Of a DNA stretch of 51,115 nt, positions 1-51,115 are shown piece by piece. Both the position numbers and the translations under genes were made by a program. Source of the DNA: Lachnospiraceae bacterium (lineage in GTDB: Bacteria > Bacillota > Clostridia > Lachnospirales > Lachnospiraceae); assembly GCA_014804385.1 (NCBI GenBank), contig JAAUZW010000004.1, positions 34,449-85,563 on the forward strand, read 5' to 3'. Below the pieces are notes generated by a model. It was not told the origin of the DNA, did not search any database, and worked only from the letters and a program-made list of their open reading frames with translations. The first letter of the stretch is position 1, and the number at the start of each line of letters is the position of its first letter.

Positions 1-647
1 CTGCGATGTGCAATGAGTTCTGCTATCTCCTGCTCCCTGACGGGCGGCTCGCCCGATAGGGCTTCCTCCCCATCCGACAAATTTTCTGCCCGCTCCAGAT
101 ATTTTTCCAGAAGGGCTTCATCACAAACTGCAATATTCTCATAAAAATCACCGGATTTGCTCCCGTCCGAACCTGTGAAGGACACACACCGCTCGTCCAG
201 TTCCTTCCTTAGACCGGCAAGCAGCGACTCCTCGTTCGTCCCCGGCTGATCCATCTTATTGACAAAGACAAAAACAGGCACCTGATAGCGTTCCAGTAAT
301 TTCCAGAGCGTCAGGGTATGACTCTGCACCCCGTCCGCGCCGCTCACAATGAGCACCGCGCAGTCTAAGACCTGCAGAGTACGCTCCATCTCCGCGGAAA
401 AATCGATATGTCCCGGCGTGTCGAGCAGGGTCACCTCCATATCTTTCCATGAAAAACGGGCCTGCTTGGAGAAGATGGTAATGCCCCGCTCCCGCTCCTG
501 CCTGTCCGTATCTAAAAAGGTATCTCTATGATCCACCCGCCCGGGATTTCTGATCTCTCCCGTGGTGTAGAGAATGCGCTCCGCCAGTGTGGTCTTTCCC
601 GCATCCACATGGGCTAACAGCCCAATGACCCGTTTTTTTTCTTTCAT
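1..647 (-). CDS. EF-G/TetM-like ribosomal-protection-family GTPase, N-terminal part (runs off the window edge)
   Basis: Minus-strand translation from ATG at 647 reads MKEKKRVIGLLAHVDAGKTTLAERILYTTGEIRNPGRVDHRDTFLDTDRQERERGITIFSK...LLDTPGHIDF...VNKMDQ, giving G1, G2, G3 and G4 translational GTPase motifs. Confidence 0.85.
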   Translation of the reverse strand, partial: MKEKKRVIGLLAHVDAGKTTLAERILYTTGEIRNPGRVDHRDTFLDTDRQERERGITIFSKQARFSWKDMEVTLLDTPGHIDFSAEMERTLQVLDCAVLIVSGADGVQSHTLTLWKLLERYQVPVFVFVNKMDQPGTNEESLLAGLRKELDERCVSFTGSDGSKSGDFYENIAVCDEALLEKYLERAENLSDGEEALSGEPPVREQEIAELIAHR

Positions 648-784
648 CCTGTTCCTCTTTTCCCCACATTCTATCCTCTTTATTCGCATTTACACGACAG
701 AGCGACGCAAAACTTTAACTTTGCGCCGCCCCTCTGTTTTCCTATTTCTATGAATCTGTCTGATCAGACTCCCTTTGAAACCGC

Positions 785-2248
785 CTATTCCTGATTTAAT
801 ATCTGTGCCAGTCGGTCTATGTCCGCCTGCACCTGACTCATGGAGTTCAGAATATCCTCGACCCCATTTACCTGCTCCTCCGTGGAAGAAGATATCTCCG
901 TGGTATTCTGTACGGAAGCCTGGGATATCGCCTCCACCTGCTGCATGGCATCCTGAAGTCTTTCCTTGCTCTCCACAATGTCACCGAGCTGTCCCTGCAG
1001 CTTCTCCGTCTCCTCGATCACCTGCCGGGAGAACATGAGCATCGTATCAAAAATCTTCACCGTATCATCCAGCTTCTCATTGGACTCCTGCACGATCACG
1101 GTATTGCGGTCAATGATCTTGTTCGTATCCCCAATGGTTCCAATGATATCCTTCAGGATCGCGTCAATCTTCTGGGTCGCCATAGTCGACTGTGCCGACA
1201 GGGCGTTGATCTCGTCCGCAACTACCGCAAAGCCCCTGCCCGCCTCACCGGCCCTTGCCGCCTCAATAGCCGCATTCAAAGCCAAAAGACTGGTCTGCCT
1301 TGCGATCTGGCTGATGCTGTCAATGATTTCACCAATAGAGCCTGATTTCTGTGCCAGAGCTGCCATACCCTCGGATGCCACCTGGGTAGCCTCAATGTTT
1401 TCGACAAACTTCCTGGCCAGTTCATCGATGGACACCTTACCCTCTTTATTCTTCTCCTCCAACTGTCTCACGTTTTCAACCGTCTGCAACACCCGGGCTT
1501 CCGAATCACTGATCCTGCCATCCAGATCATTGAAAATCTGAATACTGCCCTCCACCTGTCCGATCTGCTGCTCCACACTGCCTGCGATCTCCTGGCTGGA
1601 AGCCGCGATCTCGGAAGCGCTCTGTTCAAAGCTATGTAAGGAATCATAGATGGACTGAGAGGATTCCTGCAAACCCTCGAAAGCACCTCGGACATTGCCC
1701 AGAAGGTCTTCCACTTCTCCCTCCTTCTGCTCAACCGTCGCAAAGAGGGATCGTGTTCTCACTACGATAAAGACCGATACCGCAATCGCAAGGGCATATA
1801 CCATAATATCGAAAATCCATATAGCAGCGGTATCCATACACAGATACGCATCCTTAAATAAAATCATGGCTATCGCATTTACGATCACTGTCACCGCCGC
1901 GCATACCTTGACCACCGACAGGTCATAGTAGGCAGTCGAAAGAAACAGTACTAAGAAATATGCCTCCACCATCGCGCCAAATACGCCGGGGGTTCCCACC
2001 ACAAGAACCACAGCACCCAAACCCGGCAGCGCAGACACATACAGATATTTCGCCTTGGCACCAAGCGGTTTCTCAAGAGCCTTTATAATAAGGCCGCTCA
2101 GCGTTATGATCAATGCAATGCTATCCCTCATGCCTCCTCCATTAAAGAAAAGTACATAAAGAAATGCCACAATAGGAATCGCTAAAAGAAATAGAAAAAA
2201 GATAAAATTCATCAACTTTTCTTCGTCTTTTAATATTTTCAATTCCAT
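785..2248 (-). CDS. Methyl-accepting chemotaxis protein with N-terminal multi-TM region
   Basis: C-terminal signalling hairpin ...[43 protein letters not shown]; hydrophobic N-terminal half. Confidence 0.93.
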
Positions 2249-2288
2249 TTGTGTTTCCTCCTTTTTCTCACGTATATTTATAATATAT

Positions 2289-2317
2289 ATATTACAGTAT
2301 CCGGATTATAAAGTCAA
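2289..2317 (-). promoter_or_regulatory. Sigma-A-like promoter for the MCP gene
   Basis: Minus strand TTGACT-N17-TAATAT just upstream of the 2248 start. Confidence 0.5.
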
Positions 2318-2331
2318 TCTGTAACGGCATC

Positions 2332-2937
2332 CTAATGATTATCATCGTTCTCTTCCGTCAGGCTCACAAACTTCGCGTAATGTTCCGGCTTAAACATCCG
2401 TCTGTAGAGGGCATCCAACGCTTCCAGAAACGCCCCCTGCGCAGGATTTCCCATGCGCATATATAAAACGCTGTAGTCCACGCCGAACAGCACAGCCCGC
2501 AGATTCGTCATCTCACAGCCGCAGGACTGATAAAAAGCGATCCGCCGTTCTCTGGTCAGGCGCTGCTTTTCGTTTTCTGCGGCAGCGGTCCGCTCGGACT
2601 CAATATAAAGCCCCGCCACCTGAGGAAGGTTTTCTTTAAAATAAGTACCAAAAAGCAAGAAGGCCCGGTGTCCCAGCCCCTCTCCCCGCCTGTCTGACAG
2701 GATCGCAAAATAGTCAAGCAGTGCGCACTTTGTCTCCTCGCAGAGAATAAAAACGGCGTAGCCTGCAAGCTTCTCCTCCTCATAAAGCCCAAGGGAAAAG
2801 CCGTAGCCCTCCTCCATGCTTTTGAGAATATGGCTTAAGGGCTTCAGTTCGTCAGCGGGGAAATCCCGCCGCATATAAGTATCATAAATAGATGCGATCT
2901 CCGTGTTTTCCAGCTTTTTTATCGTATACTGTGGCAT
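2332..2937 (-). CDS. GNAT-like N-acetyltransferase
   Basis: MPQYTIKKLENTEIASIYDTYMRRDFPADELKPL...GYGFSLGLYEEEKLAGYAVF...LSDRRGEGLGHRAF; SD AGGAAG before the ATG at 2937. Confidence 0.7.
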   Translation of the reverse strand: MPQYTIKKLENTEIASIYDTYMRRDFPADELKPLSHILKSMEEGYGFSLGLYEEEKLAGYAVFILCEETKCALLDYFAILSDRRGEGLGHRAFLLFGTYFKENLPQVAGLYIESERTAAAENEKQRLTRERRIAFYQSCGCEMTNLRAVLFGVDYSVLYMRMGNPAQGAFLEALDALYRRMFKPEHYAKFVSLTEENDDNH

Positions 2938-3035
2938 AGCTTTTCTTCCTTTCGCCATTTCAGCTCTTAAGTTTACATAACTCTATCCCCTCAATGTCAC
3001 AAGCGGATGTGTCACCTTTCTCATTCTACATTGAT

Positions 3036-4445
3036 TCATCTGTCATACCCCCGCACATACACAAAGCCCTCATTCTCCCTGTCCATGCGGTATGCCGGAT
3101 CAAGCAGAGCATCCACGAAATCCTGTCCTTCGGCCTCCACCGCCGTCACCGAAAGACCCAGTGCCTGCTCCACCCGGGACACCGTGACGTCATCCAAAAA
3201 TACCTGCTCTCCGCTGCGAAGCATATTGCCCGGGATCAACAGCGCCTCTCCCAAATCCACGCCCTGCGCCTGCGCTTCCTTTAGCTGGGCGATCAGATCC
3301 TGCCCCGTCACCAGCCCCGCCACCGTAATGGTCTCCCCGAAAAAATCATTTCGGATGGCCTGCACATAAATGGAAAGCCCGGGATAAGCCTGCATCAGTT
3401 TTTCCGCCGCCTCCTGTATGGTGGAAAAGGCCAACTTACCCGTGGCGATGGTCAAGCGCCGCTGCAGAGTGCGCTTCTTTTCCAGATAAGTCGGATCCCT
3501 GAGAGCCTCCTCAAGGGCCTGTCCAAACTCTTCCCGAAAAAGCCGCATCATGCCCACACCATTTTCCAGCTGGATGTAGCCGTCGTAACGCTCCTCCTCC
3601 GGAAAGTCCCGCTCCGCCAGAATATAAAACTCATCGCTGGCATGAACAAAGTGTAGACCGAATCGGTCAAAACAAGTTCTCTGGTACTCTTCGATCTTAT
3701 CGATGATCCTCCCGGCCTCCTCCTTCGTGAAAAGCCCAATCGGATACAGGCCTTCTCGAAACCGGCTGATCCCCGCAGGTACTAGCGACAGACTCCGCAT
3801 AAAAGGCAGGTACTTCATCAAATCCTCAATGCTTTGCCAAAGTTCCTCCCCGTCGTTTACTCCCTTACAGCAGACAATCTGCCCGTTCATCTCCACATGG
3901 CCCTCGTAAAACCGATCCAGAAACCGCAGCTTTTCCCCCGCGAAGCGGTTGTGCAGCATCTCGCAGCGGAGCGTCGGATTCGTAGTATGTACCGAGATGT
4001 TGATGGGCGCAAGCTGCATCTTCACAATGCGCTCCACATCCCGCTCAGTCATGTTGGTCAGGGTGATGTAATTGCCCTGCAAAAAAGAAAGCCGGGAATC
4101 GTCATCCTTAAAATACAAGGTTTCCCGCATCCCCGGCGGCATCTGATCGATAAAGCAAAAGATACACTTGTTGCTGCAGGAACGGTAGTCGCTCATCAGC
4201 CCATTCTCAAACTCGATGCCCAGATCCTCGTCATAGTCCTTGTCGATCTCCAGAAGCCACTCCTCACCGTCCGGCTTTCGCACCAGCACTTCCACATACT
4301 CATCCTTCATCAGATAACGGTAATCGAACACATCCTCTATTTCGTTGTCGTTGACGGCAAGAAGGCTATCGCCCGCCTCGATCCCCATCTCCTCCGCGAT
4401 GGAGCCGAGCTCAACCTCCTTTACCACATGTTCTTTTCCGTCCAA
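3036..4445 (-). CDS. DUF512-family protein with PDZ-like N-terminus and radical-SAM-like CxxxCxxC motif
   Basis: SCSNKCIFCFIDQMPPGMRETLYFKDDDSRLSFLQGNYITLTN is the characteristic DUF512 motif; TTG start. Confidence 0.85.
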   Translation of the reverse strand: MDGKEHVVKEVELGSIAEEMGIEAGDSLLAVNDNEIEDVFDYRYLMKDEYVEVLVRKPDGEEWLLEIDKDYDEDLGIEFENGLMSDYRSCSNKCIFCFIDQMPPGMRETLYFKDDDSRLSFLQGNYITLTNMTERDVERIVKMQLAPINISVHTTNPTLRCEMLHNRFAGEKLRFLDRFYEGHVEMNGQIVCCKGVNDGEELWQSIEDLMKYLPFMRSLSLVPAGISRFREGLYPIGLFTKEEAGRIIDKIEEYQRTCFDRFGLHFVHASDEFYILAERDFPEEERYDGYIQLENGVGMMRLFREEFGQALEEALRDPTYLEKKRTLQRRLTIATGKLAFSTIQEAAEKLMQAYPGLSIYVQAIRNDFFGETITVAGLVTGQDLIAQLKEAQAQGVDLGEALLIPGNMLRSGEQVFLDDVTVSRVEQALGLSVTAVEAEGQDFVDALLDPAYRMDRENEGFVYVRGYDR

Positions 4446-4449
4446 GCTC

Positions 4450-4626
4450 CTACTCCTCCATCACCGAATATTGCAGCATCTCGTACAGAAGCTTTGTCCC
4501 CTCTTTGATCTCCGGCGGCAGAAGCGCCCTGGCCACCAGCTTATATCCTTCCTCCGGTGCATCAATACGTTCTAAATTGGCATAGTCTCCGTCAATGCTC
4601 GCCACCCGGTACTGAAATGTGTTCAA
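4450..4626 (-). CDS. Small conserved hypothetical protein
   Basis: MNTFQYRVASIDGDYANLERIDAPEEGYKLVARALLPPEIKEGTKLLYEMLQYSVMEE; AGGAGG SD 9 nt before a TTG start at 4626; abuts the DUF512 gene. Confidence 0.6.
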   Translation of the reverse strand: MNTFQYRVASIDGDYANLERIDAPEEGYKLVARALLPPEIKEGTKLLYEMLQYSVMEE

Positions 4627-4717
4627 AGTTTTGTTCCTCCTGTCCGTTTTCGTTCCGTGCAAAACCTTCTCCGTATTATATCATATTCTCAGAAGCTGTA
4701 ATCTTTGGCAATGCCAA

Positions 4718-4856
4718 CAAGAATTACGCAGTAATTCTTGCGACGCAAGCTGCTGAGCTTGCGTCTATTATATCATATCTCAGATGCCAATATGGTAAAA
4801 TATTTATGAAAGAATTGCTTTGCAATTCTTTGGTCGCAGGATGCTGATCCTGCGAC
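4718..4856 (-). repeat. Modular four-hairpin intergenic element, copy A
   Basis: Four inverted repeats: CAAGAATTAC-N3-GTAATTCTTG (4718-4740), GACGCAAGCT-N4-AGCTTGCGTC (4742-4765), AAAGAATTGC-N3-GCAATTCTTT (4809-4831), GTCGCAGGAT-N4-ATCCTGCGAC (4833-4856), with minus-strand TATGATATAAT between the pairs. Confidence 0.85.
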
Positions 4857-4913
4857 GATTATACCCCAGTTCCTGCAAAAGCGCCATATTTGTTTCCCCA
4901 GAGTGCGCAGGTA

Positions 4914-5408
4914 TCACATCACCAGATAATTCCAGCCCCAGTACAAAAGCCCCAGCACCCAGCTTGAGAAGATCCCGTAAAGAATGACCGGCCCGGCAAT
5001 CGTAAAGATCTTACAGCCGATGCCGAACACCTGTCCCTCCTTCTGGTATTCGATGGCCGCCGAAGCCACTGAGTTTGCAAAGCCCGTGATCGGCACCAGC
5101 GCTCCCGCACCGCCCCAATCCACACATTTTGTGTATAGCTTAAAGCCTGTGAGCAGCACACTGATCAGCACCAAAAGCAGAGAGCACCAAGAACCCGCCG
5201 TCTCCTGATCGATCCCCATACGATTCGTCGCATAATTTAAAAAAAACTGCCCCAGCACACAGATCAAACCACCTGTCAAAAAGGCTTTCGCCATACGGGC
5301 AGGCAGACTGTATTTCGGTGTGGTCTGCTCCACATGCTGCCTGTACGCCTGCTCCTCCGCCTGCTGCGGTGTCATTGTTTTTTGATCCTGTTCCATAATC
5401 TCCTCCAT
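4914..5408 (-). CDS. spoVAC: Stage V sporulation protein AC
   Basis: AKAFLTGGLICVLGQFF...GGAGALVPITGFANSVASAAIEYQKEGQVFGIGCKIFTIAGPVI matches the SpoVAC pattern; downstream of spoVAA and spoVAB. Confidence 0.85.
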   Translation of the reverse strand: MEEIMEQDQKTMTPQQAEEQAYRQHVEQTTPKYSLPARMAKAFLTGGLICVLGQFFLNYATNRMGIDQETAGSWCSLLLVLISVLLTGFKLYTKCVDWGGAGALVPITGFANSVASAAIEYQKEGQVFGIGCKIFTIAGPVILYGIFSSWVLGLLYWGWNYLVM

Positions 5409-5467
5409 TCCGACGCACTCCCATGCTGCGTCCTCCGCAAATCCCGCATTCCGCGACTGCTATATCG

Positions 5468-5959
5468 CTATTGTAAAAATATCCGCTGCGTAAAATAAAT
5501 AACGCTCCCGATCAGCTTGCCCATCGCAACCGCCAATATCGCGATCCCCAGACCGTGACGAAATCCGATCCTCCTTGCAAAAACGGGTATGGTGTTTAAC
5601 ATCTCCGCGATGGCCAGTGCCAGACATCCCACAAAAATGCCCGCAAACAGACCAAAAATGATCTGTATCAGCGTCCCCGCAAAGCGCCATACCCCCTCCG
5701 TCGCTGCTGCCCCGAAAAGGGCATGCTCACGCACAAAGCTTCCGATCATCGCCCATCTGCTGTAAATACTGAAAAAGCTGCCCACCAGGGTGCCGCATAT
5801 CACCATCTCCTCCAACACGAACACCTTGTCCGCCACATGCATTTTCCCCGCGAAGCGCGGAATCAGTCCCACAGAGATAAGCACTGTGAACACCCCCGCC
5901 GAGACAATAAGACCTGCGCTCCCCCCGATCAGCGCCAAAAACATCTGCTTAAGAAACAT
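5468..5959 (-). CDS. spoVAB: Stage V sporulation protein AB
   Basis: MFLKQMFLALIGGSAGLIVSAGVFTVLISVGLIPRFAGKMHVADKVFVLEEMVICGTLVG; overlaps the 3' end of spoVAA. Confidence 0.85.
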   Translation of the reverse strand: MFLKQMFLALIGGSAGLIVSAGVFTVLISVGLIPRFAGKMHVADKVFVLEEMVICGTLVGSFFSIYSRWAMIGSFVREHALFGAAATEGVWRFAGTLIQIIFGLFAGIFVGCLALAIAEMLNTIPVFARRIGFRHGLGIAILAVAMGKLIGSVIYFTQRIFLQ

Positions 5960-6584
5960 CGATCTCCTTCCCCTCTCTGTCCGCCGTCGCAATGAGCGCC
6001 TGATTTACATCCTTTTCATATACCCGCATTTCCACCTCGATGGGCGTGGGATCTTTCGTGATCCGTCTGCCGCCGATATGGTTAAAAAAGACGATGATGC
6101 CCACCGCCAGACCCACCGAGTAGGACAGCTCCAAAATTCCGTACCCGTCTCCGGGCGCTCCCATCACCATTTCATAAATCTTCGAAAAGACCTCATTAAT
6201 CCCGATATCATTGTGAAAAGCCATGATCGTAAATGCCGTGCCAAAAAAACTGATCAGTGCCACAAAAAAGAGCTTGCACCACTGGACGAAGCCCTTGTGC
6301 CGGTCCACATCGATCCATTCCACCAGCACATCCGTCTCGCCCAAATTTTCCACGCTGGCTCCCGGACAGGCCTTTTCGATCTCCTGGATCACCCGGAGAA
6401 TGCTGATGACCTGTCTTTTGCTCTCCCCCTTCTTAAACTGCCACAATTTGACAGTCCTGGCCTTTGCCTGAATCTGCGGGTCGCTGCAGGTCAGCTTCCC
6501 GATATCCTTGACGAATACGTCCGGGGTCTGCAGCTCCACATTCTGTTCCGCTTTCAAATAGATTGTCGCATTGTTAGTTGACAT
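5949..6584 (-). CDS. spoVAA: Stage V sporulation protein AA
   Basis: MSTNNATIYLKAEQNVELQTPDVFVKDIGKLTCSDPQIQAKARTVKLW; operon context with spoVAB and spoVAC. Confidence 0.85.
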   Translation of the reverse strand: MSTNNATIYLKAEQNVELQTPDVFVKDIGKLTCSDPQIQAKARTVKLWQFKKGESKRQVISILRVIQEIEKACPGASVENLGETDVLVEWIDVDRHKGFVQWCKLFFVALISFFGTAFTIMAFHNDIGINEVFSKIYEMVMGAPGDGYGILELSYSVGLAVGIIVFFNHIGGRRITKDPTPIEVEMRVYEKDVNQALIATADREGKEIDVS

Positions 6585-6695
6585 AACTTTTCCCATCCAC
6601 TATAAAAACTTCTCCCGGCAAACTCACCGGCATGAATTTCCTACATGATAAGAAGTAGTATAATAAAAATTTTTTATTTTATACGTGAATTCTGT

Positions 6696-6742
6696 ATGCT
6701 ATACTAGACGCAAGCTCGGCAGCTTGCGTCGCAAGAATTACT
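6696..6742 (+). repeat. Promoter-hairpin element, partial copy B
   Basis: TATGCTATACTAGACGCAAGCT-CGGC-AGCTTGCGTCGCAAGAATTACT: the same -10/hairpin junction as copy A, with the CAAGAATTAC hairpin truncated. Confidence 0.75.
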
Positions 6743-6772
6743 ACATCTGAAGCTATAATAAGGAGATTTTTC

Positions 6773-7177
6773 ATGAAAATTGTTGTGATAGACGGCCAGG
6801 GCGGCCGTATCGGTAAGAATGTGATAGAACAGGTAAAAGCAGGTCATAAGGATCTGGAACTCTACGCCATCGGCACCAACACCATGGCTACCTCCGCCAT
6901 GCTCAAGGCTGGGGCGGACTTTGGCGCCACCGGCGAAAACGCCGCGCTGGTGAATGTGTCCGATGCAGATATCGTGATCGGGCCCGTGGGCATCGTTTTT
7001 GCCAACGCCCTGCTCGGGGAGATCACCCCTGCCATCGCCGCCGCTGTGGGTGCCAGCAATGCCTTTAAAATCCTGATCCCTGTGAACCGCTGCAACCACT
7101 ATATCGCAGGCTGTGCGGAAAAATCTCTGGGTGAGTATATCCGCATTGCAGTGGAGAAGCTGGAGAGCATGCTGTAA
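6773..7177 (+). CDS. DUF3842-family protein
   Basis: MKIVVIDGQGGRIGKNVIEQVKAG...GTNTMATSAMLKAGADFGATGENA...ADIVIGPVGI; AAGGAG SD upstream. Confidence 0.85.
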   Translation: MKIVVIDGQGGRIGKNVIEQVKAGHKDLELYAIGTNTMATSAMLKAGADFGATGENAALVNVSDADIVIGPVGIVFANALLGEITPAIAAAVGASNAFKILIPVNRCNHYIAGCAEKSLGEYIRIAVEKLESML

Positions 7178-7190
7178 AAACACCCGCGTA

Positions 7191-10100
7191 TCAGGCTTGC
7201 AACAAGTTCAAAACCAGATTGGCCTGCTGATTCGCCTGCGCAAGAATCGTCTGCGAAGACTGCATTAAAAACCTATTCATCGCATACTCCATTGATTCGG
7301 AAGCGATATCGGTATCGCGGATAGCAGATTCACTCGCCTGCGTATTTTCGATAACATTATTGTTACTATTGATGGTGTGTTCCAGTCTGTTCTGTATGGA
7401 ACCATAAGTGCTTCTCCGGGAACTTACCATAGTAATCGCCTCTTTAATACGACTAACCGCTTTTTCCGCATATTTTGGCCTGCTGATTGTAATGGAGTTG
7501 ATCGCAAGTGAGCAGGAATTGACGCGTGTACGGGGAATCTCAAACAGATCCTTTGTTTCCGCGCCGACCAGAAGGTAAATCGGTTCGCGGAAATTCCTGC
7601 CGCCTTCTTCCAAAAAGAGCGTGCTTCTTGCACTTCCACCGATATCAGTGATTGTATGAGCGCCCAAAGCTTTATGGGCAATTTTCAAGCTTCCATTCTC
7701 AATTGACGCAACCAAAGGCGCCGTATTGCCGTTGTCGTCCCCGTTTTCAAATTTATCATTCAGGAAATCGGCAAGCTCTTTTGCCGAATAATGCTTATTC
7801 GTCTCAAAAGTGTATTGATAAGGAGTATCGTCCGCGGTAAACGTGAGGACATTCTGTCCCTGCTTAAAAATAATACCTTTTGACACGTCTTTGCTTCCTG
7901 TGATATAAGTCGCCGTGGGATTGATCGTTGTCTTATAGAAAAGGAAGCCTGCCGCACTGCCGCGTACACCGTCCACCACATAGGTACCCGCCAAAGGTTC
8001 TTTTCCGTCCTTTTTTATTACTTTGATTTGAAGCGCCTTATCGTCAATGGCGCCAACAACATCTGTTTTCTCTCCACCGACAGAGACCATTATATCAACG
8101 TCTTCGATGTTTTCTTCCTTGAACTTTTCCTGTATTTTTTCCTGCAGGAGCGCGGCAATTTCATCGCCGGTATAAGTACCCTCGGGAATGGTTATCTTTA
8201 TAGTTGTTTCCTTATTCTCAACGTTGCCTGTATCCCCGTTTAGCTCTGGGTGAGTAAAATCAAAAATAAACTCGTCATTAGCGCCTTTTACGATCTCAAC
8301 AGGTTCCTCAGTCAGATCCTTACGGCCGATAATATAGGCCGGCCGAAAGTTCCCGTAGCTGCCTTGTGTTTTCGTCGCGTCTCCTGACCGCTCAGTAAAG
8401 AGTACATCGTTATAAAAACTGCCACTTAAAGAGATTTGTTGGGAAGCTGCAAACTCAAACCTTCCCTCCTCAAACCTGGATATCATATCGACGGTGACTT
8501 TACCTTTCAAATCGCTGTTACTGTCAATGGCCGTCTGTATCGCCTTTTGCAGCTCCTCCCTGCTGCTATACTCTTTTTCGGCAATTTTGACCGTGCCAGA
8601 GACCGCGTTATCGCCGCTGCCCAATGTCACGGTCAGCTCACTGTTACTGCTGGTCACCTTTGCCTTGTCGGAAACAGCGGTGCGAGTATCCACGATATAC
8701 TTACTTGCCTCCGTGATACTAGGATTATCAACCCTAGGTTCCGATTTGGCAATAGCATTCCAGGCAGAACCGTAGTAAAATCTAATATAGTACTCACCAG
8801 CCTCATTATCTGTCTTAGGCATGGCAGTCAGTTTAAACACATCATTCGACCCATCATTCTCATAAGAACATGTAATGCTGCTATAATATTCACCGTATAA
8901 CGATTTCAGTTGTTTATCGATCTGCGCAGCAATATCCGCCATACTGTAAGTCCCTGGGGACAGCGTAATGCTTTTTTGGCCGCCGGCCCAAGAAGGGGAT
9001 AAAAAAGTGATTGTATTCTTGCCACTCTCAATCTTTATCGAATCATTCCGATTGGCAGCGGGAATTGACGCAGTTGCAGTTGACTCTGTTGGCACTATTA
9101 ACGTGGTTCCTTCTGGTGTTGGCACCTTTCCAGGGCTATAGCTCTCGGTGTGAGTGTACGTATATGTTGTAGTGCCTTCAAATAGTTTTTTATAGGTATC
9201 GTTTTTCTGGGCGTCATCAAAACTGATTTTCTGGATGTCATCAGTCAGCCCACTAATGGTAATTCTGGAACTAGTGTCTAACCCAAACTTAATCTTACCC
9301 GCTAAATCAGAATTGCTATCTACGTATTCTTGCAGCTTGGTTAAAGTTTCACTGCTGCTTTTATCTCCGCCGAGACCGCTTATGGTATAGTTCTTATCGT
9401 TTACTTTGAAAGTCAAAGTATCGTCAGGCAGCGTAATTGTACCCGTTAACTTGGCCTTCCCCTGAACCTGCGCCATGTGTCCATTCTCTTTATACGGTAA
9501 ATAATTTGTTTCACAGAATATGGCGTTATAAGCTTTGCCATAATCCCCCGTCGTATCAAATTCTAAAGAGCTGTCTTTGCCTGTCAGCGTGGTGGATAAT
9601 ATCAAGTATTGCATACTATACGAAGTATATCCTGTGGACGAAGACGGCAAAGTCATGGACGTACTGCCAACTGTGGCTACTACTCCTTTGTCTTTAAGTT
9701 GCTTATTGATTTCGTCACGGATATCACTTATGGTATATCCACCGGCTTTCTCCTCAAAAGTAACTTCCGTATAATCATCTGCGCCGTTTATTTTAAAACG
9801 CAGGACATTATTATTATTGGCGCTGGATAAATGGATCTTATCAGTAGCCGAAGCATTATAGTAAGCCTTACCTGTGATAGAAGTAGGAATGGAATAAGAG
9901 GATCCGTATTGCATGTTATCATAAAAAACAGAAGAATACTTGATCGACGCACCTTGATCCAACTTAAACATATTCCCTTTCAGCCCGATAATACTCACCG
10001 AATTTCCACCCGTGATCTGGACGCAGGAATCTTCATACTCTTTTGCAACAATACCTGCTAACTCAGGGTAATTAGTCCGCAATTGATTATTTATTTCCTT

Positions 10101-11030
10101 GATTATATCAGAACGAGTGTATTTCCCCTCCGGGATTGTTATATCAATATAATTGGAACCTTTCTGGCTTTCCACATAAAATCCAAGCCGGTCGTTTTCG
10201 TTCTCTTTTATGGTCAACGGAAATCCCGCACTAAATACAGTGGTGCCCAGCAGACTGGCGGAAGAACTGCCATCATAACGGTCAAAAAGAAGATAGGAAA
10301 GAGACCCGTCCACCGAAGCTATTTCCGTAGGCATCCCGTCAGCGCTTTCAAAATTCAATTTACAAATACCCGTCTCCGTAAATTCAAATACGAACCCGGG
10401 GTTAGGCGGCTTCATCCTTTCCAACGCGCTGTCAATCTCATCAATTAATTCCCGCGTGGTATAAGTGCCGGCAGGAACCGTAAGCGTATAATCTTTCGGC
10501 TCATAAGAATCGGGGAGATGGATATTCAGCTCATTTTCCCAGGGCGTAATGGTATGGAGCTGTTCCTCATTCCACTTTCTGTTTCCGCAGATTTGATAAT
10601 AGGAGCTTTCATGCTCTTCAAATACGGGCTGCTCATTAAACTCTGTTTCTCTATTGATACGGTCTATTTCTGTACGAAGCTGGTTAAATTCGGCATTCAA
10701 GGCGGCACGGTCAGCCTCTGTACAGGTTCCGTTCAGAGATTTGAGGGCCAATTCATTCATACGCTGCAGCATACTATGTACTTCATCCATCGCCCCGTCA
10801 GCAACCTGTACGAAAGAGATACCTTCCTGTGCATTGACCGTCCCCTGTATAAGACCGCGAATCTGCCGCCGCATTTTTTCAGAAATCCCAAGTCCTGCCG
10901 CATCGTCTGCAGCCCTGTTAATCCGATATCCGGAAGACAACTTTTCAGTTGACCGCTTATTCGCCTTGGAATTTATTTTTAAAAAATGATCGGCGTTCAT
11001 AGCGAGCATATTATTGTGAATGGATAACAT
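7191..11030 (-). CDS. Giant flagellin (1279 aa): canonical N- and C-terminal flagellin domains with a roughly 1000-aa repetitive insert
   Basis: N-term MLSIHNNMLAMNADHFLKINSKANKRSTEKLSSGYRINRAADDAAGLGISEKMRRQIRGL; C-term ISRIKEAITMVSSRRSTYGSIQNRLEHTINSNNNVIENTQASESAIRDTDIASESMEYAMNRFLMQSSQTILAQANQQANLVLNLLQA. Confidence 0.95.
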   Translation of the reverse strand: MLSIHNNMLAMNADHFLKINSKANKRSTEKLSSGYRINRAADDAAGLGISEKMRRQIRGLIQGTVNAQEGISFVQVADGAMDEVHSMLQRMNELALKSLNGTCTEADRAALNAEFNQLRTEIDRINRETEFNEQPVFEEHESSYYQICGNRKWNEEQLHTITPWENELNIHLPDSYEPKDYTLTVPAGTYTTRELIDEIDSALERMKPPNPGFVFEFTETGICKLNFESADGMPTEIASVDGSLSYLLFDRYDGSSSASLLGTTVFSAGFPLTIKENENDRLGFYVESQKGSNYIDITIPEGKYTRSDIIKEINNQLRTNYPELAGIVAKEYEDSCVQITGGNSVSIIGLKGNMFKLDQGASIKYSSVFYDNMQYGSSYSIPTSITGKAYYNASATDKIHLSSANNNNVLRFKINGADDYTEVTFEEKAGGYTISDIRDEINKQLKDKGVVATVGSTSMTLPSSSTGYTSYSMQYLILSTTLTGKDSSLEFDTTGDYGKAYNAIFCETNYLPYKENGHMAQVQGKAKLTGTITLPDDTLTFKVNDKNYTISGLGGDKSSSETLTKLQEYVDSNSDLAGKIKFGLDTSSRITISGLTDDIQKISFDDAQKNDTYKKLFEGTTTYTYTHTESYSPGKVPTPEGTTLIVPTESTATASIPAANRNDSIKIESGKNTITFLSPSWAGGQKSITLSPGTYSMADIAAQIDKQLKSLYGEYYSSITCSYENDGSNDVFKLTAMPKTDNEAGEYYIRFYYGSAWNAIAKSEPRVDNPSITEASKYIVDTRTAVSDKAKVTSSNSELTVTLGSGDNAVSGTVKIAEKEYSSREELQKAIQTAIDSNSDLKGKVTVDMISRFEEGRFEFAASQQISLSGSFYNDVLFTERSGDATKTQGSYGNFRPAYIIGRKDLTEEPVEIVKGANDEFIFDFTHPELNGDTGNVENKETTIKITIPEGTYTGDEIAALLQEKIQEKFKEENIEDVDIMVSVGGEKTDVVGAIDDKALQIKVIKKDGKEPLAGTYVVDGVRGSAAGFLFYKTTINPTATYITGSKDVSKGIIFKQGQNVLTFTADDTPYQYTFETNKHYSAKELADFLNDKFENGDDNGNTAPLVASIENGSLKIAHKALGAHTITDIGGSARSTLFLEEGGRNFREPIYLLVGAETKDLFEIPRTRVNSCSLAINSITISRPKYAEKAVSRIKEAITMVSSRRSTYGSIQNRLEHTINSNNNVIENTQASESAIRDTDIASESMEYAMNRFLMQSSQTILAQANQQANLVLNLLQA

Positions 11031-11086
11031 ATATTTGTCCTCTTCGACTTCTTTATATAAGGATGAAAAACGCTCTTACGCATATT

Positions 11087-11114
11087 TTATCGGCAGTTAT
11101 GGTCAATCACCTTA
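11087..11114 (-). promoter_or_regulatory. Sigma-D/FliA-type flagellar promoter upstream of the giant flagellin gene
   Basis: Minus strand TAAG-N16-GCCGATAA; -10 matches the GCCGATAA consensus exactly; about 57 nt upstream of the ATG. Confidence 0.75.
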
Positions 11115-11370
11115 CGATTGTTTCCCATATATCAATAATTTATCACGGTTTGTAATCGCATTCAAGTTTTTGTTTGCCAGGGTTATCGGTAAAAGTCAAC
11201 CGTTCCCCTTGTTTTTTCCCTTATCAGAGTTCATAATTACTCATAAGCAAGTGTAACGCTGTTTGAAGCCGGACACGATGTGTCTACATGAAAAAAACAC
11301 GCATTTCTCGCTTTGTGTCGTGTCATTTTCATCCGTACAACGGTATTCTGACATCGAAAGGAGGCCAGAC

Positions 11371-11889
11371 ATGGACCAGAGAAAAACAGGAAACTTTTTA
11401 AAAGACCTGCGAAAAAAGAAAGGTCTGACACAGGAACAGTTAGCGGAAGAGTTCAATGTATCTTCCCGGACTGTTTCCAGATGGGAAACCGGAAACAACA
11501 TGCCGGATCTGAGCATCTTAATTGAAATTGCAGATTTCTATGATGTGGATATCCGGGAAATTATTGATGGAGAAAGGAAAAGCGAGAATATGGACAACGA
11601 AACAAAGAATACTTTAAAAAAAGTGGCGGAATACAGTGATGCAGAAAAGAAAATACTGAAAAAACGCTTAATCAGCATGACATTGGGAACCATGATACTC
11701 CTTCTGTTTGCACTTGCGCTGGAGGCAACAAGCGGATTCGGCTTTATTCCGGAAAGGCCCTGCCAGAATATGAGCGATTTTGCCACCGGTCTGGCTTTTG
11801 GAGTATTGCTGATGAATATGCTGTATCTGAACGGTTCTCTGGAAAAGATACGGGCATGGAAGCTGGGTAAGCTCAACGCATCGAAATAA
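11371..11889 (+). CDS. XRE-family HTH regulator with C-terminal transmembrane segments
   Basis: MDQRKTGNFLKDLRKKKGLTQEQLAEEFNVSSRTVSRWETGNNMPDLSILIEIADFYDV, then hydrophobic helices; AAGGAGG SD before 11371. Confidence 0.88.
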   Translation: MDQRKTGNFLKDLRKKKGLTQEQLAEEFNVSSRTVSRWETGNNMPDLSILIEIADFYDVDIREIIDGERKSENMDNETKNTLKKVAEYSDAEKKILKKRLISMTLGTMILLLFALALEATSGFGFIPERPCQNMSDFATGLAFGVLLMNMLYLNGSLEKIRAWKLGKLNASK

Positions 11890-11926
11890 GACTTGGCACA
11901 AACGATATTGGGAAGGAACTAATGTA

Positions 11927-13393
11927 ATGAAAAAACTCCCCATCCTAAAAACAATCACGATTCTTATCATCTGCCTGTTATGGCTGACAGCATGCGATTC
12001 CTCAACAAATATTACCGCAGAGACTACCGTATTGCCGGAAGATGCGCCTGTAGAACAGAAATCTGTTCTACAGACATCTCCTGAACAGAAAACAGAAGAT
12101 TCTGAGATCCGCATCTATTTTCCATTTACCGGATCCATGGTAGAATACTCCCTCTCTCTTGTGCCGTCAAAGAAAGCCCCCGGACAATATGATCTGAGAT
12201 TATGCGATGCGTCTGACCGGATCGTGCAGCAGTTTCCTTGCGGCACATTGTCAGAACCGCTGGATTGTTTCTATGATGACTTGATTCGCGATTCTTATAA
12301 AGACCTGGAAATTTTCTCGGAGGGAAGCCAAACCGGGATTCTTGTGGTCTGGGATTGGAAGTCCGATCAATTTTGCGAGGATGTCATCGAGATTCCCCGC
12401 TACGATAAAGTGGTTGGGAATCACTTTATGACTTCCAGTGAAGACGCTCTGTCCAACCGACAGGAGAATCGTATTTATGAGGTATATGAAGGTGCGAAAA
12501 GTCCGGAGGAAATCCGTAGATGGACTTTACAGAAAGACACCGGTATACTTACCATATGGGATTGCATGGAAGAACAGAATATATTTGAAGGGAAAGTGGA
12601 GCTGGATGAAGAGAATAATGTGATAAATCGGGAATATTATGATCATCTTTTCTGGGGCGATACTTATTCGATCGGCAATGATCCGAAAACGCCAAAGATT
12701 TCTGTATGGGTCGCGTCCGAGACCAGTCACATGGAAGAGTATCCTGACCGTGAAACATTCCTTGCAAACTTTGGCTTTGCAGACAAATCTCCCATATATC
12801 AATATTTCAATGTCCAAAGTGATCTGGAGTTAGAGCTGTATCTGGATGAGGAGACCGGATGGGTCTGTGGCCTTCATCATTGGTATGGCTATACAAAAAA
12901 CCGAGAAAAGATTGATTCCCCTGATGGGTTTGCCCTTTGTTCTATAAGGGACATTGACTGGAAAGAAGCCGATCCTTTTGACCTGAAATCCGTGCAGGGA
13001 ATAACCGGCGAAAATCAAGTCACCGCCTATGAAGAAAATCTGGAGTATACAAAGGATAATAAACCGGATTATTTCGAGTCCAAAGGTGTCATTACCTGGC
13101 TGAAAGACGGTCATGACGGGGAAGACAAAGACAGCATTTTACGCATCAATTTTACCTATCGGGATGATGGGACCTTATTTTACCGCAGTTATAACCACAA
13201 TCCTTATATGTTTGGTACAGGCTGCATGAGTATGTACAGCTATTATGACGAAGCAGAAAGAATGGTTTATGAGTATGACTATATTACTCATGGCGCTCTT
13301 GATTTTTATTATATTTATGAGGGTGCAGGCAGAACGCCAAAATACTGCCTGCGATTAGATAATATGTACCCTGATATGATGCGATATCGGTAG
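11927..13393 (+). CDS. Putative lipoprotein of unknown function
   Basis: Signal peptide with lipobox: MKKLPILKTITILIICLLWLTACDSS. Confidence 0.75.
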   Translation: MKKLPILKTITILIICLLWLTACDSSTNITAETTVLPEDAPVEQKSVLQTSPEQKTEDSEIRIYFPFTGSMVEYSLSLVPSKKAPGQYDLRLCDASDRIVQQFPCGTLSEPLDCFYDDLIRDSYKDLEIFSEGSQTGILVVWDWKSDQFCEDVIEIPRYDKVVGNHFMTSSEDALSNRQENRIYEVYEGAKSPEEIRRWTLQKDTGILTIWDCMEEQNIFEGKVELDEENNVINREYYDHLFWGDTYSIGNDPKTPKISVWVASETSHMEEYPDRETFLANFGFADKSPIYQYFNVQSDLELELYLDEETGWVCGLHHWYGYTKNREKIDSPDGFALCSIRDIDWKEADPFDLKSVQGITGENQVTAYEENLEYTKDNKPDYFESKGVITWLKDGHDGEDKDSILRINFTYRDDGTLFYRSYNHNPYMFGTGCMSMYSYYDEAERMVYEYDYITHGALDFYYIYEGAGRTPKYCLRLDNMYPDMMRYR

Positions 13394-13404
13394 GAGTTAC
13401 TGTC

Positions 13405-13695
13405 ATGAAAAAAACTTTTGAAGAATCTGCTTTTGTATTTAGTGTTGTTGCGAGCTGCCTTCCCTTTCTCTCTGTAATACTATCCCTTTTTGACCCTGCC
13501 GAGCCATTCAGTCTTCTGATATTCTGGATCTCGCTCATGGAGGGCGCGCTTTTGGGCAGTGTTCTGGGCATTATAGCACTGATCTGTAACCGAAAGAAAA
13601 AAAGTATAAAGATAGTTATCCTGTCATTATTCCCTGTTATTGTCTTTTTTCTGGCTATGATCACAGATGTCATTTATTCGCACAATATGCCTTAG
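13405..13695 (+). CDS. Small multi-TM protein
   Basis: 96-aa hydrophobic ORF 11 nt after the lipoprotein stop; AGGAG upstream of the ATG. Confidence 0.6.
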   Translation: MKKTFEESAFVFSVVASCLPFLSVILSLFDPAEPFSLLIFWISLMEGALLGSVLGIIALICNRKKKSIKIVILSLFPVIVFFLAMITDVIYSHNMP

Positions 13696-13700
13696 TCATC

Positions 13701-14684
13701 CTACATTCTGAGCTGATACCCCAAAAGCATCCTCTGTTCCACGCTCTCCCCTGCAAGCATCCGCAATAGAAGCTCACAGGCTTTTCTGCCCAGCTCCTCC
13801 ACATCGAACCAGATCGAGGATACCTGGGGCATATGTTCCGCCAGAAATTCGCTGTCATAAAAAGACGCCACCTGCATCTGTCCCGGCACATCTACGCCTC
13901 TCCTCTGCAAAGCGTTCAGCACGCGGCTGCAGAGAAAATCGTCCATGGTCACGATACAGTCTGTGTCCTCCGAAAGCAGCTCTTCCACGATTCCATCTAC
14001 CATGTCCGCGTGAGTCACATTCAAAATAATCCGACGTTCTACTGACTTATTTGGTCGATTTTCAAAAGCATCCTGAAAACCAAGCAGACGATTCTTGGTG
14101 ACCATATAATTCTCATCGTCCCCAATCAGCGCGATCCGCCTTATTCCCCGCTCTAAAAGCTTTCCCGTCAAAGTTCTGCAAGCGGTTCTGTGGTCGTTGT
14201 CGATCTGCACCGCCGCGCTGTCCTCGGTGCTGCCAATAGCCACAAAAGGCACTTCGTTCTCCTGCAGATACTGCATCGGTCTGTCATCTATCAGGGTTCT
14301 TGTGAGAATCGCGCCGTCGATCTTATGATTGGTCACCGCACGTTTCAATTGACCAATTTGGTCATTCGCCACCATAGTAATAAGCACATCATAGTCTTTC
14401 TCGGAAGCTGCCTTGCTGATGCCGAGCATACATTTCTGAAAGAAAGGCAGATCTACAAGATGATAGTCCCCCGGCAGTACCAGCCCCAGATTATAGGTCT
14501 TATTCTGCGCCAGCCCTTTCGCCACCACATTGGGTCTGTAGTTATGGGCCTCTATATATTCAAGCACCTTTCCTCTGGTCTCCTCTCCGATCCTGCCTTT
14601 ACCGGAAATGGCCCGGGAAACGGTGGTCTTGGAAACGCCAAGAGCCTGTGCAATATCTCCTATTGTCAGATTATTTTCCTTCAT
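13701..14684 (-). CDS. LacI-family transcriptional regulator
   Basis: MKENNLTIGDIAQALGVSKTTVSRAISGKGRIGEETRGKVLEYIEAHNYRPNVVAKGLAQ plus a periplasmic-binding-like effector domain. Confidence 0.95.
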   Translation of the reverse strand: MKENNLTIGDIAQALGVSKTTVSRAISGKGRIGEETRGKVLEYIEAHNYRPNVVAKGLAQNKTYNLGLVLPGDYHLVDLPFFQKCMLGISKAASEKDYDVLITMVANDQIGQLKRAVTNHKIDGAILTRTLIDDRPMQYLQENEVPFVAIGSTEDSAAVQIDNDHRTACRTLTGKLLERGIRRIALIGDDENYMVTKNRLLGFQDAFENRPNKSVERRIILNVTHADMVDGIVEELLSEDTDCIVTMDDFLCSRVLNALQRRGVDVPGQMQVASFYDSEFLAEHMPQVSSIWFDVEELGRKACELLLRMLAGESVEQRMLLGYQLRM

Positions 14685-14706
14685 CTCACCTGTCCCCCCT
14701 TTCCAC

Positions 14707-14813
14707 GTCGCAGGATCGGCATCCTGCGACCAAAGAATTGCTTTGCAATTCTTTCTTAAATGTTACACTATATTGGCATCTGTGATTGTGATATAATAGA
14801 CGCATAGACTATG
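14707..14813 (+). repeat. Modular hairpin/promoter element, copy C
   Basis: GTCGCAGGAT-CGGC-ATCCTGCGAC, AAAGAATTGC-TTT-GCAATTCTTT, then ATATTGGCATCTGTGATTGTGATATAATAGACGCATAGACTATGCG; collinear with the reverse complement of copy A. Confidence 0.8.
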
Positions 14814-14883
14814 CGCAATCGGTTGTTCTGTCTCTTTCAGCGTACCAGATAAGACTTCCCTGCGCAACCATTACTTTAAAAAA

Positions 14884-14903
14884 TCGAGTGCCCGCGCACT
14901 CGA
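14884..14903 (+). other. Perfect 8-bp stem hairpin immediately upstream of the GH42 SD
   Basis: TCGAGTGC-CCGC-GCACTCGA, followed by AAACAGGAGGAAATCATG. Confidence 0.6.
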
Positions 14904-14917
14904 AACAGGAGGAAATC

Positions 14918-16981
14918 ATGAAAACAGACACTCTTCTCTTTGGCGCCGCCTACTACGATGAATATCTCCCTGAGGACCGCATCGAGATCGATATGGAAAT
15001 GATGAAACGGGCGGGAATGAACGTGATCCGCATTGCGGAATCCACCTGGAGCACCTGGGAACCGCAGGACAACATTTTTGACTTCACGCATCTGCACAGG
15101 ATGCTCTCCTGCTCCAAAAAACACGGCATACAGGTCATCGTCGGCACGCCCACCTACGCAGTGCCCACCTGGCTTGCTCGCAAGTACCCCGACATCATTA
15201 CGGAAACCCATCAGGGGCCGGGGCGGTACGGTCACAGACAGAATATGGATATCGCGCATCCTATGTATCTGAAGCATGTGGAGCGGATCATTCGCAGGCT
15301 GATGGAGGAGATTGCTCCCTACGATCATGTGATTGGATTTCAGTTGGACAATGAAACCAAATCCTACGACACCTGTTCTGTCTACGCGCAGGAAAAATTC
15401 GTGGCCTATGTGCGGACTCTTTTTCACGATGATCTGGATCTTCTGAACAAGGCATGGGGACTGGACTACTGGAGCAACCGGATCAATTCCTGGGAGGATT
15501 TCCCGGACGTTCGCGGCACCATCAACGGCAGTCTGGGCGCCGAATACCAGAAATTTCAGCGAAAGCTGGTGACGGATTTTCTGGCGATGCAGAGTGAGAT
15601 CGTCTCCTCCTATGCGCGCCCGGAACAGTTCATCACCCAGAATTTTGACTATGACTGGCGCGGCTATTCTTTCGGTTTACAGCCGGAGGTAGACCAGTGG
15701 GAGGCGGCCCGCTCCTTAACGGTGGCAGGCTGTGACATCTATCACCCCTCGGCCCAGGATCTGACCGGCAAAGAGATCTCCTTCGGCGGCGCCATTGCCC
15801 GCTCCTTGAAAAAGGCCAATTATCTGGTACTGGAGACGGAAGCACAGGGTAATCACGGCTGGCTTCCCTACCCCGGACAGCTTCGCCTGCAGGCTTTCAG
15901 CCATCTGGCAAACGGAGCCAACTCCGTGATGTACTGGCACTGGCATTCCATACACAATGCCATAGAATCCTACTGGAAAGGTGTTTTAAGCCATAATCTG
16001 CGGGAAAACGCCACCTACCGGGACGCATCCAGCATCGGCGCCGACTTCGCAAAATGCGGTACCCATCTGGTCAATTTAAAAAAGAACTGCCCTGCGGCAA
16101 TCCTTCTGGACAACGAGTCCCTGACTGCCCTGCAATGGTTTCCCACCGGCGGCGGTCTGGAATACAATGATATTTTCCGATGGCTCTATGACGCCCTCTA
16201 TGAAATGAATGTGGAATGCGATATTCTCTCAGAGGATGACATAGACTTATTTGGTCAATATAAATTGTTGATCACACCGGCTCTCTACAGTGTCTCCGAT
16301 GCCCTTACGCAGGCTCTGGCGCACTATGTGGAACAGGGCGGCGTTCTGCTCTCCACCTTCCGGACAGCGGTAACCGACAGAATGTTAAAGATTTATCACG
16401 ATGATCTGCCCCACGGCCTGACCAAAGTCTTCGGTATGACCTACGACCAGTTTACGGACGGCATCAACGTGGGTCTAAAAGAAATGCAATTCCAAAAAAA
16501 GACTGATTCAGTCAACAAAGACAGCATCTCAGACAACAGCCACTGCGTCCGCCGCTGGATGGAGCTTCTCCTCCCCGAAGAGGCGGAAACGCTGGCCTCC
16601 TATGATCATCCCCACTGGGGCAGTAACGCCGCCGTCACGGGAAACACTTACGGCACCGGCTATGCTGCCTATCTGGGCTGCTACACAGACTCAGAAACAG
16701 TGAAACCGCTGCTTGCGTTCCTCTGCGGGAAAGCCGGTATACTTCTTCCCGATGAGGTCTATCCTGTCATCGTCAAACGGGGCGTCAACGCCCTGCAAAA
16801 AGAGATCGTCTACTACTTCAACTATTCCGAAGATCCGCAGACGATCACCTACCACGGTGCAGACGCTGCCCTTCTGCTTACAGGCCATACCCCTTCAGAG
16901 CAGGTCCCCGTTTTGAAAGACGGCGATACCCTGACACTTGCCTGCTGGGATTTCATCATTCTGGAGCGTGCGCTATCCTAA
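14918..16981 (+). CDS. GH42-family beta-galactosidase
   Basis: MKTDTLLFGAAYYDEYLPEDRIEIDMEMMKRAGMNVIRIAESTWSTWEPQDNIFDF...IGFQLDNET; LacI regulator divergent upstream. Confidence 0.92.
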   Translation: MKTDTLLFGAAYYDEYLPEDRIEIDMEMMKRAGMNVIRIAESTWSTWEPQDNIFDFTHLHRMLSCSKKHGIQVIVGTPTYAVPTWLARKYPDIITETHQGPGRYGHRQNMDIAHPMYLKHVERIIRRLMEEIAPYDHVIGFQLDNETKSYDTCSVYAQEKFVAYVRTLFHDDLDLLNKAWGLDYWSNRINSWEDFPDVRGTINGSLGAEYQKFQRKLVTDFLAMQSEIVSSYARPEQFITQNFDYDWRGYSFGLQPEVDQWEAARSLTVAGCDIYHPSAQDLTGKEISFGGAIARSLKKANYLVLETEAQGNHGWLPYPGQLRLQAFSHLANGANSVMYWHWHSIHNAIESYWKGVLSHNLRENATYRDASSIGADFAKCGTHLVNLKKNCPAAILLDNESLTALQWFPTGGGLEYNDIFRWLYDALYEMNVECDILSEDDIDLFGQYKLLITPALYSVSDALTQALAHYVEQGGVLLSTFRTAVTDRMLKIYHDDLPHGLTKVFGMTYDQFTDGINVGLKEMQFQKKTDSVNKDSISDNSHCVRRWMELLLPEEAETLASYDHPHWGSNAAVTGNTYGTGYAAYLGCYTDSETVKPLLAFLCGKAGILLPDEVYPVIVKRGVNALQKEIVYYFNYSEDPQTITYHGADAALLLTGHTPSEQVPVLKDGDTLTLACWDFIILERALS

Positions 16982-17015
16982 AACAAAATCAGCCGGCTCT
17001 TGATCTTGCTTGGCC

Positions 17016-17456
17016 CTAAAACAGCCCCAGGAATTTCTCCTGAAAGGTAGAACTAAGTTCTTCATAGGTGGCATATTGCAGCTGCGCGCTGTCCCGGAAA
17101 CGGCGGCGCCATTCATCCCGAATGGCGTCCGCCAGAAGCACCGCACACTCGCTCTGCGTCAAGAGGATCGCCGGGAATACATAATAAATCATCATCAGAT
17201 TGATATCCATCTGGCTTCTGCCACGGATCTTTCCCCGCTTGGCAAAACGATGCTCCACCGCATCAGCCAATGCTGCCGCCGCCTGTGCTGCCGCCGCCTC
17301 CCGGTCTGTGGCCTGCTCCACCAGACCTGTCATCTCTGCAAGAGTCTCCTGATTTTTTTCGCGAAACTGTTCCATCCGCTCCTTATAAACTTTTTTCTTG
17401 ATGCGATACAGCATCGCCTCCATGTTGTCAAACATCATTCCTGCCTGTTCTAACAT
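17016..17456 (-). CDS. Hypothetical protein
   Basis: MLEQAGMMFDNMEAMLYRIKKKVYKERMEQFREKNQETLAEMTGLVEQATDREAAAAQAAAAL; 146-aa ORF after start correction. Confidence 0.55.
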   Translation of the reverse strand: MLEQAGMMFDNMEAMLYRIKKKVYKERMEQFREKNQETLAEMTGLVEQATDREAAAAQAAAALADAVEHRFAKRGKIRGRSQMDINLMMIYYVFPAILLTQSECAVLLADAIRDEWRRRFRDSAQLQYATYEELSSTFQEKFLGLF

Positions 17457-17544
17457 CGCTTCTTTCCTTTCCGTAATTTTTTCTTGCGCATCCTGTTCAC
17501 CTATGTTATAATGAGTCTCGGCGGTTTTCTTGTTACCGCATTGA

Positions 17545-17615
17545 AGGGGCATAGTTCAAAGGTAGAACAGTGGTCTCCAAAACCATCGATGTGGGTTCGA
17601 TTCCTACTGCCCCTG
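17545..17615 (+). tRNA. tRNA-Trp (anticodon CCA)
   Basis: AGGGGCATAGTTCAAAGGTAGAACAGTGGTCTCCAAAACCATCGATGTGGGTTCGATTCCTACTGCCCCTG; acceptor AGGGGCA/TGCCCCT, GTTCGATTC T-loop, anticodon CCA at 17577-17579. Confidence 0.95.
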
Positions 17616-17622
17616 TTATTAT

Positions 17623-17650
17623 GACCCGTGAGTCCGGCTCACGGGTTTTT
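17623..17650 (+). terminator. Rho-independent terminator after tRNA-Trp
   Basis: GACCCGTGAG-TCCGG-CTCACGGGT followed by a T-run. Confidence 0.85.
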
Positions 17651-17681
17651 CAGTATCATCTTCTAAAGCGAGGACTTACAT

Positions 17682-18191
17682 ATGGCTAAAAAAATCATCT
17701 CCATACTCGGTCTGACACTTATTCTTTCCCTGTCCGTCTGCGCCTGCGGCAGGGAAGCAAAGCCCCTTTTATCCGCAACAGATTACGATCTTGATGCAGA
17801 GACGGCAGAGACGATCCGGGGCGTCAAGATCGGCGATGACTCGGAAACTTTTCTGGCCGCCTACCGGGACTACGATATCTTATCCAGTATAAACGGCGGT
17901 GACTACCGGTTCCTTGCCGCGGAAGAGATTCCCTTTACCTCTCATCAGTTGACCACGATCCTGCCCTCCTTCTTCGTAGATGGCAGCGCCATCGAACTGG
18001 ACCGCTTCTGCGAAGAGAACGACATTGAAAAGGAGGCTCTTTTGTCCTTCCTGACCGATGAATCCTATCTGGAGACGCATACTGTGCTCTATCAATATCT
18101 CGTCTTTACCTGGGAAAACGGCAAGATCACTGACATCCGCTCCGAATCCATGGATTACAACCGGGACGGTTCTTACTATGAGGCGAACTGA
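17682..18191 (+). CDS. Putative lipoprotein
   Basis: MAKKIISILGLTLILSLSVCACGRE lipobox. Confidence 0.65.
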   Translation: MAKKIISILGLTLILSLSVCACGREAKPLLSATDYDLDAETAETIRGVKIGDDSETFLAAYRDYDILSSINGGDYRFLAAEEIPFTSHQLTTILPSFFVDGSAIELDRFCEENDIEKEALLSFLTDESYLETHTVLYQYLVFTWENGKITDIRSESMDYNRDGSYYEAN

Positions 18192-19912
18192 CTCTCATAG
18201 AGCTCGGCGTAAAAGCCTTTCTCTGCGAGCAATGTCTCGTGGTTCCCCTGTTCTATGATATTCCCGTCTTTCATGACAAGAATCACATCCGCCTCCCGTA
18301 TGGTGGATAGTCTGTGGGCTACGATAAAGCTGGTCCTGCCCTGCATCATGGTGGCAAATGCCTTCTGTATCCGGATCTCTGTGCGGGTGTCAATGGAGGA
18401 TGTGGCCTCGTCCAGGATCAGCATAGGCGGCAGACACAGCATGACTCTGGTGATACAAAGAAGCTGTTTCTGCCCTTGAGACAGACTTCCCCCATCTTCA
18501 CCGATCACCGTATCATATCCCTCGGAGAGCCGCTTAATAAAGCTGTGGGCATGGGAAGCCTTGGCGGCGGCAATGACCTCCTCCTCGGTGGCATCCGGCC
18601 TGCCCATCACAATATTATCCCGAATCGTACCTGCCTTCAACCAGGTCTCCTGCAATACCATGCCATAATTTTCCCGCAGACTCTTTCTGGTCACCTCCCG
18701 GATATCCGCCCCATCCACACAGATTTTCCCCTGATCCACATCATAGAAACGCATGAGCAGATTGATAACCGTGGTCTTGCCACAGCCTGTAGGCCCCACG
18801 ATCGCCACCCGCTGTCCGGGTTTCACGGACAGATTAAAATCCGTGATCAGCTTTTTATCCGGCACATAAGAAAAGTCCACATGGGAAAGCTCCACACGTC
18901 CTTCCACATTTTGCAGATGCAGCGCATCCGCAGGCTCCGGCGTCTGAGGCTCCTCCTCGATCAGCGCAAAGATCCGTGCCGCACAGGCAAGCGCATTTTG
19001 CAGTTCTGTCACCACACCGGAGATCTCATTGAAAGGCTTCGTATACTGGTTTGCATAAGAGAGGAAGCAGGACAACTGCCCCACACTGATGCCCCCGCGA
19101 ATGGCATAAACCGCTCCGATCACCGCCACGCCCGCATACACCAGATTGTTGACGAAACGGGTAGAAGGGTTCGTGAGGGAGGAAAAAAAGATAGCCCGCA
19201 AAGAACATGCCTCCAGTCTGCCGTTGATCTCATCAAACTGCTCCTGTGCCTCGTCTTCGTGGGAAAAAGCCTGCACCACCTTCTGATTTCCGATCATTTC
19301 CTCGATCAACGCCGTCTGTTCTCCTCTTGTCTCCGACTGAAGCTGAAACATGGTATAGGTTTTCTTTGCAATAAAGCCTGCGACAAAAAACGACAATGGT
19401 GTCACCAGCACAACGACACCCGTGACAGTTACATTGATACTGAGCATAAAGCCCAATGTTCCCAGAATCGTGATCACCCCGGTAAAGAACTGGGTAAATC
19501 CCATCAGCAGTCCATCCGCAAACTGATCCACATCCGCGATCACCCGGCTTACCACCTCACCGTAGGAATGTCCGTCAATATACCTTAACGGAAGGATCTC
19601 TATCTTGCGAAATGCCTCGTTGCGAATATCCTGCACGATCCGATAGGTCATTTTATTGTTGCACACATTCATGATCCACTGCGCTGCACTGGTGACAGCC
19701 ACGATCACTGCCATCTGCTTCAGAATGGCAAACACACCGGAGAAATCTACTCTTCCCTTATCGATCACCAAGTCTATGACTCTTCCGGTCAATATAGGAA
19801 AGTACAAGGTGAGAGCTACTGTCACGCTGGCCATGACAATAGAGGCCGCCAGATAGACCCAATACCTTCTGATATGGTGTAACACCTTGCCAAAGGTTTC
19901 CTTCTGTCCCAT
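18176..19912 (-). CDS. ABC exporter half-transporter (TMD-NBD)
   Basis: Walker A GPTGCGKTT, LSQGQKQLL signature, MLILDEATSSID; start at MGQKETFGKVLHHIRRYW. Confidence 0.95.
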   Translation of the reverse strand: MGQKETFGKVLHHIRRYWVYLAASIVMASVTVALTLYFPILTGRVIDLVIDKGRVDFSGVFAILKQMAVIVAVTSAAQWIMNVCNNKMTYRIVQDIRNEAFRKIEILPLRYIDGHSYGEVVSRVIADVDQFADGLLMGFTQFFTGVITILGTLGFMLSINVTVTGVVVLVTPLSFFVAGFIAKKTYTMFQLQSETRGEQTALIEEMIGNQKVVQAFSHEDEAQEQFDEINGRLEACSLRAIFFSSLTNPSTRFVNNLVYAGVAVIGAVYAIRGGISVGQLSCFLSYANQYTKPFNEISGVVTELQNALACAARIFALIEEEPQTPEPADALHLQNVEGRVELSHVDFSYVPDKKLITDFNLSVKPGQRVAIVGPTGCGKTTVINLLMRFYDVDQGKICVDGADIREVTRKSLRENYGMVLQETWLKAGTIRDNIVMGRPDATEEEVIAAAKASHAHSFIKRLSEGYDTVIGEDGGSLSQGQKQLLCITRVMLCLPPMLILDEATSSIDTRTEIRIQKAFATMMQGRTSFIVAHRLSTIREADVILVMKDGNIIEQGNHETLLAEKGFYAELYESQFAS

Positions 19913-20003
19913 TATTATATCCTCTCTTTTTTCATGTAGTCCAGCCGTGCCCATTCATAAGTTGTCTGTCGACAACCTATTTCATGTCGGGCGTCCGCCC
20001 TAT

Positions 20004-20068
20004 AAAATTGAATATACAAACTGTCTTATGTGAGCAAGCTCCCAACGCCATTTTGCATATTCAATTTT
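20004..20068. repeat. Inverted repeat between the two ABC half-transporter genes
   Basis: AAAATTGAATATACAAA ... TTTGCATATTCAATTTT; distal arm overlaps the stop codon of the upstream gene. Confidence 0.7.
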
Positions 20069-21821
20069 GCACGTCTGAACTTTTATCAAACTGCGAATAA
20101 TAAATCTCCTGATACACCTGACAGTCCTTCAGCAGCGTCTCATGTGTACCGCAGGCTGCCATCTCCCCATCCTCCAACACCACGATCTGATCCGCGTGCT
20201 GAATGGAAGAGGCCCGCTGAGATACAATAAACACTGTCGTATCCTTAAGCCCCTTTAACGCCATGCGAAGCGCCGCGTCCGTGGCGTAATCCAGAGCCGA
20301 TGCACTGTCGTCCAGAATCAATATCTCAGGCCTCCCCACCAGCGCTCTGGCAATGGTAAGACGTTGTCTCTGCCCGCCGGAGAAATTGCGGCCCTCCTGA
20401 GCCACCGGGGCATCCAGACCGCCCTCCTTCTCCTCCACAAAGGATTTCGCCTGAGCCATCGAAAGTGCTTCCCACAACTCTGCATCCGTGGCATTCTCCT
20501 TGCCCCACATAAGATTTTCCCGGATCGTCCCCCGGAAGAGCACTGCCCGCTGGGGCACCACGCCGATCTTCCCCCTGAGAGTCTCCATTCCATATTCCTT
20601 CACATCCCTGCCGTTCACACGCACCGTTCCCTGTGTGGCATCATAAAACCGGGGAATCATATTCACCAGCGAGGATTTACCCGAGCCCGTACCACCTATG
20701 ATACCGACCGTCTGTCCTCTGCCCACCCGGATATCGATGTCTGAGAGAGATTCCGCCCCTGCGCCCGCGTAGGTCAGATGCACATGGTCGAACTCCACAG
20801 CCGGCTCTTGTCCCGCCGTCCGACCGTTGTTTTCTGTTTCCGAACCGCCGTCTTTTGTCAGATGTTCCCACTGCATAGAGTTCTTTACCTCAAAGATGGC
20901 CTCGATCCGGTTGGCACAGGCCAGCGCCTTGGTGATGGTGATGATCAGATTGGCCAGCTTGATCAGTTCCACCAGAATCTGAGACATATAGTTGACCAGC
21001 GCCACCACCTGTCCCTGGGTAATGCTGCCTTCCTCCACCCGAACCGCTCCCGTATAAAGCAGAAGGATGGTTGCAACGTTGATGATAATATATGTGACCG
21101 GATTGGTCAACGCAGATATTCTTCCCACAAAAAGCTGCAGATTGGCAAGCGTATCATTCTTCTGCTCGAATCCCGCTATCTCCTCTTCCTCCTTGTGAAA
21201 TGCGCGGATCACACGGGCTCCCGTCAGGTTTTCGCGGGTAGCGCCGAGCACTGCGTCCAATCCCGCCTGTACATTTCGATACATGGGCATAGTGATCGCC
21301 GTGATCCCACAGACCACGATGGCAAGAAGCGGTATCGTCACCACAAAGAGAAATGCCGCCTTCACATCGATCGTAAAAGCCATGATCATGGCCCCGAACA
21401 CGATAAAAGGCGAGCGGAGAAAGAGCCGCAGCACCATGTTGACGCCGTTTTGCACCTGGTTCACATCCGAGGTCATGCGTGTTATCATAGTCGAGGTGCC
21501 CAGCGTATCTATCTCCGTAAAGGAAAGACTCTGGATATGGGCAAAAAGCGCCGATTTCAGCTTGGCGGAAAATCCCACCGCCGCCCTGGCTGCAAAATAC
21601 TGCGCCGTGATAGAGCAGACCAGTCCGATCAATCCCAGCGCCACCAAAAGCCCGCCCATTTTCAGTACATAGAGGGTATCCCCATTTTTAATTCCCCGGT
21701 CAATGACCGCTGCCATAACCAGCGGCACAAACAACTCAAAGGTCGCCTCCAGCATTTTAAAGAGCGGTGCAAAAACCGTTTCTTTTTTATAATCTTTCAG
21801 GTAAACCAGCAATCCTCTCAT
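20061..21821 (-). CDS. ABC exporter half-transporter (TMD-NBD)
   Basis: GGTGSGKSSLVNMIPRFYD, FSGGQRQRLTIARALVGRPEILILDDSASALD. Confidence 0.95.
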   Translation of the reverse strand: MRGLLVYLKDYKKETVFAPLFKMLEATFELFVPLVMAAVIDRGIKNGDTLYVLKMGGLLVALGLIGLVCSITAQYFAARAAVGFSAKLKSALFAHIQSLSFTEIDTLGTSTMITRMTSDVNQVQNGVNMVLRLFLRSPFIVFGAMIMAFTIDVKAAFLFVVTIPLLAIVVCGITAITMPMYRNVQAGLDAVLGATRENLTGARVIRAFHKEEEEIAGFEQKNDTLANLQLFVGRISALTNPVTYIIINVATILLLYTGAVRVEEGSITQGQVVALVNYMSQILVELIKLANLIITITKALACANRIEAIFEVKNSMQWEHLTKDGGSETENNGRTAGQEPAVEFDHVHLTYAGAGAESLSDIDIRVGRGQTVGIIGGTGSGKSSLVNMIPRFYDATQGTVRVNGRDVKEYGMETLRGKIGVVPQRAVLFRGTIRENLMWGKENATDAELWEALSMAQAKSFVEEKEGGLDAPVAQEGRNFSGGQRQRLTIARALVGRPEILILDDSASALDYATDAALRMALKGLKDTTVFIVSQRASSIQHADQIVVLEDGEMAACGTHETLLKDCQVYQEIYYSQFDKSSDVQN

Positions 21822-21881
21822 AATGACAAACCGTACTCCTTCTTTGCGTCTCTACAAAGACATCTATAGAGACATCTAATC

Positions 21882-21998
21882 GAGTAGGAAAGTTTTTCTC
21901 CCTGCTCGCCGTGCGACCCGTAAACCACTTTAGTGGCATACCACCCATGCACGGGTCCGCGCATATATACAGACAGCAGTCCTGTATAGGAACTGCTG
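21882..21998 (-). other. Candidate structured leader of the ABC exporter operon (three stem-loops)
   Basis: GAGTAGG/CCTGCTC (21882-21907), GACCCGT/ACGGGTC (21915-21957, with internal CCAC-TTTA-GTGG), CAGCAGT/ACTGCTG (21974-21998). Confidence 0.45.
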
Positions 21999-22054
21999 CC
22001 TTGTTTATGTCTTGTATCTGCTGTACACCACTCGAAAAAACTTACCTCTGCTCA

Positions 22055-23140
22055 CTATTGTATATATTCATCTGTCTGAGCCTGAATCTCTTCGCTGATC
22101 TGCTTTACCGCTGTGGAAGGTTCGTAGCTCTCCTCCGGGTAGAGCACCTGATGAAGCTGTCTCACATTTTCCTCCAGATCCCTCGGGACCACGCAGCTTC
22201 CTTTGCTGCCCACATTGGCACCGGCTCTTCCTCCCTCAAAGGGAAATCCATCGCTCTCCGTCACCTTGTAGCCTGCCACACTGCTGAGAACACTTAAAAT
22301 CTCATTCACCTTTAAGGAAGTCTCCACCTGAGGCAGCACGGCGTTGACCATATCAGTCAGTGCGCTCACGGATGCTCCTCTCGCCTTCTCCATCATAGCA
22401 GCGAGCACCTCTCTCTGCCGCTGTGCCCGACGGAAATCATCACCCTTCGTGTAACGGATACGACAATAGGCCGTGGCCTGCATCCCGTTCAAGAGCTGTC
22501 TTCCGCTGTGCTCTACCGGTGTATAGTCCACGCCCAGCTCCTCCGCCATACAGAGCTGATAGTTATTCAAATGGGTGATCTCTGCGTCCGTCACTTCCAT
22601 CTCTATCCCGCCCAGTGCATCGACCGCATCGATCAATCCGGAAAAGCCGACGGTCACATAGTCTGTGATGTCCAAATCCAGATTCATGTTGAGCATATTG
22701 ATCGCCTGCTCCGGACCGCCCTGTGCATAGGCTGTATTGCATTTATTATAACTGTCGTTACTCAGGTTTAAATAAGTGTCCCGAAAAACCGAGATCAGCT
22801 TGATCTCCTGCGTATCCTGATTGATGCTGGCGATTATAATGGTATCGCTTCGAGTGCCCTTGCCCAATTCCCCGTTTCTGGCATCCACACCAAAAAGTGC
22901 AATGTTGCGATATCCTTTCGCCGGTTCTTTTTCTTTTGCCTCTGCCTGCTTTACGTTAGTGGTCTTTTTCTGAACAATCTCCTCATTGATACGGATATTG
23001 TCTTCATCAATGTCCTTGCGGTTTACTTCACTGGTCATGGTGATGACTACATACATCACGCCAATCGCGATGAACAGGACACAAACCTCCACGATCAGGA
23101 GCGGAACACTCCCTCGAAAGCCGTGCTTTTTCTTATCCAT
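22055..23140 (-). CDS. LytR-CpsA-Psr (LCP) family protein
   Basis: NIALFGVDARNGELGKGTRSDTIIIASINQDTQEIKLISVFRDTYLNL...GGIEMEV...QRQREVLAAM. Confidence 0.93.
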   Translation of the reverse strand: MDKKKHGFRGSVPLLIVEVCVLFIAIGVMYVVITMTSEVNRKDIDEDNIRINEEIVQKKTTNVKQAEAKEKEPAKGYRNIALFGVDARNGELGKGTRSDTIIIASINQDTQEIKLISVFRDTYLNLSNDSYNKCNTAYAQGGPEQAINMLNMNLDLDITDYVTVGFSGLIDAVDALGGIEMEVTDAEITHLNNYQLCMAEELGVDYTPVEHSGRQLLNGMQATAYCRIRYTKGDDFRRAQRQREVLAAMMEKARGASVSALTDMVNAVLPQVETSLKVNEILSVLSSVAGYKVTESDGFPFEGGRAGANVGSKGSCVVPRDLEENVRQLHQVLYPEESYEPSTAVKQISEEIQAQTDEYIQ

Positions 23141-23217
23141 ACTGACTCCTTTGTCAGATCCTAGTTCCCCTTTGTATTGCAGATCATCTAAAGAAATATA
23201 TTATCATAAAAACCTCT

Positions 23218-24582
23218 TTAAATCAAGTCGATGGCATCCCGCACCGTCCCCACACCGATGACCTGCATCCCCGCCGGCGGCTTGATCTGTCCCACGTTGA
23301 CTTTTGGCAGGATGCAGGTAGTAAAGCCAAGCTTGGCCGCCTCCGCCACTCTCTGTGCAGCCATAGAGACGCCTCGCACCTCACCGCTTAAGCCGATCTC
23401 TCCAAAAACGATGGTCTTATCGTCGATCACCCGGTTCTTAAAGCTGGACGCCACCGCCATGGCGACTCCGAGATCAATAGCCGGTTCCACGATCCGCATA
23501 CCACCGGCCAGATTCACATAGGCATCACAGTCAGACATCTGCAGATTCAAACGCTTCTCCAACACCGCCATCAACAGATTCAATCTGTTAAAATCCATGC
23601 CGATGGCCTGCCGTCTGGGTATGCCGAAATTGCTGTGACAGACCAATGCCTGAATTTCCAGCAGGATAGGCCGGGTTCCCTCCATCGAACAGGACACTAC
23701 GGAGCCACTGGCTCCCTCCGGCTTCCCGCTCAACATAAATTCCGAGGCATTCTTCACCTCCGAAAGGCCCTCCTCCTTCATCTCAAAGACACCGATCTCA
23801 TTGGTTGAGCCAAATCGGTTCTTCACCCCCCGCAGAATCCGGTAAGAGGCATGTCTGTCCCCCTCGAAGTATAACACGGTATCCACCATATGCTCTAAAA
23901 CCCTGGGACCCGCCACTGTACCCTCCTTGGTCACATGGCCCACGATAAAGATAGACACCCCCAGTCCCTTGGCAAGCTGCATGAGTACATTCGTGGATTC
24001 CCGCACCTGGGAAATGCTGCCCGGGGCAGAGGATATCTCCTCGTGATACATGGTCTGAATAGAATCAATGACAGCCACCTCCGGCATCTGCTTGCGGATG
24101 GTCTGCTCCACCGTCTCCAGACTGGTCTCACACAAAAGAAGAAGATTGTCCGAAAAGTCTCCGATCCGATTGGCACGCAGCTTGATCTGCTGCAGGGACT
24201 CCTCTCCGGAAATATAGAGGAGCTTGTGACCATCCGCCGCCATATGCCTGCACACCTGCAGGAGAAGGGTAGATTTGCCAATCCCCGGATCGCCTCCCAC
24301 CAATGTGAGGGACCCAGGCACGATCCCGCCGCCAAGCACTCTGTCAAGCTCCGCCATATGGGTGGTCATGCGTTCTTTTTCGCCAAGATCCACCTCTCCC
24401 AGGCTCACCGGCTCTGCGTCCTTCCTTCCCGTCGTATTACCCCGTGCACCGCTGCTCTTTCCCGGTACCTTTTCCTCCACCATCGTATTCCATTCTCTGC
24501 AGCCGGGACACTGTCCCATCCATTTGGAGGACTCATAGCCACAGTTTTGACAAAAAAATACCGTTGTTTTTCCCTTAGCCAT
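23218..24582 (-). CDS. radA: DNA repair protein RadA
   Basis: FFCQNCGYESSKWMGQCPGCREWNTMVEE zinc motif; GGDPGIGKSTLLLQ Walker A; KNRFGSTNEIGVFEM. Confidence 0.97.
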   Translation of the reverse strand: MAKGKTTVFFCQNCGYESSKWMGQCPGCREWNTMVEEKVPGKSSGARGNTTGRKDAEPVSLGEVDLGEKERMTTHMAELDRVLGGGIVPGSLTLVGGDPGIGKSTLLLQVCRHMAADGHKLLYISGEESLQQIKLRANRIGDFSDNLLLLCETSLETVEQTIRKQMPEVAVIDSIQTMYHEEISSAPGSISQVRESTNVLMQLAKGLGVSIFIVGHVTKEGTVAGPRVLEHMVDTVLYFEGDRHASYRILRGVKNRFGSTNEIGVFEMKEEGLSEVKNASEFMLSGKPEGASGSVVSCSMEGTRPILLEIQALVCHSNFGIPRRQAIGMDFNRLNLLMAVLEKRLNLQMSDCDAYVNLAGGMRIVEPAIDLGVAMAVASSFKNRVIDDKTIVFGEIGLSGEVRGVSMAAQRVAEAAKLGFTTCILPKVNVGQIKPPAGMQVIGVGTVRDAIDLI

Positions 24583-24668
24583 CGGTTTTCTCCTATCATT
24601 TAAAAAGAAAGGGCCTTTCGACCGAATGTGACACTCATGTCAGTCAAAAAGCCCTGTCTGTCAGACAC

Positions 24669-25079
24669 TTACTTTACAATCTTTACTTCTGCTACCCCTA
24701 CGCTTGCAAGCTCCACACTGATATTCAGCTTTCCGCTCAAATTCGTCTTCATCTCTCCCACATTAGCGCCGTTTACATAGACCTTATACACCGTGTCCTC
24801 CTCGAGTCCCACCGTGATCTGTGCATCCTCACTGCCCTCCACCTGGAAGGTGACGCCGTTTTCCGTCTCCGAAAAGCCGTTTACACTGGTTCCCGGCTCC
24901 GACTCATAGGCAAACATACCGTTTTTCTCCAGTTTTGTCAGTTCCTTAAAAGTCTTCACCTTGTACAGATTACCGCCATGCTCGTAATCCTCCAGCTTCG
25001 CCTTGGAAGCAAGCATGTGATTGCCAAAACTGATCGTTCCGTCGCCCTCCGCGCGCAGCAATTCCTCTACTACAGCCAT
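24669..25079 (-). CDS. Conserved small protein of the type sometimes annotated 'endosialidase' in Lachnospiraceae
   Basis: MAVVEELLRAEGDGTISFGNHMLASKAKLEDYEHGGNLYKVKTFKELTKLEKNGMFAYESEPGTSV; family name from memory. Confidence 0.6.
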   Translation of the reverse strand: MAVVEELLRAEGDGTISFGNHMLASKAKLEDYEHGGNLYKVKTFKELTKLEKNGMFAYESEPGTSVNGFSETENGVTFQVEGSEDAQITVGLEEDTVYKVYVNGANVGEMKTNLSGKLNISVELASVGVAEVKIVK

Positions 25080-25098
25080 TATCCTTTCCTCCTATGTT

Positions 25099-27552
25099 CT
25101 ATTCTCCTACTGCTTTAACCGTAAAGGTTATCTTTTTGTTCTTAAGTCCCACAGAGACCTTGTCGCCGCCCTTCACTTTTCCGGCCAGAATCTCCTCCGC
25201 CAGCGCATCTTCAATCTCTGACTGGATCGCCCGCTTCATTGGCCTTGCACCCATTTTAACATCCATATGCTTCTCGATCAGATGCTCCTTTACCGAGGAA
25301 GTGATCACCAGATCGATATTCATCTGCTCTCTGCAGCGCTTCGTCAGGTTTTGGGAAAGAAGGGTTACGATCGCCTTCATATCCTCTTTATTCAAGGGAT
25401 GGAATACCATGATCTCATCGATTCTGTTGATGAATTCCGGCTTAAAGAGGCGTTTTACCTCCTCCATCACTTTGCCTTTCATTTTATCATAACTCTGCTT
25501 TTCCGTCTCCGCCGCGCCAAATCCCAGATTTTTGGGATCGATGATCCGCTGTGCACCCGCATTCGAGGTCATGATCAGGATGGTGTTCTTAAAGCTCACC
25601 TTCCGACCCTTGGAGTCAGTGATGTGCCCGTCGTCAAGCACCTGCAGAAGTACATTAAACACGTCCGGATGCGCCTTTTCTATCTCGTCAAAAAGTACCA
25701 CGGAGTAGGGATTCCTGCGCACCTTCTCGGAGAGCTGTCCCCCCTCCTCAAATCCCACATATCCCGGAGGCGATCCGATCATCTTGGACACCGAATGCCC
25801 CTCCATGTACTCTGACATATCTACTCTTATCAAGGCATTCTCAGAACCGAACATAGCCTCCGCCAATGCCTTTGACAATTCGGTCTTGCCCACGCCCGTA
25901 GGTCCCAGAAACAGGAAAGAACCGATGGGACGATTAGGATCCTGCAATCCCACTCTTCCCCGGCGCATGGCCTTCGCCACAGCCACCACAGCCTCATCCT
26001 GACCGATCACTCTCCTGTGCAGGATAGATTCCAGCTTTAGAAGCCTCTCGCTCTCTTTTTCCGCCAGCTTCTTCACCGGGATCTTCGTCCACAGTGCCAC
26101 CACCTCGGCGATCTCGTTCTCTCCCACCACATAGGCGCGATTCTGTTCCGCCTGCTCCAGCTTCTTGACCAGGCGCTCATATTTCTTAATGCAGCTCTCC
26201 TGCTTCTTTTTCAGTTCCGCCGCCTGCGTAAATGCCTCCATGCGGATCGACCGTTCGATCTGCAGATCTATCTTTTCTATCTCTTCAGACAGCTCCTGCA
26301 GCTTATCGGGCTGTTTCGTCACGTGAAGCCGCACCGCAGCCGAAGCCTCATCGATCAGATCGATCGCCTTATCCGGCAGATTTCTGTCATTGATATAGCG
26401 GGCCGACAGAGCCACCGCCGCACTGATTGCTTCCGGCGTGATGGTAACCCTGTGATGCTCCTCATATTTATGGGCAATCCCCCGCAGGATATTTTCTGTC
26501 TCCTCAATGGTCGGCTCCTCCACCGTCACCGGGTGGAAACGTCTCTCCAGAGCGGCGTCCTTCTCCACATACTTGCGATACTCTGCGATGGTGGTAGCGC
26601 CGATCAGTTGGATTTCTCCCCTTGCCAGAGACGGTTTTAAGATGTTGGACGCGTCTATCGCTCCCTCCGCGCCTCCTGCGCCGATGATGGTGTGCATCTC
26701 ATCCAAAAAGAGAATGATATTGCCGTCCTCGATCACCTCTTTGATCACCTTTTTGATACGCTCCTCGAATTCGCCGCGGTATTTACTGCCGGCTACCATA
26801 CCCGAGAGATCCAGCGTTAAAAGTCTCTTATTCTGTACGGTAAAGGGTACATCACCCGTCACGATCCTGGCGGCAAGTCCCTCCACCACAGCCGTCTTAC
26901 CTACGCCCGGTTCTCCCACCAGACAGGGATTGTTTTTCGTGCGCCGGCTTAAGATCTGGACGACTCTGGTGATTTCCTCCTCCCTGCCGATCACGGGATC
27001 CAGTTTCCCCTCTCTGGCAAGCGCTGTCAGATCCCTGCTGTAATGATCCAGCGTAGAAGTATTTCCCTTTTTCTTGTTCTGCTTTCTACCCAGATCTTCC
27101 TTGTAAAGCGCACCGTCCTCTCCCATGGCTACCAGCACATCCACATAGAGCTTCTGTACCGAAATACCCATGGTGTTCAAGAGCCTGACCGCCACATTCT
27201 CCCCTTCCTTCAGAAGGGCCAGCAGAATATGCTCCGTCCCAGTTCTCTCACTGTGAAATCTGTCCGCCTGCCTGTGTGCCTCCTCCAAGATGGCCTGTGC
27301 CCGAGGCGAATAACCATCTCTCTCCGCAATCAGCACAGAAGTCTCCGGCACGATCAGATCTTTGATCATCTCTTTTAACTGCACGACATCCACGCCATTA
27401 TTTAAGAGCACTGTGGCCGCAACGCCCGTATTTTCCCGCAAAAGACCCAGCAGTATGTGCTCGCTTCCCACATAACTCTGACGCAGGCTTCTGGCAGCCC
27501 GCTCCGCAAGCATCAGAGCTGCCTTTGCCTTATCTGTAAATTGTGGCTGCAT
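25099..27552 (-). CDS. clpC: ClpC-type AAA+ ATPase
   Basis: Clp-N repeats (MQPQFTDKAKAALMLAERAARSLRQSYVGSEHILLGLLREN), two Walker A motifs (GEPGVGKTAVVEG, GPTGVGKTELSKA). Confidence 0.96.
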   Translation of the reverse strand: MQPQFTDKAKAALMLAERAARSLRQSYVGSEHILLGLLRENTGVAATVLLNNGVDVVQLKEMIKDLIVPETSVLIAERDGYSPRAQAILEEAHRQADRFHSERTGTEHILLALLKEGENVAVRLLNTMGISVQKLYVDVLVAMGEDGALYKEDLGRKQNKKKGNTSTLDHYSRDLTALAREGKLDPVIGREEEITRVVQILSRRTKNNPCLVGEPGVGKTAVVEGLAARIVTGDVPFTVQNKRLLTLDLSGMVAGSKYRGEFEERIKKVIKEVIEDGNIILFLDEMHTIIGAGGAEGAIDASNILKPSLARGEIQLIGATTIAEYRKYVEKDAALERRFHPVTVEEPTIEETENILRGIAHKYEEHHRVTITPEAISAAVALSARYINDRNLPDKAIDLIDEASAAVRLHVTKQPDKLQELSEEIEKIDLQIERSIRMEAFTQAAELKKKQESCIKKYERLVKKLEQAEQNRAYVVGENEIAEVVALWTKIPVKKLAEKESERLLKLESILHRRVIGQDEAVVAVAKAMRRGRVGLQDPNRPIGSFLFLGPTGVGKTELSKALAEAMFGSENALIRVDMSEYMEGHSVSKMIGSPPGYVGFEEGGQLSEKVRRNPYSVVLFDEIEKAHPDVFNVLLQVLDDGHITDSKGRKVSFKNTILIMTSNAGAQRIIDPKNLGFGAAETEKQSYDKMKGKVMEEVKRLFKPEFINRIDEIMVFHPLNKEDMKAIVTLLSQNLTKRCREQMNIDLVITSSVKEHLIEKHMDVKMGARPMKRAIQSEIEDALAEEILAGKVKGGDKVSVGLKNKKITFTVKAVGE

Positions 27553-27935
27553 TAACCTTCCATTCCTTTCCCATATTCCTCATAAATCTCATCTATAAGA
27601 GCATGGACTTCTTCACCGGAAATATTCTTACAACTCGCCTTCGCCAAAGTAACCAGCAGATCCTCTCTGATCTCCTCCAGCGCACGCATCCTGTCAATAT
27701 CCACGGCCACCATCACGCCCCGCCTGCGGTCCACCTTGACATAGCCCTCCTGTTTCAAGACAGTGTATGCCTTATTGACCGTATGCATATTGATGCCGAT
27801 ACTGTCCGCCAGCTGCCTGACGGAGGGAAGCATATCCCCCTCCTGAAGCCGCGAGGCCGCGATTCCCATGATGATTTGATCCCGCAGCTGCATATAGATC
27901 GCCTGATCACTGTTAAAGTCTATCTCGATAAACAT
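27552..27935 (-). CDS. GntR-family (short, YtrA-like) regulator
   Basis: MFIEIDFNSDQAIYMQLRDQIIMGIAASRLQEGDMLPSVRQLADSIGINMHTVNKAYTVLKQEGYV; TAATG stop/start overlap with clpC. Confidence 0.88.
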   Translation of the reverse strand: MFIEIDFNSDQAIYMQLRDQIIMGIAASRLQEGDMLPSVRQLADSIGINMHTVNKAYTVLKQEGYVKVDRRRGVMVAVDIDRMRALEEIREDLLVTLAKASCKNISGEEVHALIDEIYEEYGKGMEG

Positions 27936-27945
27936 ATTTTCCTCA

Positions 27946-29265
27946 TCACTTCAGATCTTTATCATCCATATTCAAAAATTCAAATTCAAATTCGTCGTCA
28001 TCCATAAGGAAATTTTTAGTCTTGCGCTTGGGTGCGGGTCTGACTGCCTCCGGCTCCTCCTGATAGGTCACTTCCCGCTCGCGCCTTGCCCTCTCCGGTC
28101 TTTCTGATCTTTCTCTTCTCGGCTGCTCTGCGCTCTCCCGTCTGCGCACAGTCCTTTCTTCCCCTTCGGATGCTGCTCTGCGCCGTTCCTGTCTTTCCCT
28201 TTCTGCAGTCTTTCTATCAGAGGTTCTCTCTTCCTCCTCGTCTTCGTCGTCCTCGTAATCCTCATAGTAAGCATCCCGCAGCTTAAAGGCCATAATGATC
28301 ACCGTGACTGCCAGCGCTGCCAGAAGCACCGCCAGCACCACGATCACGATACGCTGTTTGACGATCGCATCCGTATCCTTCTTGTCGTCCACAGACTGGG
28401 AGCCTGTAGACTCCAGAAGAGGCAGCAGGGGCTCCTTATTTCCTTTAATATTATCGTAAATATACCAAACTTCCTCTCCCTCAGAGTTTGTCTCTATCTT
28501 GAGCTCATAGTCGTTTCTCGGCGCCGACTCCGGAGCAGCCGTTTCTACATCGGGTTCCGGCTCCGTATTCTCTTCCACCGGTAAAAGATCCCCCAGCTCC
28601 AGGAGATCAGACCGGATGTAGCCCGTCTTTTCAGAGCCGTTCGTTCCGGTAAAATTGACAAAATACCATGTCTTCCCATCGCTGCCTTCAGATTTTCCGC
28701 TCACCACCACCTGCGTACCGGGCGTCAGGGAATCTATGCGATTGTTGGAGGTAGAAGGATCGGGACGCACCTTCGCCTGCACTTTGGTGGTCGCATACTG
28801 AAACGCCATCTCCTCCTGCGCCTGTACCTGCGCGCCTGTACCCGAGCCGGTGGGCACCGCATCTGCACTATCTGTCTGTTGCGAATCCGCGTCAGCACCG
28901 GTATCCGATGTGTCCGCCTCCACAGAGACTGTGGGAATATCGCCCTCACCTGCCTCGATCATATCAGCACGCACATATCCCAGAGTATTGCCGTCCACAT
29001 ACACCTGATACCATGTGACACCGGAAACCTCCACCTTGCCCCGTATCGAGATCTCCTTGCCGACGCTGGAGCTGCCGATCGCTTCACTCCCCTGATCAGG
29101 CTGCTTTCTGATATTGACGGTTTTGGGAAGCACCGTACCTGTGGCCTCCGCCCGACTCACGATCGGATCGCACCAGACCAGAATAACGGCCGCCGCCAAA
29201 ACAGCCAGCATTCTTCCCATCTGCTTTCCTATCATTCTTCCCCACTCGCTCTTTCGTATCCTCAT
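27946..29265 (-). CDS. SH3b-domain membrane protein with highly charged C-terminal tail
   Basis: MRIRKSEWGRMIGKQMGRMLAVLAAAVILVW signal; two SH3b-like repeats (TVNIRKQPDQGSEAIG..., AKVRPDPSTSNNRID...); TM VLAVLLAALAVTVIIMAF; acidic/Arg-rich tail. Confidence 0.75.
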   Translation of the reverse strand: MRIRKSEWGRMIGKQMGRMLAVLAAAVILVWCDPIVSRAEATGTVLPKTVNIRKQPDQGSEAIGSSSVGKEISIRGKVEVSGVTWYQVYVDGNTLGYVRADMIEAGEGDIPTVSVEADTSDTGADADSQQTDSADAVPTGSGTGAQVQAQEEMAFQYATTKVQAKVRPDPSTSNNRIDSLTPGTQVVVSGKSEGSDGKTWYFVNFTGTNGSEKTGYIRSDLLELGDLLPVEENTEPEPDVETAAPESAPRNDYELKIETNSEGEEVWYIYDNIKGNKEPLLPLLESTGSQSVDDKKDTDAIVKQRIVIVVLAVLLAALAVTVIIMAFKLRDAYYEDYEDDEDEEEERTSDRKTAERERQERRRAASEGEERTVRRRESAEQPRRERSERPERARREREVTYQEEPEAVRPAPKRKTKNFLMDDDEFEFEFLNMDDKDLK

Positions 29266-29290
29266 GTCTTTTCTCCCTCTGTCAGGTTGC

Positions 29291-29824
29291 TTAATCGTCC
29301 CTGGAAAATCGCTTGGATCCTGCCTCACCTTTGCGCCGTTCGGTGCTGTAACCAAAGGCATCATCCTTATGCCTTGCTTTTCTTGCCATCTCCTCCAGAT
29401 CTTTGTGATACGCCAACTCACACTTGGGACAGAACCTTCCCCAGCGGATCGTCGCACCACAGATCTCGCACCGCAAAAAGAGTGTGGAGTTGGGCGCGAT
29501 CTCCAATCTTCCCTCCTTGAGCATCTCCCGGATCGCCCTCTGGGAAACGCCTGTGGCCTTGGAAACCTCCGCCGCATTGGCGCCCATATGCTCTTCTACA
29601 TAATTGCGCGCCTTGCCGTAATCGTCATATGCAACAAGGCCACACTGCTCACACACATATTCTCCCACACCCTTATAGACCATGACTCCTGCACACTCAG
29701 GGCAGTAGACAGGCCTGTTGTAAGTGTTGTCCTCGACAAATTCCTTCTTTAATATCGCGATCCGTTCTTCTTTGCTGCTCACAGGATCACTCCCCCTTCC
29801 CTCGATCCTGGGAATGCTTCGCAT
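29291..29824 (-). CDS. YvyF/TIGR03826-like zinc-ribbon + HTH protein (true start probably the internal GTG, VSSKEER)
   Basis: CPECAGVMVYKGVGEYVCEQCGLVAYDDYGKARNYVEEHMGANAAEVSKATGVSQRAIREMLKEGRLEI...CEICGATIRWGRFCPKC. Confidence 0.65.
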   Translation of the reverse strand: MRSIPRIEGRGSDPVSSKEERIAILKKEFVEDNTYNRPVYCPECAGVMVYKGVGEYVCEQCGLVAYDDYGKARNYVEEHMGANAAEVSKATGVSQRAIREMLKEGRLEIAPNSTLFLRCEICGATIRWGRFCPKCELAYHKDLEEMARKARHKDDAFGYSTERRKGEAGSKRFSRDD

Positions 29825-29858
29825 TCTCCTTCAATGATTTACACAGCTGTTCTTTCGG

Positions 29859-31130
29859 TTAAGCTTCGTCGATCGCTTTCCCGATATCATGCCGCATATA
29901 TTTGTTGTCAAAACGTACCCAGTCCGTCGCCGCATAGGCGTTGGCTCTGGCCTCTTTAAGCGTCGCTCCCTTCGCTGTGACGCCGAGGACTCTGCCTCCA
30001 TTTGTGACAATCGTGTCATTATTCAGGCTCGTTCCCGCATGAAAGCAGTAATACCCTTCTCTGTTCTCAAAATTCTCCAGTCCTTCGATGACAAAACCCT
30101 TCTCGTAAGAGACCGGGTATCCTTCCGATGCCAGGATCACGCAGACCGCCGCATTATCCTCAAAACTAAGTTCCATCCGGTCAAGGCTGCCGTCAATACA
30201 CGCCTCCACCACATCGATCATATCGTTTTTCATACGGGGCAGCACCACCTGCGCCTCCGGATCTCCGAAACGAGCATTGTACTCCAACACCTTCGGCCCG
30301 TCCTCCGTCAGCATCAATCCGAAGAAGATCACCCCTTTGAAGGGTCTGCCCTCCGCCGCCATGGCATCCACAGTAGCCTGATAGATATACTTATGACAGA
30401 ACGCGTCCACTTCATCCGTATAGAAAGGACTGGGCGAAAAAGTACCCATACCGCCCGTATTCAATCCCTGATCGCCGTCCAGAGCCCGTTTGTGATCCTG
30501 CGCGGAGGACATGATCTTTATCGTCCTGCCATCCACGAAAGAGAGAACGGAGACCTCGCGTCCCGTCATAAACTCTTCAATCACCATACGGTTGCCCGCC
30601 GCACCGAACTTTTTATCCTCCATAATGGTGCGAACGCCTTCTTTCGCCTCTTCAAGCGTCTCGCAGATCAGCACGCCCTTTCCCAGTGCCAGGCCGTCCG
30701 CCTTTAAGACCACAGGCATTTTGGCAGTTTCCAGATACGCCAGCGCCTTCTGCGGATCATCGAAATTCTCGTAGGCCGCCGTGGGAATATGATATTTCTT
30801 CATCAGATCCTTGGAAAAGGCTTTACTGCCCTCCAGAATCGCCGCGTTTTTCCTGGGGCCGAACACCCTGAGGCCCGCCGCCTCCATCTCGTCCACAAGG
30901 CCGCCAACCAGCGGGTCATCCATGCCCACGATAGTCAGATCAATGGCTTTTTCCTTCGCGAATGCCACCAGCTTGTCAAACTCCATGGCACCGATGGGAA
31001 CACACTCCGCAATCTGCCCGATTCCCGCATTGCCGGGAGCACAATAAATCTTATCCGCCTTAGGACTCTTCGCCACAGCCGCCGCGATCGCGTGTTCCCT
31101 GCCGCCGCTGCCCACAATTAAAATTTTCAT
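29859..31130 (-). CDS. purD: Phosphoribosylamine-glycine ligase
   Basis: MKILIVGSGGREHAIAAAVAKSPKADKIYCAPGNAGIGQ...NTGGMGTFSPSPFY...LEYNARFGDPEAQVVLPR. Confidence 0.97.
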   Translation of the reverse strand: MKILIVGSGGREHAIAAAVAKSPKADKIYCAPGNAGIGQIAECVPIGAMEFDKLVAFAKEKAIDLTIVGMDDPLVGGLVDEMEAAGLRVFGPRKNAAILEGSKAFSKDLMKKYHIPTAAYENFDDPQKALAYLETAKMPVVLKADGLALGKGVLICETLEEAKEGVRTIMEDKKFGAAGNRMVIEEFMTGREVSVLSFVDGRTIKIMSSAQDHKRALDGDQGLNTGGMGTFSPSPFYTDEVDAFCHKYIYQATVDAMAAEGRPFKGVIFFGLMLTEDGPKVLEYNARFGDPEAQVVLPRMKNDMIDVVEACIDGSLDRMELSFEDNAAVCVILASEGYPVSYEKGFVIEGLENFENREGYYCFHAGTSLNNDTIVTNGGRVLGVTAKGATLKEARANAYAATDWVRFDNKYMRHDIGKAIDEA

Positions 31131-31149
31131 AAATCTACCTCCACTATGC

Positions 31150-31243
31150 GGAGAATGCCTTCTCTTTGGCATTCTCCAGAGTGAAACCTAGAAGTTCTTT
31201 GCGAAATGCCCTCTGGCATGAGCATTAGAACTTCTTTTCACTC
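31150..31243 (-). repeat. Compound hairpin element at the purN/purD junction
   Basis: GGAGAATGCC...GGCATTCTCC (31150-31177) plus GAGTGAAAccTAGAAGTTCT...AGAACTTCTtTTCACTC (31180-31243), overlapping the purN stop. Confidence 0.85.
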
Positions 31244-31864
31244 GGTGATCGTCACCCGGCCGTTCTCCACCTTCACCTGACCGGCCGCGATCAGATTGAT
31301 ACACCAGGGCAGGAGCACCCACTCCGCCTCCTCCATCACTCTCTTTTGTAAAATCTCAGGCGTATCGTCGGCATATACCTTCACCGCCTTCTGTTTGATG
31401 ATAGGCCCCGTGTCCATTCCTTCATCCACAAAGTGCACAGTTGCGCCGGTAATCTTCACGCCCCTCTTCAAAGCCGCCTCGTGCACTTTCAGTCCGTAGT
31501 AACCCGTGCCGCAAAAAGCCGGAATCAGGGAAGGATGTATATTGATAATACGATTCTGATATCGCCTGATCAGCTGTACCGGAATCTTCACCAAAAAACC
31601 CGCCAGCACGACCAGATCGGGCTCGGCCTCCTCCACACAGCGGATCAGGGCTTCCTCAAACTGCTGCCGGTCCTCGAATTCCTTAGGCGACACGCAGACC
31701 CCTTCGATCCCTGCCGCCTTCGCTCTCTTAAGCGCATAGGCTCCGGGATTGTTGCTTATCACCCTGACCAGATCCGTATTGCAGATGGCGCCCTGCGCCA
31801 CGCCGTCAATGATTGCCTGTAAATTCGTGCCCCCGCCGGACACACAGACCACTACTCTAAGCAT
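31238..31864 (-). CDS. purN: Phosphoribosylglycinamide formyltransferase
   Basis: MLRVVVCVSGGGTNLQAIID...LAGFLVKIPVQLIRRYQNRIINIHPSLIPAF...GATVHFVDEGMDTGPII. Confidence 0.96.
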   Translation of the reverse strand: MLRVVVCVSGGGTNLQAIIDGVAQGAICNTDLVRVISNNPGAYALKRAKAAGIEGVCVSPKEFEDRQQFEEALIRCVEEAEPDLVVLAGFLVKIPVQLIRRYQNRIINIHPSLIPAFCGTGYYGLKVHEAALKRGVKITGATVHFVDEGMDTGPIIKQKAVKVYADDTPEILQKRVMEEAEWVLLPWCINLIAAGQVKVENGRVTITE

Positions 31865-31902
31865 TTGCTCCTCCAAACATCATTGTCAACTCAAATCATT
31901 GC

Positions 31903-31999
31903 GGAGAATGCCTGTTTTTCGGCATTCTCCTGCGTGAAACTTAGAACTTCTTGGCATCCCGTCCTATGGCGGGATGTCTTTAGAAGTTCTTTTCACGCG
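31903..31999 (-). repeat. Compound hairpin element at the purM/purN junction
   Basis: GGAGAATGCC...GGCATTCTCC (31903-31930) plus GCGTGAAAcTTAGAACTTCT...AGAAGTTCTtTTCACGC with inner CATCCCG/CGGGATG. Confidence 0.85.
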
Positions 32000-32000
32000 A

Positions 32001-33026
32001 TTATCCGATAAGCACCTCATGACCGCCTGCCACAACCTCGCCGACAACCCACGCCTTCTCCCCGGCTTTTTTGAGCGCTGCGACGGTCTGATCCGCATCG
32101 GCAGGATCCACTGCCAACACCATGCCAAGTCCCATATTATAAGTGTTATACATCATTTTTTCTTCCAGATTTCCGGTCTTTTGTAAAAGCGCAAAGATGG
32201 GCGGTATCTCGTAGCTGCCCTTCTCCACCCTGGCGGACACACCTTCCGGCAGCATCCGGGGAATGTTCTCATAAAAACCGCCGCCGGTGATATGGCTGCA
32301 GCCCTTGACTCTCACGCCCGTCGCCTTAACCGCTTCCAGCGCTTTCACATAAATTCTGGTCGGCGTAAGCAGTGTCTCTCCCAGAGTCGCTCCCAGCTCG
32401 TCATAGTGAACCGAAAGCTTCTCCTTCGTCACATCAAACACCTTTCGTACCAGAGAAAAGCCGTTGCTGTGCACGCCCGAGGATGCAATGCCGATCAGCG
32501 CATCCCCCGGTTTGATCTGTGCGCCCGTGATCAGTTCCTTTTCCTCCGCCACGCCCACAGCAAACCCTGCCAGATCGTACTCCTCCTCCGGCATCAGCCC
32601 CGGATGCTCCGCCGTCTCACCGCCGATGAGCGCCGCGCCTGCCTGCTTACAGCCCTCTGCCACACCCTTTACGATTGCAGCGATCTTCTCGGGATAGTTC
32701 TTGCCACAGGCTATGTAATCCAGGAAAAACAGGGGCTGTGCACCGGCGCATACCACATCGTTGACGCACATCGCCACACAGTCGATTCCCACGGTGTCAT
32801 GCTTATCCATCAGATAGGCAAGCTGGATCTTGGTGCCCACACCGTCTGTTCCCGAGAGAAGCACCGGCTTCTCCATATCCTTGATCTTCTCCAGAGAGAA
32901 TGCGCCGGAGAATCCGCCGAGCCCTCCCAGCACCTCCGGCCTCATGGTTCCTTTCACATACTGCTTCATCAGCTCCACCGAACGGTATCCCGCCTCGATA
33001 TCAACGCCTGCTGCCTTGTAGTCCAT
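32001..33026 (-). CDS. purM: Phosphoribosylformylglycinamidine cyclo-ligase
   Basis: [43 protein letters not shown]...[36 protein letters not shown]. Confidence 0.97.
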
Positions 33027-33057
33027 TTTACCTCCTCATCGAAGCGTTTCTGCTTCC

Positions 33058-33567
33058 TTATGCCTTCAAATATGATTTATAGCCCACTTCCTGAAGCTTC
33101 GCATCCTTTTCCTGTACGCTCTCTTTCAGGCTCTTACTATACTCCTTAAGCCGCTCTAACAGAGCCGGGTCCGAAACCGCCAGAATCTTCGCCGCCAGAA
33201 TACCTGCGTTCTGACCGCCGCCGATCGCCACCGTGGCCACCGGAATGCCCGAAGGCATCTGTACGATAGAATACAGAGAATCCACGCCGCCCAGATCCGA
33301 GGTCTTCATGGGCACGCCGATCACCGGCATCGGGAAGATCGCAGCACACATACCCGGCAGATGCGCCGCCTTGCCGGCTCCCGCAATGATTACTTTAAAT
33401 CCCTTCTCCTCCGCGCTTTTCGCATACTCGAAGAACACATCGGGCTCTCTGTGGGCAGAGATGATCGTCATCTCATAAGAAACACCCAGCTCCTCCAAAA
33501 TATCTGCAGCCTTTGCCATAATGGGCATATCCGAATCGCTGCCCATCACGATGCCTACCTGTGCCAT
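33058..33567 (-). CDS. purE: N5-carboxyaminoimidazole ribonucleotide mutase
   Basis: VGIVMGSDSDMPIMAKAADILEELGVSYEMTIISAHREPD...GAGKAAHLPGMCAA. Confidence 0.97.
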   Translation of the reverse strand: MAQVGIVMGSDSDMPIMAKAADILEELGVSYEMTIISAHREPDVFFEYAKSAEEKGFKVIIAGAGKAAHLPGMCAAIFPMPVIGVPMKTSDLGGVDSLYSIVQMPSGIPVATVAIGGGQNAGILAAKILAVSDPALLERLKEYSKSLKESVQEKDAKLQEVGYKSYLKA

Positions 33568-33688
33568 TTATATTTTCCTCCTCACCACAATATCTTGTAG
33601 TAAAACAAAGTTTCTTAATCTACAGTATACAAAATTTCCCCCGATTCTGCAACTATCTTTTCCCGCCGCTCGAGAGGATAATGCCGTC

Positions 33689-35767
33689 TCACTCGGTCTC
33701 CTCCAGAGCCCGATTCAGCTCCTCGCAGCCAGGCAGTACAAATTGACCGTTTTGGATAATAATGATCTTCTCACCTGAACCGGTCAACACCGAAACCTCT
33801 CCCAGCTCGTCATAGGGGATCGTGACATCCGTATGGCACTGGAAATAAGCTTTACTGACGTCTGTGTCACGTAAAACTGACACTTCGTTATCCTTGGCGA
33901 TGATCTCCTTGCCGTCCGGATTATAGAGGCGCACCTGTTCCTCATGGGAATAGCAGGTATCTCCCAGCGCAAAGTGAGGTCCCGTCTTCTCCGCGATCAG
34001 GATCGGCAGCTTATCCTCGATATGATATTTCCTTGCCACACGATAAGCTGTCGTGTTGGTGCCGATAGCGAACTCTCCCATCGGCAGCTTGTCGTGATGG
34101 TAAAGCACGTTATCCTTGATATACTTCCGATTCTCCTCCTCGGAGGGGAAGTTCCCGCAGCTGTAATCCGTCACGAAGCCATCCTGAAACCGGAGCCGGA
34201 GATCCTTATACTCCAAACCCTTTAAGAACACTCCGGTCACATGAAGAAGTCCCTCCGTTCCCGTCAGCACAGGCGAGGTAAAGACCTCTCCCACAGGGAT
34301 ATTGACGTCCGCCACACAGTTTTCAAAATTCGTCTGGGTTCTCGGATCCTCCAGCTTGTGAAGCTGTACTTTGATATCTGTTTCGTTTGCGCCGCATCCT
34401 TTGACCATTACAGTCAACCCCTTATCCAGCGTATCTATGATCGTCTGCTGGATCTTGCGGTATAGCATATAGTCCAGTGTATTGATCCGCATCACATCGT
34501 CAAAAATCTCCCCGAACCGTTCCCCGATCTGAGGCACAGGAAAGGCAATGATCGTGAAACTGCGCTCTTCTCCCTTAATGTATTCATTCTGTATCGCAAA
34601 CACCTGTCCCGCATTGGCCACGGAAATCTTCTGCTGTTTCTCGGAAAGCCGGCATGCAGCTGCCTTCGTCTCCGGCACAAAGGGCTCCTCCCCGAAGCTC
34701 TCCACCACCGCCGGCCCCCCGTAGAGCGCCGCCAGCTCCTTATGCCGTTCAAAAACATTTCTCACCGCCTCGATCTTCCGCTCCGCCAGCGCCCCGTCCA
34801 GAAAGAGCGCCATATCCTCTCTGTGGTCGTAATCGTACTGTCTGTTCGGATTCGCGCCACAGTAACCATTCTTGTTCACGCCTCTGCCCTGAAAAATATT
34901 CGTACCGGCCCGGCAGAAGGTTGAATGTAGACCGATTCGGTCAAAATTGTGAACAGCCTGCCGGATCACGCGCTCAAATCCTAAAAAGTAACGGATTTCC
35001 GCAGTCTCCTTAATGGAGATATCCTTATTGCACACCTCAAAGCCGATGCGGTAGCCCTCCGTGTAGGTATCCGCCATCAGCTTGATCTTCTCTGCAGGCA
35101 TTTCATCCAGGTGAGCCGCCATTTTTATCTCATCCTCTGTGATATACTCTCCAAAGTAATAGAGATAGCGCAAATCCGACAGATCGCTCTCCATGATAAT
35201 ACGGCGTGCGAAATCCCGATCTGCATCCAGAAGACACAAGGTCCTGTCTTCAAACTCCGCCTCATAGTAATCGCTCACAAACCAATAAAGGATCTGCCTG
35301 AGTTCCTCCGCCTCCGGCACTGCACCCTCCGCCTCCTGAGCCGCGCACACAAAAGCCTGATACACCTCCAGCAAAAGTTCCATTCGGATCACCATGGCCG
35401 CCCGGTTTCCCTCATAAGCCGCAGGTATCATACTGCGCAGCTCCGTGTAGAGAAAGGACAGCATCCGACCCATTGACTCTCCAAGTCGATCTACTGCATA
35501 GGTCGGATTCGCATAGCTCTCACTGTAGCGCTCCGGTAAAATATCCGCGTAAAGCAGATGATTATGCTCTTTAAGCATTTCCAACGTCATCTGCCGCAGA
35601 GCCCCGCTCTCTACCAGCTTCCAGGTGTCCTCCATCAGTTCCACAAACTGTGCCATCCGGATAAAATACTCCCCGTAAGGCGGCGGGCAGATTGACTCAT
35701 TCGGTATTTCCTGAATCCGTGTAAGAGCCAGTTCCCAGCGTTCTAAAATCAACTCTTCCTGTTTCAT
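33689..35767 (-). CDS. Aminopeptidase, M29-like C-terminal region
   Basis: GEFAIGTNTTAYRVARKYHIEDKLPILIAEKTGPHFALGDTCYSHEEQ with an N-terminal alpha-rich extension. Confidence 0.7.
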   Translation of the reverse strand: MKQEELILERWELALTRIQEIPNESICPPPYGEYFIRMAQFVELMEDTWKLVESGALRQMTLEMLKEHNHLLYADILPERYSESYANPTYAVDRLGESMGRMLSFLYTELRSMIPAAYEGNRAAMVIRMELLLEVYQAFVCAAQEAEGAVPEAEELRQILYWFVSDYYEAEFEDRTLCLLDADRDFARRIIMESDLSDLRYLYYFGEYITEDEIKMAAHLDEMPAEKIKLMADTYTEGYRIGFEVCNKDISIKETAEIRYFLGFERVIRQAVHNFDRIGLHSTFCRAGTNIFQGRGVNKNGYCGANPNRQYDYDHREDMALFLDGALAERKIEAVRNVFERHKELAALYGGPAVVESFGEEPFVPETKAAACRLSEKQQKISVANAGQVFAIQNEYIKGEERSFTIIAFPVPQIGERFGEIFDDVMRINTLDYMLYRKIQQTIIDTLDKGLTVMVKGCGANETDIKVQLHKLEDPRTQTNFENCVADVNIPVGEVFTSPVLTGTEGLLHVTGVFLKGLEYKDLRLRFQDGFVTDYSCGNFPSEEENRKYIKDNVLYHHDKLPMGEFAIGTNTTAYRVARKYHIEDKLPILIAEKTGPHFALGDTCYSHEEQVRLYNPDGKEIIAKDNEVSVLRDTDVSKAYFQCHTDVTIPYDELGEVSVLTGSGEKIIIIQNGQFVLPGCEELNRALEETE

Positions 35768-35813
35768 TCTTTTCCTCCTGTCAAAAGCTCTCCCGGCTGT
35801 CCCTATCCTGTCC

Positions 35814-36134
35814 TCATGCGTATGCCCCTGCGTACAGGATCACACTGAGCACCGCCAGAACCAATACATTCAATACAATGCCCAGATAACTGAAAAAATA
35901 AAACTTATCCCGCTCTGATTTTGAGATCACGCCCAAAATAATTCCCGCAAAGGCAAAAATCATCGTAAGGAACGCCGCCGCTCCGTACTCCAGCGGAACC
36001 TTCCCCGCATTCCGATAACTGTTCAGAACAATATACCCCAGCGTTACCAGAGAGATCACCCCCAGAATAGTCGCCATGATCCCCTTTAGAGTGTGTTCCT
36101 TCGTGGTAAACATGAAACTGTTTTTCTTTAACAT
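35814..36134 (-). CDS. Small multi-TM protein (possibly DUF6142-like)
   Basis: MLKKNSFMFTTKEHTLKGIMATILGVISLVTLGYIVLNSYRNAGKVPLEYGAAAFL; hydrophobic helices. Confidence 0.55.
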   Translation of the reverse strand: MLKKNSFMFTTKEHTLKGIMATILGVISLVTLGYIVLNSYRNAGKVPLEYGAAAFLTMIFAFAGIILGVISKSERDKFYFFSYLGIVLNVLVLAVLSVILYAGAYA

Positions 36135-36162
36135 AGCCCCGTCCTCTTTATCCTGCACTAAA

Positions 36163-36234
36163 CGTATAAGCAGAGACTCGATCTACTTATACGCGGAAAA
36201 TGGGTGCTTTCGCCCTCGCCGAAAACACCCATTC
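36163..36234. repeat. Tandem hairpins (TATAAGCAGA family, copy 1)
   Basis: CGTATAAG...CTTATACG (36163-36193) followed by AATGGGTG...CACCCATT (36199-36233). Confidence 0.65.
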
Positions 36235-36238
36235 CATT

Positions 36239-36391
36239 CTAAAACAAGATTTTGTTTCTTCCCGCCAAAAGCTTCGCGCCGCTGATAACCAGAAGCACGC
36301 CGCCGGCTACGCCCACCACCATGGTCACTACGCCGAGCGCAATGTTAAGCGCCCCCGAGCCGCCCATGATCTTATACGTTCTCTCTTCCAT
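36239..36391 (-). CDS. 50-aa Gly-rich membrane protein (not in the supplied ORF track)
   Basis: Minus-strand translation MEERTYKIMGGSGALNIALGVVTMVVGVAGGVLLVISGAKLLAGRNKILF*. Confidence 0.6.
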   Translation of the reverse strand: MEERTYKIMGGSGALNIALGVVTMVVGVAGGVLLVISGAKLLAGRNKILF

Positions 36392-36451
36392 ATTTGTTCC
36401 GCTCCCTTCTCTGTTTTATCGGGAAAAAATGACAGCCCGACACAAATTGAC

Positions 36452-37129
36452 TTATTTCGCGCCGTAGGTTTCATAGTAAGCGTCTATGGCGCTCTTTAAT
36501 GTTTCGTCGATATAGACCGTACCACCGTAAGGCTTGTTGTATAGATACTCCACTACCTCCTCCATGGTCACGATCGCTCCGGTCGCAAATCCGTACTTCT
36601 CCTCAATCTCGGCAAGAGCGCTCTTTTCACTCTCAAGGCCCCGTTCCATACGGTTTAGGGATACCATCAACCCCTTGATCGTGACATCTGCCTGCGCCCG
36701 AATGATGGGAAAGGTCTCCTCTATCGATTTCCCTGAGGTGGTCACATCCTCTATGATCACCACCCTGTCGCCATCCTGTAACTTACTGCCAAGCAAAATA
36801 CCTGTATCGCCGTGATCCTTTACCTCTTTTCTGTTTGCACAGTAACGGATTTCTTTTCCGTAGAGCTCGCTGATCGCCATGGTCGTCGCCACCGCAAGCG
36901 GGATTCCCTTGTAAGCAGGTCCGAACAGAACATCAAACTCAAGCCCGTAACGGTCATGAATCGCCTTCGCATAATATTCTCCCAGTCTGCGAAGCTGTGC
37001 GCCTGTCACATAAGCGCCCGCATTCATAAAAAAAGGAGACTTTCTGCCGCTCTTTAAAGTAAAATCTCCAAACTTCAACACCTGGCTGTCCACCATGAAG
37101 CCGATAAACTCCTGTTTATACTGTTCCAT
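36452..37129 (-). CDS. pyrE: Orotate phosphoribosyltransferase
   Basis: LKSGRKSPFFMNAGAYVTGAQLRRLGEYYAKAI...FGPAYKGIPLAVATTMA...DRVVIIEDVTTSGKSIEE. Confidence 0.96.
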   Translation of the reverse strand: MEQYKQEFIGFMVDSQVLKFGDFTLKSGRKSPFFMNAGAYVTGAQLRRLGEYYAKAIHDRYGLEFDVLFGPAYKGIPLAVATTMAISELYGKEIRYCANRKEVKDHGDTGILLGSKLQDGDRVVIIEDVTTSGKSIEETFPIIRAQADVTIKGLMVSLNRMERGLESEKSALAEIEEKYGFATGAIVTMEEVVEYLYNKPYGGTVYIDETLKSAIDAYYETYGAK

Positions 37130-37177
37130 CTCCGTGCCTCTCCTTCCCGCCTTCGTATATTCCTGTGATAATTTACC

Positions 37178-37242
37178 GTGTGAGACTTAGAACTTCTCAG
37201 CGAAGTGCCCTCTGCATGAGCTGTTAGAAGTTCTTCTCACAC
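37178..37242 (-). repeat. Compound hairpin in the pyrE leader, same family as at the pur junctions
   Basis: GTGTGAGActTAGAACTTCT...TAGAAGTTCTTCTCACAC. Confidence 0.8.
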
Positions 37243-37307
37243 AATTCACTGTATCACATCCGGGGACTCTTTTCAATGTGCAATTCTTTTACTATCAACA
37301 GCCCATA

Positions 37308-37505
37308 TTACAGGTGCATTGAAACATATACCCCTACCGCGGCCACCAACAAAATAAGCAGTGTCCAAAATAAGATTTTCCCCAAAGCCTGCTGTTTTTT
37401 CGTAACTTTTTCACCTTGCATCCGCTTGCGCTCATATTCCAAAGCGTTTGTCTCCAGTGCAAGATTTTGCATAATATTATCTCTTCTTATCGGATTAATT
37501 CCCAT
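37308..37505 (-). CDS. Small single-TM protein
   Basis: 65 aa; ATGGGAATTAA overlaps the stop of the upstream permease gene. Confidence 0.55.
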   Translation of the reverse strand: MGINPIRRDNIMQNLALETNALEYERKRMQGEKVTKKQQALGKILFWTLLILLVAAVGVYVSMHL

Positions 37506-39597
37506 GTCGAACCTCCTTTATGCTCACCCAGCCGATTCCAATCAGCACAAGCCCCACAACGCACAGACTCAGTGCTTCCAATACCGAAAGCGTATCTTGA
37601 TAAAGCACCGGCAGTACTTTCCCAACCTGCTCCGGATAACAGCTGATAAAAACGCTGATCGCATTGTTGATAAAGTGCATCAGCATGGCCGGATAAATAC
37701 TGCCCGTTTTCCAGACGACGAGACAGAGCAGCATTCCCAGCAAGCCGGTAGGGATGAATTTCACGAGGCTCATGTGATACAGTCCGAATAGTATTGCCGT
37801 GATCGCGATTGCCGAAGACACGCGATATTTCGCCTTCAGCGAATGCATGATCACGCCGCGGAACAGCATTTCCTCGCAGACCGCAGGTGCAAGAGCGATC
37901 ACCAAAAATACCGCCGGCACATTGCCGCTCATAATATCCTCGAAAACCGTCTCCACATTGCCTGCACTCTCAGGAAATAAACTCATCAAACCGACGGCAA
38001 TGACCAGATTGATCAGATACGCTCCTGCAATGAGCACTGCACCGCCCACATAATCCGTCGCTTTGGCATGTGCAAAACCGTAAGTCTCCTTCACATCCCG
38101 CTTCGTATAGATTACCAGGAACAGCGGTACCGCAAGCAGGATCAACTGTGTGCCGAAAACGCCCATCAGACCGTATCTGATCTGCAGCATACTTCCCGCA
38201 TAGAGCACCAAAAGCATCGTAACCGCCACCACGAACCACACGTCTGATACCGTAGGCACACCTCCCGGCTTTAGATCGCTCCGCTTTTCAAAAAGCTGCA
38301 GTCCGGCCTTGCCGTCAGAAAACAGGATCGCTTCGCTGTCATAAATCTTGCTTAAGAACAGAATTGCGATCACCGCATAAGCTACGTTGCTTAGAAGTAC
38401 GATCGCGATTGCGGCATAATCCACTTTAAACAGCAGCATATTTTTCACAAGAAGACATATATTTGCCACCGGCACCATCGCCATCGTCTGTGTCAATTCA
38501 ATATTCGGTATAAAACCGACGTAGCCCACAAACATTACCACCAACATAAGCGGCGTAATATAATTATTCGCTTCCTTATAGCTCTTGGCAAAGGATGTGA
38601 CGCACATCGCCACCGCACTGATGAATAAGGAGAATGCAAACACTGCCAGGATACACACAAGTATCGCCGGAAAAAACTTCGCCAGATCAAATGATCCCAT
38701 ATCCGTCTGCATATCCAGCATTTTATACATATAAAAAGTAATCGCTCCCATAGAAAGGATATTGAGCAGCGCCGAAATGATACCGATTAGCGCCACCGTA
38801 ATAAACTTGGATACGATCAGCTGTCTGTTCGTCACCGGGAGCGTAAGGATCGTCTCCAGAGTCCCTCTCTCCCGTTCTCCCGCAGTCGTGTCGATCGCCG
38901 GATACATCGTTCCCATCAGCAGGCTGATCACCAGCATAAACGGAAGGATCGACCCCATAATGCTTCCGATCGACTGCTCACTGCTGGCAATATCCTGCCT
39001 CGCATACGCGATCGGTTCCAATACCGCCTGCACATCCAGCCCCTCATCTGCGATCATCTGTTTCGACAGATCCTCTTTCAAGGCATCAAACACATCCATA
39101 ATAAGACCCGCCGCATAGGAGGAATTATCTGCAGAAGAAAGATAATACACATCATACTGCATCCTGCCATCCTGCGGTCTCCCGGAGATATACACATCGA
39201 TTTCCTCTTCGTTCAGCGCAGTCACATAATCCGTAATGCTGTCGGAATCTACAATTGTAATCTCGTACGACTGCTCTTCTTCCTCTGCTGTCTCCTGCGT
39301 TTCCGCCCCAGACGCTTCACTGTCCGTCTGCACTACGCCCTCTGCGCTCTCCCTGCCGTTCTGACGAAAATCCTCCAGCTTATGCAAGAATCTGCCCTCG
39401 TCTTCCGCCGCCACGACGATCTTATAATTATTTTTTTCCATACTGGAAGAGATAAAGGTCATAAGCTGCATGGCGCCGAGAAAAATAAGCGGATATAGGA
39501 TGATCGGTATCACTAACATAATAAACACCGTCTTCTTGTCCCGGAAAACATCCAACATTTCCTTTTTCACTAAAGTCTTTAATATCCTCGTACTCAT
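37495..39597 (-). CDS. ABC-2/NatB-type permease fused to C-terminal CPBP intramembrane protease
   Basis: N-term MSTRILKTLVKKEMLDVFRDKKTVFIMLVIPIILYPLIFLG; C-term VCEEMLFRGVIMHSL...ILFGLYHMSLVKFIPTGLLGMLL...MLMHFINN. Confidence 0.88.
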   Translation of the reverse strand: MSTRILKTLVKKEMLDVFRDKKTVFIMLVIPIILYPLIFLGAMQLMTFISSSMEKNNYKIVVAAEDEGRFLHKLEDFRQNGRESAEGVVQTDSEASGAETQETAEEEEQSYEITIVDSDSITDYVTALNEEEIDVYISGRPQDGRMQYDVYYLSSADNSSYAAGLIMDVFDALKEDLSKQMIADEGLDVQAVLEPIAYARQDIASSEQSIGSIMGSILPFMLVISLLMGTMYPAIDTTAGERERGTLETILTLPVTNRQLIVSKFITVALIGIISALLNILSMGAITFYMYKMLDMQTDMGSFDLAKFFPAILVCILAVFAFSLFISAVAMCVTSFAKSYKEANNYITPLMLVVMFVGYVGFIPNIELTQTMAMVPVANICLLVKNMLLFKVDYAAIAIVLLSNVAYAVIAILFLSKIYDSEAILFSDGKAGLQLFEKRSDLKPGGVPTVSDVWFVVAVTMLLVLYAGSMLQIRYGLMGVFGTQLILLAVPLFLVIYTKRDVKETYGFAHAKATDYVGGAVLIAGAYLINLVIAVGLMSLFPESAGNVETVFEDIMSGNVPAVFLVIALAPAVCEEMLFRGVIMHSLKAKYRVSSAIAITAILFGLYHMSLVKFIPTGLLGMLLCLVVWKTGSIYPAMLMHFINNAISVFISCYPEQVGKVLPVLYQDTLSVLEALSLCVVGLVLIGIGWVSIKEVRHGN

Positions 39598-40409
39598 CTG
39601 CGCACCCGTCTCTTTCCTTTATCCTCTGTACTAGAATCGGATCTGTCGGATTCCAGACCGCCGTTTGCAGCTATCAGTCCGGCAAATACATCTCTTAAAC
39701 TGTCATGACCTGTCTGCTTTTTCAACTCTGCGGGCGTACCCTCGCCAATGATCCTGCCCTGATGGATCATGATGATCCTGTCACACAGATATTCCGCTTC
39801 TTCCATATAATGCGTGGAATAGAGTACCGTTTTGTCTCTGTCCCGCTCCCCCTTCATAAAGTCCACGATTGCCGCACTGCTGATGATATCCAGTCCCAGC
39901 GTCGGCTCGTCAAAAATATAGACCTGCGGGTCATGTACGAGACACCTCGCGATCGAAGCGCGCTGCGTCTGTCCGGTAGACAGCTTCTCGATCCGGTTAT
40001 CCAGAAAGGATTCCATAGAAAGCACTTCACTGATCTCGTCGATCCGCCGCTTCGTATCCTCCTCCGGCACACCGTAGAGTGCGCCGATCATCTGCAGCAG
40101 TTCTCTCGTTGAAAACCGTCCATAAAGTTTTGTATTGTTTGACAGATAGCCGATATGTCTTTTCACTTCTATATCATCCGACACTTCTTCGTCGCCAAGC
40201 CAGATACTTACCATGCCGCTTGTCGGTCTCATCAACTTGGACATCATCCGCAGAAGCGTGGTCTTTCCCGCCCCGTTGGGTCCCAGTATCCCGACGATCT
40301 CACCCTCTTTCACGGACAGTGAGATACCATCCACAGCGTTAAACTCACTCTTTTTGTTTCTCTTTTCATTTCTGGTAAATGTCTTTACCAGATTGTCAGC
40401 CGTAATCAT
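39594..40409 (-). CDS. ABC transporter ATP-binding protein (NatA-like)
   Basis: GILGPNGAGKTTLLRMMSKLMRPTSG...LSTGQTQRASIARCLVHDPQVYIFDEPTLGLD. Confidence 0.94.
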   Translation of the reverse strand: MITADNLVKTFTRNEKRNKKSEFNAVDGISLSVKEGEIVGILGPNGAGKTTLLRMMSKLMRPTSGMVSIWLGDEEVSDDIEVKRHIGYLSNNTKLYGRFSTRELLQMIGALYGVPEEDTKRRIDEISEVLSMESFLDNRIEKLSTGQTQRASIARCLVHDPQVYIFDEPTLGLDIISSAAIVDFMKGERDRDKTVLYSTHYMEEAEYLCDRIIMIHQGRIIGEGTPAELKKQTGHDSLRDVFAGLIAANGGLESDRSDSSTEDKGKRRVRR

Positions 40410-40452
40410 TCTGCATTCTCCCTATGTCATTTTAAATCTCTCCGTACATGCA

Positions 40453-40474
40453 CTGTATATATTAATATATACAG
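40453..40474. promoter_or_regulatory. Perfect 22-bp palindromic operator candidate over the NatA-like -10
   Basis: CTGTATATATTAATATATACAG; minus-strand promoter TTGGCA (40489-40494)-N17-TATATA overlaps it. Confidence 0.7.
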
Positions 40475-40518
40475 TATAGAGGCAGTTTTGCCAAGTGCGC
40501 ATACAAAAACCGCGATTC

Positions 40519-41052
40519 TTAGTGTGTTTTCACATAATCCATAAACTCATCCGTCTTAGACCAATACTTGATTCCCCAATTTTCAAAATTCCACTCCGGC
40601 ATATAGTCATTGCATTCAAAGTCTATATAATACAATTCCTCATTCTGAACAACAAAATTGGTAGGGAAATAATCAATATTTGTGTTCGCTGCATATAATG
40701 ATCTGCACATTCTCCTGACTTGCTCCAGATAATCCGGTTTCATTTTATCAGAGAGTACCAGAGCATAGATTGTTTCCCCTTCCATATATTCTTTCAATAT
40801 CCGTTCCTGCCGGACATCCACCTCTATCATTTCCGGCATTTTAATCCCTATGGATTTTAACCTGCCATAATCATTTATTTCTGACGCGATCTTATCCCCA
40901 AACCGATAGTAATCGCACGGTTCATGGTGAATCTGTTTTAGTACATACTGCCGCTGTCCGTCCGAAGCCAGATAAGAATAACCGCCTTTACCTTTTCCCA
41001 GCAACTTTATGATCAAAAAGTCCCGGCCATTTACCTGCATAATTTTTTCCAT
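40519..41052 (-). CDS. Compact protein-kinase/APH-like phosphotransferase
   Basis: LLGKGKGGYSYLA Gly-rich loop, QYVLKQI Lys, NIDYFPTNFVVQNEELYYIDFE catalytic/metal motifs. Confidence 0.65.
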   Translation of the reverse strand: MEKIMQVNGRDFLIIKLLGKGKGGYSYLASDGQRQYVLKQIHHEPCDYYRFGDKIASEINDYGRLKSIGIKMPEMIEVDVRQERILKEYMEGETIYALVLSDKMKPDYLEQVRRMCRSLYAANTNIDYFPTNFVVQNEELYYIDFECNDYMPEWNFENWGIKYWSKTDEFMDYVKTH

Positions 41053-42377
41053 CAGTTTGTCACCTCACTCCGTATATAACCTTTCTTTTTCCAACGAATT
41101 CCCATACCAACAGCACGCAGGCACTCATCAAGTCCCTGTGCGATCCAAACACCAAAAAGTCCCATATGCAAAACAATTCCCAGAAAATAACTGCCTCCTA
41201 CTGCAATACACCACATGGAAACAATACCGATATAAAATGGAAATTTTACATCCCCCACTGCCCGGAGAGAATTTACATAGACTAAATTCTGACTACGCCC
41301 GGTTTCCAACAGAAAATTTGCAAGAAAAGCTGTTCCGGCTAACGCCACTATCTCCGGATCAGACGTAAACAGAGAGAACATCTGGTATCTAAAAATAAAC
41401 ATAACTGCCATCATAGCCATACTAAAAGTAAATGTGCATCTTCTGGCAAAACAACATTCTTTATCAGCCCTCTCATATTCTCCGGCGCCAGCACTCCATC
41501 CAATCATAATAGCCGTCCCCTGTCCCAGTGAAACCGAGAAAATATAAATAAACCGCACACAGGTATTCATATACGACTGCGCCGCAACCGATTTCATTCC
41601 TAATGTAGCTACAAAAGCAACAACTAAAAACTGGGCTAAATTATAAGATATCTGCTCACCTGCTGCCGGAAGCCCATATGTAATGACCTTGTGCATATTT
41701 GGTAGGATTTTTTCCCAGCATATCCTCCATTTTGAACGCTTTCTTCTCGCATCAAATAAAATCCAAATAAGAATCAGGAATCCCAGAAACCTTCCCGATA
41801 CTGTAGCAATTGCCGCACCGCGAATACCCAGGGCAGGCAACCCACATTTTCCAAAAATAAGCAGATAGTTCAACACAATATTGCAGACGTTGATTCCCAT
41901 TGAAACATACATACACTGCTTTGTCTTACCATAAGATCTCAGTACCGCAGAAAGGATCGAAGAAATCAATTGTACCCATAAAAAACAATTGATCACACTG
42001 AGGTATTCTCCTGCATACTCCCTTACCATTCCTGACAGATTTAAAAAATTTAAAATCATTGGATAAAATACAGACATCAGAATTGTCAGTACGACTCCCA
42101 TTCCCACATTCATCAGTATGGATGCCGTTATTAAATCATTTTGTTCATCTTCCGCTTTTTTCGCGCCAATATATTGGGCACATAAAATGCTCGTACCGGT
42201 ATTCACAATACAAACAAGCACTTGCATCAAAAACAGTATCTGATTCGCTATGCTGACCGCTGCCACCGCGTCATCACTATAAGAGGAGAGCATGATCGTG
42301 TCAATACTTCCTATGATTGTGCCCAATATTGATTCTACAAAAATCGGCATACTTAATTGAAATAGTTTTCTCTGCAT
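41052..42377 (-). CDS. MATE-family efflux protein
   Basis: MQRKLFQLSMPIFVESILGTIIGSIDTIMLSSYSDDAVAAVSIANQILFLMQVL; 12-TM pattern. Confidence 0.93.
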   Translation of the reverse strand: MQRKLFQLSMPIFVESILGTIIGSIDTIMLSSYSDDAVAAVSIANQILFLMQVLVCIVNTGTSILCAQYIGAKKAEDEQNDLITASILMNVGMGVVLTILMSVFYPMILNFLNLSGMVREYAGEYLSVINCFLWVQLISSILSAVLRSYGKTKQCMYVSMGINVCNIVLNYLLIFGKCGLPALGIRGAAIATVSGRFLGFLILIWILFDARRKRSKWRICWEKILPNMHKVITYGLPAAGEQISYNLAQFLVVAFVATLGMKSVAAQSYMNTCVRFIYIFSVSLGQGTAIMIGWSAGAGEYERADKECCFARRCTFTFSMAMMAVMFIFRYQMFSLFTSDPEIVALAGTAFLANFLLETGRSQNLVYVNSLRAVGDVKFPFYIGIVSMWCIAVGGSYFLGIVLHMGLFGVWIAQGLDECLRAVGMGIRWKKKGYIRSEVTN

Positions 42378-42505
42378 TTAAAACACCTTCTTTGCAATTA
42401 CTGCGTTTCATTATTCTTGCATTATACTATTTCATTTTATATAATTCTTGTAAAATATTCCCTTATTTTTGACACAAAACTCTTAAAGAAAGTGAGAAAC
42501 ACTAT

Positions 42506-43402
42506 ATGTGCAACAAACCCCTGCATGAAGCCCAGATACATGGTCAGCTATCCTTCCCATATATTGTCTACAAGGGAAAAATTCCTGAATTTTTCTCTTC
42601 ATACCCGCTGCATTGGCATGATGAAATGGAAGTAATCTATATTCGCAGCGGACAAGGCATTATTACTATACAAGCCCATCAATATATTGTGAAATCAGAT
42701 GACATTGTCATTGTACCTCCTCAGATGGTTCACTCCATAGAACAATACCAAAAATTCAAAATGGAATATTTTAATATACTGTTCCATTTTTCATTGTTGA
42801 ACTATTCGACGAATGACACCTGCTATGAAAAATATTTTAAGCCGCTATATTTTCATACCAAATTGCCTTCTCTTTACCTCGAATCTGATGCTGATTTAAA
42901 CCGCTCTTTGCACCCTCATATCATGTATTTAATAGAAAACCGAAAAAAGAGCTATACAAGTGATGAGTTAATGGTAAAATCAAATCTTTTTGCCATTATG
43001 CACTATATAAACCAATACAGCTTGCCTACAAGTTCCGCTGAACTTTCTCTGAATAATAATTATGATAAGCTAAAGGATTTGCTTATACATATACAATCAA
43101 ACTACAACCGCCCAATCACCGTTAAGGATGCAGCGGCAATCTGCGGTTTTTCTTCAAGCCATTTTATGAAGCTGTTTAAGGAATTGACAGGAAAAAGCTT
43201 TTCCCAATATCTAATAGACTACCGCCTTGAAATCGCTGCCAGGCAGCTGGTTGAAACCTCCTATAAAATAATAGACCTTGCAGAAAATGTTGGATTTCAC
43301 AATGTGTCTTATTTTTCAAGGGCTTTTCATTCCAAATATGGCGCAACTCCTTCTGCATATAGAAAAAAGCACCCACTCCTAAGCGGATGCTCCCGATGGT
43401 AA
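42506..43402 (+). CDS. AraC-family regulator with N-terminal cupin
   Basis: C-term HTH: ITVKDAAAICGFSSSHFMKLFKELTGKSFSQYLIDYRLEIAARQLVETSYKIIDLAENVGFHNVSYFSRAFHSKYGATPSAYRKK. Confidence 0.94.
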   Translation: MCNKPLHEAQIHGQLSFPYIVYKGKIPEFFSSYPLHWHDEMEVIYIRSGQGIITIQAHQYIVKSDDIVIVPPQMVHSIEQYQKFKMEYFNILFHFSLLNYSTNDTCYEKYFKPLYFHTKLPSLYLESDADLNRSLHPHIMYLIENRKKSYTSDELMVKSNLFAIMHYINQYSLPTSSAELSLNNNYDKLKDLLIHIQSNYNRPITVKDAAAICGFSSSHFMKLFKELTGKSFSQYLIDYRLEIAARQLVETSYKIIDLAENVGFHNVSYFSRAFHSKYGATPSAYRKKHPLLSGCSRW

Positions 43403-43424
43403 ACGGAATGTCCTTATGGACACC

Positions 43425-43452
43425 GCCTCATCTGTTGGCAGACAGGTGAGGC
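43425..43452. terminator. Hairpin between convergent genes (terminator-like)
   Basis: GCCTCAtCTGTTGGCAGACAGgTGAGGC; no strong T-run. Confidence 0.45.
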
Positions 43453-43500
43453 ATTTGGTGATTCTCATATTAGTAATACGATTGAAAGCTCTGAAAAGTT

Positions 43501-44214
43501 TCATCGATTGCCGTATCTTCTTTGAACAGTCCTTTGATTCGCTGCCCTTACAACCGTTTTCTGCGGTGTTTTACGATTTATTTTACTTGTATCATCCGAT
43601 TGATCTGATTTTTTGGTACCCATACCGCCGCTGACCACCATATAGTCTTTCACATTCCCCTCTTCGTCCAACCGGACGCAGTAGCTTTTGGACTTTTGAT
43701 GCAATTCCGGATCATTACCGTAAGAGGCGGCAAGCACATTATCCATATCGTCATAGTCGGTTTTCCATTTTTGCAGTTTCTCTGCGATCTCCTGTGCATA
43801 CCCCGAATCGGCTTTCATTTTCTTCTGCAGGTTTTCCGGAAGGATCACTGCCATTTCCCCGAAACCCACTTTCTTGAGTTCCCGCTGTATGTATGCTTCC
43901 ATACCTGTCGGCTCTGCCCCCGCCGCTCTCCAGCTGTTCAGGCTGTCCGCACTCACATTATCCTGAAAAAAACGCCATGACGGAAAATCTCTTCTTTGCC
44001 AGGTTTTATCGGTCACGCTGCAATTTCCGACTTTTACATTGACACTATTTGTCGGAAATAACGCTGAAAACAGATCATTTACCGACATCTGGCTGATTCC
44101 CGTTACGTCAGAAAAGACTTGCGGAAACGACAGACTGCTTACTCCACCCGTATAGGAACTGATGCTGTTTTGCGCTGCAATATCGTTCAATAGTCCAAGT
44201 ATTCGTATATCCAT
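43501..44214 (-). CDS. Unknown protein downstream of the AgrC-like/LytTR pair
   Basis: MDIRILGLLNDIAAQNSISSYTGGVSSLSFPQVFSDVTG...; GGGAGG SD before the ATG at 44214. No family recognised. Confidence 0.65.
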   Translation of the reverse strand: MDIRILGLLNDIAAQNSISSYTGGVSSLSFPQVFSDVTGISQMSVNDLFSALFPTNSVNVKVGNCSVTDKTWQRRDFPSWRFFQDNVSADSLNSWRAAGAEPTGMEAYIQRELKKVGFGEMAVILPENLQKKMKADSGYAQEIAEKLQKWKTDYDDMDNVLAASYGNDPELHQKSKSYCVRLDEEGNVKDYMVVSGGMGTKKSDQSDDTSKINRKTPQKTVVRAANQRTVQRRYGNR

Positions 44215-44277
44215 ATGACTAAAACCTCCCATTGTTTTAATGGCGGCTCCTCTGTCGGTCAGAGCCGCCCCTGCCAT

Positions 44278-45687
44278 CTAATGTTTTTCTCTTTTTTCCT
44301 GCAGCAACACCGTTACTCTGAATTCATTTTTCTTTACCCTAATGTCCACATCTCCCATATACTTCTCCACCTCACGCTTTACATTAGACAATCCAATGCC
44401 ATGTAGGGATGTATCTTTTTCCTTCGTGGAGCGCGGAAGATTCGTCTCCTCGTCAAATGTCACCTCCCCCTCGAAGGAATTTTTTACATGGATCAGATAA
44501 AACTTTTTCTGCTGCCTGCCGGAAAGATAAATGTACTTTTCCCCCTCCGTCATTTTTTCACATGCTTCCATAGCATTCTGCAGCAGATTATTGACGATGA
44601 TCCCAATGTCATACGCATTATAGCCATCCGATCGGGGATAAGAAAATTCTGACACAAACGGTATTCCCTGCTTTTCCGCCCTTTTCTGTTTATCATTTAT
44701 AATCACATCCGTGACAGCATTTCCCGTCTTAACAGTAAGCTCAAAAACATTCATGCTTTCGTCCATCCGGTCGATATAATCTTCCATTTCCTCGTAGCTG
44801 CCGTTTCTGACAAGCCCTTTGATATTCGTCAGATGATTTCTCATTTCATGCTTCATCCGGCGTATGCCGTCATAGAACTGATCCACTTCCTCCATCCGTT
44901 CCTGTATAGCATGAACCTGCTGCTGTTCCACAAAGTGTTTTTGCTGTTCCTCCTGTAAACCTGCCATTTTCTGATAGGACGCTATCGTGAGCAAAATCCC
45001 CGCATAAAACAAGACGGCAACCACAGGCACGATCCCAATAAACGCCGGGAACTCTTCATAAAGCTGAAAGGTTTGACCTTCATATACGATCAGCAATATG
45101 TTGACAATAATATTTGCAAATAAAATGCCGATGATCGGCAGCAAAAGCAGACAGCATAATTCTTTCCAATGCAGTTTCAATGTCTTTTTTCGCAGCAAAT
45201 GCCCTACGGCGCACAGCATTGCAAAAACCATTACTATTCTCAGTGCTAAAGCCAAGATGTAACTCCACGTCGCATGAAGGAAAACATTTTCTAAGTTTCC
45301 GTTGAGCCCCGCCATATACTCCCGATGTTTATCTAAAAAATAACTGACAGTTCTCACAATTAACATACTCAGATTTCTGATACAGAAAAAAAGCACGCCC
45401 AAAAAGAAGGCAAAACCCCTGTCCATATCCAAGAACCCGGAAACCGCCACTAAGAGAGCAAGTACGATTGCCATGTACAGCCAGCCGAATCCGGAAGTCA
45501 GCATACTGACAAAATACACCGACATATAGAGCAGAAATACCATAAGTACCTTTTTAAACCGGCTATTCTCCTGCTCTTTTCGACTTGTCATAAAAGGATA
45601 GAAAAAAGCCGCCATACAAACTGCGTATAAAAGTATTTCAATGCCCACCGCTATATTTAAAACCAGAACAAACCCCGCTTCGTCCAA
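44278..45687 (-). CDS. AgrC-like sensor histidine kinase (GHKL ATPase)
   Basis: Multi-TM N-term; RRMKHEMRNHLTNIKGLVRNG; DIGIIVNNLLQNAMEACEKM; HGIGLSNVKREVEKY. Confidence 0.92.
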   Translation of the reverse strand: MDEAGFVLVLNIAVGIEILLYAVCMAAFFYPFMTSRKEQENSRFKKVLMVFLLYMSVYFVSMLTSGFGWLYMAIVLALLVAVSGFLDMDRGFAFFLGVLFFCIRNLSMLIVRTVSYFLDKHREYMAGLNGNLENVFLHATWSYILALALRIVMVFAMLCAVGHLLRKKTLKLHWKELCCLLLLPIIGILFANIIVNILLIVYEGQTFQLYEEFPAFIGIVPVVAVLFYAGILLTIASYQKMAGLQEEQQKHFVEQQQVHAIQERMEEVDQFYDGIRRMKHEMRNHLTNIKGLVRNGSYEEMEDYIDRMDESMNVFELTVKTGNAVTDVIINDKQKRAEKQGIPFVSEFSYPRSDGYNAYDIGIIVNNLLQNAMEACEKMTEGEKYIYLSGRQQKKFYLIHVKNSFEGEVTFDEETNLPRSTKEKDTSLHGIGLSNVKREVEKYMGDVDIRVKKNEFRVTVLLQEKREKH

Positions 45688-45697
45688 TGCTTCCCTC

Positions 45698-46408
45698 CTA
45701 TTGCATAAACCGCAGATACGCTCTTACAAAATCCTCGTACTTATATTTGGAAAGAGGCAGCCTATCCCCGTTTGTAAGCAGTATCTCTGTTTTGCTGTAC
45801 TCGTCCACACAGGCAAGATTTACCAGATACCCCTTGTGTATGCGGCAGAAATACCCTCGCAATTCTTCCTCCAGTTCGCCGATTCTGGCATAGTATTCCA
45901 TCCTGCCATCTTTTGTAGAAAGCATTATTTTATGCCCCTGGCTCTCCATATAATAAATATTGTCTAACGGTATGACCTTGTTTGCCCCGCCATGCCGGAT
46001 GGCCAGTGTTTTCTTCCTCTGTTCCGCCTCGGATAATATCTTATCCTGTGCCCGTCCGAAAACCTCCGCAAATTTCTGTTCATCTATTGGCTTAACCAGA
46101 TATTGAAACGCGTCTACGTCAAAAGCGTCATAGACATATTTTTCATGGCCTGTGACAAAAATGATAACCGGCTGTCTGCCCTGCTCCCTCTCCCTGATCT
46201 GTCTTGCCAGCCCTATTCCATTCATACCCATCACAACACCATCTAACTCGATATCCAGAAACAGCAGATCATGCTCTGCACCATCCGACAGGTATTCCTC
46301 AGCGGAAGCGTACTCTGCGATCTCACATTTTACATTCTGCTCTCTGATAAGTGATATCAAATAACTTCTTATATTTTTTTCATCATCGCATACTGCAATT
46401 TTTAACAT
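45698..46408 (-). CDS. LytTR-family response regulator
   Basis: MLKIAVCDDEKNIRSYLISL...HDLLFLDIELDG...VFVTGHEKYVYDAFDVDAFQYLVKP; C-terminal LytTR domain IYYMESQGHKIMLST. Confidence 0.93.
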   Translation of the reverse strand: MLKIAVCDDEKNIRSYLISLIREQNVKCEIAEYASAEEYLSDGAEHDLLFLDIELDGVVMGMNGIGLARQIREREQGRQPVIIFVTGHEKYVYDAFDVDAFQYLVKPIDEQKFAEVFGRAQDKILSEAEQRKKTLAIRHGGANKVIPLDNIYYMESQGHKIMLSTKDGRMEYYARIGELEEELRGYFCRIHKGYLVNLACVDEYSKTEILLTNGDRLPLSKYKYEDFVRAYLRFMQ

Positions 46409-46510
46409 ACGCCCTCCTTTGGCTTTCACCTATCATATCGGAATTATAAACTCTGCTTCAATACCGTCTGCGCAAAAACATAATTTGACAGCGCAAGAGG
46501 ACCAAAATAC

Positions 46511-46537
46511 AAAAACGGCAACCGTTTCCGGCTGCCG
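46511..46537 (-). terminator. Rho-independent terminator of the toxin-antitoxin operon
   Basis: Minus strand CGGCAGCCG-GAAA-CGGTTGCCG followed by TTTTT. Confidence 0.7.
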
Positions 46538-46543
46538 CCATAC

Positions 46544-46840
46544 CTATCTTACTGCATCATAATGTGTCCACATACGAATAATTTTTATCGTTCCTTCATA
46601 TTCCACTCCATCCACTACAACCGATTCATGATACACCTGATAAACCAGTCTGTGCTGTATGCTAATCCTTCTGGAATAATAACCGGTTAAATTTCCAACC
46701 AAACTTTCATAGGCTGGCGGATTTTGAAAAGGATTTTCTGCTATCACCTGCAATAAGCTTTTTGCTTTTTGCTCAAGCCCGGCTCCCTTAAGCATTTTTT
46801 TATCTTTTTCAGCCTGTTTGCTAAATCTGATAATATACAT
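46544..46840 (-). CDS. Txe/YoeB-family toxin
   Basis: MYIIRFSKQAEKDKKMLKGAGLEQKAKSLLQVIAENPFQNPPAYESLVGNLTGYYSRRISIQHRLVYQV. Confidence 0.93.
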   Translation of the reverse strand: MYIIRFSKQAEKDKKMLKGAGLEQKAKSLLQVIAENPFQNPPAYESLVGNLTGYYSRRISIQHRLVYQVYHESVVVDGVEYEGTIKIIRMWTHYDAVR

Positions 46841-47095
46841 TTACCACTCCTCATTCGGATCATATGCAGAGCACTCTTCCAAAGACTCTTTTCCCGCTTC
46901 TAAAATACTTTCTGTCATACCCGGTATGGAATTCAAATATAAGGTTTCCTGAATGGCATTCCAGTCATCTTCAGATAACAGAACTCCGTTTTTTCCACGA
47001 TTGTTCGTAATGGTAATGGGTTGGCTGCTACTATTCACTTCTGATAATATTTGATAGATATTTTCTCTTGCCTTAGTTACGCTGATCGCAGTCAT
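46841..47095 (-). CDS. YefM/Phd-family antitoxin
   Basis: MTAISVTKARENIYQILSEVNSSSQPITITNNRGKNGVLLSEDDWNAIQETLYL; directly upstream of the toxin. Confidence 0.93.
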   Translation of the reverse strand: MTAISVTKARENIYQILSEVNSSSQPITITNNRGKNGVLLSEDDWNAIQETLYLNSIPGMTESILEAGKESLEECSAYDPNEEW

Positions 47096-47245
47096 GGTAT
47101 CAACTCCTTTCAGTTATATTATACCGTACGCTTTCGCGTACGTCAACAATCTTACTAATTTTGTCTTTCATGTCTTTCATGCAAAATATAATATCGCCAA
47201 CTACTTGCGCCTTCATACGCTTCTTCAAAAATGCTATACATCCAA

Positions 47246-47596
47246 TCATTTTGCGAACTCCTCCAACACCGGAAACTTCCCCTTAACCATGGCACACAAC
47301 GCCGCTCCCGCACATCCCCCGACAAAATTCAGGATCAGATCATCCACATCCACACTTCTGTCAATAAACAGCTGCCCCGCCTCGATCAATGCCGTAATAA
47401 GAAAGCATAGAAACAGCACACGTCCGACAGACTGATTTTTCTTCCACAGCAGGACTAACCCGAATCCCCACGGCATGAACATCACAATGTTCCCCACCAC
47501 ATTGACAAGAAATATATCCGGCATAAAATGGCGAAAGAAAGTGCCCTCAAAAGCCAGCGCCAGTAATGCCACAGTGAACAGTACAAAAACCGTCAA
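47246..47596 (-). CDS. VanZ-like family protein
   Basis: PDIFLVNVVGNIVMFMPWGFGLVLLWKKNQSVGRVLFLCFLITALIEAGQLFIDRSVDVDDLILNFVGGCAG. Confidence 0.88.
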   Translation of the reverse strand: MTVFVLFTVALLALAFEGTFFRHFMPDIFLVNVVGNIVMFMPWGFGLVLLWKKNQSVGRVLFLCFLITALIEAGQLFIDRSVDVDDLILNFVGGCAGAALCAMVKGKFPVLEEFAK

Positions 47597-47651
47597 CGCA
47601 GCTTCCCTCTTATCCCAGTGCCGCCCTTCCTTTCATAATAGCCCCCGTTTC

Positions 47652-48407
47652 TCACCCCACCTCCTGCCTCAAATGCAGTAAAATCCTCTTCTCCATGCGG
47701 CTCACCTGCACCTGGCTGATCCCCAAGGCCCTGGCCACCTCCACCTGGGTCTTTTCCTGAAAATAGCGCATATGGATGAGTTTCCTTTCCGTCTCCGGGA
47801 GCGTCGCTAAAAGCTGCTCCAGCAGCATATGATTTAAGATCTTTTCCTTCTCCGGATCCTCGTTTGCGCGGCTTACCCCCGCCGTGCAGCCGCCCGCGCC
47901 ATCCACCACCTGATCCACCAGATAGATTTCATTGCCGTCGGACTGATAGACCGACTTATAAATTGACTCCACCTCCACATTGGCGTCCAACGCCATCACG
48001 ATATCTTCCACCGACAGCGCCGTTTCCGCCGACAACTCCTGCAAAGTCGCCTCCCTGCCATAGAGCTGTGACAGCCGCTCGGCCGCCTGCTTGATCTTCC
48101 AGCCGTTCTCTTTCAGGGTACGGCTCACCTTCACCATGCCGTCATCTCTGAGAAACCGTTTGATCTCACCCTGGATCATCGGCACAGCATACGTACTAAA
48201 CCGCACGTCGAATTGCAGATCAAACTTGTCGATGGCCTTGATCAGGCCGATACAGCCGATCTGAAACAGATCCTCCGGATCGTATCCCCTCCCGATAAAT
48301 CGCTTGACAATATGGCGTACCAGTCCCAGATTTTCCTCTATCAGTATCTCTCTCGCCTCTTTATCTCCTGCCTGTGATCGTTCAATAAGTACGGCAGTCT
48401 CCTCCAT
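47652..48407 (-). CDS. sigF: RNA polymerase sigma-F factor
   Basis: Sigma-70 regions 2-4 (DPEDLFQIGCIGLIKAIDKFDLQFDVRFSTYAVPMIQGEIKRFLRDDG); directly downstream of spoIIAA-spoIIAB. Confidence 0.95.
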   Translation of the reverse strand: MEETAVLIERSQAGDKEAREILIEENLGLVRHIVKRFIGRGYDPEDLFQIGCIGLIKAIDKFDLQFDVRFSTYAVPMIQGEIKRFLRDDGMVKVSRTLKENGWKIKQAAERLSQLYGREATLQELSAETALSVEDIVMALDANVEVESIYKSVYQSDGNEIYLVDQVVDGAGGCTAGVSRANEDPEKEKILNHMLLEQLLATLPETERKLIHMRYFQEKTQVEVARALGISQVQVSRMEKRILLHLRQEVG

Positions 48408-48410
48408 ATG

Positions 48411-48899
48411 CTATTCCTCGCTGGCGATCCAGCTGCCCAGACCTATCTTTTTATACATACGCACCAACGTCCCCTGTCCCGGCTCAGAAAGCACCTCCAG
48501 GTCATCCATAAAGGCTTCCATAAAGGCAAACCCCATCCCGGAGCGCTCCCACTCCGGCCTGGTGGTGAAGAGGGGCTGCATCGCCCGGTCCACATCCTCT
48601 ATCCCTACGCCCCGGTCTATGATTTCCACTTCCAGTACATCTCCCTTCAGCTCGCAATTCATCAAAACACGCTCTGTGATACATCCCCTGTTCCCGTAGC
48701 CATGGATGATCGCATTGGTCACCGCCTCGGATACTGCGGTCTTTACATCGGACAGCTCCTCCAGCGTAGGATTCAACGGTGCGATAAACGCTGCCACCGC
48801 CATTCTGGCAAAGGATTCATTGTCTGACACCGCCGCAAACTCCAAACGCATTTCGTTTGTGATCTGTGTATAATCTTTCTTGTCTATAACCTCGATCAT
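48411..48899 (-). CDS. spoIIAB: Anti-sigma-F factor SpoIIAB
   Basis: [56 protein letters not shown] fold motifs. Confidence 0.95.
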
Positions 48900-48914
48900 A
48901 TCTTCCTCCTTCTC

Positions 48915-49238
48915 TTACCTTTCATTTTGATTCTCAATCAGCTCCACAACATCTTCCAGCCCCGACAGCAAAAGCAGCCGGCGGATCCTGCTGCCCGCAT
49001 TGACTGCGTACACCTTCCCTCCAAAGCAGGAGATCTTCCGGTATCGTCCCAGAATGATGCCTACACCTGAGCTGTCCATAAAGGTCGTCCGTTCAAAATC
49101 GAATACCACATTTCCCACCTTTTTTGACATGATGTAGCGGTCCGCTCTTTTACTTATGTCAACCGATTTGTGGTGATCTATCTCAGTTGGCATCCTTATC
49201 ATCAAGTAGTTGTCAATTACTTTGAAATCTTCTTCCAT
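48915..49238 (-). CDS. spoIIAA: Anti-sigma-F factor antagonist SpoIIAA
   Basis: STAS domain; VVFDFERTTFMDSSGVGIILGRYRKISCFGGKVYAVN. Confidence 0.94.
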   Translation of the reverse strand: MEEDFKVIDNYLMIRMPTEIDHHKSVDISKRADRYIMSKKVGNVVFDFERTTFMDSSGVGIILGRYRKISCFGGKVYAVNAGSRIRRLLLLSGLEDVVELIENQNER

Positions 49239-49264
49239 ATTATGTAAACCCCTTTCCGTTCCAT

Positions 49265-49382
49265 TATAAGCAGACTCAGAATGCTTTGCATTCTTCGTTC
49301 GCGTTGCTCGTCATAAGCCGTCATCGACAGTTTTGCATGCAAGCATGCATCCTGTCCCTGCCGTCTTCTGACTCTGCTTATA
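49265..49382. repeat. Large quasi-palindrome (TATAAGCAGA family, copy 2)
   Basis: TATAAGCAGACTCAGA ... TCTGACTCTGCTTATA arms (one mismatch), inner AGAATGC-TTT-GCATTCT. Confidence 0.7.
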
Positions 49383-49474
49383 CGCGCAAAAAAGGACATG
49401 ACTTTTGCGTCACATCCTCTTTCGTATCTCTTTCAATTCACATTTCTTCCGTATTCTATATCAGGTATCCGGCG

Positions 49475-50911
49475 TTACTCCTCGGTACCTTCCATCTCCG
49501 CCAGAAATTTCTCCGACTTGTCAGCTTTCTCCGTGTTGGGGAACAACTCGATCACCTGCAGATAAGTCTCCTTTGCTTTATCTTCCTGTCCCATGCGGTA
49601 GTAGGAATTGGCCAGATCAAAGAGCGCCTGCCCATTCGTAGGATCATACTGATAAGCTTTTTTCAGATTCGGGATCGCATCCGCGTAATTCCCCGCCCAG
49701 AACGCCGCATGACCATCCTCATCATAAGCTGCCGCAATCTGCGGTCCTACCAGGGTTGAGAGCGTATGGTAAAGATTCTCAAAAGCCTCGGAATTCTCCT
49801 GTCCCTCTCCGTCTTCTCCTTCTTCCGCCATTGCACTCTCGATCTCCTCCAGATAATCCGCCACCACAGTGACATCCTCCGGATCCGTCAAATAAGCATT
49901 CGCCGCTTCCATCAGACTCTCTACGGAACGCAGCGTACCGTCCGTCCCCATATAGGCTGTCAGATTTTGCTGCAGTTCGCTGTTTTGCGTCTCTAACTCG
50001 GAGAGCTGCTGCTGCAATTCATCGATCGTAGCGCTCTTAACATCCGACTGCTCGCTGACTTTTTTGAGCTCCTCATCGATGTTCGCCTTCGCCGACTGTA
50101 TTCTGGCCGGCAGAATCAGGAAAAAGGCGATGGCTATACCGATAGCAAGACCAAGTCCCAGATTCAGCAGAGAAGTGACCCCTCTGCCCTCTTTCATATT
50201 GACAGGCTGGATGATCGTCTCATTGCCGCTCTGATACTTAATGATCTCCTCCGATTTTTTCTGCTTTTTGGAAGCATTCTTGACGCCCTCCTCCGGAAGG
50301 AGCATCTCGTCTACCTCTTTCAGATAACGCAGAGTCGCCGTATTGTTCGCATCGATCTCCAGACATTTGGTGAGTTCTCTCTTCGCCCGCTCCCACTCCT
50401 CGCTGTTGATATACAAAAGCGCCAACAGCTGATGCGCCCTGATAAATTTCGGGTTTAAAGAAAGCACCTTTTTCAACTGGATCACTGCCAGGTCAAGACT
50501 GTCCTGATTGCAGTAAGTAAGCGCCTGATTATACTTTTTGATAGTCTGGTTGATCGTATCCAGACGATTCTGATTGGTCTGGATCATGTTGATATAATCG
50601 TCCGCAATATTCTTCTTGGGACGCAGATTTTTACTGATGACCCATTCACTTAAAGCAGCCACCACCTCGCCGGTCTCAAAGTATACCAAACCTAAGAGAT
50701 TCCTGGCTTCTACATTATTTTTATCAAATTTAAGACTCTGCCGTAAACTCGTGATCGCACCCGTCAGGTCCCTGACGCCGGCCCGTTCCAATCCGTCGTT
50801 ATAAAAACGATTCGATATATATATAATCCTTTTATAAAGGGTTACATCGGCACCGCAGTTCGTGCAAAAATCGTGCTCGGACAGTGTACAGCCACACCGA
50901 TAACAAATCAT
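49475..50911 (-). CDS. Zinc-ribbon + TPR-repeat membrane protein
   Basis: N-term MICYRCGCTLSEHDFCTNCGADV; TPR motifs; TM GLGLAIGIAIAFFLILP; coiled coil. Confidence 0.82.
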   Translation of the reverse strand: MICYRCGCTLSEHDFCTNCGADVTLYKRIIYISNRFYNDGLERAGVRDLTGAITSLRQSLKFDKNNVEARNLLGLVYFETGEVVAALSEWVISKNLRPKKNIADDYINMIQTNQNRLDTINQTIKKYNQALTYCNQDSLDLAVIQLKKVLSLNPKFIRAHQLLALLYINSEEWERAKRELTKCLEIDANNTATLRYLKEVDEMLLPEEGVKNASKKQKKSEEIIKYQSGNETIIQPVNMKEGRGVTSLLNLGLGLAIGIAIAFFLILPARIQSAKANIDEELKKVSEQSDVKSATIDELQQQLSELETQNSELQQNLTAYMGTDGTLRSVESLMEAANAYLTDPEDVTVVADYLEEIESAMAEEGEDGEGQENSEAFENLYHTLSTLVGPQIAAAYDEDGHAAFWAGNYADAIPNLKKAYQYDPTNGQALFDLANSYYRMGQEDKAKETYLQVIELFPNTEKADKSEKFLAEMEGTEE

Positions 50912-50929
50912 CTATGTCAATCCTCTATT

Positions 50930-51076
50930 CTATTCTCCTGCTTTCTTCGATTCCTTGACGATCTTGACCATCAGGTCTGCCATATCCGTCAGATCCTGAT
51001 TGTAGATTGCCTCCTCCGCGTCCTCCACTTCCAGACTGGGGTGAAATTTTTTCAGTTCCTCTTCAAAATTGATCAT
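50930..51076 (-). CDS. 48-aa acidic protein (not in the supplied ORF track)
   Basis: MINFEEELKKFHPSLEVEDAEEAIYNQDLTDMADLMVKIVKESKKAGE*; AAGGAG SD just upstream. Confidence 0.6.
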   Translation of the reverse strand: MINFEEELKKFHPSLEVEDAEEAIYNQDLTDMADLMVKIVKESKKAGE

Positions 51077-51115
51077 CTTTAAGGCTCCTTAAAAGGGCTT
51101 TCACTTCGCCCACCA

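Follow-up and report, generated by a model that had tools for sequence, protein, structure and literature searches.

A giant flagellin of a Lachnospiraceae gut bacterium whose insert is a serial array of eight modules

The gene and its genomic setting

The window analysed here is a stretch of 51,115 nucleotides from a Lachnospiraceae bacterium (assembly GCA_014804385.1, contig JAAUZW010000004.1, positions 34,449 to 85,563 of the forward strand). A giant flagellin gene lies on its minus strand at 7191..11030, with the ATG at 11030 and the stop at 7191. The gene encodes 1279 aa laid out as Flagellin_N, an insert of about 1000 aa and Flagellin_C. The N-terminal D0/D1 core (aa 1-139; 10614..11030, minus) is matched by Flagellin_N, PF00669, at aa 4-139 (2.3e-40, 138 bits), and the C-terminal D1/D0 core (aa 1173-1279; 7194..7514, minus) by Flagellin_C, PF00700, at aa 1194-1277 (8e-20, 71 bits). 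Both are above the Pfam cut-off, and numerous solved flagellins match the same two ends. The first-pass annotation, whose coordinates are correct but which gave no strand, was right to read the protein as a giant flagellin with canonical ends, and both marks of a giant flagellin, a length above 1000 aa and an enlarged outer region, are present. The FlgL model TIGR02550 gives the protein 84 bits, under the 127-bit cut-off, and the genome has a separate FlgL-like gene. We regard the 1279-aa protein as a bona fide accessory flagellin, encoded by a gut member of the Lachnospiraceae.

Two classes of relatives, A and B, are described below. A conserved entry linker or strand with the pattern H-E-x-S-Y-Y-Q-I...W...QLH follows the N-terminal core (aa 140-159; 10554..10613, minus), and aa 140-163 have about 72 % mean pairwise identity in the class A alignment. 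D1 retains Q89, R90, L94 and E114, residues commonly cited for TLR5 binding, so the giant flagellin is not obviously immune-silent. Flagellins generally avoid cysteine; the class A proteins contain 3-13 cysteines each, and the one at aa 223, in module 1, is invariant in all ten.

A site resembling a sigma-28-type promoter, TAAG-N16-GCCGATAA, lies at 11087..11114 on the minus strand, 57-84 bases upstream of the ATG. Allowing at most two mismatches, a sigma-28-like site, mostly TAAACTTTT...TCCGATAC, precedes eight of the ten class A genes; no recognisable site was found upstream in two class A relatives (G013 and G100) or in most of class B. The neighbours of the giant gene in the window are spoVA-type genes, a DUF3842 gene and an HTH regulator, with no adjoining flagellar genes. 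Contig C15 of the same genome carries FlgM, FlgN, two FlgK, FlgL, FliW, FliD and a 367-aa flagellin, and FlhA and FliS are encoded in the genome as well. The gene for this ordinary 367-aa flagellin adjoins fliS, with fliD, flgK/L and fliW nearby. Since secretion and assembly genes and an ordinary flagellin are present, export and assembly of the giant protein are plausible and it would be an additional flagellin.

The cluster on C15 has large members of its own: two neighbouring FlgK-type genes of 559 and 628 aa (L038:2984-6579), a large FlgL-type gene (592 aa) beside them, and an 820-aa FliD. On contig C20 of the same genome a 307-aa frame (L003:1345-2265) encodes a short flagellin-like protein with Flagellin_N, a weak Flagellin_C and an unusual charged C-terminus, ...KKKSHTALF.

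Eight modules in the insert

The first-pass annotation quoted eight motif strings and claimed from them a serial array of one module. All eight strings are present, at aa 180, 294, 420, 539, 686, 812, 942 and 1071, with a spacing of 114-147 aa, and the array itself is borne out by profile methods. Plain self-BLAST of the insert finds no internal repeats whereas profile comparison is positive, so detection of these repeats needs profiles. When each unit is searched against the insert with phmmer, units 1, 2, 3, 5 and 7 are interlinked and 4 is linked with 6. HMM-HMM self-alignment, which had been proposed as a check, was run with hhalign on eight module profiles of 10 orthologs each. Of the 28 module pairs, 24 score above 27.1, the best of 56 reversed-profile null comparisons; the strongest pairs have probabilities of 97.8 and 97.6 %, and no module lacks a partner at more than 80 %.

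A module HMM of 144 positions covers aa 153-1152 with exactly eight contiguous copies in all ten class A proteins (1259-1306-aa frames). It also finds about 10-12 copies, an approximate HMM-based count, in most complete class B proteins, none of which was used to build it; the suggested comparison of module number across relatives therefore gives eight throughout class A and more in class B. Searching the window's own genome with a 16-row module alignment (A3) returns only the same eight places up to E = 10. Modules at different positions share about 12-30 % identity. The gene has no DNA-level tandem repeat, so the duplications must be old.

The annotation had also likened the unit to the Flagellin_IN motif, a likeness that is weak in Pfam but stands by profile search. 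The proposed PF07196 search of the whole protein gives a sub-threshold match at aa 412-456, in module 3 (E 0.035, 14.7 bits against a cut-off of 22.7). Among 127 single modules 8 match, the best at E 4.6e-4, and 119 have no match at E <= 1. The modules are like Flagellin_IN in their GxYTxxEIxxxINxxL core and in these recurrent sub-threshold matches, but the Pfam model is a 55-position motif and the repeating unit here is a 100-140-aa domain. A profile of the 127 modules (A5) searched against all solved structures matches P. aeruginosa FliD (5fhy, 9e-4) and type-B flagellin (8erm, 1.7e-3), followed by the PBCV-1 penton protein (4e-3), adenovirus penton (0.03) and FliD 5h5t (0.15). Run on whole genomes from the order and the phylum, A5 detects 1-4 copies per protein, most of these proteins being 550-860 aa long, and the ten that were scanned with Pfam are all flagellins or FlgL-type, FliD or FlgK.

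The AlphaFold2 model of the insert, made from two sequences (the window's and that of the relative L078), is of low confidence (pLDDT 52, pTM 0.26). It repeats a strand-strand-helix-strand-strand pattern eight times, with helices at insert residues 47, 161, 289, 414, 552, 679, 810 and 938, about 114-138 residues apart. The top Foldseek match of this low-confidence model is the flagellar cap FliD (H. pylori FliD 6iwy, 1.6e-6; 9gsx, 5e-4). A single module, modelled separately as had been suggested (pLDDT 62.6), gave no significant fold match in Foldseek. From the profile homology to outer domains of FliC, FliD, FlgK and FlgL, and from the Foldseek match to FliD, we conclude that the module is a Flagellin_IN-type outer domain common to axial flagellar proteins, set here in a serial array.

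The viral matches deserve a separate word. The resemblance of A5 to the PBCV-1 penton P1v1 (8h2i) falls at the beta-strand-GxYT-helix core, and aa 291-322 of the window protein, in module 2, resemble the adenovirus penton base PF01686 (1.4e-5, slightly below the cut-off). This likeness between a flagellar outer domain and viral pentons may reflect a common local motif or convergence.

Relatives, module order and conservation

The insert is found in 21 of the 77 genomes of the window's genus (14 of 39 among those of good quality), and homologs occur in 8 of 297 further genera of the family, with one genome sampled per genus. One more case lies outside the family but within its order (G589, whose open frame is 1697 aa). 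A protein of this kind had been called notable for a gut-type Clostridium; the type of host was well guessed, the window being from Lachnospiraceae, but the protein is no one-off. Class A comprises ten full-length relatives of about 1255-1306 aa, colinear over their whole length and, within the genus, 43-57 % identical to the window protein. Class B proteins are mostly 1620-1909 aa long in the genus and 1520-1685 aa in other genera, and their insert matches that of class A at either end. In a tree built on D0/D1 alone, with the insert left out, SH-aLRT is 98 for class A, 82 for class B and 77, which is not strong, for A and B together apart from ordinary flagellins. A scan of genome contigs with the window protein gave no match. 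The contig scan with alignment A1 was dominated by the conserved D0/D1, with L078 the single named giant relative, and no homologs of the insert were found on viral contigs.

Compared between species, class A modules find their best match at the corresponding position in 695 of 720 cases, so all eight were in place before these species split and their order has not been shuffled since. The idea of a rapidly diversifying surface, put forward earlier, holds for the middle modules only; the array as a whole was not reshuffled. Mean pairwise identity within class A (all features on the minus strand) falls from 71.8 % in module 1 (aa 160-267; 10230..10553) through 48.3 % in module 2 (aa 268-393; 9852..10229), 40.8 % in module 3 (aa 394-530; 9441..9851) and 35.1 % in module 4 (aa 531-663; 9042..9440) to 30.3 %, the lowest of the eight, in module 5 (aa 664-788; 8667..9041). 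It then rises through 38.5 % in module 6 (aa 789-907; 8310..8666) and 50.0 % in module 7 (aa 908-1049; 7884..8309) to 65.2 % in module 8 (aa 1050-1152; 7575..7883). The values order themselves in nested pairs, {1,8} > {2,7} > {3,6} > {4,5}, and identity follows distance from the centre of the array with a Spearman coefficient of 0.98 (permutation p 0.0003). The same U-shape is seen in each of three separately aligned class B subgroups (rho 0.61, 0.88 and 0.91; p 0.02, 0.0006 and 0.0005). The first one or two class B modules resemble class A modules 1-2 and the last two resemble 7-8, and the middle ones do not map to class A positions.

A U-shape is what would be expected if modules 1 and 8 lay at the filament core and modules 4-5 at the tip of an arm that runs out and back. 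We believe the simplest reading is such an arm, resting on the core through modules 1 and 8, with modules 4 and 5 as its tip and its site of growth. The whole insert could also be a compact ball with conserved termini.

Several neighbours and relatives of these genes are worth recording. The class B giant of G006 (L027:5146-10227, plus strand) is broken by one in-frame stop; in its close relative G035 (L026) the gene is intact and encodes 1694 aa. A 1039-aa frame in G020 (L037:4296-7412) holds a large flagellin of about 1006 aa without these modules, so this group has evolved large flagellins more than once. In four relatives a protein of about 1000 aa with DUF6240 (PF19753) is encoded near the class A giant (L033:10992-13973, plus; L035:6214-9201, plus; L034:13365-16406, minus; L069:13921-17126, plus). 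The one at L069 is split over two frames, and one of the DUF6240 proteins has a weak match to the C-terminus of the hook-length protein FliK (0.0037). A search for DUF6240 in the window's own genome, run without a positive control, gave no match.

Proposed role and significance

The reading we prefer, at a probability of about 0.7, is that this is an accessory flagellin whose eight outer domains, in fixed order, form a thick, layered filament coat. Its gene would most likely be transcribed by sigma-28 alongside other late flagellar genes, and the protein would most likely leave the cell unfolded via the flagellar type III channel. The D0/D1 ends would polymerise into a normal filament core. 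The whole outer part would be an ordered chain of eight Flagellin_IN-type beta-beta-alpha-beta-beta domains, modules 1 to 4 running outward from the core and 5 to 8 returning. With 1 and 8 packed on D1 and 4-5 at the tip, such chains would give the thick coat. By making the filament stiffer or ridged, this coat probably helps the cell to swim in viscous mucus, and its variable outer face probably shields the conserved core.

The nearest competitor makes the giant protein a minor filament component or adhesin-like decoration, with a chain that mainly binds mucin, glycans or cells while the ordinary 367-aa flagellin drives motility. The place of that ordinary gene among flagellar genes, with the giant gene alone in its window, speaks for this, as does the concentration of variation in the middle modules, a pattern that would suit a surface in contact with partners or antibodies. 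However, the domain scan called no lectin, carbohydrate-binding or other adhesin family in the insert, and the modules are a generic outer domain of axial proteins; we consider this explanation unlikely, though deserving of some weight.

We give very little credence to the view that the resemblance is chance or compositional, the insert being one large non-modular domain in which a common beta-strand/helix motif mimics repeats. The low identity between positions would suit it, Pfam calls no repeated domain and no confident family at all in the insert of about 1000 aa, and the short motif also resembles viral penton proteins. A single non-modular domain is nevertheless refuted in the main by the profile-profile pairs that beat the reversed null, by contiguous tiling that extends to proteins outside the HMM training, and by the occurrence of the module as a 1-4-copy outer domain of other flagellar proteins; the predicted secondary structure recurs too. 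It is just as hard to believe that the gene is decaying, or that its array expanded recently through tandem duplication or recombination, with no function to keep it in place. The broken gene of G006 and the patchy occurrence within the genus could be read in that way, but all ten class A frames are intact, modules 1 and 8 are rich in invariant residues, and positional orthology is nearly complete. Recent tandem amplification of DNA is ruled out by the lack of DNA-level repeats.

Giant flagellins, thick filaments and duplicated outer domains are known from the literature. In the Oceanospirillales Bermanella and Oleibacter, Thomson et al. 2018 (PMC6248924) described giant flagellins with duplicated Domain-Extension (DE) regions; thick (>=30 nm) filaments were shown for these two only, and Eubacterium plexicaudatum was also named as a Firmicutes bearer of a giant flagellin. 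The first-pass annotation was right that such proteins are known from marine gamma-proteobacteria, but they are not confined to them. Compared by description, the Bermanella and Oleibacter proteins also exceed 1000 aa, keep canonical D0/D1 ends and enlarge the outer part by outer-domain duplication; they have two DE copies and a non-repetitive DX insert, whereas the insert here consists from end to end of 8 (to about 12) copies in a fixed order. Outer domains in mutual contact aid swimming in viscous media (PMC10256154; PMC8931119), as do ridged outer domains (PMC10256154). The D2/D3 outer domains of P. aeruginosa type-B flagellin and FliD are matched by our module profile, but these proteins, with the PAO1-type ridged filaments (PMC10256154), have one or few outer domains against eight or more here. 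The flagellins of PMC8931119, again compared by description, likewise have outer layers built of several domains, with effects on motility in gut and soil, but one to a few outer domains per subunit. In the open PMC literature we found no description of a lineage with 8 to about 12 copies tiling the insert in conserved order and with symmetric conservation.

We suggest tentatively, as a possibility we would not yet bet on, that a distinct lineage of Lachnospiraceae flagellins turned a single outer domain into an ordered arm of 8-12 domains running out and back, which lengthens at the distal tip while the core-proximal modules stay fixed. The filament coat would thereby have an adjustable thickness, and module number may be an evolvable ruler of filament diameter. 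For this one lineage the work speaks to the way in which a flagellin accommodates outer domains in tandem. Thomson et al. did not settle whether such domains fold contiguously or interleaved, or what purpose thick filaments serve (PMC6248924); each copy here has the look of an independent domain, and conservation is mirrored on the two sides of the array's centre, which is relevant to the former question. The natural series of 1, 8 and about 12 modules would allow outer-domain number to be tested against filament diameter and stiffness, and it may bear in the same way on swimming in mucus and on shielding of the TLR5-binding core in gut commensals.
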